Source of the DNA: Caulobacterales bacterium
Lineage (GTDB): Bacteria > Pseudomonadota > Alphaproteobacteria > Caulobacterales > Caulobacteraceae
NCBI GenBank assembly: GCA_947474395.1
Contig: CANJID010000003.1
Location: 1 to 64,000 of the forward strand
Direction: 5' to 3'
Length of the DNA stretch: 64,000 bases
Below the pieces are notes generated by a model. That model had not been told where the DNA came from. It did not search any database and worked only from the letters and a program-made list of their open reading frames with translations. This document shows, piece after piece, positions 1-64,000 of this stretch; position 1 is the first letter of the stretch; every line of letters starts with the position of its first letter. The position numbers were made by a program, and so were the translations under genes.

Positions 1-147
1 GACCTGGCCGGAGACAACGCCGCGCGCGCCGGGCTCCTTCGGGTTCTGGGCCACCGGCTTGGCGAGCTGGGCGGCCGAGGCCGCGCCGACCGCGAGGACG
101 CCGACGGCGACGGCCGTCAGGACGGAGCTTCTCAGCGTTCTCTGCAT
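1..147 (-). CDS. Secreted protein, N-terminus only (likely paralogue of the adjacent di-heme cytochrome)
   Basis: A leftward reading frame starts with ATG at 147 and runs off the left edge, so only 49 residues are visible. They form a typical Sec signal peptide: basic n-region (MQRTLR), a hydrophobic stretch rich in Val/Ala/Leu, and an Ala-Ser-Ala-Ala cleavage region. The mature part contains PGARGVVSGQV, which closely resembles PGAQGVIAGQV just after the signal peptide of the cytochrome encoded at 974-2665. I infer an exported paralogue of that cytochrome, third gene of the same leftward unit. The function itself is not visible in this window. Confidence 0.6.
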   Translation of the reverse strand, partial: MQRTLRSSVLTAVAVGVLAVGAASAAQLAKPVAQNPKEPGARGVVSGQV

Positions 148-164
148 CGGCCTACCTCAAGCGG

Positions 165-974
165 TTACGGCTTCACTAGAATGGTGGTGCGGCGCTTGGT
201 GGAGTCCGTGATCCCGTCGGCGGGCTCGGGCGCGTCCTTCCAGGCCACCTTGATGGAGGAGGGCGCGATGCCGACCTGCCCCAGGAGTTCGCCCACCTGC
301 TGGGCGCGGACCTGGGCGATGCCTGGGGCCTCCTCGCGGGCGGGCCCGTCGGTCATCAGCACCTGGCCGCGGTAGCCCATGACCTCGATGCTCGAGGCCT
401 TGATGGCGCGGGCGTAGGTGACCGCCTGCTGCAGCGCCCGCGACGTGCGACCGGTGACCGTGGGCGTGTCGAAGTCATAGGGCACGGTGAAGGTCCGCGC
501 CTGGAAGGGCGGCTGCGGCGCGGCGGGGGCCGGCGGGCGGGCGGCGGCCGTGCCCGGCGCGGGGGCGAAGGCGAGGCCGCCCTTGCTGGGACCGGGGCCG
601 CGTGGGGCGAAGGGCACCTGGTACTCGGCCCGCTCGGGCCGCATCTCGGTGCACTCGGGGGCGAGTTCGGGAAGCACCGAGACCTTATTGGGCTTCAGCA
701 CGATCCCGCCGCAGATGCGCGGCTCGTTCGAGACTGTTCCCTCCACCATGGCCTTGTGGCCGAGGAAGGGGGGGTACCATTCTGCGGAGATGTCGGTCTG
801 GATGCCGAGGTAGTAGGTCTCGCCCTTGTACTCGGCCAGCCAGCAGGGGACCGTCTTGGTGTCCTGCACGACGGGGCAGGCGACGAAGTTGCGCTGGGTC
901 GCCGGCGCCGCGGCCTGGGCCGCGCTCGCGAGCGCCAGGCAGGCCGTGACGGCCATGAGTCCAGTCTTGCCCAT
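165..974 (-). CDS. Secreted protein with OmpA-like C-terminal domain
   Basis: 269 residues from ATG at 974. The stop TGA of the upstream cytochrome gene overlaps this ATG by one base (TGATG), so the two are translationally coupled. Residues 1-20 form a signal peptide (MGKTGLMAVTACLALASAAQA). The middle part has four Cys residues and a Pro/Ala-rich linker. The last 100 residues show an OmpA-like pattern: a strand ending IEVMGYRGQV, the helix RAQQVGELLGQVGI, a strand SIKVAW, and a terminal RRTTILVKP. OmpA-like domains bind peptidoglycan, so the protein is probably periplasmic or anchored near the outer membrane. The link to the cytochrome rests on operon structure only. A longer frame beginning at 1157 overlaps the cytochrome and was not used. 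Confidence 0.65.
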   Translation of the reverse strand: MGKTGLMAVTACLALASAAQAAAPATQRNFVACPVVQDTKTVPCWLAEYKGETYYLGIQTDISAEWYPPFLGHKAMVEGTVSNEPRICGGIVLKPNKVSVLPELAPECTEMRPERAEYQVPFAPRGPGPSKGGLAFAPAPGTAAARPPAPAAPQPPFQARTFTVPYDFDTPTVTGRTSRALQQAVTYARAIKASSIEVMGYRGQVLMTDGPAREEAPGIAQVRAQQVGELLGQVGIAPSSIKVAWKDAPEPADGITDSTKRRTTILVKP

Positions 975-2665
975 CACAGCACGCTCAGGAAGTTGATGAG
1001 GTCCTGCTTCTCCTGCTCGGAGTAGCGGATGTTGAAGCGCCGATCGTAGAAGTCGACGATCTCGCGCAGGTTCTTGGCCGAGCCGTTGGAGAAGTAGGGC
1101 GCTCGGGCGGAAAGACCCCGGAACTGCTCCATCACGATGGCGCCGACGTCGTCGCACTTGCCCGAGATCAGGGCCCGGCCCGGGTCCTGGGTGTAGATCA
1201 CCCGCCCCAGGAAGGGATGCGGCGGTACGTCCGCGTGGCAGGTCACCTTGAACAGCGGCAGCTCAGGCGACTCGTTGGCCCAGGGCGCGTTGGTGGTGCC
1301 GAGGTCCATCCAGCCGGCCGAGAGGTCCATGGCCGTCATATGCATGTTGTGGCAGGTGGCGCAGGTGCGCTTGGTGGGGCTGCCGAGGCCGACCGTGTTG
1401 ATGTGCATGGCCCCGGTGATCCAGAAGGGCCGGGTGAAGAACACGTCTGCGCCCCGCGCCACGGACGCCCGGAAGGCGGCTTTGGGATCCAGCTTGGCGT
1501 CCGGAGCTTTCTTCCACTCGTCGAAGAACAGGAACACCGGGGTGGTGAAGTTGTCCCCGAGCACCCCCGTCCTGCCGTCCCGAAGGTTCTCGGTGCCGAC
1601 CGCGTGGGGATAGCCCTTGGCGTCGACCAGCCGGCCGCCCCAGCGGTCCCGCCGCTGGCCCGAATAGACCTGCATCTCGAAGTCGACGATCTTCTTCAGG
1701 GCGTCGGCGGAGGGGATAGCCCCGGCCTGGCCATGGTTCAGGGCCGCGTCGACGGCTTGCGTCTTCAGGGTCGGCTGGCGGGCGTCGGCCATGAAGTTCA
1801 TGCTGGTGCTGCGCCCGGTTTCCGGGTCGATCGAGGCGGGCATGCCGTTCTTGCCGATGAACAGGGCCTGGCCGTTGGAGGCGGTGACGTATTTCAGGTT
1901 CGCCGCCGGGCGGGGACGCCGGTAGACCGAGATGGTCGGGTTGGCGCTCTTTATCCCGTAGACCGGGTGGGTGTTGCACCCTGCGGGGTCGCGCACGACC
2001 TCGATGTCGAACTCCGGCTTCAGCGCGCCGCCCTCGGCGTTCTTGGGCGGCCAGGGCAGGAAGACGCGGAACAGGCCGCGGTCCAGGAGCAACGAGTGGG
2101 ACGCCCGCTCCGCCGCCGGCAGGCCGGGGCAGTTGGCCCCGTCCACCATGGCGAAGACCGGGTCCTTGCCGTTCGTGTCCTTCCAGCGGTGCTGCAGGCT
2201 CTCGGCCGAGACGCTCATGCCGTAGGCCGGCTGGTGGCAGGTGACGCAGCCCCGGCCGTTGGCGCCCAGGGGCTCGAAGAAGGGGTGGCCCTTGGTGTCG
2301 ATCGCCCCCGCGGCGTTGATGATCCCGAGCTTGCCGTACTCGTTGTCGAACTCCCGCAGGGCGGGCAGCGTCCCGCCCTGGCCCGCGCTGTACCAGCGGT
2401 CGAGGGCGTTCAGCAGGGCCTGGTCCTTGACCGGCGCGGCGCTGGTCCGCACCGGGGCGCGCTGGGCCTGGGCGTTCTGGGCCGGGACCTGGCCGGCGAT
2501 CACCCCCTGCGCGCCGGGGGTCTTCTCATTGGCGGCGGGAGACGGGGCCCCGGTGCGTGGCGTGGCGGCCATGGCCAGGCCCACGGCCGCGACCGCCCCC
2601 AGGAGGGCGACCGCGCCGAGGAGCCGGGTCCGGGAAGCGGAGAGAAGGCGATCCGGATTGGGCAC
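974..2665 (-). CDS. Di-heme cytochrome c, cytochrome c peroxidase/MauG-like
   Basis: 563 residues, GTG start at 2665, with an N-terminal signal/anchor (RTRLLGAVALLGAVAAVGLAMA) followed by a low-complexity Gln/Ala region. Two c-type heme sites are present, CVTCH near residue 140 and CATCH near residue 435. The C-terminus has RGLSARAPYFSNGSAKNL followed by REIVDFYDRRFNIRYSEQEK, which is the typical end of bacterial di-heme cytochrome c peroxidases. The protein is longer than a classical peroxidase (about 330 residues), so it is better described as a CCP/MauG-superfamily member of unknown substrate acting in the periplasm. It starts 12 bases after the TonB receptor stop and overlaps the OmpA-like gene, giving a receptor-cytochrome-OmpA unit. 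Confidence 0.75.
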   Translation of the reverse strand: MPNPDRLLSASRTRLLGAVALLGAVAAVGLAMAATPRTGAPSPAANEKTPGAQGVIAGQVPAQNAQAQRAPVRTSAAPVKDQALLNALDRWYSAGQGGTLPALREFDNEYGKLGIINAAGAIDTKGHPFFEPLGANGRGCVTCHQPAYGMSVSAESLQHRWKDTNGKDPVFAMVDGANCPGLPAAERASHSLLLDRGLFRVFLPWPPKNAEGGALKPEFDIEVVRDPAGCNTHPVYGIKSANPTISVYRRPRPAANLKYVTASNGQALFIGKNGMPASIDPETGRSTSMNFMADARQPTLKTQAVDAALNHGQAGAIPSADALKKIVDFEMQVYSGQRRDRWGGRLVDAKGYPHAVGTENLRDGRTGVLGDNFTTPVFLFFDEWKKAPDAKLDPKAAFRASVARGADVFFTRPFWITGAMHINTVGLGSPTKRTCATCHNMHMTAMDLSAGWMDLGTTNAPWANESPELPLFKVTCHADVPPHPFLGRVIYTQDPGRALISGKCDDVGAIVMEQFRGLSARAPYFSNGSAKNLREIVDFYDRRFNIRYSEQEKQDLINFLSVL

Positions 2666-2677
2666 TGGACTATCCGA

Positions 2678-5488
2678 TCAGTGCTTGAAGCGAACGCCGA
2701 AGCGGAACGCCTGGCCCACCTCGTCGAACAGGCCGCCGCCGTTGCTGGGGAAGGGCGGCCAGACGTTGAACAGGTTGTTGACCCGCACGAACACCTGGGT
2801 GGAGCCGTACCGGCTGAGGCGGTCCGGCAGGTCGTATTGGAAGCTCAGGTTCGTGTAGATGATCGAGTCGACGTGGTTGATGTTCGCCCCGGCGGCGCTG
2901 ATCTGGCCAAGGATGCGGGTGTTGTCGATCGTGCCCCCGCCGTAGAACTGGTTCTCCACCCCCACCGAGAAGCGGTTCAGGCTGTAGTTGATCTGGCCGA
3001 ACACGGTCCAGTGCGGCGAGGTGTATTGCCCCGCCGGGTCGGTGATGGTGGCGCCGATGGCCGGGGTGGTGGCGAGGTGGCTGATGTGGGTGCCCAGAAC
3101 CCGTACCGACAGATTGCCGGGCAGGCTGGCGCTGAACCGCGACAGGGGCGTCCGATAGGAGGCCTCGATGTCGTATCCGCCGGTGACGAACTTGTTGAGG
3201 TTGAGCTGCGTCAGGGCGACCCGGCTGATCTGGCCCGTGGCGGTGGTGGTCACCAGCGAGCAGTACTGGGCCAGGTTGTTGAGGTAGCAGAGGTCCAGGG
3301 TGTTCTGCGCCGTCAGGGTGCCGATCGAGCCCTTGATGAAGATGCGATAGTAATCGATCGAGGCCCTGAAGCCCGACAGCCAATGGGGCTGGTAGACCAC
3401 CCCCGCGGTGAAGGTGTCGGCCACTTCCGGCGCCAGGGTCGGGTTGCCCCGGGTGTCCGACACGAAGGTGATGGTGCCGGCCGTGCGCGGGTCGCGGGCG
3501 TTGACCGTGGCGGTCTGGGAGGCGGTGAACAGCTCGGCGAGGTTGCCCGCCCGGATGTCGCGTGAGCGCGTCGTGCGCAGGCGCAGCTCATCCACCACGT
3601 CCCAGGTCAGGCCGATCTTCCAGGTCTTGACCCCGCCCGAAGAGCTGTAGTCGGTGTAGCGGAAGGCCCCCTGCAGATCGATGGACTTGGCCAGGAACAT
3701 GTCGCGGGCCAGAGGAACCACGGCTTCGCCGTAGACCTCCTTTACGTCATACGAGCCCTTCGAGCCCTTGCGGTTGCCCGTGCCCCAGAGCCCCGCTTCG
3801 GAAACCGGGTCGGCGAAGGCGTCGATGATCTCCTTGCGGTATTCCGCGCCGGCCGCCATGTCGATCTTGCCCGCCCAGGTCGAGAGGGGCGCGCCGCGCA
3901 GGTTGAAGGCGGCGACCCGCTGCGAGAAGGTCTGGTCGAGCTTGGTGGTGCCGCTGATGTAGTCGTACGCGGCCTGGGAGATCGAGCCGAAGCCGAACAC
4001 GTTCAGCGGCGCGCAGCGCGAGGTCGGGTCGGTCAGCGTCACCCGGCAGGAAATCTGCCCCGTGGCCGGATTGACCACCGCGTCGATCGCCTGATTGCCC
4101 TTGGTCAGGTTCAGGTTGTTCCCTCGCCGCGTCTGATAGCGGGTGCGGCCGTACTGATAGTAGGCGTCCCAGTTCCAGCCGTTGCCGAGTTCGCCCTTCA
4201 GCCCGACCACCGCGCGCCACATCCACGGCGTTCCGTCGTTGGTCTGCAGGGTGGGGATGTCGCGATAGCTGCGGCCCATGCTGAAGCAGGTGATCCCCGC
4301 GTTCGTCATCTGGGTGCGAAGGCTCGGCGACATGTACGGGTTGTTGATGTTGACGTTGATGCCGCCGATCCCGGACACGAAGCTGGTGGTGGTGCAGGCA
4401 GTGTTGCCCGTCACCGTGCCCTGGTTGCGCCAGGGGTTGGTCTGGCCGCTCGAGAGCGAGCGGGCCATGGTGGTTTCGGCGAAGGCCTCGATCGTGTCGG
4501 TGACCTTGAAGTCGGCGTGGACCATCGCCGTGTAGCGGGTGAAGGGGAAGCGCATGGCGCCGCCCGGCGCGATGGTCTCCCCGGCGTTCTCGCCGCCGAT
4601 CATGTTGTTCGAATAGAGCGTGCCGAAATTGAAGGGCGCGGTCGTCCCGTTCGGAAGGATCTGCAGGCCGCGCAGGGGGCCGTTGGTGATCAGGCCGCCG
4701 AGCGCCACGTCGGCGCGGCGGACGTTCTGGCTGTAAATGGTGCCCGGCTGGCCGTTGGTGGCGAAGGCCGAGTTGCCCACCGAGCCGCGGTCTTCCCGAG
4801 CCCAGGGACGGGAGAAGTTGGGGAATTGGGACGCGCCGATGCCGTTGTCGCGGGAGAACTCGGCCCCGCCGATCAGGTGCAGCCGCCCGAAGGAATGGCC
4901 CCCGGCGACGGAGACGGCGTAGGTCTGGGCGTCGCCGTACTTGGAAATGCCGCCCTGGACGCTGGCCTGGAAGCCCTCGAGCTTCTTGTTGAGGATCAGG
5001 TTGACCACCCCGGTCACGGCGTCCGAGCCCCAGGAGGCCGAGGCGCCGCCCGTGACGACTTCCGCCCGCTCGATCAGGGCCGTGGGGATGACATTGAGGT
5101 CGACCGTCCCGTCAGCCTGGGTCGGCACGTGCCGCCGGCCGTCGACCAGGACCAGGGTCCGCTGGGCCCCGACGCCGCGCAGGTTGGCGTAGACGTTGGG
5201 GGTCGAGGTGGCCCCGGAGGTGCGGAAGCTCGGCACCAGGGTGCGCAGCACTTCGGAGATCTGCACCGGAGCGATCCGGTCGATTTCGGCGGCGCCGATC
5301 ACCGAGGTCGGCGTCGGCGCGGTGAAGCCCGCAGCCTGGACGCGGGAAGCGGTGACCACCACCTCGCCTACGTCGGCGCCGTCGGCCTGTTGAGCGGCGG
5401 CGGCGTGGGCGAACCCTGCCGCGAGCGCGAAAGCCGACGACCCTACCAGAAGGCGCTTCAGCCCGCGCGTGTCGTGCCGTATGCCCAT
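2678..5488 (-). CDS. TonB-dependent outer-membrane receptor
   Basis: 936 residues from ATG at 5488, with a strong ribosome site (GGGGGAGACGG) just upstream. A signal peptide ends near AAAAQQADG. It is followed by the TonB-box/plug start DVGEVVVTASR and a plug domain with the usual NLRGVGAQRTLVLVDGRR and GSDAVTGVVNLIL motifs. The rest is a beta-barrel ending in VGQAFRFGVRFKH with a C-terminal aromatic/basic residue. The length is normal for family members from Caulobacterales and sphingomonads. It imports a bulky or scarce ligand that the sequence does not identify. It is first in a leftward unit with the di-heme cytochrome, and is divergent from a MarR regulator that probably controls it. Confidence 0.9.
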   Translation of the reverse strand: MGIRHDTRGLKRLLVGSSAFALAAGFAHAAAAQQADGADVGEVVVTASRVQAAGFTAPTPTSVIGAAEIDRIAPVQISEVLRTLVPSFRTSGATSTPNVYANLRGVGAQRTLVLVDGRRHVPTQADGTVDLNVIPTALIERAEVVTGGASASWGSDAVTGVVNLILNKKLEGFQASVQGGISKYGDAQTYAVSVAGGHSFGRLHLIGGAEFSRDNGIGASQFPNFSRPWAREDRGSVGNSAFATNGQPGTIYSQNVRRADVALGGLITNGPLRGLQILPNGTTAPFNFGTLYSNNMIGGENAGETIAPGGAMRFPFTRYTAMVHADFKVTDTIEAFAETTMARSLSSGQTNPWRNQGTVTGNTACTTTSFVSGIGGINVNINNPYMSPSLRTQMTNAGITCFSMGRSYRDIPTLQTNDGTPWMWRAVVGLKGELGNGWNWDAYYQYGRTRYQTRRGNNLNLTKGNQAIDAVVNPATGQISCRVTLTDPTSRCAPLNVFGFGSISQAAYDYISGTTKLDQTFSQRVAAFNLRGAPLSTWAGKIDMAAGAEYRKEIIDAFADPVSEAGLWGTGNRKGSKGSYDVKEVYGEAVVPLARDMFLAKSIDLQGAFRYTDYSSSGGVKTWKIGLTWDVVDELRLRTTRSRDIRAGNLAELFTASQTATVNARDPRTAGTITFVSDTRGNPTLAPEVADTFTAGVVYQPHWLSGFRASIDYYRIFIKGSIGTLTAQNTLDLCYLNNLAQYCSLVTTTATGQISRVALTQLNLNKFVTGGYDIEASYRTPLSRFSASLPGNLSVRVLGTHISHLATTPAIGATITDPAGQYTSPHWTVFGQINYSLNRFSVGVENQFYGGGTIDNTRILGQISAAGANINHVDSIIYTNLSFQYDLPDRLSRYGSTQVFVRVNNLFNVWPPFPSNGGGLFDEVGQAFRFGVRFKH

Positions 5489-5632
5489 TTTTCCGTCTCC
5501 CCCGAATTCGGCGCGATTGGTTCTTGCGCCAGATATTCTGAAATCAGACTATCGTTTCGGCAGACGATTCCGCAAGGGCGTTTTCCTTTGCGCCGGGACG
5601 TGCCAATTGTCGCGGGACCCGAGGAGAAGCGT
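5489..5632. promoter_or_regulatory. Divergent promoter region between TonB receptor and MarR regulator
   Basis: A 144-base spacer separates the two divergent start codons and contains the only AT-richer DNA nearby. A short inverted repeat (ATCGT at 5551-5555, ACGAT at 5564-5568, 8-base spacer) and an imperfect dyad (GATATTC/GAAATC, about 5533-5546) lie in the middle. MarR proteins normally bind dyads in such divergent regions, so this is a candidate operator. The arms are short and the assignment is weak. Confidence 0.35.
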
Positions 5633-6157
5633 ATGGCGTCTTCATCCGCCGCGAGCGGACCGCAAACGGCCCCCGGCGACGAGGTACGCCCGGGCGGCGG
5701 GCTCGGCATTCTGGCCAACACCCTCGGCTTCAGGCTGCGCCGTCTGCATACCCTTCTGATCAAGTCGATCGGCAGGACGATTTCGGCGACCCCGGGTCTC
5801 GAACAGGCGGATTTGCGTCCGGGAACCCTGGCGGCCCTGGCCCTTATTGCGGCCAACCCGGGCATCTCCCAGACCGAACTCGCCAGCCTCGGCGGCTACG
5901 ACAAGACCGCCGTCATGACCATGGTCGACGTGCTGGAGGACAAGGACTGGGCCGTGCGCCGGCGCTCGCCCACCGACCGGCGCCGCCATGTGCTGGGCGT
6001 GACCCCCGAAGGGGAGCGGATGCTTCGGGAGCTGGATCGCATCGCCATCCAGAACGAGGCGCGCATCAACGCCGCCCTGACCGAGGAGGAGCGGCGGCAG
6101 CTCTATGAGATCCTCGACCGCATCTACGATGTCTGCGCCCGCGCCGAGCCGGAATAG
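5633..6157 (+). CDS. MarR-family transcriptional regulator
   Basis: 174 residues from ATG at 5633, preceded by GAGGAG. The winged-helix part is clear: an N-terminal helix GFRLRRLHTLLIKSIG, then LALIAANPGISQTELA as recognition region, and VRRRSPTDRRRHVLGVTPEG as the wing. A dimerisation helix forms the C-terminus. It is very similar to the MarR protein at 62558-63064, sharing LALIAANPGISQ, WAVRRRS, DRRRH and LDRIY. It is divergent from the TonB receptor gene and likely regulates that unit. Reading frames that extend far upstream of 5633 cross the receptor gene and are not real N-termini. Confidence 0.9.
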   Translation: MASSSAASGPQTAPGDEVRPGGGLGILANTLGFRLRRLHTLLIKSIGRTISATPGLEQADLRPGTLAALALIAANPGISQTELASLGGYDKTAVMTMVDVLEDKDWAVRRRSPTDRRRHVLGVTPEGERMLRELDRIAIQNEARINAALTEEERRQLYEILDRIYDVCARAEPE

Positions 6158-6268
6158 GGCGGCCTGTTCATCGAGGTTGCCCTGAGTGGTTTTGACGGGG
6201 CATGGTCGTCATCGCACGCGTCTGAACTGAGTTCATAAAACTGAGGGGCGCGTCGCGGGAGCGCTCGG

Positions 6269-6405
6269 GTGGTTTCAAACGATCGGCCATGGGAGCCCTT
6301 GGCCTCCGATGTCGCGCCGGCGACCTCGGAACCGGGCGCGTGGACGGCTCGCTCGATCTATGTCCTTGCCATGCTGACCCTGGTCGGCAGCCTGAACCTG
6401 TTCGA
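6269..6405 (+). pseudogene. MFS transporter, N-terminal fragment
   Basis: From GTG 6269 the frame encodes VSNDRPWEPLASDV, then [22 protein letters not shown]. This matches the cytosolic leader and first membrane helix of the MFS carriers elsewhere in this window (compare YVVVVLLVIYALNQLD in the gene at 18459-19787). Right after NLFD the similarity stops and the DNA becomes the middle of malate synthase G in a different frame. Only about 45 residues of a roughly 430-residue carrier remain. The fragment is a relic at a recombination junction. No transposase is adjacent. Confidence 0.6.
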
Positions 6406-7250
6406 TCTGTATCGCGGCGGTCAAGAACCGCATCGTCTTCGTCAACACCGGCTTCCTGGACCGCACCGGCGACGAGATCCACACCTCCATGCGCGCCGGG
6501 GCCATGACGCCGAAGGGGGCGATCAAAGGGTCCGACTGGATCAAGGCCTATGAGGCGCGGAACGTCCGCATCGGGCTGGCCTGCGGCTTCTCCGGCAAGG
6601 CCCAGATCGGCAAGGGCATGTGGGCCGCGCCCGACCGCATGGCCGACATGATCGCCCAGAAGGTCGACCACCCGAAGTCAGGCGCCAACACCGCCTGGGT
6701 GCCGAGCCCGACGGCCGCCGTGCTGCACGCCATGCACTACCATGAGGTCGACGTCTTCGCCCTGCGGGAGGCCATCGCCGCCGAGCCCATCCCGAGCCTC
6801 GACGCCCTCCTGACCATCCCCCTGGCGGACGGGGCCAACTGGTCCCCGGAGGACGTGCGCCGCGAACTCGACAACAACGCCCAGAGCATCCTCGGCTACG
6901 TGGTCCGCTGGATCGACCAGGGTGTCGGCTGCTCCAAGGTGCCGGACATCAACGACGTCGGGCTGATGGAGGACCGTGCGACCTTGCGCATCTCCTCGCA
7001 GCACATGGCCAACTGGCTGCTGCACGGGGTCTGCGCCCTGGACGAGATCGACGACGCCTTGGCGCGCATGGCCGCCAAGGTGGACGCCCAGAACGCGGAC
7101 GACCCCCTCTACACGCCCATGAGCCCGGTCTCGAAGGGCGGGACGGCCTTCCTGGCGGCGCGGGCGCTGATCGTGGACGGCATAGGCCAGCCCAACGGCT
7201 ATACCGAGCCGCTGCTGCACGCCTTCCGCGCGCAGGCGAAGCTGGGCTAG
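6405..7250 (+). pseudogene. glcB: Malate synthase G, C-terminal fragment
   Basis: Translation from about 6405 reads [16 protein letters not shown] then [11 protein letters not shown], followed by [34 protein letters not shown] and [18 protein letters not shown]. These are hallmark segments of malate synthase G, which condenses glyoxylate and acetyl-CoA. About 280 of roughly 720 residues are present. The retained part includes the region of the catalytic Asp (MEDRATLR). The N-terminal 60 percent is missing, including the TIM-barrel half with the active-site Arg. There is no in-frame natural start; the first ATG (6489) is internal. I read this as a non-functional remnant. The rest of the coding sequence is uninterrupted, so the truncation may be recent. 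Confidence 0.85.
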
Positions 7251-8203
7251 GCGGGCACTTCCCCGATGACCGTGGTGCGGTACATCTCGCGCCGGTAGCC
7301 CTGGTAGTCGTTGAAGGCCTGGTGGACACAGAGGCGGTTGTCCCAGGCCACCAGCATGTTCGGCTCCCAGCGCAGGCGGCAGGTGAAGGCGTGCTGCACC
7401 AGGTGCTCGCCGAGGAACTGCAGGATCGGCGAGGCTTCCTCCTCGGTCATGCCGTCGATGCCGACCGCGTAGGAGCTATCGACGTAGAGGGCCTTCTCGC
7501 CGGTGACCGGATGGGTGCGCACCATCGGGTGGATGCTGCCCTGGATCTTGCGCATCAGGTCTTCGGGGAGCTGCGCTGACCCGCGGGTGGCGGCCAGCTT
7601 GCCGATCGGGTTGTCCCGCTGCTCGGCGCCGCCCTGGGCGGCCGCCAACACGTCGCGGAGGGAGAAGTGGACCTTCAGCCCGTCGATCATGCGGCGGTAG
7701 GTGTCGCTCAGCATCTTGTAGGCCAGGGCCGAGTTCGCCCAGATCGTGTCGCCGCCGTAGGGGGGAATCTCCACCGAGCGCAGGATGGTGATCGAGGGCG
7801 GCTCGGGCAGGAAGGGCGAGTCGGTGTGCCAGCCCTCGCCGAACACCATCTCCGACCTGTCGTCGGCTTCCTTGATCAGGGGGTGCACATCCTTATGGCC
7901 CGGCACACCGGAGGTGTACGCGTCCTCGGCGAAGGCGCCGAAGCGCAAGGAGAACGCCTCCTGGTCCGCGTGGGTCAGCGCCTGGCCCCGGAAGTAGATC
8001 ATCTTGTGCTTGAACAGGGCGGCCTGGACGGCGGCGAACTGTTCGTCGGTGATGTCGGGCACGTCGATGCCGCAGATTTCCGCGCCCATGGCGGCCGCCA
8101 GCGGTCGGACTTCGATGACATTGCTGGGGGTGGGGTGGTTATCGAACTTCCCCGTGGGGTGAAGACGCAATTTCGTTGTTTCCTTGCGAAAAACTGCGAG
8201 CAC
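7247..8203 (-). CDS. TauD/TfdA-family Fe(II)/2-oxoglutarate-dependent dioxygenase
   Basis: Up to 318 residues. The facial-triad motif HTD is in [14 protein letters not shown] and the distal His is in [13 protein letters not shown], with Arg in [10 protein letters not shown] for 2-oxoglutarate binding. The family hydroxylates substrates such as taurine, alkyl sulfates or chlorophenoxyacetates, releasing succinate and CO2. The substrate here is unknown. The GTG at 8203 has no clear ribosome site. A TTG at 8170 lies 10 bases after AAGGA and gives a protein starting [10 protein letters not shown], so the start is uncertain. The 3' end overlaps the malate synthase remnant by four bases, tail to tail. 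Confidence 0.85.
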
Positions 8204-8386
8204 GCTCGTCGGAGCGGACCTCCCCTACGCAAGTCGCGTCCCAAGCGCCAGAGGCTTCGCACCGAGTGGGCGCTCATGTCCGGGCGACGCATCGCACGCG
8301 AACTTGTGTCCGTGCCGGGGCGGGCCGAAAGTGACCGCAACGCAGCCCCGCGCTCACGACGGGGCAGGACTTCGGGGAGGCGCGGT

Positions 8387-9170
8387 ATGAGCACGGCAGC
8401 GATCAGGGGGCTGGCCGCGGGTGTCGCAGCCCTGGTCCTCGGGAGCATCGGCGCCGCGGCTCCGGCGGATGCGGCCAAGGCGCGGGGCGGGGCCGCGTGC
8501 GGCGAGGCCTGCCTGAAGGGCGTCATGGACCGCTACCTGGACGCCCTGGCCAGGCACGATGTGAAGGCCGTCCCGGCGGCGCCCCGCTACCGCTACACCG
8601 AGAACGCCGCCGAGATCCGGCTGGGCGAAGGGCTCTGGGCGACCTTCAACAAATGGGGACCCTACCGCCACGATGCCTTCGACCCGTCGACCGGCGGGGT
8701 GGTCAGCTATCTGTCCCTGACGGAGAACCACGAGATTCCCTTCGACGACCTGCTGGCCGTGCGGCTGAAGGTGGTTGGGGGCAAGATCACCGAGATCGAG
8801 ACCGTGCTGAGCCGCCACGCCCGGGCCGCCGTGAACCTGCCGCCGAAAGACCCGAGCTGGATGGAGATCATGAACCGCATCGAGCCGCCGAAGACGCGGT
8901 TGACGCGGGCGCAGCTGATCGAGGGCTCGATCGGCTACATGCGGGCGGTCGCCTTCGCGGACGGCGAACTGGCGCCCTTCGCCGAGTCCTGCATCCGGCT
9001 CGAGAACGGCAACATCACCGCCATCGGCGCCAACGATGCGTCCCCGGTGCCCGTAGGAAACGGCCCCCCCATCGGCATCGTCATCACCCCGGGGGTGCAG
9101 GCCGAGCTGCCGCCCCTGATGGGCTCCGGCTGCGGCAAGCAGCTCAACTACCGCTCCTACGCCTTCATCA
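8387..9170 (+). pseudogene. Secreted protein with two NTF2-like segments, 3'-truncated
   Basis: ATG 8387 follows GGGGAGG. The product has a signal peptide (ending AAPADA) and a mature part beginning CGEACLKGVMDRYLDALARHD, the usual opening of NTF2/SnoaL-like folds. A second segment continues to NYRSYAFITGSR. At about 9165-9175 the sense similarity ends and the DNA becomes the antisense of an MFS gene, so the remaining frame up to 9364 is not part of the original protein. The normal C-terminus is missing. I do not know the function. The first 260 residues look intact, so a truncated product could still be made. Confidence 0.6.
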
Positions 9171-9462
9171 CCGGCAGCCGCCCGAACCGTTCGGCCAGGG
9201 CTCCGCAGAGCAGGGCGCCGACGAATTGGCCCCCAAAGCCCGCCGAGGCCAGCCCGCCCGCAAGCGCCGGGTTGAGCTTCCACTCGCCGGAGATCGACGG
9301 CATGACGAAGGCGATGGCGACGCTGTCCCAGCTATCGAACAGCATCATCAGGCCGAGGATGTAGGGGACCCACGTGCGCAGGCCCCAGTCGCCCTGGGCG
9401 TCGAGCGTCGCGCCCACCCAGCCCGGCGCGCCGGTGGGTTCCTCCATGCCTGCCGCCGCCAT
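9165..9462 (-). pseudogene. MFS transporter, N-terminal fragment
   Basis: From ATG 9462 the leftward frame encodes a cytosolic leader and the first two membrane helices: WVPYILGLMMLFDSWDSVAI, then GGQFVGALLCGALAERFGRLPVM. ALAERFGRLPVM is the cytoplasmic loop 2-3 signature of the MFS. Directly after it the sequence runs into the antisense of the secreted-protein gene above and stops. About 95 of roughly 420 residues remain. Two unrelated genes, both missing their 3' parts, therefore face each other across one junction. Confidence 0.75.
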
Positions 9463-9487
9463 CGCCTCGCCCCCTATTTTGTTTTGG

Positions 9488-10408
9488 TCAGCCGCCGTAG
9501 ATGGCGGCTGCGTTGTCGTGCAGGAAAAGCTTCTTCTCGCTCTCGGTCAGCCGCGAGGCCGCTTCGTGGGCGCATGCCGCCATCTCGGCGTAAGTCCCCG
9601 GGCTCTGTCCGATGTCGGAGCCCCAGACGAGCCGGTCGGCCCCGAAGATGTCGGCGGCCCGGCGGATGTAATCCTCCAGCGGGATGTTCGCGTCCCGCAG
9701 CCGGTCGACGTTGATCTGGGTGAGCTTGAAGGAGACGTTTTTCTGCTCGACGAACGGCGTCAGCGCCCCCACCAGCCCGTAGTCAGGGGGGCCGGGGGCG
9801 GCCATGTCGAAGCCCTTCTCGATCCCCCACTTCACCTCGGGCCCGGAGCCGTGCCGCGAACCCACGTGGTCGATGATGATCCGCAGATCGGGGAACAGCT
9901 GGGCGATGAGCAGCAGGGCGGGCAGGGCGTAGGGCAGGTGGTAGTGGAAGAAGATGATGGCTACCGGCAGCCTGTGCTCGGCCGCCTTCTCCCAGAACTT
10001 CATCGCCTGGGGGGAATTGAACCAGGCCGTGTCCATTTCCCATGGCCGGACCTGGCAAAGGCGGGCGCCGGCCAGGCCCTGGTCGCCGATCAGGCGCTCG
10101 ACGATGTTGGGGGTGGCGGGGTCCTGGGCGTCGAACACCCCGACGGAGCGGAAGCGGTCCGGGTAGCGGACGGCGCTGTCGACCACATAGCTGTTGTCGT
10201 AACCGTAGGCGTGGGCGCGTTGCACGAGCGCGGCGCGGGCCGTTCCGTTGGCGTCCATCATCTCCAGCAGCATCTCGGCGGTGACCGGGGGCGGCAGGGG
10301 CGGCTGATCGGTCTGACCGCGCAGGAACCCCGGCGGATACCGCTTCGGATCGTCGGAGATCAGGTGCGCATGCGTGTCGAACAAGGACGCCAAGTCAGTT
10401 TCCCCCAC
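9488..10408 (-). CDS. Amidohydrolase-2-family metal-dependent hydrolase
   Basis: About 300 residues. It has the N-terminal metal motif FDTHAHL, a mid-protein IIIDHVGSR and, near the C-terminus, LVWGSDIGQSPGTY followed by LFLHDNAAAIYGG. This arrangement is typical of TIM-barrel amidohydrolases related to ACMS decarboxylase and 2-pyrone-4,6-dicarboxylate lactonase. It probably hydrolyses or decarboxylates a small organic acid; the substrate is not evident. GTG 10408 lacks a clear ribosome site. TTG 10393 (MASLFDTHAHL) sits behind GGGGGA and may be the true start. It follows the flavin monooxygenase on the same strand with a 26-base gap, so the two are probably co-transcribed. Confidence 0.8.
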   Translation of the reverse strand: MGETDLASLFDTHAHLISDDPKRYPPGFLRGQTDQPPLPPPVTAEMLLEMMDANGTARAALVQRAHAYGYDNSYVVDSAVRYPDRFRSVGVFDAQDPATPNIVERLIGDQGLAGARLCQVRPWEMDTAWFNSPQAMKFWEKAAEHRLPVAIIFFHYHLPYALPALLLIAQLFPDLRIIIDHVGSRHGSGPEVKWGIEKGFDMAAPGPPDYGLVGALTPFVEQKNVSFKLTQINVDRLRDANIPLEDYIRRAADIFGADRLVWGSDIGQSPGTYAEMAACAHEAASRLTESEKKLFLHDNAAAIYGG

Positions 10409-10433
10409 GGGTCGGACGCGACTTCACTCAGGT

Positions 10434-12224
10434 TCAGGCCAGCGCCGGTTCGGCCGTGCGCTCGGCGGCCTGCTCCAGCCAGAAGACGGGGGTGGGCAGG
10501 CCCTCCATCCGCGCCTTGATCTGCAGCGCCAGGTGCAGGGAGTGGAAGCGCGACTGGGCGAGGTTGCCGCCCTGGAACCAGAGGCCCTTCTGACGCGTGG
10601 GCTTCCACATGTTGCGAAGCTCCCCCTCCCACGGACCGGGATCGCCCGCCGTGCCCGAGCCGAGACCCCAGCAGGGCCCGACCGCCTTCTCGACCTCGGG
10701 CGAGATGAGCTGGCCCATGAACTCGCTCATGGGGCGGTAGCCGGTGGCGTAGACGATCATATCGGCCTGGATCAGCCCGCCGTCGGCCATGCGCACCCCG
10801 TCCGGTTCGATCCCGGCGATCTCTCCGGACCGCAGGGCGATCTCGCCGTTCATGATCAGCTCGGACGCGCCGACGTCGATGTAGTAGCCGGCGGCGCGGC
10901 GGAAATAGGCCATGAAGAAGCCGGTCCCGTCCTCCCCGTGGGAGAGCTGGAAGCCGCTCTTGCCCAGGCGCTCGTAGAACTCGGCGTCGATGGAGCGAAG
11001 GAAGTTGGTGAAGCCGACCTCGGCGCCGTGGCGCTGGCTGTAGGGCGTGATCGCCCCCATCAGGTCGGCGGTGTCGGTCGATATCTCCGGCTTGGCGTAG
11101 GGGATGTCGTTGGCGAGGCGTCCCATGGTCGAGGCCTGCACGACGATGGTCGGCGAGCGCTGGATCATGGTCACGTGAGCGTCGTGCTCCCAAAGCTCGG
11201 CGCAGATGTCGTGAGCCGAGTTGTTCGACCCGATGACGACGCAGCGCTTCCTCGCGACGCCGGCATTGGAGACATGGTCGGCCGAATGGTGCTGCTTGCC
11301 CCTGAAGCTGTCCGCGCCCGGGATCTCGGGCGTGTACTTGCCGCCTGACAGGCCCGTCGCCAGGACGAGTTGCTTGGGCCGCAGGATGACGCTTTCGCCG
11401 GCGCGGTCGACCGTGACCACCCACTCGCCCGCGGCCTCGTCGTAGCGGGCGTTCCGGCAGACGGTGGAGCCCCAGAAGTTGAGCTCCATCACCTTGGCGT
11501 AGATTTCCAGCCAGTCGCCCATCTTGTCCTTGGATGTGTAGAGCGGCCAGTGATCGGGGAAGGGCAGGTAGGGGAAGTGATCCAGGAAGATCGGGTCGTG
11601 CAGGTACAGCGACCGATAGCGCTTCCTCCACGCGTCCCCGGCGCGCTCGTGCGCGTCGATTACAAGGGTCGGGACCGACAGGCGCTTCAGCCGGGCGGCC
11701 AGGGCCAAGCCGTTCTGGCCGCCGCCGACGATGAGGCAGTAGGGCTGCGTGTCGTAGCCAAGGGACTTCTCCTCGGCCTGACGCTCGTCGAGCCAGGTCC
11801 GCCGCCCCTTCACGGCGCGATGCTCGACGCCGGCGATCCGGCGCTCGCCCGCCGGTTCCTCGAAGCCCTTCAGCTCGACGATGGCGGTGAGCAGGTTGGA
11901 GCAGCGCCCGCCCTCAAGGTGCGCGAAACCCCGGCAGCGCGCCGTTGCGGTCTCGAAGTCGAACCAGCCCTCGTTCTCGCCCTGCATCTTCGGGTCGAGC
12001 GTGAAGCCGCGAGCGGCGATGGCGGCCGACTGCTGGCGGGCCATGGCGGCTATCGCGGGCGCGCCGTCCAGGGTGATGATGTTCCAGGTGAAGGCGACGA
12101 GGTCGCGCCAGTAGCACTCGTCGTTGAAAAGGGCGCGCCAGTCGGCGTCTTGCGGCGCCGCGAGCGCCTGCTGGAGCCGTGCGAGCCAAGCGCCCAGATC
12201 GCCCTGGTCAGCGACTACGTCCAT
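10434..12224 (-). CDS. Flavin-containing monooxygenase with N-terminal NTF2-like domain
   Basis: 596 residues from ATG 12224. Residues 1-150 resemble an NTF2/SnoaL-like fold (LARLQQALAAPQDADWRALF...WRDLVAFTWNI). Residues 185 onward hold the FAD-binding Rossmann motif LIVGGGQNGLALAARLKRL, and a second nucleotide motif VIGSNNSAHDICAEL near residue 350 fits NADPH. MIVYATGYRP near residue 520 is the usual ATG motif before the FAD site. This architecture is typical of group B flavin monooxygenases that hydroxylate heteroatoms or ketones in xenobiotic pathways. The class is clear and the substrate unknown. Frames extended upstream of 12224 enter the divergent promoter region. Confidence 0.85.
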   Translation of the reverse strand: MDVVADQGDLGAWLARLQQALAAPQDADWRALFNDECYWRDLVAFTWNIITLDGAPAIAAMARQQSAAIAARGFTLDPKMQGENEGWFDFETATARCRGFAHLEGGRCSNLLTAIVELKGFEEPAGERRIAGVEHRAVKGRRTWLDERQAEEKSLGYDTQPYCLIVGGGQNGLALAARLKRLSVPTLVIDAHERAGDAWRKRYRSLYLHDPIFLDHFPYLPFPDHWPLYTSKDKMGDWLEIYAKVMELNFWGSTVCRNARYDEAAGEWVVTVDRAGESVILRPKQLVLATGLSGGKYTPEIPGADSFRGKQHHSADHVSNAGVARKRCVVIGSNNSAHDICAELWEHDAHVTMIQRSPTIVVQASTMGRLANDIPYAKPEISTDTADLMGAITPYSQRHGAEVGFTNFLRSIDAEFYERLGKSGFQLSHGEDGTGFFMAYFRRAAGYYIDVGASELIMNGEIALRSGEIAGIEPDGVRMADGGLIQADMIVYATGYRPMSEFMGQLISPEVEKAVGPCWGLGSGTAGDPGPWEGELRNMWKPTRQKGLWFQGGNLAQSRFHSLHLALQIKARMEGLPTPVFWLEQAAERTAEPALA

Positions 12225-12396
12225 CGTTTCCCCGGGTCTTTTCGTCGTTAAGCTTGGCCCTTGCCGGATTTGTATCGGCGCCCCGATGGAGCGTCTACAC
12301 AAATGACACGCCGTCATGCCTGACGATATTGCACCCGGCGACACGACCTGACATCAGGCTCGAAGCCACCGGAAGAAGAGAGGCGCGAGACCCAGG

Positions 12397-12951
12397 ATGA
12401 GCCGCATTCCCTATCCCAAGCTCGCGGACCTTTCCGAGCAGAAGAAGGCCTTCGTCGCCTCGCCCGGAACCCGCATGCTGAACGTGATCCGCATGGCCCT
12501 GCATACCCCCGACGGGCTGTGGGAGCGCCAAAGCGCCCTGTCGGCGGCGACTGTGACCATGTCCAACATGGACCAGCCGCTGCGCGAGGTGCTGATCCTC
12601 ACGGTCGCGCACATCTCCAAGAGCGACTACGAACTCTTCCACCACGTCTCGATCGCCAAGACCCTGGGGATGAGCGACGCGGCCCTGAAGGCGCTTGAGA
12701 CCGGGAACTACGGCCCCCTGACCGAGCAGGAGCGGGCGGTGGCCCAGTTCACAGCTGAGGTGGTGAAGGACGTGGCGCCCAGCGACGCCACCCTGGCGGA
12801 GGCGCGCAAGCACTTCTCCGTGCCCATGATCTTCGAGATGGTGGCCATCATCGGCGTCTACATGATGACCGCCCGGGTCATCGGCGTCAGCGGCTGCGAG
12901 ATCGACGGCGAAGCGGTGTCGAGCTGGGACGACGAGAAGGCGAAGACCTAG
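12397..12951 (+). CDS. Carboxymuconolactone decarboxylase (CMD)/AhpD-fold protein
   Basis: 184 residues. The core has LREVLILTVAHISKSDYELFHHVSIAKTLG and, further on, LTEQERAVAQFTAEVVKD, the two helical segments of the CMD fold. The AhpD redox pair CxxC is absent: the motif reads SDYELFHH, with the family His retained. This favours a decarboxylase- or isomerase-like or unknown function over a peroxidase helper. It is divergent from the flavin monooxygenase and may share its regulation. An inverted-repeat element follows its 3' end. Confidence 0.8.
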   Translation: MSRIPYPKLADLSEQKKAFVASPGTRMLNVIRMALHTPDGLWERQSALSAATVTMSNMDQPLREVLILTVAHISKSDYELFHHVSIAKTLGMSDAALKALETGNYGPLTEQERAVAQFTAEVVKDVAPSDATLAEARKHFSVPMIFEMVAIIGVYMMTARVIGVSGCEIDGEAVSSWDDEKAKT

Positions 12952-12954
12952 AGC

Positions 12955-13080
12955 CTTTCTACTCTTCCCCCAGGGGGGGAAGTACCCGCGAAGCGGGGGA
13001 TGGGGGCTAAACGCGACGCCCTTCAGCCCCCTTCGTCCGCCCGTTCGGGCGGACACGTCCCCCAGAGGGGGAAGAGTGCA
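12955..13080. repeat. Intergenic inverted-repeat element (REP-like, probable bidirectional terminator)
   Basis: The spacer between two convergent genes is an inverted pair. The left half starts ACTCTTCCCCC (12961), continues with the small hairpin CCCGCGAAGCGGG and ends in GGGGGCT. The right half, read in reverse, starts ACTCTTCCCCC (from 13078), contains the hairpin GTCCGCCCGAACGGGCGGAC and also ends in GGGGGCT. The layout resembles REP/BIME-type elements that cap convergent genes. Other genomic copies cannot be checked here. Confidence 0.6.
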
Positions 13081-13083
13081 GAA

Positions 13084-13839
13084 CTAACCCTTCAGCCCCT
13101 CGACCAGCGCCCGGGCCCCGATCGAGAAGATTGTGGTGTCGGCGCTGACCATGACAAAGGAATAGCCCGCGTCGCGGCAGGCCAGGGCGTCCTTCGGCGA
13201 CTGGACCGCTGTGCCGACCGGAAGCTGGTGCGCGGCGGCTGTCTTCAGCACGCTCTGCTCCATCGCCAGGATGGACGGGTCGTTGCGCGGCAGGCCGGTC
13301 GAGAGCATCAGGTCCCCGAAGCCGATGAAGACGGCGTCGAGCCCCGGCGTCGCGCAGATCGCCTCGATCTCTCCGATCGCCCCGACGTCTTCCAGCTGAA
13401 CGATGCGGGTGACGCCGGTGCGCCCGCGCTCCAGGTAGGCGGCCACGCTGTCGGCGCCCCACTTGGCGGCGCGGGAGGTGTAGCCCATGCCGCGGCTGCC
13501 CTCGGGGGGGAAGCACATGCCGGCCAGCGCCTGCCGCGCCGCGTCCGCGCTGTCGACGCGAGGGATCAGAAGGCCGTCCGCGCCCGCGTCCAGCAGCTTC
13601 TGGGCCATGGAGGGCGAATGGTCGGGCATGCGCACCAGGGCCGCCATGCCGGCCGCCTGGGCCTGGACGATGGCCTGGTAGGCGGTTTGCAGGCTGTGAG
13701 GGGCGTGCTCCATGTCGACGACCAGGAAGTCGAAGCCCGCGTGGCCGAGCATCTCCACCGTCTCAAGCGCCGGGATCTTCGCCCAGGTGCCGAAGCGGCA
13801 GTCGCCGCCAGTGCGTGATTTCGCCTTCAGCCAGTTCAC
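13084..13839 (-). CDS. HpcH/HpaI-family class II aldolase
   Basis: 251 residues, GTG start at 13839 preceded by AGGGGAG. The TIM-barrel family motifs are present: FDFLVVDMEHAPHS at the end of strand 2, AALVRMPDHSP, the metal-binding region LLDAGADGLLIPRVDSAD, and LDAVFIGFGDLMLSTG. Relatives cleave 4-hydroxy-2-oxo acids (for example 2-keto-3-deoxy sugar acids or 4-hydroxy-2-oxoheptanedioate) to pyruvate and an aldehyde using a divalent metal. It sits just downstream of an IclR regulator on the same strand, with a candidate operator in the gap, so it probably carries out a late step of a pathway sensed by that regulator. Confidence 0.85.
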   Translation of the reverse strand: MNWLKAKSRTGGDCRFGTWAKIPALETVEMLGHAGFDFLVVDMEHAPHSLQTAYQAIVQAQAAGMAALVRMPDHSPSMAQKLLDAGADGLLIPRVDSADAARQALAGMCFPPEGSRGMGYTSRAAKWGADSVAAYLERGRTGVTRIVQLEDVGAIGEIEAICATPGLDAVFIGFGDLMLSTGLPRNDPSILAMEQSVLKTAAAHQLPVGTAVQSPKDALACRDAGYSFVMVSADTTIFSIGARALVEGLKG

Positions 13840-13896
13840 CGGATCGCTCCCCTGCGTTCGCCCCGAATTCGCAGATTTCCTAGCACGGCGACAGTG

Positions 13897-13921
13897 CGAT
13901 GTAGCGGCTGTCGGTACATCG
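13897..13921. promoter_or_regulatory. Inverted repeat between IclR gene and aldolase gene, candidate operator
   Basis: CGATGTA (13897-13903) and TACATCG (13915-13921) are perfect 7-base inverted arms separated by 11 bases. They lie about 60 bases upstream of the aldolase start and just after the IclR gene. IclR proteins usually bind dyads near the promoters of adjacent catabolic genes. The link is an inference from position. Confidence 0.45.
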
Positions 13922-13944
13922 TTCCGATAGTGTGCGAGTTCGAC

Positions 13945-14730
13945 CTACCGCTTGAGCGCGAGATGGCGGGTGATCTCGGCGGCGGCGGCGGTGATGCTGC
14001 TGATCTGCTCGATGGTGGGGCGCCGGCCCAGGAACTGGATCGAGTTGACCAGGGCGATAGTCGCCACCAGCCGGTTGTCGCGATCGAAGATGGGCGCGGA
14101 GATGGCGTTGATGCCGATGACCAGTTCTTCGGGCGCATTGGCCCAGCCCTGCTGACGGACGCGCTCGATCTCGATCTTCAGGGTTTCGAGGTCGGTGATG
14201 GTGTGCTCGGTGAACTTCTCCAGCTTCAGGGCCCCAATGGACTGCTGGACCTCGGGCTCCCCGAAGGCGAGCACCAGCTTGCCGCCGGCGTTGGAGTGCA
14301 GCGGCATGTCGTAGCCGATCCGCACCCCGACACTGATGACGCCGCTGCCCTCGAAGCTGTCGACGATGCTGACCCTGGCCCCCGCGACCTTGGCCAGGCC
14401 CACCGTGTGGCCGAGAGCGTTGCGCAGCCTCTGCATCACCGGCCGGGCGACGCTGGTGAGGGAGTTCTCCATCGACAGCATCTGCGCCAGCACCACGAGG
14501 CGCGGCCCGGCGCAGTAGCGTTCGCCTCCCGCCTCCTGGATGGCGTAGCCTGTATTCACCAGGGTCCGCAGGTGCCGGTGGACGCGGGCCTTGGTCGATC
14601 CGAGGGCGGTAGCGATCTCGGTGACCCCGGCGACTTCCTGCTTTGCCAGATGCTCAAGCACTTCGAGGACGAGCTGGACGGCCTGAACGCCCTGCACCGG
14701 CTCGGAGTCTGTCGAACTTCTGCGGGGCAA
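13945..14730 (-). CDS. IclR-family transcriptional regulator
   Basis: About 261 residues. The N-terminal helix-turn-helix reads VTEIATALGSTKARVHRHLRTLVNTGYA. The effector domain shows the family pattern: LRNALGHTVGLAKVAG, VGVRIGYDMPLHSNAGGKLVLAF, then GWANAPEELVIGINAISAPIFD. A TTG at 14730 is placed 7 bases after AGGAG (14738-14742) and is the best start. A longer frame from TTG 14766 lacks such a site. It probably controls the aldolase gene immediately downstream through the dyad at 13897-13921. Confidence 0.85.
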   Translation of the reverse strand: MPRRSSTDSEPVQGVQAVQLVLEVLEHLAKQEVAGVTEIATALGSTKARVHRHLRTLVNTGYAIQEAGGERYCAGPRLVVLAQMLSMENSLTSVARPVMQRLRNALGHTVGLAKVAGARVSIVDSFEGSGVISVGVRIGYDMPLHSNAGGKLVLAFGEPEVQQSIGALKLEKFTEHTITDLETLKIEIERVRQQGWANAPEELVIGINAISAPIFDRDNRLVATIALVNSIQFLGRRPTIEQISSITAAAAEITRHLALKR

Positions 14731-14841
14731 GCGAAAGCTCCTCGTCGGCGATCGGGGCAGTCTCAACGCTGTTTGTGGCCGCAGCTTCAGTATGCCGCCA
14801 GTGAATTCTCGCGGCGAGGGCCGGGCGGAGCGGCTCTCAGG

Positions 14842-15093
14842 TCAGACCTTGCGGTAGATCGCCTGGCCGCAGGCGGCGCAGCACAGGTCCCCCAGGGCGG
14901 CGTCCGAAGGGGGCGGGAGAGGGGTCTCTTCCTGGATCGGCCAATGGGCGCCGACACAGCAGCTGCACGAGGCCGGCCCCGAGATGGCGTCGAGATGCTC
15001 CAGCATCGCGTCTGTCCACGAGGCCGCGCAGAACGGGCAGGTAGGACGGAACGCATCGGCGCGATCATCGTCTGGTGAGCTACGCTGGGTCAT
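14842..15093 (-). CDS. Small Cys-rich (zinc-ribbon-like) protein
   Basis: 83 residues from ATG 15093. Three cysteine clusters are visible: CPFC near residue 19, CSCC near residue 43, and CCAACG near residue 71. Paired CxxC motifs spaced this way suggest one or two zinc-binding knuckles. There is no signal peptide. I do not recognise a family with a known role. The strict cysteine pattern and the small size argue for a genuine gene, perhaps a metal- or nucleic-acid-binding accessory. It is divergent from the PQQ dehydrogenase. Confidence 0.55.
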   Translation of the reverse strand: MTQRSSPDDDRADAFRPTCPFCAASWTDAMLEHLDAISGPASCSCCVGAHWPIQEETPLPPPSDAALGDLCCAACGQAIYRKV

Positions 15094-15268
15094 CGAGCAA
15101 TCATAAGGTGCCGAATCCGACTCGAGGAAGCGATGGCCGGCCGCTATCCGGGTCCCGACAGAGCCTGTTGCCGAGCTTGGCGTTCCGACGCATGACTTAG
15201 GCGCGGGCGCATCCGATCGGGGCGTTGAACGGCCGCCAAGGGCCGTCCGTAGTTGGAGGATGCATTAC

Positions 15269-17425
15269 GTGGTTTCAGTCCGTCGCCCTATCCCGCTTGC
15301 CTTGAGCCTGGGCGCCCTCGCCATGGCCGCCGCGTCCGCGTGCGTCGTGTGGGCCGCCGATCCCGGCGGCGATGTCGCGCGGGCCCGGACCCTGTTCTCG
15401 AGCGGATGCGCCACCTGCCACGCGGCGGACCTTTCCGGCGGACAGTTCGGACCGCCGCTGACGGGCGCGACCTTCGCCGGGAAATGGCGCGTTCAGCCCT
15501 CCGGCGCCCTCGCGACCTACATCCACGACCGGATGCCGCCCTCCGCGCCCCAGAGTCTGTCGACCGCCGACGCGACGGCCCTTGCCGCCTTCATCACACG
15601 GGGCGCTCCCGCCGGTCCGGCGGCGGCGGCCGCCGCGGAAGGCAAGCCAGCTTCCGGCGAGGCCGTGGGCCTTGCGCCCGCTGGCCCCAGCGATCCCGGC
15701 CTCGCCAAGGCCCAGGCCGACCGCCTCGCGCCTCTGGCCCGCCTCACCCCCGTCACCGACGCCATGCTGCAGAAGCCTGCGGCGGGCGAGTGGCTGATGT
15801 GGCGGCGCACCTATGGCTCCCTCGGCTTCAGCCCCCTCAAGCAGATCGACAAGGCGAGCGTGAAGGGCCTTGCCCAGGCCTGGTCCTGGTCGCTGGCCCC
15901 CAGCCAGAACGAGATCACCCCCCTGATCCACGACGGGGTCATGTTCGTGCAAAGCGGGACCACGGTGCAGGCCCTCGGCGCCGCCAAGGGCGACCTCCTC
16001 TGGCAGTACGTCCACGCCCTGCCCGAGAACGGGGCGACGGCCGACAGCACCCGCATCAAGACCATGGCGATCTACCAGGACCGCCTGTTCGCCGGCTTCG
16101 TCGACGGCCATGTCGTGGCGCTGGATATGAAGACCGGCAAGGCGGTGTGGGACCACGCGGTGCTCACCTTCGAGGAGGCCTCCAACCGGGGCAAGGCGGA
16201 CGGCGACACCTTCCACATCGACGGCGGGCCGATCATCGCCAAGGGCAAGGTGGTGCTGGGGGTCAGCCTCGGCACCAACACGGCCAGGGGCGGCTGCTTC
16301 ATCATCGCCCTCGACGTCCGCGACGGGACGGAGAAGTGGCGCTTCAACACCGTGGCCCAGCCCGGCCAGCCCGGCGGCGACACCTGGAACGGCGCCCCGG
16401 CCAACGAGCGCTTCGGCGGCGGGGCGTGGACCCCCGGCAGCTACGATCCGGACCTGAACCTGATCTACTTCGGCATCGGCAACACCTACACCGCCGCCAC
16501 CCTGCTGGAGCCGAGAGGCGGCAAGGTCACCAACAACGACGGGCTCTACACCGACTCCACCGTCGCCCTCGACGCCGACACCGGAAAGCTCGCCTGGCAC
16601 TTTCAGCACGTCCGCCGCGACGTCTGGGACCTGGACTGGGTGTTCGAGCAGTCGCTGGTGGACCTGACCATCGACGGCAAGGCGCGCAAGCTGGTGGTCA
16701 CGGGGGGCAAGATCGCCCTGTTCGACGCCCTGGACCGGGCGACGGGCAAATATGCCTTCTCCCGCGACATGGGCCTGCAGAACCTGGTCCTCGGGATCGA
16801 TCCGAAGACCGGCGAGAAGCGGATCAACCCCGCGCTCGAGCCCGAGGCCGGCAAGCCGAAGTTCATGTGCCCGAGCCCGATCGGGAACCGCAACTGGCCG
16901 GCGACCGCCATCGATCCCGCCAGCGGCGTCCTCTACGTGCCGATGCTGGAGTTCTGCACCGACTGGACCTACGCCCCGAGGAGCGCCGCCGAGACCGCCA
17001 AGGGCGGCGTCGACATGAAGTTCAGCGGCATGGTCCGCCGCCCGGGCGCCGACGACAAGATGAGCCGCCTCGCCGCCGTGGACCTGAAGACCGGCAAGAC
17101 GCTCTGGACCCGCCGCGAGCGCGCGCCCTTCATCGGCGCGGTGCTGGCGACCGGCGGGGGCCTGGTCTTCACCGGGGACCGCGACCGCTACTTCCGCGCC
17201 TTCGACTCCGCCACCGGCAAGGTGCTGTGGCAGACGCGGCTGAACGGCCCGCCGTCCTCCTTCCCCGTGACCTACACGGTGGGCGGCCAGCAGTACGTGG
17301 CCGTGACCACCGGCGGCGGCAACTCCTGGGACGGCTCCACCGCCTCGGCCGCGACCGAGATCGTCAACCCCGCCGCCGGGACCACGCTCTGGGTGTTCAA
17401 ACTGCCGGCGCCGGCGCGCCGTTGA
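15269..17425 (+). CDS. PQQ-dependent dehydrogenase with N-terminal cytochrome c domain
   Basis: About 718 residues. A signal peptide (RRPIPLALSLGALAMAAASA) is followed by a cytochrome c domain with CATCH and a distal Met region near MPPS. Then comes an eight-bladed beta-propeller with repeated W-docking segments such as ALDMKTGKAVWDHAV, ALDADTGKLAWHFQHV and AVDLKTGKTLWTRRE. The family oxidises alcohols, aldoses or related substrates in the periplasm, passing electrons to heme and the respiratory chain. In most quinohemoproteins the heme domain is C-terminal; here it is N-terminal. GGAGG (15255-15259) abuts ATG 15260 but is 9 bases from GTG 15269, so GTG 15269 is the better start. The stop overlaps the next gene's start. 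Confidence 0.85.
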   Translation: MVSVRRPIPLALSLGALAMAAASACVVWAADPGGDVARARTLFSSGCATCHAADLSGGQFGPPLTGATFAGKWRVQPSGALATYIHDRMPPSAPQSLSTADATALAAFITRGAPAGPAAAAAAEGKPASGEAVGLAPAGPSDPGLAKAQADRLAPLARLTPVTDAMLQKPAAGEWLMWRRTYGSLGFSPLKQIDKASVKGLAQAWSWSLAPSQNEITPLIHDGVMFVQSGTTVQALGAAKGDLLWQYVHALPENGATADSTRIKTMAIYQDRLFAGFVDGHVVALDMKTGKAVWDHAVLTFEEASNRGKADGDTFHIDGGPIIAKGKVVLGVSLGTNTARGGCFIIALDVRDGTEKWRFNTVAQPGQPGGDTWNGAPANERFGGGAWTPGSYDPDLNLIYFGIGNTYTAATLLEPRGGKVTNNDGLYTDSTVALDADTGKLAWHFQHVRRDVWDLDWVFEQSLVDLTIDGKARKLVVTGGKIALFDALDRATGKYAFSRDMGLQNLVLGIDPKTGEKRINPALEPEAGKPKFMCPSPIGNRNWPATAIDPASGVLYVPMLEFCTDWTYAPRSAAETAKGGVDMKFSGMVRRPGADDKMSRLAAVDLKTGKTLWTRRERAPFIGAVLATGGGLVFTGDRDRYFRAFDSATGKVLWQTRLNGPPSSFPVTYTVGGQQYVAVTTGGGNSWDGSTASAATEIVNPAAGTTLWVFKLPAPARR

Positions 17426-18462
17426 CCCGGAAAACGCCCGAGCTTCTTCCGACGACGGTGGTGGGCAGCTATCCGCCGCCCGACTGGCTGGTCGACCGCG
17501 CCATGCTCACGACCAGGACCGTGGCGCGGGTGCGAATGCCGGAGGTCTGGCGCGTCCAGGCGCCGTTCCTCGAGGCGGCGCAGGACGACGCCACGCGCCT
17601 GGCCATCCTCGACATGGAGGCCGCGGGGATCGACATCATCAGCGACGGCGAGGTCCGGCGGGAAAGCTACTCGACCCGTTTCGCCCTCGAGCTCGACGGG
17701 GTGGACGCCGACAATCCGGGGACGATCACCGGCCGCACCGGTATCCCCGTCATCGCCCCACGCATCGTCGGGCCCGTCCGTCGCAAACAGGCGGTGGAGG
17801 TGCGGGACGCCAAGTTCCTGCGCGCCCACACCACCCGCGCGACCAAGATCACCATGCCGGGCCCCTTCACCCTGTCCCGGCAGATGAAGAACGAGTTCTA
17901 CGCCGAGGACGAGGAGGTCGCGATGGCCTTCGCCGCGGCGATCAACGGGGAGCTCCGCGAGATCAAGGCCGCCGGCATCGACGTGGTGCAGCTCGACGAG
18001 CCCTGGATGCAGGCCTGGCCGGAGGAGGCGACGCGCTATGGCCTCAAGGCCCTGAACCGCGCCCTGGAGGGGATCGAGGGCGTCACCGTCGTGCACATCT
18101 GCTTCGGCTACGCCTACATTGTGAAGGACAAGCGCTCCGGCTACGCCTTCCTGCCGCAGTTCGCCGACAGCGCGGCTCGGCAGATCTCCATCGAGGCGGC
18201 CCAGCCGAACCTGGACCTCGGCATCCTCAGCGACCTCGGCGACAAGACCATTGTCCTGGGCGTGCTGGACCTCGGCTCCAAGGCCGTGGAGGCGCCGGAG
18301 CTGGTGGCCCAGAGGATCGAGGCCGCCTATCCCTACGTCCCGCCCGAGCGGATCGTGCCGGCCCCCGACTGCGGCATGAAGTACATGCCCCGCGACCTCG
18401 CCTTCGGAAAGCTGAAGGCCCTGGCCGAGGGCGCCGCCCTGGCGCGGAGCCGCCTCGGCTAG
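17422..18462 (+). CDS. MetE-like (cobalamin-independent methionine synthase C-terminal family) zinc alkyltransferase
   Basis: 346 residues. TTG 17422 overlaps the stop of the PQQ dehydrogenase (TTGA), so translation is coupled. The protein corresponds to the catalytic half of MetE: it starts LLPTTVVGSYPPPDWL and keeps the zinc ligands His225 and Cys227 (VVHICFGYA), Glu258 (ISIEAAQ) and Cys317 (PAPDCGMKY). It lacks the N-terminal half that helps bind polyglutamyl-folate. Short family members include epoxyalkane:coenzyme M transferase, which activates a thiol on zinc. A role in transferring an alkyl or methyl group to a small thiol, downstream of an oxidation, is plausible but not proven. A second, longer relative lies at 50448-51650. 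Confidence 0.8.
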   Translation: MTRKTPELLPTTVVGSYPPPDWLVDRAMLTTRTVARVRMPEVWRVQAPFLEAAQDDATRLAILDMEAAGIDIISDGEVRRESYSTRFALELDGVDADNPGTITGRTGIPVIAPRIVGPVRRKQAVEVRDAKFLRAHTTRATKITMPGPFTLSRQMKNEFYAEDEEVAMAFAAAINGELREIKAAGIDVVQLDEPWMQAWPEEATRYGLKALNRALEGIEGVTVVHICFGYAYIVKDKRSGYAFLPQFADSAARQISIEAAQPNLDLGILSDLGDKTIVLGVLDLGSKAVEAPELVAQRIEAAYPYVPPERIVPAPDCGMKYMPRDLAFGKLKALAEGAALARSRLG

Positions 18463-19787
18463 GCCCGCTTGTCGCTGTTGGCCAAGTCGGTCCTGTAGTG
18501 GCGGGCGGCCAGGAAGTAGAGCGCCGCGCTCACCAGCGACAGCACGCAGGCCGAGGCCAGGGCGTAGCGCAGGGACTCCGGACCGTGCGCGGCCTTCATC
18601 GAATCGCTGAGCGCTCCGATCAACGGCGGCCCGAAGGCCAGGGCGGTGATGTTGGAGAAGAACAGCATGAAGCCGATCGCCAGGGCGCGGGAGCGCACCG
18701 GCGCGACCCGATGGATCATCGACGAGGTCGGCCCGATCCAGATGTAGCCGAAGGTGTAGAGCGCCCCCATGCCCATCAGGGCCACGGACGCGTCGCGGGC
18801 CAGGACCGTCACCAGGAGGGACGGGAAGACCAGCAGGGCCGCCGTCGCCGGGACGTAGATCTCGGCCAGGGCGAAGCGCTTCTTCAGGCGGTCTGCCAGC
18901 ACGCCGCCGAAGAAGGAGCCCAGCCCGCCGCCGAGGCCCGTGCAGAGGGCCAGCCAGCCGCCGATCTCGCTGGACTTGAAGCCGTGCAGGCGGATGAACA
19001 GCGGCGGCAACCAGGCCGCGCTGACGAACATGACGCCGATGGAGCAGGTCGCCGCCACGACGATCAGCGGATAGGAGCGCCGCCCGAACAGGGCCTTCAG
19101 GGTCGCGCCCAGGGGCAGGGTCGCCTTGGCTTCCTCTTCCAGCCCGTCGACCCGTCCGCGCACCGGCTCGCGAACCGTCAGCTTGAGCAGGATCGCCACC
19201 AGGATTCCCGGCGCGCCGGCCACCAGGAAGGCGGCCCGCCAGCCCCACCACTGATTGACGTAGCCCCCCATCAGGAAGCCGAGGAAGGTCCCGAGCGCCA
19301 CCGCCGAATTGAACAGGGCGATGGCGGTCGAGCGCCGCTCATGCGGGAAGTAGTCGGCGATGATCGACTGCGATGGGGGCGTGCCCCCGGCCTCGCCTAT
19401 GCCGACGCCCATGCGCGTGACGAAAAGGGTCAGGTAGTTGTTGGCCAGCCCGCAGGCCATGGTCAGGCTGCTCCAGGCCAGGAGGGCGATGCTGATCAGA
19501 TTGACCCGGTGGGTGCGGTCGGCGAGGCGCGCCACCGGCAGGCCCATCAGGGAATAGAACACCGCGAACGAGGTCCCCGTCAGCAGGCCGAGCTGGGTGT
19601 CGGAGATGTTCAGCTCGCGCTTGATCGACTCCCCGAGGATGTTGATCACCGAGCGGTCGAGCTGATTGAGGGCGTAGATGACCAGGAGGACGACGACCAC
19701 ATACCAGTTGTAGGCGCCCCCGCGGGACGTCTCGGCGGTCGGTTCCGACGTGGCCACTGTCCAGCCCCCCGTTGGCTTGCCGGGCAT
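18459..19787 (-). CDS. MFS transporter (spinster-like)
   Basis: Up to 442 residues with twelve predicted membrane helices. Family signatures are LGLLTGTSFAVFYSLMGLPV, LADRTHRVNLI in loop 2-3 and GVGIGEAGGTPPSQSIIADY in helix 5. The last of these is characteristic of the spinster-related subgroup common in Caulobacterales and sphingomonads. ATG 19787 is possible; GTG 19757 sits behind GGGGGG and may be the real start. It is convergent with the MetE-like gene (4-base overlap) and divergent from the FAH gene. The substrate is unknown. Confidence 0.85.
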   Translation of the reverse strand: MPGKPTGGWTVATSEPTAETSRGGAYNWYVVVVLLVIYALNQLDRSVINILGESIKRELNISDTQLGLLTGTSFAVFYSLMGLPVARLADRTHRVNLISIALLAWSSLTMACGLANNYLTLFVTRMGVGIGEAGGTPPSQSIIADYFPHERRSTAIALFNSAVALGTFLGFLMGGYVNQWWGWRAAFLVAGAPGILVAILLKLTVREPVRGRVDGLEEEAKATLPLGATLKALFGRRSYPLIVVAATCSIGVMFVSAAWLPPLFIRLHGFKSSEIGGWLALCTGLGGGLGSFFGGVLADRLKKRFALAEIYVPATAALLVFPSLLVTVLARDASVALMGMGALYTFGYIWIGPTSSMIHRVAPVRSRALAIGFMLFFSNITALAFGPPLIGALSDSMKAAHGPESLRYALASACVLSLVSAALYFLAARHYRTDLANSDKRA

Positions 19788-19933
19788 TTCTGACGATGCC
19801 GGCTATGCCGCCCGCAGGGTGGCAAGCTTGCGCCGCTGCTTCAAGGGCCCTGACCGACCGCCTTGACCGGCGACCGCTCCGCCGCCACCGTTCGCCATCG
19901 GCTCGAACGAAGGCCGCCAGGGCAGGGGATTCC

Positions 19934-20782
19934 ATGAAGCTCGTCAGTTTTCGGGTTGGAGGCAAGTCGTCGTACGGCGTCGTCACGGACGGGGGCGTCA
20001 TAGACGCCGGGCGCCGGCTGGGGGCGGCGTTCCCCGACCTGAAGAGCGCCCTCGCCGGCGGGTTGGAAAAGCTCCGCGCCCTGGCGGGCGCTGCGCCGGA
20101 TCATGCACTGGAGGCCGTCGAGCTGCTGCCGGTGATCCCCAACCCCGACAAGATCTTCTGCATCGGGGTCAACTACATGACCCACCTGAAGGAGACCGGG
20201 CGGCCGACACCGACCCATCCTATGATTTTCGTCCGTTTCGCCGACAGCCTGGTCGGCCACGGCCGGCCCATGCTGCGGCCGCCGGAGTCCATCCAGTACG
20301 ACTTCGAAGGCGAACTCGCCGTGGTCATGGGTTCGGGCGGGCGGCGCATCCCGCGGGAACGCGCGCTGGAGCACGTGGCGGGCTACGCCTGCATCAACGA
20401 GGGCACCCTGCGCGACTGGCAGCGCCACACCGCCCAGTTCCTTCCCGGCAAGAGCTTCGAGCAGTCCGGCGCCTTCGGTCCCTGGATGGTCACCGCCGAC
20501 GAGATCGCCGATCCGTCCACCCTCACGCTGACGACCCGCCTGAACGGCGAGGTGATGCAGCATGCGGAGGTCTCTGACCTGATCTTCGACGTTCCCGCCC
20601 TGATCGCCTACATCTCGACCTTTACCACCCTTCGTCCCGGCGACGTGATTTCGACCGGCACGACGGGCGGCGTCGGCGCATACCGCGAGCCGCCGGTGTG
20701 GATGAAGGCGGGCGACACGGCCGAGGTCGAGATCAGCGGGATCGGAACCCTGCGCAATCCGATCGTCGACGAAGGAGGCTGA
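19934..20782 (+). CDS. Fumarylacetoacetate hydrolase (FAH) family protein
   Basis: 282 residues from ATG 19934, preceded by AGGGCAGGGG. It has the family opening MKLVSFRVGGKSSYGVV, the motif IFCIGVNYMTHLKETG, acidic metal ligands in the YDFEGELAVVMG segment, GYACINEGTLRDWQ, and the C-terminal GDVISTGTTGGVGAYREPP. FAH-fold enzymes hydrolyse or decarboxylate acylpyruvates and ring-cleavage products using Mg2+, and usually act late in aromatic catabolism. A VOC-family gene follows after 4 bases, which fits an extradiol-type ring-cleavage module, although the VOC protein could have another role. Confidence 0.88.
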   Translation: MKLVSFRVGGKSSYGVVTDGGVIDAGRRLGAAFPDLKSALAGGLEKLRALAGAAPDHALEAVELLPVIPNPDKIFCIGVNYMTHLKETGRPTPTHPMIFVRFADSLVGHGRPMLRPPESIQYDFEGELAVVMGSGGRRIPRERALEHVAGYACINEGTLRDWQRHTAQFLPGKSFEQSGAFGPWMVTADEIADPSTLTLTTRLNGEVMQHAEVSDLIFDVPALIAYISTFTTLRPGDVISTGTTGGVGAYREPPVWMKAGDTAEVEISGIGTLRNPIVDEGG

Positions 20783-20786
20783 GCCG

Positions 20787-21338
20787 ATGGAGAAGCCCGA
20801 TCTGCTGAAGGCGTTGCCGGAGCGGCTGCATCACCACGCCTTCACCGTGCGCGACCAGGAGGTCAACCGGCGCTTCATGGAGGACGTCCTGGGCATCCCG
20901 CTCGTCGCCACCTGGTGCGAACGGACCTTTCGGCGCGAGGTGGGCCGCGAGGTGGACTACTGCCACACCTTCTACGCCCTGGCCGACGGGGGCGCGCTGG
21001 CCTTCTTCCAGTGGGCGGACGAGGAGGCGTGGGAACACAATCGCACTATCCCCCAGCCTTCGGGGACGGGGGCGCACATCGCCTTCAAGGTCTCCCGCGC
21101 CACCCTCGATGAGATGGAAGGCCGGCTGAAGCGCGCCGAGGTCCCGCATCGGCTCATCGACCACGGCTACTGCCTGTCGCTCTATGTGCACACGCCGGAC
21201 CTGCTGCGGCTGGAGTTCACCGTCGACGCGCCGGACGCCGAGGCGATCGCCGCCATGCGGCTGGCCGACGCGCACAGCGAGTTGACGCGCTGGCTCGCGG
21301 GCGACCGCCGCACCAACAACGACGACCGGCCGCACTGA
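20787..21338 (+). CDS. VOC (glyoxalase/extradiol dioxygenase fold) protein
   Basis: 183 residues from ATG 20787, with AAGGAGG upstream inside the tail of the FAH gene. It contains the beta-alpha-beta-beta-beta modules of the vicinal oxygen chelate fold: LHHHAFTVRDQEVNRRFMEDVLGIPLV, then GTGAHIAFKVSRATLDEMEGRL, then LYVHTPDLLRLEFTVDAP. His16 (HHHAF), His95 (GAHIAF) and a Glu in RLEFTV fit the metal positions. The protein is short, with two modules in one chain, which is more like lactoylglutathione lyase-type enzymes than full extradiol dioxygenases. It is translationally close to the FAH gene. Confidence 0.8.
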   Translation: MEKPDLLKALPERLHHHAFTVRDQEVNRRFMEDVLGIPLVATWCERTFRREVGREVDYCHTFYALADGGALAFFQWADEEAWEHNRTIPQPSGTGAHIAFKVSRATLDEMEGRLKRAEVPHRLIDHGYCLSLYVHTPDLLRLEFTVDAPDAEAIAAMRLADAHSELTRWLAGDRRTNNDDRPH

Positions 21339-21439
21339 GCCCTGCCTGTTGGACGCCCGCTTGATTCCTCCGCCCGGCGATTGGAAAGTGTGGGCTGGCG
21401 ACCAGCGATAAGAACCACGGCGCCGGGAGGACTTCGCCC

Positions 21440-22705
21440 ATGAGCGTCCGGTCGACCGGTCGGCTGCTGGCCTGCGCGATCATGGCGGCGATGATCGCGG
21501 CCTCGCCCCTCGCTTCGGCGCAGGCGCCCGTCGCGACCGCGCCCAATCACGGCCCCGCCGACGAGAACGTGCCGACATCCGCGACAGCTCCCAGGGGCGT
21601 GCAGCCTCTGCCGCTCGACGTCTTCACCACCAAGAACTTCTACAAGGACAAGGCGCTCTGGACCGACAAGCGCTATTTCCACTGCCTGTCGCCGCGCCAG
21701 ATGATGGATAGCTACCGCCTCTACGGGGAGCGGCCGGGCTATCCGGCAACGGCGCCCTGGGGCGACTGCAACGTCGACTATCCGCGCGACAAGATCGTCA
21801 GTCCATACCCCTACAAGACCGCCAAGGCGCACTACGAAGCTCTTCTGGCGGCGACGAAGGCGCGCGGTGGGCCCACCGTCTACACCAAGGCCACGACGCC
21901 GGACTGGGACGGCTATTACGGCCGCGCCGAGCCCGTCGACGGTTCGGGCTGGTGGCTGTGGGGCACGGCCAACCAGTACCCCACCTACCTGTCGCTGCTG
22001 ACGCCCGACTACCAGCAGCGGATGCTGCAGGGCAGCTACCACGAGGCCGTCACCAACGCGCCCCAGCACACGGCGGCGTTCTGTTACCCGGAAGGCTTCA
22101 TCCGCTGGTGGTCCCTGGCCGCGCAGGGCGGCAACTTCCAGCTGACCATGAACCCCTACCAGGTCCAGTTCGTCTCCGGCATCGCCGCCAATTTCGTGCG
22201 CCAGGTCCTGATCGGCCGGACCCACGTCCAGAAGGTGCCGCAGTGGTACGGCGAGACGGTCGGCTTCTGGGACAAGGACACCCTGGTCACCTGGACCGCC
22301 AATGTGCAGCCCTGGATCATCCACTCCCTGTTCGAGTTCAGCGGGCAGATGGAGACTGTGGAGACCTACAAGCCCGCCTATGACGCCAAGGGCGCCTTCA
22401 TCGGGCTGGATCATGAGGCGGTGTTCTACGACCCGCAGGCCTTCGTGCAGCCAGTGCACGTCAAGTTCCGCTTCCTGCGGCAGGCCCGTCTGGACGATCC
22501 GAACCGCCGCTTCAGCTACGTGGAGTGCCTGAGCAACATCAAGAACGTGGACGGGCGGCCGACCCAGGTCGCCCCGAGCGACATTCGCTACACGGACTAC
22601 TACGGCCGCCCGTGGGCGAAGAACTGGGACCAGTATTTCGAGAAGGGCTGGGACAAGCCCGAGAGCTCGGACATCCCCGCCGATATCGCCGACCTGTTCA
22701 AATAG
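21440..22705 (+). CDS. Secreted protein of unknown function
   Basis: 421 residues from ATG 21440 after GGGAGG. A signal peptide (LLACAIMAAMIAASPLASA) is followed by a soluble domain rich in Tyr and Trp. The segment VPQWYGETVGFWDKDTLVTWTANV resembles the WYGxSxGxWxxDTLVV motif of exported hypothetical proteins common in sphingomonads and Caulobacterales. I know no assigned biochemical role for these. The C-terminus, ending DIADLFK, shows no anchor. It follows the FAH and VOC genes by about 100 bases and may be separately expressed. Confidence 0.6.
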   Translation: MSVRSTGRLLACAIMAAMIAASPLASAQAPVATAPNHGPADENVPTSATAPRGVQPLPLDVFTTKNFYKDKALWTDKRYFHCLSPRQMMDSYRLYGERPGYPATAPWGDCNVDYPRDKIVSPYPYKTAKAHYEALLAATKARGGPTVYTKATTPDWDGYYGRAEPVDGSGWWLWGTANQYPTYLSLLTPDYQQRMLQGSYHEAVTNAPQHTAAFCYPEGFIRWWSLAAQGGNFQLTMNPYQVQFVSGIAANFVRQVLIGRTHVQKVPQWYGETVGFWDKDTLVTWTANVQPWIIHSLFEFSGQMETVETYKPAYDAKGAFIGLDHEAVFYDPQAFVQPVHVKFRFLRQARLDDPNRRFSYVECLSNIKNVDGRPTQVAPSDIRYTDYYGRPWAKNWDQYFEKGWDKPESSDIPADIADLFK

Positions 22706-22756
22706 TAAGGTTCGCCGACCTCCCGCCGCAGGGCCATTCCGCGCTATGCTCGCGGG

Positions 22757-23239
22757 ATGGAAGGCAAACGCGGATCCGCGGAAGCGCGCCGGGGCATGAC
22801 CCCGGACCTGCGCCTGCGTCCGGCGACCGCCGCTGACGTCTTAAGCGTCTGGCGCTGGCGCAACGATCCCGAAAGCCGCGCCGCCTCGCGCAGGAGCGAA
22901 GAGGTCCCCTATTCGACGCATGAGGCGTGGTTCGCCCGCGTGCTGGCCGATAGCGATCACACCCTGCTGATCGCGACCACCGGCGAAGGCGAGACCATCG
23001 GCATGGTCAGGCTCGATCCGCTGCGGGGCGGGGAGACCGAGATCAGCATCAATGTCGCGCCGGAATGGCGCGGACGCGGGGCGGGGACCGAGCTGATCCG
23101 GCAACTCGTCCAGCGCGAGCCGGGCCGGCGTCTGGTCGCCGAGGTCCGCCCCGAGAACCTCCGCTCGGTCCGGCTCTTCGAACGGTGCGCCTTCACCCGC
23201 CGCGGCGAGGCGGACGGGATGATCGTCTTCGAGCGCTAA
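22757..23239 (+). CDS. GNAT-family N-acetyltransferase
   Basis: 160 residues from ATG 22757, or 147 from ATG 22796 (MTPDLRLRPAT). Neither has a strong ribosome site, so the start is undecided. Motifs are LRLRPATAADVLSVWRWRNDPESR at the N-terminus, the acetyl-CoA P-loop VAPEWRGRGAGTELIRQLV, and AEVRPENLRSVRLFERCAF. The WRNDPESR opening is shared with acetyltransferases acting on nucleotide sugars in surface-polysaccharide pathways. This would fit the adjacent metallo-hydrolase and methyltransferase genes, although they lie on the other strand. The target is unproven. Confidence 0.8.
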   Translation: MEGKRGSAEARRGMTPDLRLRPATAADVLSVWRWRNDPESRAASRRSEEVPYSTHEAWFARVLADSDHTLLIATTGEGETIGMVRLDPLRGGETEISINVAPEWRGRGAGTELIRQLVQREPGRRLVAEVRPENLRSVRLFERCAFTRRGEADGMIVFER

Positions 23240-23251
23240 AGCCGGCCAAGA

Positions 23252-24598
23252 CTATAACTTGAAAGAGTTCATCAGCTTGTGGATCGACGGGTCCTGGGTG
23301 TCCGGCACGCGCTCGCAGGTGAGCAGTGACGCGATCTCGACGTTGTTCCAGTTGGCCGCCCCCAGCAGCACCATCAGCATCATCCCGTCGTCCATGCCGA
23401 AGCGGATGAAGCGCCGGCCCTCGGGCGGGGGCGTTCCGTTGTCCAGGGCGAAGCGATAGGTCACCCCCTCGGCCGGGGTGGAGGCGATGGTGTTGGGCTG
23501 CACCACGATCTCGATGTCGTAGGCGATGTCGAGGTTCATGCCGGCGGCGGCGCCCGCCAGGGTCTTGGCCGCCTTGCCGATCAGCCGGTTCCAGTCGATG
23601 GCGAAGGCGTCCGGAACCTGGACCGCATCGTGGGGCAGGGGATCAGAGGCGCGGCTGTTGGCGAAGGCGTGGCGTTCGGCGGGGGTGTAGCTGCGGAAGA
23701 GGGCGGCTTCGTTTCGCACCACCGCCCCGGCCGCGACATCGATCACGTCGCCGCTGGCCATGTGGCATAGCTCCAGCGCTCCGGCGAAGGGCGCCTCCTC
23801 CCAGGCCGCCGCGATCTCGGGCGGGGTGGCCTGGTGCAGGTACTGGCTGAAGGGGGCGACGCGTCCGCCGAGGACATAGGACCCGGCCGCCGGGACCGTC
23901 CAGCGGGCGCCCACGATCTCGGCGTGACGGATGAAATCGCCGAGCCGGCGCGCGCCGATGCGGTCGCGCCACGCCAGCTTTGTCTCGTGCGAATAGGCGG
24001 GGCAGCCCTGCGGAAAGAAGCTCCCGCCGGCATAGGGGAGTATGGCCACGTCGGGGCGGCCGAAGCGGTCGCAGACCTCCCGCGCGGCGTCGTCGTGCAG
24101 GGCGTTGTCGACGCCGTTGAAGACGCTCGTCCCGTCGGCGTCGCGCAGCCAGATCGAGGTGTCGATCTCATAGCCGGTGTGGTCCGCGTGCCCGGCGTTG
24201 GAGGCGGCGAACTGGGGCAGGATGGCGAACTCGCCCCCGCCGTCGAGCGGCTGGCGCGACCAGAAGTCGAAGATACGCACGTCCTCGAAGCCGAGGGCGC
24301 CGATGGCGCGGTGCAGGTGCGTCAGGGCCGGCTCGGGCAGGCGGCCGATCAGGATCGGGGTCTCCCGCGGATAGACCGTCAGGGAAACCGGATCGAGGTG
24401 ATCGGGGTGGATGTGGCTGATGTAGATCCAGTCCGGCCGGATAGCCTCGACCTCGGCCCGCCGCGCGGGGGCCAGGGGCGGGAAGTTCAGCCAGGTCCCG
24501 TAGTAGACCCCGTCGGCGTACCAGGGGTCGGTCAGGAGGACCTTGCCTGAGGCCAGGGTCAGCTTGAACGATGCATTGGCGATGAATTCGATCTGCAT
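23252..24598 (-). CDS. Metallo-beta-lactamase-fold hydrolase (CMP-Neu5Ac hydroxylase/UlaG-like)
   Basis: 448 residues from ATG 24598. The metal motif HIHPDH is in WIYISHIHPDHLDPVSLTVY, with later His/Asp residues in FAASNAGHADHTGYEID and GVDNALHDD. The N-terminal MQIEFIANASFKLTLASGKVLLTDPW is typical of UlaG-like metallo-hydrolases. A 150-residue C-terminal extension holds FRFALD- and NWNNVEIASL-type segments seen in larger members found in polysaccharide loci. It starts 8 bases after the methyltransferase gene, so the pair is an operon. A role in modifying a sugar or nucleotide-sugar is an inference from context. Frames extended upstream run through the methyltransferase and are not real. 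Confidence 0.8.
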   Translation of the reverse strand: MQIEFIANASFKLTLASGKVLLTDPWYADGVYYGTWLNFPPLAPARRAEVEAIRPDWIYISHIHPDHLDPVSLTVYPRETPILIGRLPEPALTHLHRAIGALGFEDVRIFDFWSRQPLDGGGEFAILPQFAASNAGHADHTGYEIDTSIWLRDADGTSVFNGVDNALHDDAAREVCDRFGRPDVAILPYAGGSFFPQGCPAYSHETKLAWRDRIGARRLGDFIRHAEIVGARWTVPAAGSYVLGGRVAPFSQYLHQATPPEIAAAWEEAPFAGALELCHMASGDVIDVAAGAVVRNEAALFRSYTPAERHAFANSRASDPLPHDAVQVPDAFAIDWNRLIGKAAKTLAGAAAGMNLDIAYDIEIVVQPNTIASTPAEGVTYRFALDNGTPPPEGRRFIRFGMDDGMMLMVLLGAANWNNVEIASLLTCERVPDTQDPSIHKLMNSFKL

Positions 24599-24606
24599 GG
24601 CCGGCC

Positions 24607-25497
24607 TCAGGCGGGTCGCGCGTAGGCGCCGAGGTTGCGGCCGACCCCGGCGGCGGCGCAGCCGCGGCGGAAGGCGACCACCTTGTCGATCCCCTCGCGC
24701 CACAGGCCCATCTCGAACGCGATGCGGACGAAGTGGCAGTTGCGCCCCTTGGTGGGCTCGACCGTGTAGGCGGTGTCGGGATTGAGCAGGAAGAGGTCGA
24801 CGGGGAACTCGGCCAGGAGGTGCTCGACCTTCCAGCCGGCGCGCTGCATCAGCCGGGTCAGGCTGTCGGCGGTGAAATAGCTCAGGTGTTCTGGGGCGTT
24901 GACCCAGAAATCGGGCTTGGCCATCCCGCGCTCGACGATCAGCCGGTGGAGCCACGAGCCGTCGTTGGGGGCCGCCAGACGCATCAGTCCGCCCGGAGCC
25001 ACCAGACGGCGCAGCCGGGTCAGGAGCCCGAACGGGTCGATCACGTGCTCGACCACATTGTTGCAGATGACCAGGTCGTAGACCTCGCCCGCGTCGATGG
25101 CGGCGTCCAGCAGGGCGAAGGCGTCCCCGGTCTGCAGCCGGTCCGCCAGTTCCGGGAAGAAGGGGCGCAGCCCGTCGTCGGTGAAGTCGATCCCCCGGAC
25201 GTCCCAGCCGCGGCCGGCGAAATAGTCGAGGCTGAAGCCCTCGCCGACGCCGATCTCCAGCAGCCGTCCGGGCGGGCGGGCAGCGACCGCCTCGGCCTCG
25301 GCCTCGGCCGCGGACAGGCGCTTATGCTCCAGCTCCTCGTCGGTGTAGCCGTGGGCGTACTGGCTGCGGCCGTCGCGGGCGCCGTAGTATTTGTCGCGGT
25401 AATAGGCGGCCAGGGTCTCCGCGTCGGGCTTGGCCGCGACCTCGAAGTAGCCGTCCTCGTGCCGGACCAGAGCCGCCTGGGCCATCGCCGCCTCCAT
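24607..25497 (-). CDS. Class I SAM-dependent methyltransferase
   Basis: 296 residues from ATG 25497 (or 25485, MAQAAL). SAM-binding motif I is LLEIGVGEGFSLDYFAGRG, motif II is VRGIDFTDDG, and motif IV is VYDLVICNNVVEHVIDP, followed by LVAPGGLMRLAAPN. APEHLSYFTADSLTRLMQRAG is the characteristic post-motif of sugar- and small-molecule methyltransferases of this class. It is first in a two-gene leftward operon with the metallo-hydrolase. The acceptor is unknown. Confidence 0.85.
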   Translation of the reverse strand: MEAAMAQAALVRHEDGYFEVAAKPDAETLAAYYRDKYYGARDGRSQYAHGYTDEELEHKRLSAAEAEAEAVAARPPGRLLEIGVGEGFSLDYFAGRGWDVRGIDFTDDGLRPFFPELADRLQTGDAFALLDAAIDAGEVYDLVICNNVVEHVIDPFGLLTRLRRLVAPGGLMRLAAPNDGSWLHRLIVERGMAKPDFWVNAPEHLSYFTADSLTRLMQRAGWKVEHLLAEFPVDLFLLNPDTAYTVEPTKGRNCHFVRIAFEMGLWREGIDKVVAFRRGCAAAGVGRNLGAYARPA

Positions 25498-25571
25498 CGC
25501 GCGCCGGGAGGGCGCGGTCGCGCGGGAAGCTAAGCGGATTCGCCCCGAACCAGATGCGACACGGCCGCCGG

Positions 25572-25633
25572 GCCGGTCAGACCAGCTCGAACACGTTGTA
25601 GATGGCGCCGGTGGCGAGGCGGCGCCCGTGGGC
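25572..25633 (-). pseudogene. Fragment of a DUF3237 gene 3' end, first copy of a 62-bp direct repeat
   Basis: The leftward strand encodes AHGRRLATGAIYNVFELV and a stop. This is the same C-terminus as the intact DUF3237 gene at 28117-28599 (AHGHRLAAGAIYNVFELV). The DNA matches 28112-28173 at 60 of 62 positions and then diverges abruptly after GTGGGC. It is therefore a direct repeat, and the piece here is an orphan tail with no upstream gene body. The TonB receptor gene lies exactly between the two copies, which suggests a duplication or insertion event. Confidence 0.85.
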
Positions 25634-25907
25634 CCGCCCGGTCACGAGAAACAGTTCCAGCCTGCCAAGGCGTTTCCATCGGGCCGACATACGGTAGGCT
25701 ACAAGAGCAACCCACAACCTGCTCCCTCGGGCGGCGCGATGGGTTGGCAGGGGGGCACATGTCGCTGCGGGGAGGGGGCCTCCGAAGGGCCGTACCAAGC
25801 CAGCCGCTTGCGGACGGACGGAGCTATCCGACCGGCGACGCTGCCTCGCAAGCCGCTGAGATCGGCGAGCGAGCGGATCCCGCCGGCGTCGAAGCCCTGC
25901 GCTATTG
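25634..25907. other. Leader region upstream of TonB receptor, no gene seen
   Basis: A 274-base stretch between the orphan DUF3237 tail and the receptor start. Both strands have open frames, but none has a ribosome site or a recognisable product. It must hold the receptor's promoter. I saw no convincing terminator or operator. Confidence 0.5.
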
Positions 25908-28097
25908 ATGGCTTTTCTCCCCCGCGCCTCCTGCGTTTCCGCCGCGTTGCTGGCCCTCGCCGTAGGCGCCGAGAGGGCGGCTGCGCAGGCGCCCGCGCCG
26001 GCGACGGCCTTGCCCGCGACTCCGCGCGGCGCCTCCGACACCAATACCCAGCTCTACGATCAGGGGTTCTTCGCCCAGTACAACCTGACCAACGCCGAGG
26101 ACATGCTGCGCCGGCTGCCGGGGGTTTCGCCGATCCTCGACGGGGCCGGCGGCACGAACCAGGCGCGGGGCCTGGGCTCGGGCGGTGACCAGATCCTCAT
26201 CGGCGGCAAGCGCCTCGCCGCCAAGGGACAGATCCTGCAGACCCTACGGCGCATCCCCGCCGCCAACGTGCAGCGGGTCGAGCTGATCCGCGGCACGTCC
26301 GGCGAGATCGAGGTCCTGAGCGAGGGGCTGCTCGTCAATGTGGTGCTGAAGGAGGGGGTGAACGTCGGAGGCGCGGGCGCCTACGAGCTCAATTACCGCT
26401 TCGACGACCTGTCCTGGTCGGACGTCGATGGCCTGATCTCCTACGCCAACAGCTGGGGCCGGCTGTCCTACACCCTGGCCTATGAGAAGAACCTCTGGAC
26501 CCCCCTCGGCCAGACCCCGACCGGCGGGGCCCAGGACTACACCCGCCGCTGGCGGGACGAGCTCTACTATTCGCCCGCGGGTGTGGTGACAGAGGTCCGG
26601 CCCCAGCGCTGGAAGCGCGAGCACCACAAGCAGATCTTCACCGCCAACCTCACCTACGAGTTCCAGAGCGAGGGCCAGGCGCGGCTGAACATCCTCTACC
26701 AGCCGCACCCAACTAAGGAGACCGACGTCACCAAGCTCAGCCGGCCGGCGCTGCTGGGCGTCCCGGCGGGACGGGCGGAGGAGCTGCACATCCGCCGGAC
26801 TCGCCGCGACCTCCTGGACATCGGCGGCGAGGTGGAGAAACGGATCGGGCTGGGCCGCGCCAGGCTCATCTTCATCCACACCCGCCTCGCCCTGCCGGTG
26901 CACGACTTCCGCAACCGCTATGAGGCGGCGGGCCCGGTCGAGATCAGCCGCAGCGACAGCCTGCAGAACACCGGCGAGGACATCCTGCGGGGGTCCTACA
27001 GCTGGACCCTGTTCAAGGGCCAGGAGGTGACCCTGGGCGTGGAAGGCGCCCGCAACACCCTGGCCCAGGACCTTCAGGTCTATTTCGACGTCAACCGGGA
27101 CGGCCGGCTGGACACCATCGCGATTCCGACCGCCCACGCCGAGGTGGCCGAGGCGCGCGGCGAGGTCTTCGCCAACCACAACTGGAAGATCACGCCGAAG
27201 TTGACCCTGGAGAGCTCGCTGAACGTCGAACTGTCCAGGATCACCACCAACTACCCGTTCATCCCGGTGCGGACCTACGTCTTCCCCAAGCCCCGCTTCG
27301 ACCTTCGCTACAACATCACCCCGCGCGACCGGCTTCGCCTGAAGGTGGAGCGGCTGATCAGCCAGCTGGATTTCGGCGCCTTCGTGCCGACCTACAACGT
27401 GGTCGACGTGAGGATCGACGCCGGCAACCCCAGCCTCGCTCCGGAGGACGCCTGGCAATACGAGGCGGGGATTGAGCATCGCCTGGCCGGGGACAATGGG
27501 ACTATGGAGGCGCGGGCCTTCTACCGCGACATCTCCGGCCACATCGACCGCATCCCGTTCGGAGTGAACGCCGCGGGCCTGCCGTTCTCTGCGCCCGGCA
27601 ACATCGACAAGGCGCGGCTCTACGGCCTGGAGCTGAAGGCGGGGGTTCGGCTGACGGCGCTGGGCGCACGCAACGCCCAGGTCAACGTCCGCTACCTGGT
27701 CCAATCCTCCAGCGTGGTCGACCCCTTCACCGGCCACGCGCGGAAGATGAAGGACCCCTACGCCTCGGAACTGACCCTGGGCTTCCGCCACGACGTGACG
27801 AGCCGGCGGGCCTCTTATGGGGCGACGCTCTACGGCACCACCGGCCACCAGCTGGTCAGCGACATCCGCAACCTCGAGTTCTTCTCGCGGGGGCCCCGCC
27901 TCGACGCCTTCGTCGAGAAGGCCCTGTGGGGTTCGGCGACCCTGCGCCTGGAGGTCTACAACCTGACCCGCAGCCACGAGTACAAGCAGCGCATCCTCTA
28001 CACCGTCAGCCAGGCCGCCGCCGGCCTGCAGCGCACCGAGAGCTACGAGGAGTTCCGAGACCGTCGCTTCGCCATCCGTCTTCGGGGCAAGTTCTAG
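25908..28097 (+). CDS. TonB-dependent receptor (compact, atypical plug)
   Basis: 729 residues from ATG 25908; TTG 25905 is directly adjacent. A signal peptide ends at AERAAAQ. The plug reads NAEDMLRRLPGVSPILDG, RGLGSGGDQILIGGKRLAAKG, and RIPAANVQRVELIRGTSGEIEVLSEGLLVNVVL. Here the usual GxxGRGG segment is replaced by a TSGEIEVLSEG stretch, as in a distinct receptor subgroup. The barrel closes with FRDRRFAIRLRGKF. No obvious TonB box of the DVGEVVVTA type is present. It is a single gene flanked by the 62-bp direct repeat, consistent with being a movable or recently inserted unit. The ligand is unknown. Confidence 0.85.
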   Translation: MAFLPRASCVSAALLALAVGAERAAAQAPAPATALPATPRGASDTNTQLYDQGFFAQYNLTNAEDMLRRLPGVSPILDGAGGTNQARGLGSGGDQILIGGKRLAAKGQILQTLRRIPAANVQRVELIRGTSGEIEVLSEGLLVNVVLKEGVNVGGAGAYELNYRFDDLSWSDVDGLISYANSWGRLSYTLAYEKNLWTPLGQTPTGGAQDYTRRWRDELYYSPAGVVTEVRPQRWKREHHKQIFTANLTYEFQSEGQARLNILYQPHPTKETDVTKLSRPALLGVPAGRAEELHIRRTRRDLLDIGGEVEKRIGLGRARLIFIHTRLALPVHDFRNRYEAAGPVEISRSDSLQNTGEDILRGSYSWTLFKGQEVTLGVEGARNTLAQDLQVYFDVNRDGRLDTIAIPTAHAEVAEARGEVFANHNWKITPKLTLESSLNVELSRITTNYPFIPVRTYVFPKPRFDLRYNITPRDRLRLKVERLISQLDFGAFVPTYNVVDVRIDAGNPSLAPEDAWQYEAGIEHRLAGDNGTMEARAFYRDISGHIDRIPFGVNAAGLPFSAPGNIDKARLYGLELKAGVRLTALGARNAQVNVRYLVQSSSVVDPFTGHARKMKDPYASELTLGFRHDVTSRRASYGATLYGTTGHQLVSDIRNLEFFSRGPRLDAFVEKALWGSATLRLEVYNLTRSHEYKQRILYTVSQAAAGLQRTESYEEFRDRRFAIRLRGKF

Positions 28098-28111
28098 GCG
28101 AAGGGTCAGGA

Positions 28112-28173
28112 GCCGGTCAGACCAGCTCGAACACGTTGTAGATGGCGCCGGCGGCGAGGCGGTGCCCGTGGGC
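28112..28173. repeat. Second copy of 62-bp direct repeat (3' end of DUF3237 gene)
   Basis: This copy comprises the last codons and stop of the intact DUF3237 gene plus 5 bases beyond. It differs from 25572-25633 at two positions. The 2.5-kb interval between the copies contains the whole TonB receptor gene. Recombination between the copies would excise it. Confidence 0.85.
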
Positions 28174-28599
28174 GACGGCGACCAGGTCGTTGAGGAAGCC
28201 GTACTTCTCGGACGAGGTCTCGAACATGACCGAGACCCGCATGTAGTAGGCCAGCGGGTTCACCGGCTCGCCGCGGCCCAGGGCGGCCAGGATGGCCGGG
28301 TCGCCGTGGCGCAGCCCCTGGTACTTCATGCTGATCTGCTCGCCGTCGTCGGTCTCCAGGAGGGCGCGCACGTCGATCACCACCGCGCCGTCCTTGCGCA
28401 CCACCTGCCAGTCGTTGCCGAACAGGATCTTGCCGCGCAGGCGCTCGCCCTCGAAATAGCCGCCGGCGATGGTGCTGATGCGCCGGTCGGCGACGTCGTA
28501 TGGCTTGTTGATATTGAGGAAGAAGCTGAGGAGCGGCTTCCACCGCAGCTCCTTCAACTCCGGCGGCAGGATCTCCGCCAGCGGTGGCTGATCGGTCAT
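28117..28599 (-). CDS. DUF3237 family protein
   Basis: 160 residues from ATG 28599, one base after the stop of the M24-fold gene. The family pattern is present: GGYFEGERLRGKILFGNDW, VVRKDGAVVIDVRALLETDDG, ISMKYQGL, YYMRVSVMFETSSEKYGFLNDL and the final AGAIYNVFELV. DUF3237 proteins form a small beta-barrel and often sit in catabolic operons, but their activity is not established. It is the last gene of the six-gene leftward operon. Its 3' end has been duplicated at 25572-25633. Confidence 0.85.
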   Translation of the reverse strand: MTDQPPLAEILPPELKELRWKPLLSFFLNINKPYDVADRRISTIAGGYFEGERLRGKILFGNDWQVVRKDGAVVIDVRALLETDDGEQISMKYQGLRHGDPAILAALGRGEPVNPLAYYMRVSVMFETSSEKYGFLNDLVAVAHGHRLAAGAIYNVFELV

Positions 28600-28600
28600 G

Positions 28601-29854
28601 CTAGAAAATCTCGCAGCCGGGCAGGCCGCAGGAGATCAGCCGGTCCGAGGGGAAGTTGGTGATGATCTGGCACCCGTCCTTGGTGACGATCACCTCTTCC
28701 TCGATCCGGGCCGCGCCCGAGCCGTCGGCGGCCCCGCACCAGGTCTCCAGGGCGAAGACCATGCCCTCCTTCAAGGGGGTGTTCTGGCCGCGGTAGCGCT
28801 TGGAGATGATCGGGCGTTCCCACAGGGACAGGCCGACGCCGTGGCCGTACTGCAGCAGGAAGGCCTCGCCCTCGTCGCGGTAGCCGAACTCGTTGGCGTC
28901 GGGCCAGACCTGGGCGATCTCGTCCGGCGTGACCCCCGGCTTGACCATGTCGATGGAGGCCGAAATCCACTTGGACGCCTTCTCGTAGGCGTCGATCTGG
29001 GCGTGGCTCGGCTCGCCGCAGACGAAGGTCCGATAATAGCAGGTCCGGTAGCCGTTGTAGGAATGCATGATGTCGAGGAACACCATGTCCCCCGGCTGGA
29101 TCATCCGGTCGGAGAAGGTGTGGGAGTGGGGCCGGCCGCGGGGGCCGGAGACGGAATTCACGCACTCCACCCGCTCGGAGCCCATGCGGAACAGCCGGTC
29201 GTTGGTGATGGCGACGAGCTCGTTCTCGCGGGTGCCGGGCCGGATCGCCTTGGCCACGTCGACGTAGGTGGCGTCGACCATGGCGGCGGCGAGCTTTAAG
29301 AGCTCCAGCTCGTCCTGGGTCTTGATCTCGCGGGCGTCCAGCATGGCCTGCTGGCCGTCCACTACCTCGATGCCCTCGGCCTCAAGGGCCCGCAGCATCG
29401 GCAGCTCCATGATGTCGATGCCGATGGGCTGGTTCCCGACGCCGAGTTGGTTCATGGCCTTCTTGATCTGGCGGGCGAAGTCCTCCTGGATCCCGAGCCA
29501 TAGGGGCAGGCCCCCCTGCATGGTGGAGATGGGGGCGGCGACGTGGTCGGAGATCTGCGGCGAGGAGATGCGCTTGGCCGGGGCGGCCGGGTCCCACAGC
29601 ATGGGCGGGCCGTCGGCGGCGCACAGGGCGTAGCGCATGAACTTGTCGCGGGCCCATTCGCCGATGTGGGTGCCGGTCAGGTAGCGGATGTTGTCGAAGT
29701 TGAAGCAGAGCACGGCGCCGAGGCCGGCATGGCGGATCGCGGTCTGCGCCCTGCCGAGGCGCTCGCGGTGCAGTCGGTCGTAGTTGACCCCATGCTCCCA
29801 GTCCTTCGCCTGGGTGCCCCAGGAGGCCCCGGTATGCGGACGGTTGTACTTCAT
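28601..29854 (-). CDS. M24-family (Xaa-Pro peptidase/creatinase fold) protein with an altered metal ligand
   Basis: 417 residues from ATG 29854 with AAGGAG upstream. An N-terminal creatinase-type domain (CFNFDNIRYLTGTHIGEW) precedes the pita-bread domain. Four of the five expected metal ligands are visible: Asp261 (VFLDIMH), His338 (YGHGVGLSLWERP), Glu370 (FALETW) and Glu385 (ARIEEEV). The second Asp, normally 11 residues after the first, is Cys272 (GYRTCYYRTF). A di-metal peptidase site may therefore be changed. The family also includes creatinases and the DMSP lyase DddP, so a non-peptidase reaction is possible. Its position in an E1-ALDH-E2 operon suggests a catabolic role. Confidence 0.8.
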   Translation of the reverse strand: MKYNRPHTGASWGTQAKDWEHGVNYDRLHRERLGRAQTAIRHAGLGAVLCFNFDNIRYLTGTHIGEWARDKFMRYALCAADGPPMLWDPAAPAKRISSPQISDHVAAPISTMQGGLPLWLGIQEDFARQIKKAMNQLGVGNQPIGIDIMELPMLRALEAEGIEVVDGQQAMLDAREIKTQDELELLKLAAAMVDATYVDVAKAIRPGTRENELVAITNDRLFRMGSERVECVNSVSGPRGRPHSHTFSDRMIQPGDMVFLDIMHSYNGYRTCYYRTFVCGEPSHAQIDAYEKASKWISASIDMVKPGVTPDEIAQVWPDANEFGYRDEGEAFLLQYGHGVGLSLWERPIISKRYRGQNTPLKEGMVFALETWCGAADGSGAARIEEEVIVTKDGCQIITNFPSDRLISCGLPGCEIF

Positions 29855-29872
29855 GACGTCTCCTTGGGTCCT

Positions 29873-31162
29873 TTAGATCAGGACGCTGATCGGGTTTTCC
29901 ATGAGCGCCTTGAAGGCGGCGAGGAGCTGGGCGCCGACGGCGCCGTCCACCACGCGGTGATCCACCGCGAGCGTCACGGTCATCTTCGAGACGAAGCGCA
30001 CGCCCCCGTCCTTGGTCTCAACCGGGCGGCGCTCGCCGGCGCCGACCGCCAGGATGCTGGCGTGGGGCGGGTTGATGATGGCGGCGAACTCGCGCACCCC
30101 GAACATGCCGAGGTTGGAGACCGCCGCCGAGCCGCCCTGGTACTCGGCGGGCTTCAGCTTGCGGTCGCGGGCCCGCCCCGCCAGCTCGCGGATTTCCGCG
30201 CCGATGGCCGACAGGGTCTTCGACCCGGCGTCCCGGATCACGGGGGTGAAGAGGCCGCCCTCGACGGCCACCGCCACGCCCACGTCGGCTCTGGAGAACT
30301 GCAGGACGCGGTCCTCGGCCCAGACGGCGTTGGCGGCCGGGACCTGGAGCAGGGCGCGGGCGAAGGCCTTGACCACGAAATCATTGACCGAGACCGCCGT
30401 CCCGCCCTCCTTGATCCGTTGGCGCAGAGCCAGCAGCTCTTCGATCTCGATCTCCGCGGTTAGGTAGAAGTGCGGCACCGTCTGCTTGGACTCGGTCAGC
30501 CGCTTGGCGATGATCCGGCGCATGCCGTCGAGGGCGATCTCCTCGAAAGGAATGTCGGCGTACATGGCCTTGACCTGGTCGGCGCTCGCGCCCGTGGCGA
30601 GGGCTGCGCCGGACGAGGCGGGCGCGGCTGAGGGGGCCTTACGCACGTCGGCGGCGACGATGCGGCCGTGGGGGCCGGAGCCCGTCAGCTTGCCGAGGTC
30701 TACGCCGCCTTGCGCGGCGAGCCGCCGGGCGAGGGGGGTGACCTTCGCGCCGCTGGCGAGGGTGGCCTTGCCGAAGTTCTTTTCCGGGCTGATGACCGCG
30801 TTGAAGGGATCGATCTCGCGCTTGACCGTCTGGGCGGCGGCCGGGACCGGCCCCGACGCAGCGGCCGGAGCGGGAGCCGAGGCGGCCGGGGCGGCTGCGG
30901 CTGCGGGAGCAGCCGGAGCGGCGGCGCCGCCTTCGCCCGTCATCACCGCCACCACGGCGCTGACCGGGACGGTCTCGCCTTCCTGCACCCGGATTTCGGT
31001 CAGGGTCCCGGCGGACATGGTCGGGACCTCCATGGAGGTCTTGTCGGTCTCGATCTCGAACAGCAGTTCACCGGCGGCGACGGCGTCGCCCACCTTCTTG
31101 AACCACTTGATGATCTTGCCCTCGGCGACGGTCTCGCCGAGCTGGGGCATCAGGACGTCCAT
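29873..31162 (-). CDS. 2-oxoacid dehydrogenase complex E2 (dihydrolipoamide acyltransferase)
   Basis: 429 residues from ATG 31162. Residues 1-76 are one lipoyl domain with the lipoylated Lys in EIETDKTSMEVP. An Ala/Pro-rich linker follows. A peripheral subunit-binding domain is at about 140-175 (VTPLARRLAAQGGVDLGKL, then GPHGRIVAADV), and the catalytic domain ends with the active-site DHRVVDG. It transfers the acyl group from E1-bound TPP to CoA and forms the core of the complex in the cytoplasm. It is separated from its E1 subunits by an aldehyde dehydrogenase gene. No E3 gene is in the window, so E3 must be supplied from elsewhere. Confidence 0.92.
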   Translation of the reverse strand: MDVLMPQLGETVAEGKIIKWFKKVGDAVAAGELLFEIETDKTSMEVPTMSAGTLTEIRVQEGETVPVSAVVAVMTGEGGAAAPAAPAAAAAPAASAPAPAAASGPVPAAAQTVKREIDPFNAVISPEKNFGKATLASGAKVTPLARRLAAQGGVDLGKLTGSGPHGRIVAADVRKAPSAAPASSGAALATGASADQVKAMYADIPFEEIALDGMRRIIAKRLTESKQTVPHFYLTAEIEIEELLALRQRIKEGGTAVSVNDFVVKAFARALLQVPAANAVWAEDRVLQFSRADVGVAVAVEGGLFTPVIRDAGSKTLSAIGAEIRELAGRARDRKLKPAEYQGGSAAVSNLGMFGVREFAAIINPPHASILAVGAGERRPVETKDGGVRFVSKMTVTLAVDHRVVDGAVGAQLLAAFKALMENPISVLI

Positions 31163-31177
31163 GCGCGTTTTCGTCCC

Positions 31178-32629
31178 CTACCAGGTGACCGAGACGTACT
31201 GGGTCTCGAGGTACTCCATCACGCCTTCCTTGGAGCCTTCACGCCCCAGGCCGCTCTGCTTGACGCCGCCGAAGGGAGCGGCCGGATCGGAGACGATGCC
31301 CCGGTTCAGCCCCACCATGCCCGTCTCCAGCCTGCCGGCGACGCGCAGGCCGCGCCCGACATCGCGGGTGTAGATGTAGGAGGCGAGGCCGAACTCGCTT
31401 TTGTTGCACTGCTCGATCATGGCGTCTTCGTCGGTGAAGGTCTGGATCGCGGCGACGGGGCCGAAGATCTCCTCCCACACCAGGTCGGCGTTGGCGGGCA
31501 CGCCGGTCAGGACCGTGGGCGGATAGAAGTAGCCCGGCCCCTCGCCGCGCTTGCCGCCGGTCGTCACCTTCGCCCCCTTGGCGACGGCGTCCTCGACCAG
31601 GCTCTCCACCTTGTCGCGGGTGGACTTGTTGACCAGCGGGCCCACGGTCACCCCGTCGGTCAGGCCGTTGCCCATCTTCAGGGCCGCCATCCGCCCGGTC
31701 ATCTTGGCCGAGAATTCCTCGGCCACCGTCTCGTGCACATAGAAGCGGTTCGCGGCCGTGCAGGCCTCGCCCATGTTGCGCATCTTGGCGATCATGGCCC
31801 CGTCGATCGCCGCATCGATGTCGGCGTCGTCGAAGACGATGAAGGGGGCGTTGCCGCCCAGCTCCATCGACGGCTTGACCACATTGTGCGCCGCCTCCCT
31901 CAGGAGGGTGCGGCCGACTTCGGTCGATCCGGTGAAGGAAACCACCCGCACCCGCATGTCCGCGAGCATGGCCGAGACCACCTTGCCCGACTGCCGGGAG
32001 GGCACGACGTTGACGACGCCCTTGGGCACCCCGGCCTCTTCCAGGATCGGCATCAGGGCCAGCATGGTCAGCGGCGTGGCCGAGGCCGGCTTGATCACCA
32101 CGGTGCAGCCGGCGGCCAGCGCCGGGCCGATCTTGCGGGTGGCCATGGCGGCCGGGAAATTCCACGGGGTGACCAGCAGGGACACGCCCGCCGGCTTGTA
32201 GCTCGTCAGGATGTGCGCGCCCGAGGCGGGGGCCATGGAGGTCTGGCCAATGACGCGGACAGCTTCCTCAGCGTTCCAGCGGAAGAACTCGGCCGCGTAG
32301 GCGGCTTCGGCCCGCGAGTCCTCGAGGCTCTTGCCGTTCTCGAGGGTGATGATGCGGGCGAGACGCTCCTTCTCGCGGATCATGATCTCATAGGCCTTGC
32401 GCAGGACTTCGCCGCGCTCGCGGGGGGTCTTGGCCGCCCACGGGCCGAAGGCGGCCTGGGCCGCGTCTACGGCGGCCATGCAGTCCTCCACCGTGGCGCT
32501 GGCCACCGTGACGATGGTCTGTTCGGTGGCGGGGTCCTCGACGTCGAAGCGTCCGCCGTCGGAGGCTCCGCGCCAGGCGCCGTCGATCCACAGGTCGGTG
32601 GAGACGCCGGTCAGGAGGTTTTCGTACAT
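31178..32629 (-). CDS. NAD(P)-dependent aldehyde dehydrogenase, succinate-semialdehyde dehydrogenase-like
   Basis: 483 residues from ATG 32629 with GAGG upstream. Motifs are TPWNFPAAMATRKIGPALAAG, cofactor FTGSTEVGRTL, catalytic Glu in MELGGNAPFIVFDDAD, and catalytic Cys in GEACTAANRF. The spacing and the ANRF motif fit the SSADH/GabD branch, which oxidises a short semialdehyde to the acid. It lies between the E1 beta and E2 genes with gaps of 8 and 15 bases, so it is part of the same operon. It probably makes or consumes an intermediate of the oxoacid pathway. The exact aldehyde is unknown. Confidence 0.88.
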   Translation of the reverse strand: MYENLLTGVSTDLWIDGAWRGASDGGRFDVEDPATEQTIVTVASATVEDCMAAVDAAQAAFGPWAAKTPRERGEVLRKAYEIMIREKERLARIITLENGKSLEDSRAEAAYAAEFFRWNAEEAVRVIGQTSMAPASGAHILTSYKPAGVSLLVTPWNFPAAMATRKIGPALAAGCTVVIKPASATPLTMLALMPILEEAGVPKGVVNVVPSRQSGKVVSAMLADMRVRVVSFTGSTEVGRTLLREAAHNVVKPSMELGGNAPFIVFDDADIDAAIDGAMIAKMRNMGEACTAANRFYVHETVAEEFSAKMTGRMAALKMGNGLTDGVTVGPLVNKSTRDKVESLVEDAVAKGAKVTTGGKRGEGPGYFYPPTVLTGVPANADLVWEEIFGPVAAIQTFTDEDAMIEQCNKSEFGLASYIYTRDVGRGLRVAGRLETGMVGLNRGIVSDPAAPFGGVKQSGLGREGSKEGVMEYLETQYVSVTW

Positions 32630-32637
32630 GGTGGGCC

Positions 32638-33618
32638 TCAGGACGTTAGGGCGCGGCGGATGGTCTCAACCACCCGGTCGACGCTGGGGATGACCATGTC
32701 TTCCAGGAGGTCCGCGGCGGGAAGGGGGATGTGCGGGCTGGTGATCCGGATCGGCGGGCCGTCCAGGTCGTAGAAGGCCTCGTCGGCGATGATCGAGACG
32801 ATCTCGGCGCCCCAGCCGAGGACCCGGGGGTTTTCCTCGACCGTGAACACCCGGCCCGTCTTGGCGACGGAGCCGAGGATGGTCTGGGTGTCGATCGGCA
32901 CCAGGGAGCGCACGTCCACCACTTCCGCGGAAATGCCGAACTCGGCGGCCAGCCGCTCGGCGGCGGCCAGGGCCCGGTGGACCATCATGCCGAGGGCGAT
33001 GATGGTGCAGTCGGTCCCCTGGCGGAGAATCTTGGCGGTGCCCAGCGTGTCGACGATCTCGCCGTCGGGGACCTCGCCCTTGGTGGCGTAGAGCCCCTTG
33101 TGCTCCATGAACATGACCGGATCGGGATCGCGCACGGCCGCGGCCATCAGTCCGACCACGTCCACCGGCGAGGAAGGGGAAACCACCTTCAGGCCGGGGA
33201 ACTGCATGCACCAGTTCTCGACGCACTGGCTGTGCTGGGCGCCGAAGCGCAGGCCGCCCCCGCCGCCGAAGCGGATCACCAGCGGGCACTTCACCTGCCC
33301 GTTGGTCATGTAGCGGGCCTTGGGAATCTCGTTGGCCACGTAGTCGTAACAAACGGCCAGGAAGTCGGCGAACATGATCTCGGCGATGGGCTTCAGGCCC
33401 GTCATGGCCGCGCCCATGGCCGCGCCCAGGATCGCCTGTTCGGAGATCGGCGTGTCGCGCACCCGCAGCGGCCCGAACTGCTCAAGCAGGCCCACCGTGG
33501 CCTTGAACACGCCGCCCGCCTTGGCGATGTCCTCGCCGAGGAAGACGACGTCCTCGTCGCGGGCCATTTCCTGGGCGATGCCCCGGGCGACCGCATCGCG
33601 GTAGGTCAGTTCCGCCAT
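32638..33618 (-). CDS. 2-oxoacid dehydrogenase E1 component, beta subunit
   Basis: 326 residues from ATG 33618, overlapping the end of the alpha-subunit gene by 13 bases. Conserved segments are YRDAVARGIAQEM, VFLGEDIAKAGGVFKATVGL, DTPISEQAILGAAMGAA, FGGGGGLRFGAQHSQ and PSSPVDVVGLMAAAV. These belong to transketolase-type beta subunits of acetoin or pyruvate dehydrogenase complexes. With the alpha subunit it forms the TPP-dependent decarboxylase. The substrate acid cannot be read from the sequence. Acetoin, pyruvate and branched-chain oxoacids are the usual candidates. Confidence 0.92.
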   Translation of the reverse strand: MAELTYRDAVARGIAQEMARDEDVVFLGEDIAKAGGVFKATVGLLEQFGPLRVRDTPISEQAILGAAMGAAMTGLKPIAEIMFADFLAVCYDYVANEIPKARYMTNGQVKCPLVIRFGGGGGLRFGAQHSQCVENWCMQFPGLKVVSPSSPVDVVGLMAAAVRDPDPVMFMEHKGLYATKGEVPDGEIVDTLGTAKILRQGTDCTIIALGMMVHRALAAAERLAAEFGISAEVVDVRSLVPIDTQTILGSVAKTGRVFTVEENPRVLGWGAEIVSIIADEAFYDLDGPPIRITSPHIPLPAADLLEDMVIPSVDRVVETIRRALTS

Positions 33619-34634
33619 GCCCAGCCCCCGTCCGCATAAACGTCAGTGAAGAGAATATCCGAGGAGGTGGTCGGCGCCGCCTTGCAGGCCTCGGTGGCGT
33701 CGTCGACGATCTTCATGACCTCGGCGTCGATCTTGGCCATCTGGTCCTCGGTCACGCCGAAGCTCTTCAGGCGCTCCTTGTAGATCTTGATCGGGTCGCG
33801 CTTCTTCCACTCCTCCAGCTCGCCCTCGGGCCGGTACTTGGCCGGGTCGGCGCGGGAGTGGCCGGAATGGCGGTAGGTCAGGGCCTCGATCAGCGAGGGG
33901 CCGTCGCCCGCGCGGGCCTTGTCGAAGGCCGTGCGCATGATGCGGTAGACGGCGTCCGCGTCGTTGCCGTCGACGATGATCCGCTCCAGCCCGTTGGCCG
34001 AGGCCCGGTCGGCGGCCGGATGCTCCACCGAGGTCACCTCGGAGATCGGGGTGTACTCCATGTAGAGGTTGTTCTCGCAGACGAAGACCACCGGCAGCTT
34101 CCAGATCACCGCGAAATTCAGCGCCTCGTGGAAGGCGCCGATGTTGGTGGTGCCGTCGCCGAAGAAGCAGACGGTCACTTCGCCGGTCTTCTTGTATTGC
34201 GCCTTCCAGGCCGCCCCGCAGGCGATGGGAAGATGCGCGCCGATGATGGCGTAGGAGCCCATCACCCCATGTTCGACGGAGGTCAGGTGCATCGACCCGC
34301 CCTTGCCGCGCATCAGGCCGTTGTCGCGGCCCATCAGCTCGCCCAGGACCTTCTCGACGGGCACGCCTCGCGCCAGGGTGTGGGCGTGGCCGCGGTAGGT
34401 GCAGAAGGAAAGATCGCCCTTCTTCATGGCCGCGGCGACGCCGGCGGCGATGGCTTCCTGTCCGAGGGACAGGTGGCTCGTCCCCTTGATCAGGTTCTGG
34501 AAGAACAGGTCGTTGGCGCGCTGCTCGGCCTCGCGAATGGTGACCTGCAAGCGGTACATCTCAAGGCGCTTGTCCTCGCCGATGTCGTCGTTGACTGGCG
34601 CCGGCGAAGCGCTCGCCTTGGGTGACTTAGCCAT
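33606..34634 (-). CDS. 2-oxoacid dehydrogenase E1 component, alpha subunit
   Basis: 342 residues from ATG 34634, with AGAAGGAG upstream. The TPP motif runs from FGDGTTNIGAFHEALN to VFVCENN. Other family segments are SLGQEAIAAGVAAAM, CTYRGHAHTLARGV, GKGGSMHLT and the phosphorylation-loop region EALTYRHSGHSRADPAKYR. It is most like the acetoin/pyruvate dehydrogenase E1 alpha group. It is the first gene of the leftward operon and is divergent from a GntR regulator across a 190-base AT-richer promoter. A longer frame from 34721 reads into that promoter. Confidence 0.92.
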   Translation of the reverse strand: MAKSPKASASPAPVNDDIGEDKRLEMYRLQVTIREAEQRANDLFFQNLIKGTSHLSLGQEAIAAGVAAAMKKGDLSFCTYRGHAHTLARGVPVEKVLGELMGRDNGLMRGKGGSMHLTSVEHGVMGSYAIIGAHLPIACGAAWKAQYKKTGEVTVCFFGDGTTNIGAFHEALNFAVIWKLPVVFVCENNLYMEYTPISEVTSVEHPAADRASANGLERIIVDGNDADAVYRIMRTAFDKARAGDGPSLIEALTYRHSGHSRADPAKYRPEGELEEWKKRDPIKIYKERLKSFGVTEDQMAKIDAEVMKIVDDATEACKAAPTTSSDILFTDVYADGGWAWRN

Positions 34635-34741
34635 GGAGACTTCGGGCTCCTTCTCGCGACCCACCGTCAGGTCGCCGGCGTCGTGCAGGCCACACGACGA
34701 CAGGTGAACCGATATCGGCAAGGCTGGGTTTTAAGCAATAT

Positions 34742-34771
34742 ATTCCGTTTTTTTTCGCAGAAATTCCGTTT
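34742..34771. promoter_or_regulatory. Two ATTCCGTTT direct repeats in the divergent promoter, candidate operator
   Basis: ATTCCGTTT occurs at 34742-34750 and again at 34763-34771, exactly 21 bases apart (two helical turns). It lies in the AT-rich spacer between the E1 alpha gene and the GntR gene. Same-face repeats in such a position suggest a regulator site, most simply for the GntR protein. FadR-type GntR sites are usually inverted, so another factor is possible. Confidence 0.4.
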
Positions 34772-34824
34772 GGTCGAAGGTGGGCTTGACGACGACGGCC
34801 TCGCCCCACAACGCTATTGAGACC

Positions 34825-35496
34825 ATGAACGCCCCGGCCGGAAAACCCAACTCCCTGACGAGGTCGGTGTATGAGCAGCTCCGCGCCGACCTGCTTTCGG
34901 GCCACTATCGCCCCGGGGAAAAGCTCCCCGCAGAAGAGCTGCGGCAGCGTTTCCAAATGGGTTCCAGCCCGATCCGCGAGGCGCTGAACCGGCTGCTGGC
35001 CGAGGGCTTCGTCAGCCTGGAGGACCAGAAGGGTTTCCGTGTCGCGCCGATCAGCGTCGAGGAGCTCCAGGAACTGGTCCAGGCGCGCTGCCTGATCGAC
35101 GGCGCGGCGGTCACCGAGAGCATCCGTCGCCGCGACACCGCCTGGGAGGAGGGGCTGGTGCTTGCCCTGCACCGGCTGTCGCGGGTCCGGCGTCGGGTGG
35201 CCGACGAGGCGGACGACGACAATCCGGACTGGGAGCGGCTGCACCGCGCCTTCCATGTGGCGCTGGTCGGCGGCTGCGGCTCCCGCTGGCTCTGCAGGAT
35301 CTCGGAGCAGCTGTTCGACAACGCCGAGCGCTACCGGCTGCTCGTCTCCCGCGACCTGTCCGAACGTAACGAACTCGACGAGCACAAGGCGATCACCCAG
35401 GCCTGTATCGAGGGCCGGGCCGAGGACGCGACAGCCCTGCTGGGCGAGCACTACGGCCGCACCAACCGCATGATCATGGATCAGCTCAACGCGTGA
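34825..35496 (+). CDS. GntR-family regulator, FCD (FadR-like) type
   Basis: 223 residues from ATG 34825. The winged helix is SVYEQLRADLLSGHYRPGEKL, then FQMGSSPIREALNRLLAEGFV. The C-terminal all-helical FCD domain has metal-binding-type residues in WERLHRAFHVALVGGCGSRWL and ELDEHKAITQACIEGRAEDA. FCD regulators commonly sense organic acids and repress adjacent catabolic operons. It is divergent from the E1-ALDH-E2 operon, which is its most likely target. A GTG at 34780 would add 15 residues but has no ribosome site. The 3' end overlaps the convergent MFS gene by 11 bases. Confidence 0.88.
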   Translation: MNAPAGKPNSLTRSVYEQLRADLLSGHYRPGEKLPAEELRQRFQMGSSPIREALNRLLAEGFVSLEDQKGFRVAPISVEELQELVQARCLIDGAAVTESIRRRDTAWEEGLVLALHRLSRVRRRVADEADDDNPDWERLHRAFHVALVGGCGSRWLCRISEQLFDNAERYRLLVSRDLSERNELDEHKAITQACIEGRAEDATALLGEHYGRTNRMIMDQLNA

Positions 35497-36733
35497 CGGC
35501 GGTCCCGTCGAGCTTGCGCGACGCCAGCCAGTTCGCCCCGATCCCGATGACGAAGAAGGGCAAGAGGGCATAGAGGGCGATCCGCAGCGATTCCACCCCG
35601 TATTGTGGCTTGGCCAAGTCGCTGACGAAGCCGACGTAGAGCGGGCCGCAGCCCACCGCCATGAGGTTCAGGACGAACAGTAGCATGGCCGAGGTGGTGG
35701 CGCGGCGGGAGGCCGGCACCAGGTTCTGCACGATGGCGATGGCCGGGGCGAGATAGGTGAAGGTGAGCCCCTGAGGGATGATCAGCAGCAGCACCGAGGT
35801 GCGCCAGTCCTTGGCCGAGACGGCGGCGTAGAACAGGGGCAAGGCGATGACGAAGGCCGCAGCCGGCACCAGCGGGTACCACTTCAGGCTCGACTTCGAG
35901 AGGCGGTCGACCAGCCAGCCGCTCCCGAAGATGCCGCAGCCGACTGAGACGGCGATCAGGGGGCTGTAGTAGGCGCCGACCTCCTGCAGGGTCGCGCCCT
36001 GCACCCGCATCAGGAAGGCGGGGGACCAGGTTTGCAGGCTGTAGCCGACCACGGCCGAGAAGGCGCAGCCGAGGGTGACCAGGACCAGGCGGGGCGACTT
36101 CACGAACAGGGCGAGGGAGGTGAGCAGCGGCGGTTGCGGCTCGGCGGCGTCCGCGTCGAGGCCGCCTCGGGTGGGCTCGCGCACCAGGAAGGGCAGGGCG
36201 AGGGCGATCAGGACGCCGGGGACGGCGAGGCCGATGAAGGCCGCGCGCCAGCCGTAGTGGGCCGCCACGAAGGTGCCGTAGAGCCCCCCCGTCAGGGTGC
36301 CGAGGGGGATGCCCAGCGAATAGAGGCTCATGGCCAGGCCCCGCCGCTGGGCAGGGAAATAATCCGACAGGATGGCGTAGGAGGGCGGCACGCCTCCCGC
36401 CTCGCCGACGCCCACGCCGATGCGCGCCAGGGCCAGGTGCACGAAGTTGCCGGCGAAGCCGCAGGCGGCGGTGAAGAGGCTCCAGACACCGCAGCCTATG
36501 GCCACGATCGTGGTGCGCCGGGTCCGGTCGGCGAGCCAGGCCACGGGGATGCCGAACAGGGTGTAGAAGAGGGCGAACATCAGGCCGGTGACGAGACCGA
36601 GCTGGGTGTCGGTCAGCCCCAGCTCCTTCTTGATCGGCTCGGCCAGGATCGAGACCAACTGCCGGTCGAGGTAGTTGAGGACGTAGACGACGAGCAGGAC
36701 ACCTAAGACGACGTAGGGGTAGATGCGCTTCAC
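35486..36733 (-). CDS. MFS transporter (spinster-like)
   Basis: 415 residues, GTG start at 36733 overlapping the stop of the next upstream MFS gene (GTGA). Twelve membrane helices are apparent. Signatures are LGLVTGLMFALFYTLFGIPVAWLADRTRR and ARIGVGVGEAGGVPPSYAILSDYFP. It is a close relative of the carrier at 18459-19787. Coupling to a second, different MFS gene suggests the two are expressed together, perhaps for import and export of related acids. Substrate unknown. Confidence 0.87.
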   Translation of the reverse strand: MKRIYPYVVLGVLLVVYVLNYLDRQLVSILAEPIKKELGLTDTQLGLVTGLMFALFYTLFGIPVAWLADRTRRTTIVAIGCGVWSLFTAACGFAGNFVHLALARIGVGVGEAGGVPPSYAILSDYFPAQRRGLAMSLYSLGIPLGTLTGGLYGTFVAAHYGWRAAFIGLAVPGVLIALALPFLVREPTRGGLDADAAEPQPPLLTSLALFVKSPRLVLVTLGCAFSAVVGYSLQTWSPAFLMRVQGATLQEVGAYYSPLIAVSVGCGIFGSGWLVDRLSKSSLKWYPLVPAAAFVIALPLFYAAVSAKDWRTSVLLLIIPQGLTFTYLAPAIAIVQNLVPASRRATTSAMLLFVLNLMAVGCGPLYVGFVSDLAKPQYGVESLRIALYALLPFFVIGIGANWLASRKLDGTAVTR

Positions 36734-38010
36734 GGCTGCAGCACCTTGCCCTTGGTCTCGGGGAGCAGGAAGGCGGCGACGGCCATGGTGGCGTAGCCTG
36801 CTGTGGCGAAGATGCCGATGGCGAGGCCCAGCCCCATCCGCTCCGACAGGAAGCCCACCAGCGCCGGGAACAGGGCGCCGATCGCCCGGCCGACGTTGTA
36901 GGTGAAGCCCTGGCCGATGCCGCGCACCCGGGTCGGGAACTGCTCCGCGTAGAAGGCCCCCTGGGCGCTGAACACTCCGGAGGCGAAGAAGCCCAGCGGC
37001 GCGCCGAGGAACAGCATGGCGGTGTTGCCCACCGGGATCATGGTGTAGCCGAGCACCACCACCATTGCGCCGATGGCGAAGAAGAGGAAGGTGCCGCGCC
37101 TTCCGATGCGGTCGGCCAGATAGGCGCCGGTCATGTAGCCGAAGAAGGAGCCGGTGATCAGGACCGCCAGATAGCCGGTGGAGTCCAGGATCGACAGGTG
37201 CCGCTCGGTCCTGAGGAAGGTCGGGATCCAGGTGGTGACGGCCGAATACCCCCCTTGAGCGCCCGTGCCCAGCATGGCGCCGAGGAGGGTGATCTTCAGC
37301 AGCGGGGGCCGGAAGATCTCAAGCACGGAGGGCTTGTCGCCGGCGTCCGACAGCTTCTTCTTGGAGGCGGTGTAGACGTCGGATTCGTCGACGAAGCGGC
37401 GCACGAAGAAGATCAGGATCGCCGGGGCGACGCCGGCGAAGAACAGCACGCGCCAGGCCAGCGCCTCGGGCAGGATCGAGAAGAGGATGCCGGCGAGGAT
37501 CGCGGCGATCCCCCAGCCCACGGCCCAGGAGGCCTGCATGGAGCCGAGCGCCTTGCCCCGGTGCTCGGGGCGGATGGTCTCGGCCAGCAGGACGGCGCCC
37601 GCCGCCCACTCCCCACCGAAGCCCAGGCCCATCAGGGCGCGGGCGGCGAACAGCTGCTCGAAGTTCTGCGCCAGCCCGCAAAGGAAGGTGAAGCCCGCGA
37701 ACCAGGCGATGGCGATCTGCAGGGTCCGGACCCGACCGATCCGGTCCGCCAGCCAGCCGGCGATCCAGCCGCCCACGGCGGACAGCAATAGGGCGGCGGT
37801 GGCGATCTGGCCGGCTTCGCCTCGGCTGATGCCCCAGGTGGCGATCAAGGCGGGGATGACGAAGCTGTAGATCTGGACGTCCATGGCGTCCAAGCCCCAG
37901 CCGCTCATGCACGCCCACAGGGTCCGCTTTTCCTTGCGCTCCAGCTCCCCGTACCAGCCCAATATCGGGCCCCCGGCAGGCTTCGTCGCGGATTTCGTTG
38001 TTTCCGTCAT
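36730..38010 (-). CDS. MFS transporter (aromatic/organic acid:H+ symporter-like)
   Basis: 426 residues from ATG 38010 with AGGGA upstream. Features of the sugar/acid-symporter branch are WACMSGWGLDAMDVQIYSFVIPAL in helix 1, GWLADRIGRVRTLQ in loop 2-3, RALMGLGFGGEWAAGAVLLAE in helix 4-5, and ADRIGRRGTFLFFA in loop 8-9. Acidic residues in helix 1 (DAMD) are typical of proton-coupled aromatic-acid carriers. It is the first gene of a two-carrier operon divergent from the dehydrogenase/COG0523 cluster. Confidence 0.87.
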   Translation of the reverse strand: MTETTKSATKPAGGPILGWYGELERKEKRTLWACMSGWGLDAMDVQIYSFVIPALIATWGISRGEAGQIATAALLLSAVGGWIAGWLADRIGRVRTLQIAIAWFAGFTFLCGLAQNFEQLFAARALMGLGFGGEWAAGAVLLAETIRPEHRGKALGSMQASWAVGWGIAAILAGILFSILPEALAWRVLFFAGVAPAILIFFVRRFVDESDVYTASKKKLSDAGDKPSVLEIFRPPLLKITLLGAMLGTGAQGGYSAVTTWIPTFLRTERHLSILDSTGYLAVLITGSFFGYMTGAYLADRIGRRGTFLFFAIGAMVVVLGYTMIPVGNTAMLFLGAPLGFFASGVFSAQGAFYAEQFPTRVRGIGQGFTYNVGRAIGALFPALVGFLSERMGLGLAIGIFATAGYATMAVAAFLLPETKGKVLQP

Positions 38011-38108
38011 TCCCTGGTCTTTTCTCGATTTCGGACATATTCAACACGGATGCGGCGGGACGCCAATGGCGTCCGCCGGCCCCCCATGCGCTGCGAGCGG
38101 AGAGTGAT

Positions 38109-38981
38109 GTGAAGGTCGGTTTTATCGGTCTGGGCAAGATGGGCGTGGAGATGGCCAAGCGCCTGATCGATGGCGGCCATGAGGTGATGGTCTACAACCG
38201 CACTGCCTCGAAGCTGGAGCCGCTGGTGGCCGCCGGCGCCAAGGCGGCCGGCAGCGTGGCTGAGGCCGCAAAGTTCGGCGGCGTGGTGCTGACCATGCTC
38301 GGCGACGACAAGGCGCTGGAGGCGGTGGGCGCCGAACTCCTGGAGGCCCTGCCCGCGGGCGGCGTCCACGCGGCCATGGGCACCCACAGCCTGGCGTCCG
38401 TGCAGAAGTTCACTGAGGCCCATAAGGCCAAGGGCCAGTCCCTCGTCTCGGCGCCCGTGCTGGGGCGTCCCGACGCCGTGGCGGCGGGCAAGGCCGCCAT
38501 CGTGGCCGCCGGCGCGCCCGAGGCCATGGCCCGCTGCATGCCCCTGTTCGAGAATCTCGCCCGGCGCACCTTCGATGCCGGCGGCGACCCGGCCGGTGCG
38601 GCCACGGTCAAGGTGGCCAACAACTTCCTGCTGGGCTGCGCCATCGAGGCGATGGGCGAGGCCTTCTCCCTGGTCGAGAAGGTCGGCGTCGACCCCAAGG
38701 TCTTCCTCGAGGTGGTGACGGACGGCCTGTTCGCCTCGCCCGCCTACAACGTCTATGGCGGGATCATCGCCAACAAGGCCTACGACAAGGTCGGCTTCGA
38801 GGTGAAGCAGGCGCTGAAGGATCTGGGCCTGGCGATGGCCGCCGGCGAGGCGGCGCACGTTCCCCTGCCGAGCGGCAATGTCTGGCGCGACCGCCTCCTG
38901 GGCGCCCAGGCCAATGGCGACGGGGACAAGGACTGGTCGGTGATGGCGCGCGAGCAGGCCCGGGCGTCCGGCCTGGTCTGA
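38109..38981 (+). CDS. 3-hydroxyisobutyrate dehydrogenase-family NAD(P)-dependent oxidoreductase (copy 1)
   Basis: 290 residues from GTG 38109; the ATG at 38107 is out of frame and meets a stop at once. The N-terminal Rossmann motif is [24 protein letters not shown], with the substrate-binding strand near [15 protein letters not shown] and the catalytic Lys in [19 protein letters not shown]. The length fits beta-hydroxyacid dehydrogenases. It is clearly paralogous to the gene at 41235-42116; both end in [12 protein letters not shown]. The substrate is probably a beta-hydroxy acid. The next gene begins 2 bases after the stop. Confidence 0.88.
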
Positions 38982-38983
38982 CC

Positions 38984-40138
38984 ATGGAGCCGGCGGAGGA
39001 CCGTAAGGAAGTCCGCACGCCGGTCACGGTGCTGACGGGCTTCCTGGGCAGCGGCAAGACCACCCTGCTCAACCGCGCCCTGTCGCATCCGTCGATGGCG
39101 CGGACCGTGGTGGTGATCAACGAGTTCGGCGACATCCCCCTGGACCACGCCCTCGCCGCGGCCAGCGACGACAACATCGTGGTGCTGGACAACGGGTGCC
39201 TGTGCTGCACCGTGTTCGGCGACCTGGTCCAGACCCTGAACCGGCTCTACCACGCCCGCGAGCACGGCGAGATTCCAGCCTTCGACCACATGGTGATCGA
39301 GACCTCGGGCCTGGCCGACCCCACCACGGTGCTGCAGGCCTTCCTGTCGGACCCGACGCTGGAGGGGCTCTACTGGGTGGGCTCAGTGATCGTCACGGTG
39401 GACGCGGTGAACGGGCCCGGCACCCTGGATGAGCACGAGGAGGCGGTGCGCCAGGCGGCGCTGGCCGACCATATCCTGATCACCAAGCTGGACATGATGG
39501 AGACGGGCGCCGCCGCGGAGCGCGAGCGGGAGCTTTCGGCGCGCCTTCGCCGGCTGAACCCGGCGGCGGCGATCAGCCGGGTGGATGAGCCGGGCAGGGA
39601 CGCGGTCACCCTCCTGGCCCGACCGGGCTCAGACCCCTCCAAGGGTGGTGCGGGCTTGCGGAACTGGCTGAACACCGACGCCTACGCGGCAGAGACCTGC
39701 GAGGAAGACCACGACCACGCGGATCACGACCACTTCGGTCATCACCAGCACGACAAGGCCATCGCCTCCTTCAGCCTGGTGCGCGAGGAGCCGACGACGC
39801 GCGAAGCGCTGACGCTGCTGCTGTCGACGATCGAGAGGAACCTCGGCCCCAACCTGCTGCGGGTGAAGGGCCTGGTCCACGTGGCGGAGGACCCGGACCG
39901 GCCGGCCGTGATCCAGGGCGCCCAGCACCTCCTGCACAACGCGGTCTGGCTGGACCGGTGGCCGGACGAGGACCGCCGGACGCGGATCGTCTTCATCACC
40001 AAGAACATGCCGCCGCGCGACCTGGAGGAGATGGTCACTCTGCTCGACCGCGTCGCCACCCGCACCGCCGCCGCGCGGGCGCGCGCCGCTGCGAGCCTTG
40101 AGGAAGAGGCTGTCGGCGAGGCCGGTATCAAGGAATAA
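38984..40138 (+). CDS. COG0523 GTPase (CobW/Zn chaperone family)
   Basis: 384 residues from ATG 38984. It has Walker [16 protein letters not shown], the metal-binding CLCC ([13 protein letters not shown]), Walker B-like [14 protein letters not shown], the base motif TKLDMM, and a CobW C-terminal domain. A His/Asp-rich loop ([17 protein letters not shown], about residues 245-261) links the domains and probably binds Zn or Co. These GTPases deliver metal to client enzymes. In this operon the clients could be neighbouring metal-dependent enzymes; candidates elsewhere in the window include the zinc MetE-like proteins. It is tightly spaced after the dehydrogenase gene. Confidence 0.88.
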
Positions 40139-40185
40139 TCGCATAGCCCCGCAGTCGAAGGGGCAGATTCAGAGGGACGGAAGAG

Positions 40186-41205
40186 ATGCTCAGGACGGCG
40201 ATCGTAGGGCTTGGATGGTGGGGCACGACCCTGGTCGATGCGGTCGCGAACAGCGACCAGATGAAGATGGTCGCCGCCTTCACCCGCTCCAATTCCGACA
40301 AGGACAAGGCGTTCACGACCGAGCGCGGCCTGAAGCTGGTCAACACCTACGAAGCCCTGCTGAACGACCCGGAGATCGACGCCATCATCCTGGCGACCCA
40401 GCCCAAGGGGCACAGGGACCAGGTGGTCGGCGCCGCCAAGGCGGGCAAGCACGTCTTCTGCGAAAAGCCCTTCATGATGAACAGGGCCGAGGCCGTCGAG
40501 GCCGTGAAGGCCTGCGAGGACGCCGGCGTGACGCTCGGCCTCGGCTACAACCGCCGCTTCCATCCGAGCTGGCTCGACCTGAAGCGCCGCATCAAGGACG
40601 GCGAGCTGGGGACCATTCTGCACATGGAATGCACCATGAGCGGCCCCAACGGCCTGTCGCTCTCCACCGACGCCTGGCGCTACAGCCCGGAAGAAGCGCC
40701 CTGCGGCGGCCTCTTCCCCATGGGCGTCCACGCCATCGACGGCTTCATCGACCTGGCGGGCGACGTCGACCAGGTGTTCTGCCAGAGCCTGCACCGGGCC
40801 GTTCCCGGCGACAACGACGACACCACCTCGGTCCTGTTCAAGATGGCGGGGGGCATGTCGGCCTATCTCGGCGTGATGACGGCGACGAGCGGCTCGTTCC
40901 GCTTCCAGGTCTATGGCTCCAAGGGCGTCGCGGCGCTTGGCGGCATGACTCACGTGGTCGGCCAGTCCTCGCACCAGCGCCGGTCGGGCCTGTTCGGCTC
41001 CTATGTGATCAAGCCGCTCAAGGGCGACGCGGAATCCATCGAGGTGCCGGAATTCGACCTCAACAAGGCCGAGCTGGAGGCCTTCGCCACCGCCGCCCTG
41101 GGCGGGCCGGCCTATCCCATCACCCACGCCGACATGATCCAGGCCGTGGCCGCGACCGAGGCCATTGTGGCCTCTGCCCGCACCGGTCAGGCTGTCCGCG
41201 TCTGA
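40186..41205 (+). CDS. Gfo/Idh/MocA-family oxidoreductase
   Basis: 339 residues from ATG 40186 with GAGGGACGG upstream. An N-terminal Rossmann fold (LRTAIVGLGWWGTTLVDAVA) is followed by the family motif EKPFMMNRAEAVEAVKAC, and by the catalytic region MGVHAIDGFIDLAG, with His in the GVHAID position. The family oxidises or reduces sugars and other polyols with NAD(P). It lies between two hydroxyisobutyrate-dehydrogenase paralogues, so three oxidoreductases and a metal chaperone are probably co-expressed. The substrate is not evident. Confidence 0.87.
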   Translation: MLRTAIVGLGWWGTTLVDAVANSDQMKMVAAFTRSNSDKDKAFTTERGLKLVNTYEALLNDPEIDAIILATQPKGHRDQVVGAAKAGKHVFCEKPFMMNRAEAVEAVKACEDAGVTLGLGYNRRFHPSWLDLKRRIKDGELGTILHMECTMSGPNGLSLSTDAWRYSPEEAPCGGLFPMGVHAIDGFIDLAGDVDQVFCQSLHRAVPGDNDDTTSVLFKMAGGMSAYLGVMTATSGSFRFQVYGSKGVAALGGMTHVVGQSSHQRRSGLFGSYVIKPLKGDAESIEVPEFDLNKAELEAFATAALGGPAYPITHADMIQAVAATEAIVASARTGQAVRV

Positions 41206-41234
41206 CGACGGCGCGACGTTAAGAGGGGGCTGGC

Positions 41235-42116
41235 ATGAAGATCGGCTTTGTCGGCCTGGGCCGGATGGGCGGGGGCATGGCCTCCCGCCTGATCTCGGCG
41301 GACCACGAGGTGACCGTATTCGATCCCGTGCCTGCCGCGGCGGCCAAGCTCGGGGAACAGGGCGCGCGGGTCGCCTCAGACCTGGCCGACCTCTGTTTCG
41401 GGCGGGAGCTGGTCATCACCATGCTGCCGAATGACGAGATCCTGGAGGCGGCCGCCACCGGTCCTGGGGGGCTGATCGCGTCCCTGCCTCAGGGCGCCGT
41501 GCACATGGTCAGCGGGACCCACGGCGTCGGGGCCATCGAGCGCCTCGTCGAGGCGCACCGGGCGGCGGGGCAGACCCTGGTCTCCTGCACCGTGCTGGGA
41601 CGTCCCGACCGGGCGGCCGAGGGCAAGCTGGGGCTGATGCCCGCGGGGCCCGCGGCGGCGATCGACGCCATCCGGCCCGCGCTCTCCGTGCTCGGGGAAC
41701 GGCTGTTCGAACTGGGCGAAGACCCGCTTTCCAGCGTGGCGGTGAAGATCGCCAACAACTTCGTCCTGGGGTGCGCCATCGAGGCGATCGGGGAGGGGAT
41801 GGCGCTGGCCCGCCGCTACGGCGCCGACCCCGAGCTCTTCTACGAGGTCCTGACCAGCGGCCTGTTCGACTGCATCGCCTACCGGGCCTACGGCGACGTG
41901 ATCGCCAAGGAGGACTGGGGCCGCGTCGGCGCCACGGCCACCATCGGGCTGAAGGACGCCAAGCTGGCCATGGAGGCGGCGGACCGCAAGTCGGTCCCCC
42001 TGCCGAGCGTGAACGTGTGGCGCGACTACCTGATCTCGGCCATCGGGCGCGGCGAGAAGGACCTCGACTGGTCGGTCATGGCCCGCGAGCAGTTCCGCAG
42101 GTCAGGGATCGAGTAG
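41235..42116 (+). CDS. 3-hydroxyisobutyrate dehydrogenase-family NAD(P)-dependent oxidoreductase (copy 2)
   Basis: 293 residues from ATG 41235 after AGAGGGGG. It has the Rossmann motif IGFVGLGRMGGGMASRLIS, the segment AVHMVSGTHGVGAIERLVEAH and the catalytic Lys in VKIANNFVLGCAIEAIGEGM. It is paralogous to copy 1 over the full length, including LFxxxAYxxYGxxIA and the C-terminal [17 protein letters not shown]. The two copies flank the COG0523 and Gfo/Idh genes, so the cluster may have grown by duplication or may need both enzymes for different stereoisomers. Ends 4 bases before the convergent DoxX-like gene. Confidence 0.88.
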   Translation: MKIGFVGLGRMGGGMASRLISADHEVTVFDPVPAAAAKLGEQGARVASDLADLCFGRELVITMLPNDEILEAAATGPGGLIASLPQGAVHMVSGTHGVGAIERLVEAHRAAGQTLVSCTVLGRPDRAAEGKLGLMPAGPAAAIDAIRPALSVLGERLFELGEDPLSSVAVKIANNFVLGCAIEAIGEGMALARRYGADPELFYEVLTSGLFDCIAYRAYGDVIAKEDWGRVGATATIGLKDAKLAMEAADRKSVPLPSVNVWRDYLISAIGRGEKDLDWSVMAREQFRRSGIE

Positions 42117-42120
42117 GCTT

Positions 42121-42546
42121 TTACTCGGCGGGCGCGGGCGACATGGCCGGGGCGAGTTCCCGGGGCTTGGCCCGCATGGTGAACATGGCCTGGTAGTTCT
42201 TCCAGTAGCTCAGGCAGATGAGCAGGTTGGTGCCGAGCACGACGTAGCCGTGGCCGCCCTTCGAGTGATTGATCACCGCGCCGTAGTAGAAGACGACGAA
42301 CGACACCGGCAGGCCGACCACCATCATGAGCGGGGCGTATATTCCGGTCAGGGCGCTGACCCCGGCCAGCACCTCGATGGCCTTGACCAGGTCGAACAGA
42401 TGGCTGTCGATCAGGGCTATGGTGAAGTCCTTGCTGACCGGGATGCCGCCCAGGGGCTGGGGCCACAGGTAGACGAAGTGGTTCATCCCGTTGGCCACCA
42501 TCCAACTGCCGAAGAGCAGCCGCGAGAACCAGATGAGGTGCTTCAT
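42121..42546 (-). CDS. DoxX-like small membrane protein (third tandem copy)
   Basis: 141 residues from ATG 42546, 8 bases after GAGG. A longer form from GTG 42558 would overlap the previous gene, but alignment with the paralogues supports ATG 42546 (MKHLIWFSRLLFGSWM versus MAYLAWLARLLFGAWM). Four membrane helices are predicted. Shared motifs are NHFVYLWPQPLGG, ALIDSHLFDLVKAIEV and LSYWKNYQAMFTMRAKP. DoxX-fold proteins are quinone- or redox-associated membrane proteins; the role here is unknown. It is co-transcribed with copy 2. Confidence 0.8.
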   Translation of the reverse strand: MKHLIWFSRLLFGSWMVANGMNHFVYLWPQPLGGIPVSKDFTIALIDSHLFDLVKAIEVLAGVSALTGIYAPLMMVVGLPVSFVVFYYGAVINHSKGGHGYVVLGTNLLICLSYWKNYQAMFTMRAKPRELAPAMSPAPAE

Positions 42547-42554
42547 CGCTCGCC

Positions 42555-42983
42555 TCACTCTGCCGGAGCGTGGGACATCGCCGGGGCGAGCTCCCGGGGC
42601 TGGGCCTTGAGCGTGAACATGGCCTTGTAGCTGTTCCAGAAGCCCAGGCAGATGATCAGGTTGGGGCCGAGCACGAAGAGGGCGCCGTGGTGCGTCTTCG
42701 AAAGATCAAGGAACTCGCCGTAGTACCAGACGACGAACGACACCGGCAGGCAGGCGATCGCCCACAGCGGGGCGTAAAGGCCCATCAGGATGCTGAAGCC
42801 GGCGATCACCTCGATCGCCTTGACGGCGATGAACAGGTGACTGTCGATCAGCGCCGCCGTGATCTCCTTGGAGAGGGGATAGCTGCCCATGGGCTGGGGC
42901 CACAGATGGATGAAGTGCATCAGCCCGTTGGTGATCATCCAGGCGCCGAAGAGCAGACGCGCGAGCCACGCAAGGTACGCCAT
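42555..42983 (-). CDS. DoxX-like small membrane protein (second tandem copy)
   Basis: 142 residues from ATG 42983, preceded by AGGGAGG. Four predicted membrane helices, with HFIHLWPQPMGSYPLSKE, ALIDSHLFIAVKAIEVIAGF and LGFWNSYKAMFTLKAQP. It is closely similar to the copies at 42121-42546 and 43113-43553. The 40 bases upstream of its start match those upstream of copy 1 almost perfectly, so the promoter was duplicated with the gene. Its own start codon region then couples to copy 3. Confidence 0.82.
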   Translation of the reverse strand: MAYLAWLARLLFGAWMITNGLMHFIHLWPQPMGSYPLSKEITAALIDSHLFIAVKAIEVIAGFSILMGLYAPLWAIACLPVSFVVWYYGEFLDLSKTHHGALFVLGPNLIICLGFWNSYKAMFTLKAQPRELAPAMSHAPAE

Positions 42984-43038
42984 ACACGCCTCCCTATGTC
43001 CGACAGGCGCATCTGACGCGCGCCTTTAATTAGGCAGG

Positions 43039-43069
43039 TTAGGCGCCACTTGCAGGGATTTGCAAATCC
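43039..43069. promoter_or_regulatory. Candidate operator upstream of DoxX-like copy 2
   Basis: TTAGGCGCC (43039-43047) is followed 19 bases on by the perfect 14-base palindrome GGATTTGCAAATCC (43056-43069). The same two motifs at the same spacing occur upstream of copy 1 (43607-43635), although the DNA between them has diverged. Conservation of motifs against changed surroundings suggests a functional regulator site. Confidence 0.5.
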
Positions 43070-43112
43070 TCAGCCGGCGGGCCGTTCCGTCGCTCGGGAT
43101 TCGAGCAGGCCC

Positions 43113-43553
43113 CTATTCCGCCGGCGCCGCCGGCCTGACCGGCATCAGGCTCCAGCCTTCCGTCCGGGGCTGGGCCCTGAGCGTGAACATCGCCTTGTAG
43201 TTCTTCCAGTAGCCCAGGCAGATGATCAGGTTGCAGACGAATACGATGAGGAGGCCGGTGTGCGTGCGGGAGCCCTCGAGGAACTCGCCGTAGTAGGCGA
43301 CGACGAACGACACCGGCAGGCAGACCAGCATCACCAGCGGCGCGTAGACCCCGGTCAGGATGCTGAACCCGGCGATCACCTCGATCGCCTTGACGCCGAT
43401 GAACAGGTGACTGTCGATCAGGGCGGCCGTGAGCTCCTTGGAGAGCGGCACGCTACCCATGGGCTGGGGCCACAGGTGGATGAAGTGCATGAGGCCGTTG
43501 GAGACCATCCAGGCCCCAAAAAGCAGACGCGCTAACCAGGTGAGGTACGCCAT
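43113..43553 (-). CDS. DoxX-like small membrane protein (first tandem copy)
   Basis: 146 residues from ATG 43553 with AGGGAGG upstream. The core is the same as in the two other copies (HFIHLWPQPMGSVPLSKELT, ALIDSHLFIGVKAIEVIAGF, LGYWKNYKAMFTLRAQP), with a different C-terminal tail (TEGWSLMPVRPAAPAE). Four membrane helices. The final APAE is shared by all three copies. It has its own promoter, duplicated at copy 2. Confidence 0.82.
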   Translation of the reverse strand: MAYLTWLARLLFGAWMVSNGLMHFIHLWPQPMGSVPLSKELTAALIDSHLFIGVKAIEVIAGFSILTGVYAPLVMLVCLPVSFVVAYYGEFLEGSRTHTGLLIVFVCNLIICLGYWKNYKAMFTLRAQPRTEGWSLMPVRPAAPAE

Positions 43554-43606
43554 ACACGCCTCCCTATGTCTGACAGGCGCATCTGACGCGCGCCTTGAAC
43601 CGGTAG

Positions 43607-43635
43607 TTAGGCGCCCGTTGGCCGAATTTGTAAAT
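43607..43635. promoter_or_regulatory. Candidate operator upstream of DoxX-like copy 1
   Basis: TTAGGCGCC (43607-43615) and ATTTGTAAAT (43626-43635) match the TTAGGCGCC and ATTTGCAAAT motifs upstream of copy 2, with 19 bases between motif starts in both places. Confidence 0.45.
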
Positions 43636-43756
43636 GGTCGGCAGGCGCGGTGCGGCTGCGGCGAGAGGTCGAAGCGCCGGCGACTGTCTGAAATGGGTCA
43701 GGAGCTGACATCGGCTCTCGGCCGGGAACCGGACGTGAGCGCGACTAGCCGCTCTT

Positions 43757-45859
43757 CTATTTCATTGGTGGTTTCGCCAGCACAACGTCGTGAATGTACG
43801 TCGCGACGTCGTGGAATTCGGCGGCCGTGAACTGGCCGCGGAAGCGCGGCATCCGCTCGCCCTTGCCGGCGTCCGCCGTGGACATGATCGACTCGATCGT
43901 CAGGTTTTCAGGGTAGGGCGCGCCCTGGTCGTGACCGCCTTTGCCGTCCTGGCCGTGACAGGCCATGCAGACGGCCTGATAGATTTCCGCGCCGTGTTTG
44001 AGATCCGCCACGCGGCCCGCCGGAACGGCGGGCGGCGGCGCAACCTCGGAGACGCTGCGCGGCGCCGCTTCTGCCTTCGCCGCACTGGCCGGAAGGCTTT
44101 GCATCTTGCCGTCCAGCCCGAACAGCCAGATGCCCGTGCCGTTTTTTGCGCCCGCGCCGCCGTAGATGGCCGACCCGCCCTGGATGGCGACGTATTGCCG
44201 GCCCTTATGCTCGAACGTCGTCGGCGTGCCGTAGAGGCCGCCATCGGTCTGGAATTCCCAAATCGTCTCGCCCGTCGCGCTATCGAGCGCCGTCATCACG
44301 CCATCGGGGCGGCCCATGAAGATGAGGCCGGCGGCGGTGGCGATCGATCCTCCCCCGCAAAGCGGGCCCTGCTTGCGCCACGCGACCCTGTTCGTGGTCA
44401 GGTTCGCCGCGACGAACTGCCTGCCCGACGGCGTGACCTTGCCGCCGGACGCGCCGGCAAAGCTGCCCTGCAGGTATCGCGCGCCAGGCGGCGGACCGAT
44501 CGCGGCGTCCTTGTCGCCGCCGGAAGCGCCGCCGATCATGCTGTTAGCGCAGATGAACATCAGATTGCTGCGCGGATCGTAGGAGCTGGGATGCCAGTTC
44601 ACGCCGGAGCTCGGCGCGTAGAGAACGGGCTGGGCGGCGGTGTGGGGCGTGAAGGTCCTGCCTTCGTTGACGAGCGTCCGGCCGGTCGGCGCTTCGTCGA
44701 TCCTGTGCGCGACAAGATCGTCGCCGATCGGGATCGGCTGGGTTGCGGCGGTCGCCTGGGTCGGCTCCTGCGGCACGGGTGTTTCGGGAATGCCGATCAG
44801 CGGCTTTCCGGTGATCCGGTCCAGGATGTAGAGGTAGCCGGACTTGCCCGCTTCAGCGATACCTTTGCGCGGCTTGCCGTCCACGACGGCGTCGAACAGC
44901 ACGACGGGATTGGGTGCGTCATAGTCCCAGATGTCATGATGCACTTCCTGGAAGTGCCAACGATATTTTCCCGTCTTCGCGTCGAGCGCGACGATCGATG
45001 ACGAGTAGAGATTGTCGCCCGCGCGAATGGCGCCGTTGAGATCGGGGCCGGGATTGCCGGTTGAGAAATAGATCAGGCCGAGCCCTGGATCGATGGCCGG
45101 CGTCTGCCACACGGGCGCGCCGCCATATTTCCACGCTTCGTTATCTTGCGGCCAGGTTTCGTGGCCGGGCTCCCCCGGCCCCGGAATCGTCCAGAAATTC
45201 CAAACTTCCTTGCCGGTCTTCGCATCATAGGCGGTGACCCGGCCGCGAACGCCGTATTCGCCGCCCGTGACGCCGGTGACGACGAGGCCATCGTAATACA
45301 AGGGCGCCGCCGTGATCCCGTAGCCGACCTTCGGATCGGCGGCCTGCACGCTCCAGAGCACCTTGCCGGTCTTCTGATCGAGTGCGACGAGCTTGGCGTC
45401 GAGCTGGCCGACGAAGATCATCCCATCGCCCATGCCGAGCCCGCGGCTCAGCCAGCCGCAGCAGACGTTGACCTGTTTGAGATCGATCTTCGGCTCGTAT
45501 TTCCAGAGCACCTTGCCGGTTTCGACATCGACCGCGAAGGCGTCGTTCGCCCCCGTCACCGCGTAGAGCACGCCCTTGTAGAACAGCGGCTGGCCCTCGG
45601 ACGAAAAGCCGGGACCGATTCCGGATTTGTCGAGATCGGCGTGCCAGACGGCCTTCAGGTTCTTGACGGTGGCCTTGCCGAGGCGGGTGAGAGCCGAATA
45701 ACGCTGATTGTAGACGTTGCCGCCGTTCGTCGCCCAGTTCGCGGCAGGAGCCGGCGCAAGGGATTTGGCGGTGAAGGCCTGCGCCCACGTCTGACCGCTG
45801 CCGGCGGAAAATAGAGTCAGCGCTGCCCCGGCCGCAAACATGGCCAATCGCGTTCCCAC
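43757..45859 (-). CDS. PQQ-dependent quinohemoprotein alcohol dehydrogenase-like protein
   Basis: 700 residues from ATG 45859. A signal peptide (FAAGAALTLFSAGSGQTWAQ) is followed by the eight-bladed propeller. The vicinal disulfide CysCys characteristic of PQQ alcohol dehydrogenases is in QVNVCCGWLSRG. W-motifs such as ALDQKTGKVLWSVQ and ALDAKTGKYRWHFQ recur. A C-terminal cytochrome c domain has CMACHGQDGKGG and the Met ligand in ERMPRFRGQFT. It oxidises an alcohol in the periplasm. Codon use differs from the neighbours, with many AAA, TTT, CTT, CTA, GCT, CCT and TAT codons in a window dominated by G/C-ending codons. This suggests acquisition by transfer. Remnant genes lie beyond its 5' end. 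Confidence 0.88.
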   Translation of the reverse strand: MGTRLAMFAAGAALTLFSAGSGQTWAQAFTAKSLAPAPAANWATNGGNVYNQRYSALTRLGKATVKNLKAVWHADLDKSGIGPGFSSEGQPLFYKGVLYAVTGANDAFAVDVETGKVLWKYEPKIDLKQVNVCCGWLSRGLGMGDGMIFVGQLDAKLVALDQKTGKVLWSVQAADPKVGYGITAAPLYYDGLVVTGVTGGEYGVRGRVTAYDAKTGKEVWNFWTIPGPGEPGHETWPQDNEAWKYGGAPVWQTPAIDPGLGLIYFSTGNPGPDLNGAIRAGDNLYSSSIVALDAKTGKYRWHFQEVHHDIWDYDAPNPVVLFDAVVDGKPRKGIAEAGKSGYLYILDRITGKPLIGIPETPVPQEPTQATAATQPIPIGDDLVAHRIDEAPTGRTLVNEGRTFTPHTAAQPVLYAPSSGVNWHPSSYDPRSNLMFICANSMIGGASGGDKDAAIGPPPGARYLQGSFAGASGGKVTPSGRQFVAANLTTNRVAWRKQGPLCGGGSIATAAGLIFMGRPDGVMTALDSATGETIWEFQTDGGLYGTPTTFEHKGRQYVAIQGGSAIYGGAGAKNGTGIWLFGLDGKMQSLPASAAKAEAAPRSVSEVAPPPAVPAGRVADLKHGAEIYQAVCMACHGQDGKGGHDQGAPYPENLTIESIMSTADAGKGERMPRFRGQFTAAEFHDVATYIHDVVLAKPPMK

Positions 45860-45979
45860 CGCATCCCCCGAATCTATCGTCTCGTTGCGATGACCCTAGC
45901 CGCACTCGCGGCGCCCGGGAAAGGCGCGCGCCGGGCTCAGGTTGAACCATCCGCGCCCACGGCCCATTCTCCGGCCCCG

Positions 45980-46045
45980 AGCAAACCCGTCACCGTCGAA
46001 ATTCCACACAGGCACGGCAAGGCCGAGGCCCGCCGCCGGATCGAA
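45980..46045 (+). pseudogene. Fragment of a polyhydroxyalkanoate-system (PHA_gran_rgn-like) gene, N-terminal part
   Basis: The frame reads SKPVTVEIPHRHGKAEARRRIE, which matches the usual N-terminus of small polyhydroxyalkanoic acid system proteins (KPxTVxIPHxLGxAEARRRIE). No start codon is present in front of it and the similarity stops after RRRIE, directly before a different fragment. Only about 22 of roughly 95 residues remain. Confidence 0.5.
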
Positions 46046-46049
46046 CTAG

Positions 46050-46223
46050 GACGACCTGCAGACCGATCCGCACCTCGATGCGGTCGGCCTCTTCGAACGG
46101 TATGAACACCCTGACTTAGGCGCCTATCTGCAGCTGCGCCCGTCGGTGACGTTCTCGGCCACGCCGTCCGCACAGCGGACCTCTGAAACGTCGCACAAGG
46201 GTCGAGAGGCGACTTTCCCCTAA
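46050..46223 (+). pseudogene. CaiB/BaiF CoA-transferase, C-terminal fragment
   Basis: From 46050 the frame reads DDLQTDPHLDAVGLFERYEH, then PDLGAYLQLRPSVTFSATPSAQ, to a TAA at 46221-46223. The pattern 'DPHL..xGLF....HP..G......P..FS.TP' is the C-terminal signature of CaiB/BaiF CoA-transferases. An in-frame stop precedes it, so no longer protein is possible. About 57 of roughly 400 residues remain. It abuts the PHA-system fragment, marking another recombination junction near 46046-46050. Confidence 0.65.
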
Positions 46224-47422
46224 ACCACCCCCAACTGCCCCTTCACCCATTCCAGCTCCATCGTCACGTAGTCGACGATGTCGCCGGTCTTCAGGTGGTC
46301 GGGCAGGACGTCCCAGGTGTAGGTCTCGATCTCGAGCTGGGTGCTCTTCATGTGCTTCTTGTGGAAGGCCAGGGCCTCCTCGATGGCGAAGCGGGTGGTC
46401 TTGAAGTGCTCGCCCAGTTCCTCAAGGAAAACAGGCACGTGGAAGTGAATCCGCCACTCGCGCTTGCCCGGGTTGGCGTGGAAGTCGGCGAAGGCGTCCT
46501 CCAGGTTCAGGAAGCGGGTGATGACCCCGTCCTTCATCTGGATGGTCTGGGTCAGGTAGACGGAGTCCGCATATTCCTGCAGGGCGTCCACCGAGGCCTG
46601 GGTGACGTCGGGGATGCGCACCGCCGCGGCTTCCTGCAGCTTGAAGACCGGGATGTCGTTGTCGGCCAGGCTCTGCAGGGACTCGGTGATGTTCTCGAAC
46701 TCAACCGCCTGGTGGCAGATGTCGTAGACCGTGCCGATGTGGCGCTGGAGGATGGCCCGCGCCTCGTTGGGGGTGGTCTCCAGGTCGCGGGCCAGGGCCG
46801 CGATGGACTTGTCCGAGCGCAGGACGTTGACGAAGAAGTCGACGGTCTCGGCTGTGGTCTCGAGGAAGCAGCAGGGCTCCGGCTCGAGCGCCAGGGTGAC
46901 CGTGCGGCCCGTGCGCTCGCGGATGCGGTGCAGGTGGGCCGCCAAGTGGCGGACGTTGGCGGCGAAGGCCTCGACGTAGTCGGGGCCCGTGACATTGCCC
47001 TTGAAGCCCAGCGGCGGGCTTTGGATCGACGGGTTCACGAAGTCGGGGCAGACCTCGGCCAGGATGTCGGCGACCTGCATGGTGTAGCGGGTGCGCCGTT
47101 CCGTGGCCCAGTCGGGCTCATAGACCTCCAGCTTGACGATCTGGTTCTTGAACGGGCCGTAGGGGAAGGCGTTGACCGTGTAGAGATACATGTCGTTGTC
47201 ATCGAGGAAGGCGCTCAGTTTTTTGCGCTCCTCGGGGGAATTGGTCAGGGTCTCGGCGGACGAGGCCGAGATGCGCAGCGATACGCCGTAGGGCTTGTTC
47301 GGGCTGACGCGGGCCTTCACCTGCGGCACGTAGGTGGTCAGGCTGTGCCACATCTCTTCCCAGGTGTCGCCAGGGTGAACCAGGGTCGAATAGGTCAGGT
47401 GGCCGTACTTTCCGAGGTCCAT
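46220..47422 (-). CDS. EboE-like TIM-barrel protein (metabolite traffic family)
   Basis: 400 residues from ATG 47422 with GGAG 8 bases upstream; TTG codons at 47425 and 47428 are less likely starts. The sequence follows EboE proteins: YGHLTYSTLVHPGDTWEEMW, a middle part GVSLRISASSAETL, LYTVNAFPYGPF, VYEPDWATERRTRYT and, near the end, WRIHFHVPVFLEE and LEIETYTWDVLPDHL. EboE belongs to the xylose-isomerase-like fold and, in cyanobacteria and other bacteria, to ebo clusters thought to act in export or processing of metabolites. Here no eboA-D or eboF partners are in view, so it is an orphan with unknown substrate. Confidence 0.7.
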   Translation of the reverse strand: MDLGKYGHLTYSTLVHPGDTWEEMWHSLTTYVPQVKARVSPNKPYGVSLRISASSAETLTNSPEERKKLSAFLDDNDMYLYTVNAFPYGPFKNQIVKLEVYEPDWATERRTRYTMQVADILAEVCPDFVNPSIQSPPLGFKGNVTGPDYVEAFAANVRHLAAHLHRIRERTGRTVTLALEPEPCCFLETTAETVDFFVNVLRSDKSIAALARDLETTPNEARAILQRHIGTVYDICHQAVEFENITESLQSLADNDIPVFKLQEAAAVRIPDVTQASVDALQEYADSVYLTQTIQMKDGVITRFLNLEDAFADFHANPGKREWRIHFHVPVFLEELGEHFKTTRFAIEEALAFHKKHMKSTQLEIETYTWDVLPDHLKTGDIVDYVTMELEWVKGQLGVV

Positions 47423-47532
47423 CAACAAGCTCCGAAGTCTTGGCGCGAACGCGATCCGCGCGGGTATCCGACGAGATTAGCGATTCAACGGCGTCGCCGG
47501 GACGAAGGCGTATCCGGCCGCCGTCCGACGAT

Positions 47533-47898
47533 TTAGTGCGGGTTCAGCGCGACGATGGCGCAGCAGAGGGCCCAGAAGAAGGGATACTCCATCCCGCCGA
47601 TGGGCCAGAGCCACTTCTTGGAAACCTTGAAGGTCAGGAGGGCCGCGACCAGCAGGAAGATGGCCGCGATCGCCGCCGCGAAGTGGGTGAAGATTCCCAG
47701 GATCAGGCAGGGGGCGAGGATGACCTCACAGGCGATGGAGAAGGTGATCCACGCGTTCTCGGGCTTCAGGCCCATGGCCGTGTAGATCGGCCGGAGCTGC
47801 TCGCGCCCGGTGATCTTGCTCCACAGGTGGGGGATGAAGAACAGCCCGCAGATGATCCGGAGCAGCACATAGCCGTCGTTGAGCGCGAAATTGAACAC
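47533..47898 (-). CDS. DoxX family membrane protein
   Basis: 121 residues, GTG start at 47898. Four predicted membrane helices, with the typical DoxX pattern: LLRIICGLFFIPHLWSKITG, YTAMGLKPENAWITFSIACEVILAPCLILGIFTHFAA and IGGMEYPFFWALCCAIVAL. It is unrelated in detail to the tandem trio at 42121-43553. Role unknown; family members often associate with redox enzymes. Confidence 0.75.
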   Translation of the reverse strand: MFNFALNDGYVLLRIICGLFFIPHLWSKITGREQLRPIYTAMGLKPENAWITFSIACEVILAPCLILGIFTHFAAAIAAIFLLVAALLTFKVSKKWLWPIGGMEYPFFWALCCAIVALNPH

Positions 47899-47972
47899 CC
47901 TGGCGTTCCCCCGATCTTATCGTTGCCGGGCATATTGCCCATCGGCCGGGGCGGAATCCAGTGCGTCCCGCC

Positions 47973-48701
47973 TCAGGTCAGCAGCCAGCCGCCGTCGACG
48001 ACCAGGTCGACCCCGTTCACGCCCTTGTTGTCCAACAGGAAGGTGATCGCGCCGACCACGTCGGCGGTGGCCACGAGGCGCCCGGCGGGGGTGCGCTCCA
48101 TCAGGGCCTCGAGGAATTCGGCCGGCTTGCCGCTCCAGGTCTCGGTGTCGCGGATGATCCCGGGGTGCACGCCGTTGACCCGGATCGGGCCCAGTTCCTT
48201 GGCGAGGGTGTGGGTCATGCCGACGATGCCGCCGTTGACGGTCGAGACGGTGGTGGAGCCGGGATAGGGGCGGTCCTTGGCGAGGCCGCCCAGCAGCACG
48301 ATCGAGGCGTCGTTGGTGAAGCGGGGGATGAGGGTGTGGATGGTCTCGGCGTAGCCGACCAGCTTCAGCGTCACCAGGTTCAGGGCGCGCCGGATGTCGT
48401 AGTCGCGGATGGTGTTGGCGTCGCGGTCGATGGCCGAGATCACCAGGTGCTTGATCGTTCCGACCCCGGCGAGGGACTCCGCTATGGTCTCGGGCTTGCC
48501 CAGATCGACGGCGATGCCCGTGACGTCCATGCCGATGCCGTTGGCGATGGTGGCGGCCCGCTCGGCGTCGCGGCCGGCGATGATCACCCGGTCGCCGCGA
48601 ACGGCCAGGGCCTGCGCCACCGCGCGGCCGATCCCCGAGGTGCCGCCGATGATCAGGGCGCCGGGCCTGTTTGAGGTATTGTCCGCCACTTCGATTTCCA
48701 A
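47973..48701 (-). CDS. Short-chain dehydrogenase/reductase fold protein lacking the catalytic Tyr-Lys
   Basis: About 242 residues. Start uncertain: TTG 48701 or GTG 48689. The cofactor motif GGTSGIGRAVAQALA is intact. Where SDR enzymes have YxxxK, this protein has VSTVN (GSTTVSTVNGGIVGMTHTLAKELG), so Tyr is Val and Lys is Asn, and the catalytic Ser is Gly (LLGGLAK). NGVHPG after it confirms the alignment. It may bind NAD(P) without normal oxidoreductase chemistry, or use other residues. It follows the bicupin gene on the same strand after 49 bases. Confidence 0.8.
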   Translation of the reverse strand: MEIEVADNTSNRPGALIIGGTSGIGRAVAQALAVRGDRVIIAGRDAERAATIANGIGMDVTGIAVDLGKPETIAESLAGVGTIKHLVISAIDRDANTIRDYDIRRALNLVTLKLVGYAETIHTLIPRFTNDASIVLLGGLAKDRPYPGSTTVSTVNGGIVGMTHTLAKELGPIRVNGVHPGIIRDTETWSGKPAEFLEALMERTPAGRLVATADVVGAITFLLDNKGVNGVDLVVDGGWLLT

Positions 48702-48750
48702 TCTGTCCGGATGGACTCTCTATGTCCGCCGCCTCAGGGAGGCTGTCGTT

Positions 48751-49650
48751 TTAGGCCTTGGCCAGGGTCTCGGCGAGATAATCCCAGTCGCGGCTGAAGC
48801 GGTAGGAGCCGCGGGTCGGCGGCTGCGGGGAGGCCGTTTCCAGCCAGCGCACGGTCTTGCCCTCGATCTCATAGAAGGCGTGGATGCAGCCGACGCTGGT
48901 CCAGAGGATGTCGCCAGGGCCGACGGTGTAGCGCTCGCCGTCCATGACCACGTCCACCACGCCCTCGAGCATCACATAGGCCTCTTCCAGCGGGTGGTCG
49001 TGCGGGTGGGCGACGGCGCCGGGCTGGTACTCCACCATGAACATGGTCGACATGGCCGCGCCCAGGCGCTGGTCCACCAGCATCTTCACCGCGATGCCGG
49101 AATAGGCCAGGACCGCCGTCGCCATCGAGGCCGAGACGGTCGGCTCGTTGACCTTGGACCCGGCCGACAGGTGCTTCAGGTCGATGTCCTTGTCGCGCAT
49201 GCGGAACAGCGACTGGTTGCGCGGGTCGCGGATGTCCATGTCGTGCGCTTCGAGCTCAGGCGGCGGGCCGACGAAGAAGGTGTCGGGGTGCTCGCCGTCG
49301 GGGCCGCGAGGACGGGGCGACAGGTTGTCGATCCACTTGGACACGCCCTTGCCGTCGCCGACCCAGGCGTGGGGGACGCCGGTCAGGATCGCGCCGCAGC
49401 CGCCGGGCTCGAGCCGCACGGCCTGGCCGTTCATGATCAGGATCGGATTGCCTTCTAGGACGTAGAAGGTCTCCTCGAACGACTGGACGCAGAGATCGAT
49501 GGAGCCGTCCGCCTCCAGGGTGCAGATGCCGATGTCAGTGTGGACCGCGCCGCTGCCCTCGGTTAGGGCCTTCAGCCGCGCGAAGCCCTTGGAGCGCCCG
49601 ACGTATTCGGGCGTCGGCTTCACTTCACTCGCGCGAAGAAGAATGTGCAT
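48751..49650 (-). CDS. Bicupin protein ((S)-ureidoglycine aminohydrolase-like)
   Basis: 299 residues from ATG 49650 with AGGACGG upstream. Two cupin domains are visible. The N-terminal one has a weak metal motif (FEETFYVLEGNPILIMNGQAV). The C-terminal one has a full motif 1, VAHPHDHPLEEAYVMLEG, with two His and a Glu, and motif 2 GDILWTSVGCIHAF. The layout resembles ureidoglycine aminohydrolases and other dual-cupin enzymes that bind a divalent metal in the second domain. It is divergent from an XRE-cupin regulator, which probably controls it and the SDR gene. Substrate unknown. Confidence 0.75.
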   Translation of the reverse strand: MHILLRASEVKPTPEYVGRSKGFARLKALTEGSGAVHTDIGICTLEADGSIDLCVQSFEETFYVLEGNPILIMNGQAVRLEPGGCGAILTGVPHAWVGDGKGVSKWIDNLSPRPRGPDGEHPDTFFVGPPPELEAHDMDIRDPRNQSLFRMRDKDIDLKHLSAGSKVNEPTVSASMATAVLAYSGIAVKMLVDQRLGAAMSTMFMVEYQPGAVAHPHDHPLEEAYVMLEGVVDVVMDGERYTVGPGDILWTSVGCIHAFYEIEGKTVRWLETASPQPPTRGSYRFSRDWDYLAETLAKA

Positions 49651-49738
49651 CTTGGCTATCCGTCCTAGAGGGGTGGCTGGCCTTAAGCCCCAGATCGTTT
49701 AGTGTCAATAAACAGGACCAGGTGTTTCGGAGAAGACT

Positions 49739-50341
49739 GTGGACGATGACCGCCCGCAACAACTCGGCCCCGAGCTGGGACAGCGGCTCAGCGCGGCGCG
49801 TAAGGGAGCGGGAATAGGCCTGCGCGCCCTGGCGCGCCAGCTTGGCGTTTCGCCTGGCCTGATCTCGATGGTCGAGAACGGCAAGATCGCGCCGTCGGTC
49901 TCCACCCTCTACGCCATCGCCACGACGCTGGGCCTGTCGTTCGACTACCTGTTCAACGGGACCGACACGGTCGCCGGCGACGAGACGGGCGCGGTCCAGC
50001 ATGAATCGCAGCGCCCCACCGTCCGCCTCGATTCCGGGGTGCGATGGGAGCGACTGACCCACGTCGTCCGCAAGGATTTCGAGTTCCTGCACGTGGTCTA
50101 TGAGGTCGGCGGCGCTTCCTGCGAGGAGGGGGCCCTGTTGCAACACGGCGGCCAGGAGTTCGCCTTCGTCCTCGGCGGCGTCCTGGGCATGACCATCGGC
50201 GAGAAGACCTCGACCCTGCGCGCCGGCGACGCGATCAGCTTCAACGCCCAGACGCCCCACCGCATCTGGAACGCAGGCGAGGAGCCCGCCTCGGCCATAT
50301 GGATCGTCCTGCAGCGCATGTTCGACGAGCGGACCGTCTAG
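49739..50341 (+). CDS. XRE-family regulator with C-terminal cupin domain
   Basis: 200 residues from GTG 49739, preceded by CGGAGAAG; the nearby ATG at 49746 is out of frame. The helix-turn-helix is LRALARQLGVSPGLISMVENGKIAPSVSTLYAIA (residues about 28-61). The cupin domain spans about 110-195 (HVVYEVGGASCEEGALLQHGGQEFAFVLGG and AGDAISFNAQTPHRIWN) and would bind a small effector. Such regulators usually control adjacent amine, sulfur or acid catabolism genes. It is divergent from the bicupin gene with an 88-base AT-richer spacer. Confidence 0.85.
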   Translation: MDDDRPQQLGPELGQRLSAARKGAGIGLRALARQLGVSPGLISMVENGKIAPSVSTLYAIATTLGLSFDYLFNGTDTVAGDETGAVQHESQRPTVRLDSGVRWERLTHVVRKDFEFLHVVYEVGGASCEEGALLQHGGQEFAFVLGGVLGMTIGEKTSTLRAGDAISFNAQTPHRIWNAGEEPASAIWIVLQRMFDERTV

Positions 50342-50393
50342 GCGCCACTACCCCTCTCCCCACCGGGGCGAGGGAATAGAGCGCAAAGAAAAA

Positions 50394-50420
50394 CCGCCCG
50401 GCAGGGGTGCTGCCGGGCGG
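50394..50420. terminator. Bidirectional rho-independent terminator
   Basis: CCGCCCGGCA (50394-50403) and TGCCGGGCGG (50411-50420) form a perfect 10-base stem with a 7-base loop. An A-run lies on the left (AAAGAAAAA) and a T-rich stretch on the right (CTTATCTTTC). It sits between two convergent genes and can stop both. Confidence 0.8.
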
Positions 50421-50447
50421 CTTATCTTTCGCAGATGGCGATCGTGC

Positions 50448-51650
50448 TTAGGCGGACACCTTCGCCGTGGCGCCGCCGGGAACCAGGGTGAAGCGGGGAT
50501 CCTCGACCAGGCACTCGGCCTCGGGCAGGCCCAGCTCCTTGCGCACGATATTGGTCCCGCGCACCAGGGCGACGATCTTGTAGAAGGCGTGGCGGCGGCT
50601 CATGCCCTCGCGGCCCATGCCGCAGTCGGAAGACAGCACCAGGCGCTCGGCCGGGATGTACTTCAGCGCCTTGCGGATGTGGGCGGCGATCTCTTCCGGC
50701 CGCTCGATCTGCAGGGAGTGGTGGTCGATCACTCCGATGCAGATCTTCTTGCCGGTGATCTCGCGGCCGAAGGCTTCCAGGTCCATGCCGCCGGCGCTGC
50801 AGGATTCGAAGGTCACGACGTCGGCCTCGACCTCGTTGATCTTCTTCAGCGAGGTGCCGTAGCTCTGCACCTCGGCGAACATGCGCTGCTGCGAGGGGTT
50901 GCCCCAGCAGGTGTGGCACCAGACCTCGGTCTTCGCGGCCAGGCCTTTGACCGTGCGGTTGTAGATCTCGATGCTGTAGTCCGGGTTGATGATGTCATCG
51001 ACGATGCCGCGCACGGCCAGCAAGTGGATCTGCGGCTCCTCGAACTGGATCACGGAGCAACCGGCGTCGGCCAGGGCGTGCAGCTCGGCGTTCAGGGCGT
51101 CGGCGATCGCCTCGATGCGGTCGCGGATGTTCTTGTAGTACTTGTCGGCCGAGGCGAAGGCGACGAGCTCGGGCCCGATGGTCCCGAACTTGACCGGCTT
51201 GTTGGTCATGCGCTGCGCGACCTTGAACATCTCCGCGTACTGCAGGTTGCCGCGCCCGACGGGGCCGACGATGTCCGGCATCACCCGGGCTTCCAGGTAG
51301 TCGTGCAGGATGTGCCCCGGCGGGAAGGCGAGGCCGCCCTTGCCGGCCTGGGTCGGGTGCGGATGGGCGTGGTCGAAGCCCTCCATCATCCGGCCCGGAT
51401 AGTTGGTCCAGCTCTGGCCGCCGATGTGCTGGTCAAAGTGGGCGTCGCCGTCGGTGACGATGTCGAGACCGGCGATCTCCTGCTCTTTCAGATAGATCGA
51501 GACGGCGTCGGTGTACTGCTCGCGGAAGGAGGTGGAGACCATCGCTTCCATGAAATGGCGCTTGCCCAGGTTCTCGGTGAACCAACTCGGCCGGGGAAGG
51601 GAGCCGGTGATCGTAGTCGGCAGGATGATGTCTTTGGTCGCTCGCTGCAT
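50448..51650 (-). CDS. MetE-like zinc-dependent alkyltransferase family protein
   Basis: 400 residues from ATG 51650; GTG 51659 is an alternative. It begins like the catalytic half of MetE (IILPTTITGSLPRPSWF) and keeps the zinc ligands His and Cys in EVWCHTCWGN, Glu in DVVTFESCSAGG and Cys in LSSDCGMGREG. The central part IVTDGDAHFDQHIGGQSW fits the family. At 400 residues it lacks the N-terminal half of MetE. It is a separate branch from the protein at 17422-18462. A thiol-alkylation or demethylation role is possible. The adjacent promoter carries a strong dyad (51708-51731). Confidence 0.8.
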   Translation of the reverse strand: MQRATKDIILPTTITGSLPRPSWFTENLGKRHFMEAMVSTSFREQYTDAVSIYLKEQEIAGLDIVTDGDAHFDQHIGGQSWTNYPGRMMEGFDHAHPHPTQAGKGGLAFPPGHILHDYLEARVMPDIVGPVGRGNLQYAEMFKVAQRMTNKPVKFGTIGPELVAFASADKYYKNIRDRIEAIADALNAELHALADAGCSVIQFEEPQIHLLAVRGIVDDIINPDYSIEIYNRTVKGLAAKTEVWCHTCWGNPSQQRMFAEVQSYGTSLKKINEVEADVVTFESCSAGGMDLEAFGREITGKKICIGVIDHHSLQIERPEEIAAHIRKALKYIPAERLVLSSDCGMGREGMSRRHAFYKIVALVRGTNIVRKELGLPEAECLVEDPRFTLVPGGATAKVSA

Positions 51651-51707
51651 AAGCCCCACGCCATTGGTTGGTGTTGAGTTAAAAGATAGGCGGAACGTTT
51701 CCCAGGT

Positions 51708-51731
51708 AGAGTAGATTAAAAATTCTACTCT
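51708..51731. promoter_or_regulatory. Perfect inverted repeat in the MetE-like promoter, candidate operator
   Basis: AGAGTAGA (51708-51715) and TCTACTCT (51724-51731) are perfect 8-base arms separated by TTAAAAAT. The site lies about 60 bases upstream of the MetE-like start, in the AT-richest stretch of the region. It would suit a dimeric regulator. The remainder of 51732-51913 holds no recognisable gene. Confidence 0.5.
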
Positions 51732-51913
51732 TCATTTTTATGTCGATATCTCTACGTGATGCGCCTGACCTCCCCGACGCGCAGGCGCCGTCGGGATGAA
51801 TGCAGTAAAGCGCCCCACGTGAAATAGGCCCCAGCGTCTATGGCAGAGAGCGGGTTCAGGGTCAATAAACACCCCCCGCCTCAAGGGGTGAATCCGGCGG
51901 GGCGAAACGCCCG

Positions 51914-52372
51914 TCAGCGGGCCTCGAACCCCTCGAGAACCTTGCCCGCCCAGCCCATGATGTCCTTGGAGCGGATCAGCCAGTTTCCGTCGACCTTGGC
52001 CACCACGTCGCGGATATGGCCGCACCAGTGCAGGTGCGGCGGCGCGGGCGGGTGGTTGATGGTGGCCCAGGCATAGGAGCGGACGACCCAATGGTCGGGG
52101 CGGCCTTCCGGATCGGCCTCGAACACGAACTGCGCCATCTGGTGCTGGTGGCCCGGGAAGTCCGGCCGGTCGTGGAACTTGCGGACAAGCTTGCGGACCT
52201 CCTCGCGTCCCTTGCGCACCTCCAGCCCGCCCTCGCGGGTCTCCTCGGTCGCCTCCGCGTCCTCGGTGAAGAGGGCGACATAGGCGTTGGTGTCGCCCGT
52301 ATCGAGCGCCCAGCTGTAGCGCGCGTAAAGCTCGTAGATCGCGACCCGGTCCTCGACGCTCGGCAGCACCAT
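51914..52372 (-). CDS. NTF2/SnoaL-like protein
   Basis: 152 residues from ATG 52372, preceded by AAGGGAGAG. The cone-shaped alpha+beta fold is indicated by VEDRVAIYELYARYSWALDTGDTNAYVALFTEDAEA at the N-terminus and WVVRSYAWATI followed by WLIRSKDIMGWAGK. Such proteins include isomerases, dehydratases, ring-hydroxylating dioxygenase small subunits and ligand binders. No neighbour shows which applies here. It is divergent from the MFS gene at 52516. Confidence 0.75.
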   Translation of the reverse strand: MVLPSVEDRVAIYELYARYSWALDTGDTNAYVALFTEDAEATEETREGGLEVRKGREEVRKLVRKFHDRPDFPGHQHQMAQFVFEADPEGRPDHWVVRSYAWATINHPPAPPHLHWCGHIRDVVAKVDGNWLIRSKDIMGWAGKVLEGFEAR

Positions 52373-52515
52373 CGGCTCTCCCTTTCGACGCCGGCGCCCA
52401 TGGGGACCGCGGCTCGCGACAGTTCTGGAAAATAAAATTGCCCCGCGCCAGCTTTCCTGGGTCTCATCCCAAGCGTGAGCGTGGATCGGATAGCGGGCGG
52501 GGGCGGCGCGACGGC

Positions 52516-53754
52516 ATGAGCGAACCGGCTGAAAGTCAGCGTTCTTCCGGCCGTTACCAGGTGATCCTGGTCTCGGTCCTGTGCCTGAATTTCGGCATCC
52601 TGTTCTTCGACCGGAACGCGCTGAATTTCCTGATGCCCTTCGTGCAGCCCGAACTGGGGCTGTCCTTCACCCAGGTGGGTCTCTTGGGATCGGCCCTGTC
52701 GCTCACCTGGGCGCTCGCGGCGATCTTCGTGTCCTGGCTCTCCGACAAGATCGGCAAGCGCAAGATCATCATCCTGGTCTCGACCCTGATCTTTTCGGTC
52801 TGCTCGGTCGTGTCCGGCCTCGCCTCGTCCTTCCTGCTCCTGCTGGGCGCCCGCCTTGTCATGGGCCTGTCCGAAGGCGGGGTCATGCCGATCAGCCACG
52901 CCATGGTCGCGGCCGAGGTCGCCCCCGAGCGGCGCGGCCTGGCCATGGGCGTCACCCAGAACCTCGGCTCCAGCCTGCTCGGCTCGACCGCGGCGCCCCT
53001 GATCCTGGTGTCTATCGCCATGGCGTTTGGATGGCGGCACGCCTTCTTCCTGGCCGCCGCGCCGGGCCTGCTGTCGGCCCTTCTCGTGATGCTGCTGGTG
53101 ATGGAGCGGGCGCCGCCGGTCCGCGACCCCGCCGTCCGGAAGGAGGAGGGTGCGCCGATCCTGCAGGTCATCCGGGAGAGGAACGTGCTGGTCTGCGCCA
53201 TCATCTCCGTGCTGCTGGTGTCCTATCTGGTGGTCTGCTGGGCCTTCATGCCCCTGATCCTGGTGCAATTTCGCGGCTACAGCACGGACACGGCGGCCCA
53301 GCTCATGGCCGTCCTCGGCGTGGCGTCGGCGCTCTCCAGCTTCCTGGTTCCGGGGCTGTCGGACTACATCGGCCGCAGGCTGGTGATGTTCCCGATCATC
53401 TTCCTCGGCGTCATCCTTCCCCTCGGCGCCCTCTATTTCCACGGCCCCGTGTGGGTGCTGATGGCGATCTTCTTCGCCGGCTGGTTCTTCAACGGGACCT
53501 TCCCGATGTTCATGGCCACCATCCCTTCGGAGTCGGTCAGCCCTTGGCACGCCGCCACGGCCATGGGCGTGGTCATGTCGGTGGGTGAGGTCCTGGGCGG
53601 AGTGCTGTCCCCGTCGCTGGTCGGCGCCCTGTCCGACCGCTTCGGCCTGCAGGCGCCCCTGTGGTTCCTGTTCGCCCTGGCGCTCTGCGCCGGGACCGCC
53701 GCCCTGTTCCTCAAGGAAACCGCGCCCCGCCTCGTGGCCCGGCGTCCGCAATAG
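52516..53754 (+). CDS. MFS transporter (ACS-type)
   Basis: 412 residues from ATG 52516. Twelve membrane helices are apparent. Motifs are NFGILFFDRNALNFLMPFV, ALAAIFVSWLSDKIGKRKIIIL, RLVMGLSEGGVMPISHAM and DYIGRRLVMFPIIFLG. The helix-1 motif FDRNALNF and the GLSEGG motif in helix 4 fit the anion:cation symporter-like branch, which moves organic acids. A TTG at 52438 would add 26 residues without a better ribosome site. Substrate unknown. Confidence 0.85.
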   Translation: MSEPAESQRSSGRYQVILVSVLCLNFGILFFDRNALNFLMPFVQPELGLSFTQVGLLGSALSLTWALAAIFVSWLSDKIGKRKIIILVSTLIFSVCSVVSGLASSFLLLLGARLVMGLSEGGVMPISHAMVAAEVAPERRGLAMGVTQNLGSSLLGSTAAPLILVSIAMAFGWRHAFFLAAAPGLLSALLVMLLVMERAPPVRDPAVRKEEGAPILQVIRERNVLVCAIISVLLVSYLVVCWAFMPLILVQFRGYSTDTAAQLMAVLGVASALSSFLVPGLSDYIGRRLVMFPIIFLGVILPLGALYFHGPVWVLMAIFFAGWFFNGTFPMFMATIPSESVSPWHAATAMGVVMSVGEVLGGVLSPSLVGALSDRFGLQAPLWFLFALALCAGTAALFLKETAPRLVARRPQ

Positions 53755-53843
53755 CTGGCCGGCTGAAGCCTTCGCGGTCAGCGAAACCGGCGTCTCCTCT
53801 TTAAGGCTGGGCCGGGCGTCGAAGCTTGCTAGGGTCCCGCCGG

Positions 53844-54182
53844 ATGATCGCCGACCTCGGTCAAGCTCTGGAGCGAACCCACGCCCTCCTGCCCTCGCTG
53901 CGGGAGCGGGCGGCGCGCGCGGAGGCGGAGCGATCCGTCTCCGCAGAGACCATCGCCGCTCTCAGCGAAGCCGAGCTTTTCCGTCTCAATGCGCCGCGCG
54001 CGTTCGGCGGCTCGGAGCTGGGCTTTGCGGCGCATGTGCGCGTGACGGCGGCCCTGGCGTCAGCCTGCGGCTCGACGGGTTGGCTCTACGGCGTCTTCGC
54101 CGGCCACAACTGGATCGTCGGCCTGCTCGAGCAGGCGGCGCAAGTCGAGGTGCTCGCCGATCCGACGATGCTCGCCTCTTCC
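53844..54182 (+). pseudogene. Acyl-CoA dehydrogenase-fold monooxygenase (HsaA-like), N-terminal fragment
   Basis: ATG 53844 follows AGGG. The product opens with LERTHALLPSLRERAARAEA, then VSAETIAALSEAELFRLNAP, then FGGSELGFAAHVRVTAALASACGSTGWLYGVFAGHNW. This is the N-terminal helical domain of flavin-dependent group D monooxygenases such as HsaA. After MLASS (about 54182) the similarity ends and the DNA becomes the antisense of a signal-peptide gene. About 113 of roughly 390 residues remain, without the flavin-binding middle and C-terminal domains. Confidence 0.7.
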
Positions 54183-54184
54183 AT

Positions 54185-54280
54185 GTTCCGGCTCGCCGCC
54201 AGTGCGCTTCCCACAGGCGCGGCCAGCAGGGCGGCGGCGAGAGCGCCGGCGAGGGCGCGTCTGAGGGGCGTGTCGCGCAT
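54185..54280 (-). pseudogene. Exported-protein gene, N-terminal fragment (signal peptide only)
   Basis: From ATG 54280, 9 bases after AAGGA, the leftward frame encodes MRDTPLRRALAGALAAALLA then APVGSALAAS. This is a good Sec signal peptide. It runs straight into the antisense of the HsaA-like fragment and cannot encode its own mature domain. Two 5' gene fragments thus face each other, as at 9165-9175. Confidence 0.5.
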
Positions 54281-54372
54281 GGGCAGTTTCCTTGTCCGGC
54301 GGCCACGATGGGTGGCGCGTTTTTCCGGGCGAGGCTACGGCCGCTTCCGCCCAAGCGAAAGAGCTCTGGTCC

Positions 54373-54404
54373 CGATGGTTGGAATTATCATTCCGACCAT
54401 CGGA
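54373..54404. terminator. Hairpin downstream of CoA-transferase gene
   Basis: CCGATGGTTGGAAT (54373-54386) and ATTCCGACCATCGG (54391-54404) pair over 14 positions with one G-T and a 4-base loop. It begins 11 bases after the stop of the leftward CoA-transferase. No T-tract follows, so it may be a weak terminator. Alternatively it could be an operator for the truncated leftward gene starting at 54280. Confidence 0.4.
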
Positions 54405-54414
54405 ACAGCCGCCG

Positions 54415-55641
54415 TCAGTTGGCGACCGCCTCCACCGCGACGCCGTCTGCGATCAGGCGCTGGATTTCGGTCTCGTCGTAGCCCGCGCGACGGAGCACCG
54501 CGGCTGTATGTTGGCCGAGACGGGGAGGGGGCCTGTCGATCCCGGGCCCTCCGTGGGCGAAGACGAAGCCGGCGTTCAGGACGTGGACGTCCTCGTTGGG
54601 CAAGCCAGGAATGTGGACCGGCAGCTTCAGCCCGCGGCTGTCGAGTTGAGGAAGGTCGCACGCCTGGCCCACGGTGCGCACCAGGCCGCAGGGCGCGCCG
54701 GCGCGGCTGAGGATCGCCTCCCATTCGTCCCCCGGCTTGCGGCGGAAGGTCTCGCGGAGCTCCGCGGTCAGGAGGGTCGAATATTCGGGGCGAGTCCGCG
54801 CTTCCAGGGTGGCGAAGCGCGGGTCCTCCTTGAGGTCGAGCCGCTCCATCGCCTTGCACAGGGACTCGAACTGGTTCTGCTGCACCACGCCGAGGGAAAT
54901 CATCGAGCCGTCGGCGGTCTCGAACATGCCGGCCGTCGGCTGGGCGCTGTAACCCGTGTTGCCGGTGCGCGGGGGCGTGCCCCCGGTGACGAGATAGGGC
55001 ACGGCCGCGCCGATCAGCAGCAGCACCGATGCATCCAGCATGGCCACGTCGATGTACTGGCCATCGCCGAACCGCTCGCGCTGCACGGTCGCCGCCAGGA
55101 TCGCGAGCGCCGCCAGGGTGCCGACATAGGTGTCGACCACCGGCACCCCGACGCGGCTCGGCGGATCATCCGGCTCGCCGTTGACGCTCATCATGCCGCT
55201 GGTCGCCTGGACCACATTGTCGATGGCGGGGTAGTCGCGCATGGGCCCGGCCTGGCCGTAGCCGGAGACCGAGCAGTAGATCAGCCGAGGGTTCAGCGCC
55301 TTGCAGGTTTCGTAGTCGAGGCCGAGCTTGGCCATCACGCCGGGGCGGAAGTTTTCCACCAGCACGTCCGCCTTGGCGATCAGCCGGCGGGCGACCTCCA
55401 GCCCGTCGGGGGCCTTCAGGTCGAGGGCGATGGACTCCTTGCCGGCGTTGGCCGCGATGAAGGCGGGGGACATGCCGTCATAGCGTCGGTCGGCCCCGTA
55501 GTTGCGGAACAGGTCCCCGCGGCCGGGGGCCTCGATCTTCACCACCTCGGCGCCCAACATGCGCAGGAAGTGGCTCGCGAACGGGCCCGCCATCACATGG
55601 CTGAAATCGACGACGAGAAGACCGTCAAGCGGTTGCGGCAT
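54415..55641 (-). CDS. CaiB/BaiF-family (class III) CoA-transferase
   Basis: 408 residues from ATG 55641. Family motifs are LLVVDFSHVMAGPFASHFLRMLGAEVVKIE, LIAKADVLVENFRPGVMAKLGLDYE and YCSVSGYGQAGPM. The catalytic Asp lies in GQYIDVAMLDASVLL. Class III CoA-transferases move CoA between carboxylic acids through an Asp-CoA thioester. It is divergent from the TRAP/CoA operon and probably works on the same acid family. A frame extended to 55809 crosses the promoter region and is not used. Confidence 0.9.
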   Translation of the reverse strand: MPQPLDGLLVVDFSHVMAGPFASHFLRMLGAEVVKIEAPGRGDLFRNYGADRRYDGMSPAFIAANAGKESIALDLKAPDGLEVARRLIAKADVLVENFRPGVMAKLGLDYETCKALNPRLIYCSVSGYGQAGPMRDYPAIDNVVQATSGMMSVNGEPDDPPSRVGVPVVDTYVGTLAALAILAATVQRERFGDGQYIDVAMLDASVLLLIGAAVPYLVTGGTPPRTGNTGYSAQPTAGMFETADGSMISLGVVQQNQFESLCKAMERLDLKEDPRFATLEARTRPEYSTLLTAELRETFRRKPGDEWEAILSRAGAPCGLVRTVGQACDLPQLDSRGLKLPVHIPGLPNEDVHVLNAGFVFAHGGPGIDRPPPRLGQHTAAVLRRAGYDETEIQRLIADGVAVEAVAN

Positions 55642-55780
55642 CACCAAATCCGTAACGGGGGAAGCCCCGGGCGGGGCGCTCAATAGACGGCATCGCAGAT
55701 TGTATGTAAACCCAACGAAATAGGGCGCGGAGCGATGGCTCCGGCACATGAATGGGGCCCAGGCCGACGCATTTAATTTC

Positions 55781-55800
55781 GATTCAAAATTGTTTGAATC
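55781..55800. promoter_or_regulatory. Perfect palindromic site in the divergent promoter, candidate MarR operator
   Basis: GATTCAAA (55781-55788) and TTTGAATC (55793-55800) are perfect 8-base inverted arms around ATTG. The site lies in the AT-rich middle of the 224-base spacer between the divergent CoA-transferase and the TRAP operon. MarR dimers bind dyads of this size, and the operon carries its own MarR gene (62558-63064). Confidence 0.55.
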
Positions 55801-55865
55801 ACAGATCAAGTTTCTCTAGGTTTTTCTACAAGGGCGCCGGGCAGAGCGCCAGGGAAACCCCAGGA

Positions 55866-56399
55866 ATGGACGAGACTCCTCAGGCCAGTGAAGGCGGGCT
55901 CAATCCCGAACCGACCGCCCCCGGCGGCATGGCGGGGATGTTGCTCAAGGGCTCGTTCATCACCGGCTCCGCCGCTCTGCTGGCGGCCATGTCGACCGAC
56001 TTCGTCGCCGTGATCTGCCGCCACCTGCACGTCTCCTTCATCGGCGCGATCGAGATCATCCAGGCCTGCGTGGTGCTGGCGATCTCGGCCAGCGTGATCG
56101 CGGTCACCCTGACAGGCGGCCATGCGGCGGTCCATCTGGTGACCGAGCGCCTGTCGCCCCGCTGGCAGGGCCGCCTGGCGCGGATATCCTATGGCCTGGG
56201 CTTCCTGGCGTTCGGCGCCCTCGCGGCGGGCGAGGCCTGGCTCTACTACGACACCCACGACTGGGACGAGCGCAGCGACCTGCTGGGCCTGCCGATCTGG
56301 CCCCTGCGGCTGATCTGGACCGTCAGCCTGTCCGTGGCGGCGGTGCTGTTCCTTCTGCGCACTCTGCGCGGCGCTCCGGCCAAGGAAGCGCGGCCATGA
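55866..56399 (+). CDS. TRAP transporter small permease (DctQ-type)
   Basis: 177 residues from ATG 55866. After a 20-residue polar leader there are four predicted membrane helices: FITGSAALLAAMSTDFVAVICR, AIEIIQACVVLAISASVIAVTL, ISYGLGFLAFGALAAGEAWL and LIWTVSLSVAAVLFLLRTL. The segment between helices 2 and 3 (GGHAAVHLVTERLSPRWQ) matches the GxHIxVxxLxxxLP region of DctQ proteins. It anchors the large permease of a periplasmic-binding-protein-dependent, Na+-driven acid importer. The stop overlaps the start of dctM (ATGA). Confidence 0.85.
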   Translation: MDETPQASEGGLNPEPTAPGGMAGMLLKGSFITGSAALLAAMSTDFVAVICRHLHVSFIGAIEIIQACVVLAISASVIAVTLTGGHAAVHLVTERLSPRWQGRLARISYGLGFLAFGALAAGEAWLYYDTHDWDERSDLLGLPIWPLRLIWTVSLSVAAVLFLLRTLRGAPAKEARP

Positions 56400-57700
56400 C
56401 GCCCGGCCTGATCGGCATCCTCGGGGTCCTCCTGCTGTTCGCCATGTTGAGCGGCGGCGTGCCCATCGCCGTCTCCCTGATCCTCGTGGGCCTCGGCGGC
56501 CTGGCGGTGCTGATCTCGCCGGAAGCGGCGGTGATCAAGGCGGCGGTGATCGGGTTCGACATCGCGGGGAAGTATGAGCTCGGGGTCCTGCCCCTATTCC
56601 TCTTGATGGCCCACGTCTGCTTCGCGGCAGGCGCCAGTCGAGACTTCTTCGACGCCGCCGCCAAATTCGTCGGCCACAAACGCGGCGGCCTCGCGCTCGC
56701 CTCCATCGCCGCCTGCGGCGGCTTCGGGGCGATCAGCGGCTCCAGCCTGGCCACCGTCGCCACCATCGGCCTCGTCGCCTACCCCGAGATGCGCAAGCAC
56801 GGCTATTCGCCGGCCCTGGCGACGGGCGCCGTGACCGCGGGGGGAAGCATCGGCTCGCTGGTGCCGCCGAGCGCGGCCCTGATCGTGTTCGGCATCCTCA
56901 CCGAGCAGTCCATCGGCAAGCTCTTCACCGCCGCCATCATCCCGGCCACGACCCAGGGCCTGTTCTACATGGCGGTCATCGCCATCCTGTGCGCCTTCAA
57001 GCCATCGCTCGGCCCCGGCCTGCCCCGCGCGCCCTGGCGCGAGCGCTTCGCCTCCCTCGTCCGCCTGTGGGACGTGACCCTGCTGATCTCGGTGGTGATC
57101 GGCGGCATAGCGGTCGGCTGGTTCTCGCCGACCGAGGCGGCCTCGGTGGGCGGGGTCGGCGCCCTGCTGCTCTGCGCCCGGCGCAAGCAGCTCTCCGTTC
57201 CCATGCTGCGCAAGGCCCTGACCAGCACGCTTCGAACCACGGGCATGATCTACGCCATCGTCATCGGCGCGATCACCTTCTCCGCCTTCATCGCCGCCAC
57301 CGGGGTCGCAGCCTCCCTGGCGGACGCCGTGGCCGGCGCCCACGCCGACAAGCTGACAGTGACCCTCGCCATCGTCGGGGTGGTGCTGGCGCTGGGCATG
57401 TTCCTGGACGGCCTCGCCCTGATGACCCTAACCGTGCCGATCTTCCTGCCGATCGTCACCCACGTCGGGATCGATCCGATCTTCTTCGGCATCCTCCTGG
57501 TGCGGGCCATGGAGATCGGCTTCGTGCACCCGCCGGTGGGGATGAACGTCTACGTCATGCACTCCATCGCCAAGGACGTGCCCCTGATGACCATCTTCAA
57601 GGGGGTGGTGCCGTTCCTGATCTCCGACCTCCTGCACGTCGCCCTGCTGGTCGCGGTTCCCGGCATGGCGCTCTTCCTTCCCAAGCTGCTGGGGGCGTGA
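56396..57700 (+). CDS. TRAP transporter large permease (DctM-type)
   Basis: 434 residues from ATG 56396, overlapping dctQ by four bases. Many membrane helices and DctM motifs are present: GGVPIAVSLILVGLGGLAV, LPLFLLMAHVCFAAGASRDFFDAA, GGFGAISGSSLATVATIG, MRKHGYSPALATGAVTAGGSIGSLVPPSAALIVFG, and the late HPPVGMNVYVMHSIAKDVP. It forms the translocation channel for an organic acid. The cognate DctP is encoded at the other end of the operon (63051 onwards). Confidence 0.92.
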   Translation: MTPGLIGILGVLLLFAMLSGGVPIAVSLILVGLGGLAVLISPEAAVIKAAVIGFDIAGKYELGVLPLFLLMAHVCFAAGASRDFFDAAAKFVGHKRGGLALASIAACGGFGAISGSSLATVATIGLVAYPEMRKHGYSPALATGAVTAGGSIGSLVPPSAALIVFGILTEQSIGKLFTAAIIPATTQGLFYMAVIAILCAFKPSLGPGLPRAPWRERFASLVRLWDVTLLISVVIGGIAVGWFSPTEAASVGGVGALLLCARRKQLSVPMLRKALTSTLRTTGMIYAIVIGAITFSAFIAATGVAASLADAVAGAHADKLTVTLAIVGVVLALGMFLDGLALMTLTVPIFLPIVTHVGIDPIFFGILLVRAMEIGFVHPPVGMNVYVMHSIAKDVPLMTIFKGVVPFLISDLLHVALLVAVPGMALFLPKLLGA

Positions 57701-57702
57701 TC

Positions 57703-58842
57703 ATGGCCGGGTGGGAAGCCTTGCGAGACGTTTATGCAGCGCCCGACGCCGCGGCCCGGGCGTGGAAGGCGGGGGGAGGGCGGGTCGCCGGCTACCTCGC
57801 CAACACCGCTCCGCGCGAACTGATGGCCGCCGCGGGGTTCTTCCCCCTCCAGCTCTCGGGCGTGGCCGGCGAGCCCACGCCGCTCGCGGACCGCTACATG
57901 GAGGACCTGTTCGACCCCATGGTCCGCTCGGTGTTCCAGCGCCTGCTGGCCGGGCACTACGACTTCCTCGATGTGCTGGTGCTCCCCCGTACCTCGGACT
58001 CCGTGCAACGGCTCTACTACTACCTGTCGGAAATGGACCGGGTGGGGGCGGCGCGCCTGCCTGAGGTGAGGCTCCTGGACCTGCTGCACACGCCCTGGTC
58101 CTCAAGCGCCGCCTATAACCTGGCCCGTATGGGCGAGCTCCGGGCCGCCCTTGAGCGTCTGGGCGGCAAGCCCGTCGCCGACGCCGCTCTCTCGGCCGAG
58201 ATCAAGGCCGCCAACAGCCGCCGGGCGTCCCTGCGCCGCCTCGCCGAGGCCCGCAGAACCCGCCCGCCCAGCCGGGGCGCCGAACAGGCCCTGCACGCCT
58301 TTTCCGCCTATCACCACATGGCCGGCGCCGACTTCGACGCCGCCATCGCCGCCGCCCTGCAGGCGCCCCCAGAGGCGTTCCCGGGGGCGCCCCGGGACGG
58401 CCCCCGCCTGGTCCTCAGCGGCAGCCCCCTCGACAATCCGGCCCTGCACCGCCTGGTCGAGAGCCTGGGCGCGGTCGTGGTGGGCGACCACCACCCCTGC
58501 GGCGAGCTGATGATCGGCACGGACGTCGCCGAGGCCGGCGATCCGATGGCCGCCTTGACCGAGCACTATCATCGGGGCGTCGCCTCCAGCCGCACCTTCC
58601 CCAGCCGGCCCGGCGAGCTGGTCGACTTCGCCCGCGCGGCCGGGGCGGACGGGGTGGTGTTCTACTTCCTAGCCGAGGAGGAGGCCCTGACCTGGGAATA
58701 TCCGGGCCAGAAGCGCGCCCTCGAGGCGGCCGGGATCGCGACCCTGGCCTTCACCATGCAGCCCTACCGCCTCGACGCCGAACCCCTCTCCGGCCCCCTG
58801 ACGGCCTTTATCGACGGCCTTCGGAGCGCCCGCCATGGCTGA
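57703..58842 (+). CDS. 2-hydroxyacyl-CoA dehydratase (HgdB/BcrC)-like subunit, cysteine-poor
   Basis: 379 residues from ATG 57703; GTG 57697 overlaps the dctM stop and is an alternative. The layout matches D-component subunits of 2-hydroxyacyl-CoA dehydratases and benzoyl-CoA reductases: GYLANTAPRELMAAAGFFPLQLSG, VLVLPRTSDSVQRLYYYLSE, GDHHPCGELMIGTD and YPGQKRALEAAGIATLAF. The Cys residues that hold the [4Fe-4S] cluster are mostly replaced. The CD motif is SD, and the late KxCDP position reads FLAEEEALTWEYP. Only one Cys (Cys266) remains. It may serve as a structural partner of the cysteine-retaining relative at 61225-62547. Overlaps the next gene by 8 bases. Confidence 0.72.
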   Translation: MAGWEALRDVYAAPDAAARAWKAGGGRVAGYLANTAPRELMAAAGFFPLQLSGVAGEPTPLADRYMEDLFDPMVRSVFQRLLAGHYDFLDVLVLPRTSDSVQRLYYYLSEMDRVGAARLPEVRLLDLLHTPWSSSAAYNLARMGELRAALERLGGKPVADAALSAEIKAANSRRASLRRLAEARRTRPPSRGAEQALHAFSAYHHMAGADFDAAIAAALQAPPEAFPGAPRDGPRLVLSGSPLDNPALHRLVESLGAVVVGDHHPCGELMIGTDVAEAGDPMAALTEHYHRGVASSRTFPSRPGELVDFARAAGADGVVFYFLAEEEALTWEYPGQKRALEAAGIATLAFTMQPYRLDAEPLSGPLTAFIDGLRSARHG

Positions 58843-61228
58843 GACCCTGCTCAACGGCTTGAGGGTTCTGGAGCTTCCGGGGCTCGGCGGGGCCTGCGGC
58901 GCTTTCCTGGCCAGCCTCGGCGCCGACGTGGTGAAGCTGGAGCCGCCCGAGGGCGAGGCGCAGCGCCGCCTCGCGGACGGCGCGCCGGACCCGGCCTGGA
59001 CGGCGCGGAACCTGCGCAAGCGCAGCGTGGTCGCCGATCTGGAGAGCGCCGCGGGGCGCAAGCTGGCGCAACGCCTGGCCGCGCGCTGCGATGTCCTGAT
59101 CGAGTCGCTGACGGAAACGAGAGCCAAGGACGTTGGCCTCGACCCGGCCGCCCTGTCGGCTCTCAATCCCCGCCTCGTGCAGGTCTCCATCACCCCCTTC
59201 GGCCGCACCGGGCCTTACGCCGACAATGCGGCGGGGGAACTGGTGGTCTCGGCCATGGGCGGCGCCTTGTGGACCGTCGGCGACGAGGACCGTCCGCCGG
59301 TCAAGGAGGCGCTCGACGCCTGCGTCTTCCACGCCTGCGCCGTCGCCGGCACGGGCGCCATGTTCGCCTGTTTCGAGCGCGAGGCGAGCGGCCTCGGCCA
59401 GCTGGTCGAGGTCTCGGCCCAGCAGGTCGCCGCCAGCCGCGCCACCAGCGGCCTACTCGCCTGGCAGTTCGACCAGCGGATCCTGAAGCGCACGGGGGTC
59501 AAGGTCTCCTACGGCACCGCCCAGGTGCGCTACATCTGGACCCTGGCCGACGGCTACTGCTTCCACGGCCTGATGTCGGGCAAGATCGGCGCGCCCGCCA
59601 ACACCGCCCTCAGCGCCTGGATGGACGAGGCCGGCTTCGACAATCCCATGCAGGGCGTGGAGTGGGAGCGCTACGACCGGGGCTCCCTGCCGGCGGACAC
59701 GCGCCTGGTCTGGGAGGCGGCCATCGACCGCTTCTTCCGCAGCCGCACCCGCGCCGACATCTCAGGTGAAGGACGGCGGCGGGGGATCAACGCCACCGTG
59801 GCCGCCGAGCCCGCCGACGTCCTGGCCGACCCGCACCTGGCCGCCCGCGCCTTCTTCGAGGAGACCGCCGACGGCCTGAAGGCGCCCGCCCGCTTCGTCC
59901 GCCTGGCGGGGCTCGAGCCGCCGCCGCTCACCCCCGCGCCGGCGGTGGGGGAGGGGAGCGAGGCGGTCTTACGCGACTGGTCCGCGCTTCCGCCCGCCAA
60001 GGTCCCGCCCTCGCCGCGCAGCACGCCGCCTCTGGCGGGCGTGAAGGTGCTCGACTTCTCCTGGGCCCTGGTGGGTTCGATCACCACCAAGATCCTGGCC
60101 GACTTCGGCGCCGAGGTGGTCAAGGTCGAGTCCTCGACCCGGCCCTGCCTCAGCCGCATCGACGTGCAGGTCTCCGCGTCGAAGCGCGGGGAGTTCGACG
60201 ACAAGCCCTGGTTCGCCCACCTCAACAGCTCCAAGCGGAGCCTGCGCCTGAACATGAAGCGCCCCGGCTGGCGCGACGTGATCGATCCCCTGGTCGAATG
60301 GGCCGACGTGGTGGTGGAGAACTTCTCCCCCGGAACCATGAAGTCCCTGGGCCTCGACTACGAGAGCCTGTCGGCCCGCCGCCCCGACCTCGTCATGGTC
60401 TCGGGCAGCGTCTTCGGCCAGACGGGGCCCCTGGCCCGCGAGTGGGGCGTGGACGGCACGGGGGCCGCGCTCTCCGGCCGCCTCTTCCTCAGCGGCTGGC
60501 CTGACCGCCCGCCGCTCAATCCCAGCTCGACGCCCTACGGGGACGTGATCCTGCCGCCGATGATGGCCGCCGCAGCCGCCGCAGCCCTGGCCCGCCGCAA
60601 CCGCACGGGCCTTGGCCTGCACATAGACGCCAGCATGTACGAGGCCTGCGTGCAGCAGATGGCCGGAGCCATCGCCCGGGCCCAGCTCGGCGCCGCACCG
60701 CGCCGCGCCGGCAACCGCGACCCGGGCGTCCTGCACCAGGGGGTCTATCCCGCCGAGGGCGAGGAGCGCTGGATCGCCGTCACCTTCGAGGACGCCGCCG
60801 CCTGGACACGCTTCGCGGCGCTGGCCGCCGGCACGCAATGGCCGCGGGCGAGCGACATAGCCGGCGCGGACGGCGCGGCCCTGGACAGCCTCGACGCCGC
60901 GATCGGCCAATGGACCGCCGGCTTCGAGCGCTTTGAGCTGATGCGCCGACTTCAGGGCGCGGGCATCGCCGCCGGGGTGGTGCAGGACCCCTCCGATATG
61001 GTCGAGCGCGACCCGCAGCTCCGCGCGCGGGACTTCCTGGTGACCGTTGACCACCCCCTGCTGGGCGCCTTCGAGCACCAGGCCACGCCGCTTTGCCTGT
61101 CGCGCACCCCTTCGCGCATGGCGCCGGCGCCCCGCCTCGGCCAACACACCGAGGCGATCGTGCGGGAGATCTGCGCCATGCCCGAGGCGGCCTTCGCCGA
61201 GCTCCAGAGTTCAGGATTGTTCGAATGA
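58835..61228 (+). CDS. Fused double CaiB/BaiF-family CoA-transferase
   Basis: 797 residues: two class III CoA-transferase domains in one chain, residues about 5-385 and 410-790. Domain 1 starts LRVLELPGLGGACGAFLASLGADVVKLE. Domain 2 starts VKVLDFSWALVGSITTKILADFGAEVVKVE. At the catalytic-Asp position domain 1 has Gln (LVEVSAQQVAAS) and domain 2 has Glu (HIDASMYEACVQ). Glu occurs in some family members, whereas Gln makes domain 1 an unlikely transferase by itself. Fused enzymes of this kind act on unusual acids. It overlaps the preceding gene by 8 bases and the next by 4. Confidence 0.85.
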   Translation: MAETLLNGLRVLELPGLGGACGAFLASLGADVVKLEPPEGEAQRRLADGAPDPAWTARNLRKRSVVADLESAAGRKLAQRLAARCDVLIESLTETRAKDVGLDPAALSALNPRLVQVSITPFGRTGPYADNAAGELVVSAMGGALWTVGDEDRPPVKEALDACVFHACAVAGTGAMFACFEREASGLGQLVEVSAQQVAASRATSGLLAWQFDQRILKRTGVKVSYGTAQVRYIWTLADGYCFHGLMSGKIGAPANTALSAWMDEAGFDNPMQGVEWERYDRGSLPADTRLVWEAAIDRFFRSRTRADISGEGRRRGINATVAAEPADVLADPHLAARAFFEETADGLKAPARFVRLAGLEPPPLTPAPAVGEGSEAVLRDWSALPPAKVPPSPRSTPPLAGVKVLDFSWALVGSITTKILADFGAEVVKVESSTRPCLSRIDVQVSASKRGEFDDKPWFAHLNSSKRSLRLNMKRPGWRDVIDPLVEWADVVVENFSPGTMKSLGLDYESLSARRPDLVMVSGSVFGQTGPLAREWGVDGTGAALSGRLFLSGWPDRPPLNPSSTPYGDVILPPMMAAAAAAALARRNRTGLGLHIDASMYEACVQQMAGAIARAQLGAAPRRAGNRDPGVLHQGVYPAEGEERWIAVTFEDAAAWTRFAALAAGTQWPRASDIAGADGAALDSLDAAIGQWTAGFERFELMRRLQGAGIAAGVVQDPSDMVERDPQLRARDFLVTVDHPLLGAFEHQATPLCLSRTPSRMAPAPRLGQHTEAIVREICAMPEAAFAELQSSGLFE

Positions 61229-62547
61229 GCCAGGCCACAGTCACCCGCACCGGGGAGCGCAGCACCAAGCTCCTGCGCTCGACCGCCGAAGCCAACGCCT
61301 TCCAGAAGGCCTTCATCCAGACCCTGCGCGAGAAGGTGATCGAGAACGGCGAGCCCTTCGCCATCGCCCAGGCCGACACCCCGCACGAAATCTTCCACGC
61401 CATGGACATCGCCCTGGTGACCAACCAGTGGTGGGCGGCCTACATCGCCGCCAAGCAGCTCTCGCCCTACTATTTCGAGGTGATGGAACGGGAGGGCTTT
61501 CCGGCCTCCAGCTGCCGCTACTGTTCGCTGGGCCTGGCCTGCACCCTGGACAACGATCCCTCCAAGGCGCCCTGGGGCGGGCTGCCCAAGCCGGTGGTGC
61601 TGGTGGCGCGCCTGACCTGTGATTGCATCCAGCGGGTGTTCGCCCTGTGGGCGGAGGCCCTCGGCTCGCGGTTCTACGCCCTCGAGGCGCCCGGCTGGGA
61701 GCACAAGGACCCCCGCTGGTTCGAGCACAACGACACCGACTGGGAGGAGGTCTACGGCTCCCAGCGCATCGACCTGATGGTCGAGGAGATGAAGGGCCTG
61801 ATCGCGCTCCTGGAGGAGGAAACCGGGCGAACCTTCGAGCGCGATCACTTCGTCGCCCTGATGGAGCGGATCAACGAGCAGGAGGAGCTTCTGAAGGAGG
61901 CCTCCAACCTCGTTACTCGCACGCGGCCCTGTCCGGTGGGCATCGCCGAGCAGATGCCGAACGTGATGATCCCGCAGTGGCACCGGGGCTCGGAGTGGGC
62001 GGTCGAGCACGCCCGCCGCTTCCGCGACGAGGTGAAGGCGCGAGTAGACGCGGGTCTCGGCACGGTGCCGAACGAGAAAATCCGCCTGATGTGGATCGGC
62101 GCGGGCCTCTGGCACGACCCAGGCTTCTACAACGCCCTGGAGGAGCGCCACGGGGCGGTGTTCGCCTGGTCAATGTACCTGCCGTTCGCCGGAGCCAACT
62201 ACATCCGCTACGATCTTTCCGATCCCTTGCGGGCCCTGGCCAGTCGCATCTGCAGCATGAACGAGGTGCTTCACCTGCCACCCTGGATGAACACCTGGAT
62301 GGTCTCGGAGGCCAAGGCCTGCGAGATCGACGCGGTGATCATGCTGACGCCGCGGACCAACCGGCTGTCGGTCAGCGGGACCAAGCTGACCCGCGAGGCG
62401 TTGGAGGCGGCGGGGGTGCCCGTGTTCGAAATGAGCGCCGACATGGTCGACGCCACCAACTGGAGCCACGATGGAATGGTGGACGCCGTTTCCACCTTCC
62501 TAACCGAACGGGTCGAGTCTCGCCTCGATCCCGCTCAAGTCCGTTAG
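61225..62547 (+). CDS. 2-hydroxyacyl-CoA dehydratase (HgdB/BcrC)-like subunit, cysteine-retaining
   Basis: 440 residues from ATG 61225 (ATGA overlap with the CoA-transferase). It has Cys97, Cys100 and Cys106 (SSCRYCSLGLACTLDN), then Cys132 and Cys134 (RLTCDCIQRVFALWAEALG), which correspond to cluster-binding positions of the family. The C-terminal half has the typical KACEIDAVIMLTP and FEMSADMVDATNWSHDGMVDAVSTFL, although the CDxR cysteine is Val here. With the cysteine-poor relative at 57703-58842 it would form a heterodimer. No ATP-dependent activator (HgdC/BadF type) is in the window. The family usually works anaerobically, which is odd among aerobic-looking genes. Confidence 0.75.
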   Translation: MSQATVTRTGERSTKLLRSTAEANAFQKAFIQTLREKVIENGEPFAIAQADTPHEIFHAMDIALVTNQWWAAYIAAKQLSPYYFEVMEREGFPASSCRYCSLGLACTLDNDPSKAPWGGLPKPVVLVARLTCDCIQRVFALWAEALGSRFYALEAPGWEHKDPRWFEHNDTDWEEVYGSQRIDLMVEEMKGLIALLEEETGRTFERDHFVALMERINEQEELLKEASNLVTRTRPCPVGIAEQMPNVMIPQWHRGSEWAVEHARRFRDEVKARVDAGLGTVPNEKIRLMWIGAGLWHDPGFYNALEERHGAVFAWSMYLPFAGANYIRYDLSDPLRALASRICSMNEVLHLPPWMNTWMVSEAKACEIDAVIMLTPRTNRLSVSGTKLTREALEAAGVPVFEMSADMVDATNWSHDGMVDAVSTFLTERVESRLDPAQVR

Positions 62548-62557
62548 GAGTACGCCT

Positions 62558-63064
62558 ATGTCCCCGAGATCGTCCGTCGCGCGCCGCGCCTCGTCCGCCG
62601 GCTCCACGGCTCCTGAGAGCGTCGACCTCGGCGTCCTGAAGGATATGCTGGGCTTTCGCCTGAGGCGGATCCAGAACCACCTGTCGAAGAACTTCGCCGA
62701 ACGGCTCGCCGGCCGGGACATCAAGCCGGGGGAGTTCAGCGCCCTCGCCCTGATCGCGGCCAATCCGGGGATATCGCAGATCCAGCTCGCCACCGAGGGG
62801 GGCTTCGACAAGGCCGCCCTGGTGGTGCTGCTCGACGACCTGGAGCGCTGGGGCTGGGCGGTGCGCCGCCGCTCCACCGCGGACCGCCGGCGCCACGCCC
62901 TGGAGATCACGCCCAAGGGGGAGAAGGCCCTGGCCGAGCTGTTCGCGATCGGCCTGGCCAACGAGGCGACCGTCACCGACGCCCTTGCGGAGGAGGAGCT
63001 GGCCAATCTCTACGCCGTCCTCGACCGCATCTACGGCCTGTGCTTCAGCGATGACCAGGCCTGA
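62558..63064 (+). CDS. MarR-family transcriptional regulator
   Basis: 168 residues from ATG 62558, preceded by TAGGAG. The DNA-binding part is LALIAANPGISQIQLATEGGFDKAALVVLLDDLERWGWAVRRRSTADRRRHALEITPKG. It is a close paralogue of the regulator at 5633-6157. It lies inside the TRAP/CoA operon, 10 bases after the dehydratase-like gene, and its end overlaps the DctP gene by 14 bases. It probably controls this operon through the palindrome at 55781-55800, responding to the transported acid or its CoA ester. Confidence 0.9.
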   Translation: MSPRSSVARRASSAGSTAPESVDLGVLKDMLGFRLRRIQNHLSKNFAERLAGRDIKPGEFSALALIAANPGISQIQLATEGGFDKAALVVLLDDLERWGWAVRRRSTADRRRHALEITPKGEKALAELFAIGLANEATVTDALAEEELANLYAVLDRIYGLCFSDDQA

Positions 63065-64000
63065 CCGCAGAGCCTGGCGCGCCGCCGGCTTAAGCCTCCT
63101 GGTCCTCGGCGCGGCGGCGCTGGCGTCGATGGGCGCGGCCTTCGCGGCCGCCGGTCCGGCGAAGCCCATCGTCCTGCGCTATGCCTCGCCCTATCCGCCG
63201 GGCCATCCCTTCAGCCGCGCCGACATCGCCTGGATGAAGCGGGTGGAGGGCCTGTCGGGCGGCCGGCTGAAGGTCCAGCCCTTCTGGGGCGGCACCCTCA
63301 TCTCGAGCGACAGCGCCATACTGGAGCTGCGCCACGGGGTGGCCGACATCGCCCTGATCACCCCGATCTACATGCGCGGCGGGGCCCAGGCGATCAAGCT
63401 GCAGGCCGGCTTCTACGCCGGTGCGCGCACGCCCATCGAGCAGGTGGCCGTCTATCGCTGCCTGCAGCGAGACTTTCCGGTCCTGCGCCAGGAAGTGGAG
63501 GGGGTCAGGGTGCTGGCCATCCAGGGCGGCAACCTGCCCAACATCCTCACCCGCGACCGCCCGGTCACCAAGCTTTCCGATCTCAAGGGCCTGCGCCTGC
63601 GCACCCCCACAGAGATCGCCCCCGCGCTGCGTAACCTCGGCGCCGATCCCGTCACCATGTCGATGGCGGAGGTCTATTCGGCCCTCTCGAAGGGCGTGGT
63701 CGATGGGGTGGTGGCGCCTGCCGACACCATCCGCTCGCTGCACTTCTCGGAGGTGACGCGCTACCTCGGCACGATCGAGGTCGCGCGCGGGGCCTATCCG
63801 TCCCGGGCCATTTCGGGGCGGTCCTGGGATCGCCTGCCGCCCGACCTGCAGAAAATCCTGGCCGACAGCCAGCCCTACTGGGAGGCCCAGCTCAGCGAGC
63901 TCGTGCTCAAGGCGGAAGCTGAGGGGATCGAGTTCGGCAAGGCCAACGGCATCAAGACCGTCATCTTCGATCCGGCCGACCAGCAGCGCTTCAATGCTCT
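63051..64000 (+). CDS. TRAP transporter substrate-binding protein (DctP-type), C-terminus beyond window
   Basis: ATG 63051 lies inside the end of the MarR gene. The frame stays open to the window edge, so at least 316 residues are encoded and the C-terminus is missing. A signal peptide (RAAGLSLLVLGAAALASMGAAFAAA) is followed by IVLRYASPYPPGHPFSRADI and the segment GGRLKVQPFWGGTLISSDSAILELRHGVADIALI. The DctP ligand-anchoring region is DLKGLRLRTPTEIAPALRNLGADPVTMSMAEVYSALSKGVVDG, with the conserved Arg in LRLRTP. It captures an organic acid in the periplasm for DctQM encoded at the operon start. Confidence 0.88.
   Translation, partial: MTRPDRRAWRAAGLSLLVLGAAALASMGAAFAAAGPAKPIVLRYASPYPPGHPFSRADIAWMKRVEGLSGGRLKVQPFWGGTLISSDSAILELRHGVADIALITPIYMRGGAQAIKLQAGFYAGARTPIEQVAVYRCLQRDFPVLRQEVEGVRVLAIQGGNLPNILTRDRPVTKLSDLKGLRLRTPTEIAPALRNLGADPVTMSMAEVYSALSKGVVDGVVAPADTIRSLHFSEVTRYLGTIEVARGAYPSRAISGRSWDRLPPDLQKILADSQPYWEAQLSELVLKAEAEGIEFGKANGIKTVIFDPADQQRFNA

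Follow-up and report, generated by a model that had tools for sequence, protein, structure and literature searches.

Enzymes of the BCR/HAD family perform textbook anaerobic radical chemistry at the cost of ATP. A related gene logic is found in fld and had operons, which combine a class III CoA-transferase with an HgdB-type pair. In the class I benzoyl-CoA reductase subunit BzdO, the cluster is held by Cys95, Cys128 and Cys380 and the catalytic residue is Glu65 (PMC11971306). MslH, which has the PGA_cap fold, epimerizes a lasso peptide at C-alpha in a metal-dependent manner (PMC10406935).

Here, an operon of a Caulobacterales bacterium (GCA_947474395.1) with genes of these families was analyzed and compared with its relatives. 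It belongs to a catabolic module, so far undescribed, with ties to the degradation of 4-hydroxybenzoate/hydroxycinnamate. Our preferred reading, to which we give about an even chance of being right, is that aerobic proteobacteria use this module to catabolize an aromatic (phenolic) carboxylic acid of plant origin by means of a redox-neutral, cluster-less A/B pair.

Operon structure and gene content

The window is the whole stretch of DNA analyzed, 64,000 nucleotides (CANJID010000003.1, positions 1-64,000, forward strand). Seven genes were located on the + strand at 55866-64121 in the order dctQ-dctM-A-CoAT-B-marR-dctP, with overlaps of 4, 8, 4 and 14 bases and gaps of 2 and 10 bases. The coordinates, and Pfam profiles that agree with the family of each gene, confirmed the genes, order, overlaps and gaps of the original prediction. 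To that set were added CoAT3, which it had left out, and a CapA-like gene that extends the operon at its 3' end, 4 bases past dctP. The features are as follows.

54415..55641, - strand: CoAT3, class III CoA-transferase (SUGCT/formyl-CoA-transferase-like), divergent from the operon (PDB matches; NCBIfam below cut-off)
55866..56399, + strand: dctQ, TRAP small permease (PF04290)
56396..57700, + strand: dctM, TRAP large permease (PF06808; TIGR00786 above cut-off)
57703..58842, + strand: A subunit, 379 aa, BzdN/HadC-side HGD-D fold (PF06050, AF2, Foldseek)
58835..61228, + strand: CoAT1/2, fused double class III CoA-transferase (two PF02515 stretches)
61225..62547, + strand: B subunit, 440 aa, BzdO/MbdO/HadB-side HGD-D fold (PF06050, AF2, Foldseek)
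62558..63064, + strand: marR regulator (PF12802/PF01047; NCBIfam Saro_0803 family at 82 bits, below cut-off)
63051..64121, + strand, past the window end at 64000: dctP, TRAP solute-binding protein (PF03480, PDB matches)
64126-65250 of the same contig, outside the window: CapA/MslH-fold gene of the same operon (PF09587)

The TRAP transporter set of DctP, DctQ and DctM is complete (PF03480, PF04290, PF06808).

Distribution and conservation of the module

Loci were collected through B. The module was present in 59 further species-level loci (60 including the host), plus additional genomes, and spans Alpha- and Gammaproteobacteria and beyond; carriers include Caulobacterales, Sphingomonadales, Rhodobacterales, Steroidobacteraceae and others, among them the culturable Asticcacaulis biprosthecium, Croceibacterium mercuriale and Maritimibacter alkaliphilus HTCC2654; Maritimibacter has a Cys-free pair of type III. 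Because A, B, the CoA-transferases and the TRAP genes recur together in the 59 other loci, the gene order is not a matter of chance. The original prediction was borne out here, in that the order extends across relatives and beyond one genome, and the pair did not prove to be a characterized enzyme with a different reaction. No pathway with this gene set was found described in the open-access literature searched, and the module is not mentioned in PMC13416013, PMC11705938 or PMC12442348; the earlier statement that no described pathway has this exact set stands within that literature.

CoA-transferases

CoAT3 was matched in 52 of the 60 loci, mostly at 46-66% identity, with its catalytic-Asp-like position (D170) kept in 47/47; where the module is smallest, it is the CoA-transferase that is left. 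It is the best conserved CoA-transferase of the module, above the fused CoAT1/2. Its PDB matches are succinate-HMG CoA-transferase and relatives; the NCBIfam succinate-glutarate CoA-transferase model scored below cut-off. TRAP uptake, a class III CoA-transferase and an HgdB/BcrC-fold pair were retained from the reading first proposed, and its choice of the fused enzyme was revised, since CoAT3 is the most conserved one.

The N half of CoAT1/2 is like BbsE and the C half like BbsF. The best PDB matches are to benzylsuccinate CoA-transferase, 9fn0_B for the C half and, among long matches, 9fn0_A for the N half. The catalytic Asp residues are kept in 25 of 27 (D161) and 27 of 27 (D570) fused proteins, and by family and catalytic Asp CoAT1/2 is of BbsEF type, with two family III halves related to BbsE and BbsF. 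In Rhodobacterales, CoAT1 and CoAT2 are separate genes. A double CoA-transferase of the DddD type (DMSP) was considered as the identity of CoAT1/2, and was rejected in view of the separate Rhodobacterales genes and of halves closest to BbsE/BbsF.

Fold and cluster ligands of A and B

Both A and B match PF06050 and are two paralogous HGD-D-fold subunits with the fold of the BCR/HAD family (AF2 and Foldseek; A: pLDDT 95.2, TM 0.89 to BzdN; B: pLDDT 90.5, TM 0.80 to MbdO). Three genomes encode A and B as a single fusion protein, which supports the earlier view that they act as a pair.

The canonical Fe-S cysteine positions are occupied in host A by D71, S98, S295 and E326; canonical relatives have Cys at positions 71, 98 and 326 in 7/7 and at 295 in 6/7. 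None of 58 rows of the A family has all four Cys and 3 have any, and position 326 is Asp/Glu in 58/58. A thus lacks the ligands of the partner-subunit cluster (4Fe-4S or 8Fe-9S) of the BCR/HAD family.

BzdO Cys95/128/380 and Glu65 align to B positions 97/132/379 and 68, which in 7/7 canonical sequences are occupied by Cys-Cys-Cys and Glu. In host B, C97 and C132 are kept, the third ligand is lost (N379) and Q68 replaces the catalytic Glu, so that the three-Cys active-site [4Fe-4S] set of the BCR/HAD family is incomplete. Across the B family (n=64), the full Cys triad was found in 3 sequences, two Cys in 32 and none in 29; almost every sequence has Gln at position 68. C97 and C132 are joined by extra Cys (C100, C106, C134) in 31/64 and stand by themselves in one more; host-type B, with five conserved cysteines, may from this pattern still bind some cluster. 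Few proteins of the module are conserved as well as B, which is 47-77% identical between classes; 58 sequences share 43 invariant columns. Residues H54, E55, H58 and D61 of B form an HExxHxxD motif, a candidate metal site, that was invariant in 60/60, but HEIFHAMD was a search peptide; four members found otherwise have QExxR or TExxK at that position, and the metal site was dropped.

Activator ATPase and type of reaction

PF01869 (BcrAD/HgdC-type activator ATPase) is absent from the host genome (99.65% complete), so the earlier observation of no radical-generating ATPase holds genome-wide in the host. It is also absent from 15 of 36 other carrier genomes; 16/36 carriers have it over cut-off, in a family that also takes in sugar kinases. 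No activator homologue was found within any module locus in a search that included a positive control, and the ATP-hydrolyzing activator of the BCR/HAD family is missing from the module. With Fe-S ligands lost in A and B and no activator, an ATP-dependent radical reaction by A/B is unlikely. The name 'dehydratase-like' therefore fits the fold and ancestry of the pair and fails for its chemistry, since the iron-sulfur ligands are lost; annotation as 2-hydroxyacyl-CoA dehydratase is wrongly suggested for these proteins. With the relay and the activator missing, it is plausible that A/B, as the original prediction proposed, carries out a CoA-ester transformation new in kind.

In gene arrangement, with a CoA-transferase III beside an HGD-D pair, the module is like operons of the FldA-FldBC/HadA-HadBC type, in which an (R)-2-hydroxyacid is acted on. 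The gene logic shared with fld/had operons, an A/B fold that matches HadBC and the five conserved cysteines of host-type B would all suit a working 2-hydroxyacyl-CoA dehydratase of that type, converting for example hydroxyphenyllactate to hydroxycinnamoyl-CoA, which the neighbors Ech/Vdh would carry onward; the activator would come from elsewhere or be unrecognized, and an unusual cluster would sit on the extra cysteines. We consider this unlikely: the activator is absent in the host and 15/36 other carriers, A has a full ligand set in no lineage (any Cys in 3/58 rows), 29/64 B have no ligand cysteine, and the hosts belong to aerobic lineages.

Association with 4-hydroxybenzoate and hydroxycinnamate genes

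PobA was found in 42/44 carrier genomes versus 76/370 non-carriers of a class sample (Fisher p 1.6e-23), and 6 genomes have it at ~10 kb or less from B versus 0.25 expected (p 2.7e-7); lifestyle, genome size and taxonomy may account for part of this link. Host PobA is on a separate contig. Homologues of Vdh, Ech, VanA or Fcs adjoin the module in nine loci, and in the host tannase-type and carboxylesterase genes lie downstream of it. Ech was absent in 16/16 type III (Cys-free A/B) genomes tested, and the downstream route therefore cannot be identical everywhere. Genes of anaerobic benzoyl-CoA reductase were seen near the module, 12-30 kb away, in a single genome, and a link to them was dropped.

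These associations also bear on a different substrate class, non-aromatic acids with two or three carboxyl groups (citramalate, itaconate, alkylsuccinate or citrate-like); in a module for these, A/B would be a lyase or dehydratase and the 4-hydroxybenzoate link would reflect generalist degraders only. Dicarboxylates are often carried by TRAP systems, succinate-HMG/glutarate CoA-transferases are nearest to CoAT3 and benzylsuccinate CoA-transferase is nearest to CoAT1/2, and MmgE/PrpD-like genes lie in or beside the module in two loci. Such a module is improbable given the enrichment of PobA in both prevalence and distance and the recurrence of Vdh/Ech/VanA neighbors; MmgE/PrpD was noticed in those two loci only.

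Proposed route

In the aromatic-acid reading that we prefer, an ester-bound acid would be released by secreted esterases and admitted by a TonB receptor, whose genes often lie beside the module, and the TRAP system would import it. A class III CoA-transferase (the CoAT3 core, with a BbsEF-like double transferase in most lineages) would put CoA on the acid; with CoA gained by transfer, no ATP would be spent on activation. The A/B heterodimer, without iron-sulfur relay or activator ATPase, would then act on the acyl-CoA as a redox-neutral lyase, dehydratase or isomerase, using acid-base chemistry in the former cluster/substrate cleft, and its product would drain into 4-hydroxybenzoate/protocatechuate catabolism. 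More tentatively, and with clearly less than an even chance, A/B might be the first described HgdB/BcrC-fold acyl-CoA enzyme that needs no Fe-S cluster or ATP activation, catalyzing a hitherto unknown redox-neutral step on a phenylpropanoid-type CoA ester. It would then stand at the center of an aerobic route, so far undescribed, that turns phenolic esters of plants into 4-hydroxybenzoate. That A/B is catalytically dead, or a regulatory or CoA-ester-binding remnant of a lost pathway, would suit the loss of the cluster ligands and canonical catalytic Glu and is very improbable, given the 47-77% identity and 43 invariant columns (58 sequences) of B, the A-B fusions, and the lack of any lineage with the operon but without B in this set collected through B.

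Comparison with known systems

CoAT1/2 resembles a fusion of BbsE and BbsF (PDB 9fn0), in the host as one polypeptide, and no bbs beta-oxidation genes were seen around it. The CapA-like gene shares the MslH fold and equivalents of Glu44, Asn87, His88, Asp91, His259 and the region of His295, but its score, 99 bits, is far below the cut-off (700) and Gly stands at the position of MslH His261; it thus differs from an MslH-type epimerase in both score and metal/dyad residues.

With HadBC ((R)-2-hydroxyisocaproyl-CoA dehydratase) and FldBC (phenyllactyl-CoA dehydratase), with their class III CoA-transferases HadA/FldA and activators HadI/FldI, the module shares the fold and the logic of a CoA-transferase with an HGD-D pair; it differs in having no activator or Fe-S ligands, in adding a TRAP importer and a CapA-like gene, and in using another CoA-transferase subfamily. 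With the class I benzoyl-CoA reductase BzdNO/MbdNO (PMC11971306; PDB 8s02, 9g87) it shares an HGD-D heterodimer (A to BzdN, TM 0.89; B to MbdO/BzdO, TM 0.80) and, as proposed here, action on an aromatic CoA ester. In contrast, identity is 24% / 21%, A has no Fe-S ligands and B an incomplete set or none, Glu65 is replaced by Gln, a BzdPQ-type ATPase is absent and the lineages are aerobic. In this aerobic subfamily the ligands of the relay subunit and some or all of those of the catalytic subunit are lost and the activator is gone, yet the pair is always kept together, in some genomes as a fusion, and is strongly conserved, a natural experiment in turning a radical enzyme fold to other chemistry.

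Organization of the operon

The module is real, conserved and co-functional, and no description of it was found in the open-access papers searched. It comprises the following genes of the host contig, in which A and B are paired HgdB/BcrC-fold (PF06050) subunits.

54415-55641, - strand: CoAT3, a class III CoA-transferase divergent from the operon
55866-56399, + strand: dctQ, first gene of the operon
56396-57700, + strand: dctM
57703-58842, + strand: A
58835-61228, + strand: double CoA-transferase (CoAT1/2), 797 aa
61225-62547, + strand: B
62558-63064, + strand: marR
63051-64121, + strand: dctP, extending beyond the window end
4 bases 3' of dctP, outside the window: CapA-like gene (PF09587), continuing the operon

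All seven genes of the original prediction were recovered in place by sequence and Pfam; CoAT3 had been omitted. Neighbouring genes overlap by 4, 8, 4 or 14 bases or are spaced by 2 or 10, and on this basis the seven are predicted to be a single transcript. A short stretch at 53826-54250 (+) matched the N-terminal domain of acyl-CoA dehydrogenases alone (PF02771, 4.5e-8); frame or homology is lost thereafter, and it is probably a truncated pseudogene adjoining CoAT3. The segment 42121-43553 (-) encodes two or three small membrane proteins that are tandem paralogues (~142-146 aa, 'WLARLLFGAWMITNGLMHFIHLWPQPMGS...').

Distribution and conservation

The gene order was not confined to one genome. 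One scan, of contigs of one genome per species, placed B relatives (42-77% identity) at 59 further loci in Caulobacterales, Sphingomonadales, Rhodobacterales, Rhizobiales, Steroidobacteraceae and other Gammaproteobacteria, one Betaproteobacterium and two 'Deltaproteobacteria' MAGs. A adjoined B, with TRAP genes present, at nearly all loci. B was rare (4/387 Alphaproteobacteria; 6/299 genomes of the host's order), and some genome handles are duplicates (G002 = G841, G018 = G048). Two layouts dominated: capA-dctQ-dctM-A-CoAT1/2-B-dctP-CoAT3 (Sphingomonadales and relatives) and marR/CoAT3 divergent from A-B-CoAT-CoAT-CoAT-dctP-dctQ-dctM (Rhodobacterales). CoAT3 was matched in 52/60 loci and was the sole CoA-transferase remaining in the smallest versions (L050, L052, L055-L057), and CoAT3+A+B is therefore the likely core.

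In the modules of Rhodobacterales, a cytochrome P450 recurred directly 3' of the TRAP genes (L055-L057, L052, L040, L042). A secreted ~546-aa protein with CxxCH haem motifs lay within 10 kb at seven loci (L012, L013, L014, L016, L020, L021, L028); its L021 representative had no Pfam match.

Fold and ancestry of A and B

A and B are one enzyme. They form a single ORF of 788-813 aa in three genomes:

L110, 8291-10678: A-B fusion protein
L112, 7979-10420: A-B fusion protein
L113, 8757-11123: A-B fusion protein

N halves scored 95-151 bits with the A profile and C halves 413-426 bits with the B profile; the B half lacks Cys at cluster positions and carries QExxR where HExxH otherwise stands. AF2 models were confident (pLDDT 95.2 for A, 90.5 for B), and Foldseek neighbours were BzdN (TM 0.89) and HadC for A, and MbdO, BzdO and HadB (TM 0.74-0.80) for B. 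B family members scored 413-765 bits with the B profile versus <=104 for canonical catalytic subunits. ML phylogeny set the B family apart (support 100/100, branch length 5.5); canonical rows are long-branched there and their internal order is unsafe. The pair descends from the BCR/HAD (benzoyl-CoA reductase/2-hydroxyacyl-CoA dehydratase) fold family, as the proposed 'dehydratase-like' label implied, but failed 3/4 defining features tested, and the name 2-hydroxyacyl-CoA dehydratase is therefore unsuitable.

Cluster ligands and activator

Three residues of BzdO, Cys95, Cys128 and Cys380, bind its catalytic [4Fe-4S], and Glu65 and His131 act in acid/base catalysis (PMC11971306). By profile alignment these five correspond to C97, C132, N379, Q68 and I135 of host B. 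Canonical sequences from three carrier genomes (n=7) had the Cys triad in 7/7 and Glu at position 68 in 7/7. Among 64 B family members, 3 kept the full triad (L033-L035), 32 kept two of its Cys (those of the host's clade plus one further sequence), and 29 kept none. Because the host clade has additional conserved Cys at 100, 106 and 134, host-type B may hold some cluster. For A, all 7 canonical sequences have Cys at 71, 98 and 326, and 6 of the 7 at 295; none of 58 family rows retained all four, 3 had any, and all 58 have Asp or Glu at position 326.

A and B make up the full PF06050 complement of the host genome (99.65% complete), in which the PF01869 activator family had no match; nor did any module locus contain an activator homologue, in agreement with the earlier observation that no radical-generating ATPase was visible. 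Of 36 other carrier genomes, 15 had no PF01869 match and 16 had one over cut-off; sugar kinases, too, belong to this family. The simplest reading is that the A/B reaction would be redox-neutral. In one gammaproteobacterial MAG (L098/L099, G016:C101:58000-97999), a cluster of the canonical class I benzoyl-CoA-reductase type, with two activator ATPases, lies ~13-30 kb from the A/B module.

Neighbourhood and substrate class

Adjoining genes, named by sequence reading save where Pfam is given, varied by lineage: PobA (4-hydroxybenzoate 3-monooxygenase), Vdh-, Ech-, Fcs- and VanA-like, Pca, TonB receptors and secreted S15/CocE-like hydrolases. In the host, two genes 3' of the operon lie on either side of a TonB receptor:

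L003 8056-9609 (C3:68055-69608), - strand: tannase/feruloyl-esterase family gene
L003 12579-14243, - strand: carboxylesterase

Against a class sample unmatched for lineage or lifestyle, a PobA-like query matched 42/44 carriers versus 76/370 non-carriers (Fisher p 1.6e-23), and Ech was found in 19/44 carriers versus 23/374. Inside the class sample only, PobA was found in 4/4 carriers versus 76/370 non-carriers (p 0.002). PobA lay <= ~10 kb from B in 6 genomes versus 0.25 expected (p 2.7e-7). Ech was found in 0/16 genomes tested with type III modules, whose A/B pair is Cys-free. The PobA link points to phenolic acids degraded via 4-hydroxybenzoate. A di/tricarboxylate substrate is kept as an alternative, with MmgE/PrpD-like genes at two loci (L050, L035) in its favour. 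Candidates for a phenolic substrate are hydroxyphenyllactates, hydroxycinnamate conjugates and hydroxybenzyl-malate/tartrate/succinate.

Comparison with known systems

The nearest curated model and nearest solved structure to the CapA-like gene product were both MslH, a metal-dependent C-alpha epimerase, at a score far under cut-off. It has equivalents of most of the metal and dyad residues of MslH; as a lead, the product may be an epimerase or hydrolase acting on the acid. Activation by CoA transfer has zero ATP cost, and could cycle if donor and product were coupled as in fld/had operons. The catalytic-position Asp was present in 47/47 CoAT3 sequences, 27/27 CoAT1/2 C halves and 25/27 N halves. 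The fused host CoAT1/2 resembles BbsE+BbsF, and host CoAT3 resembles SUGCT/formyl-CoA transferases.
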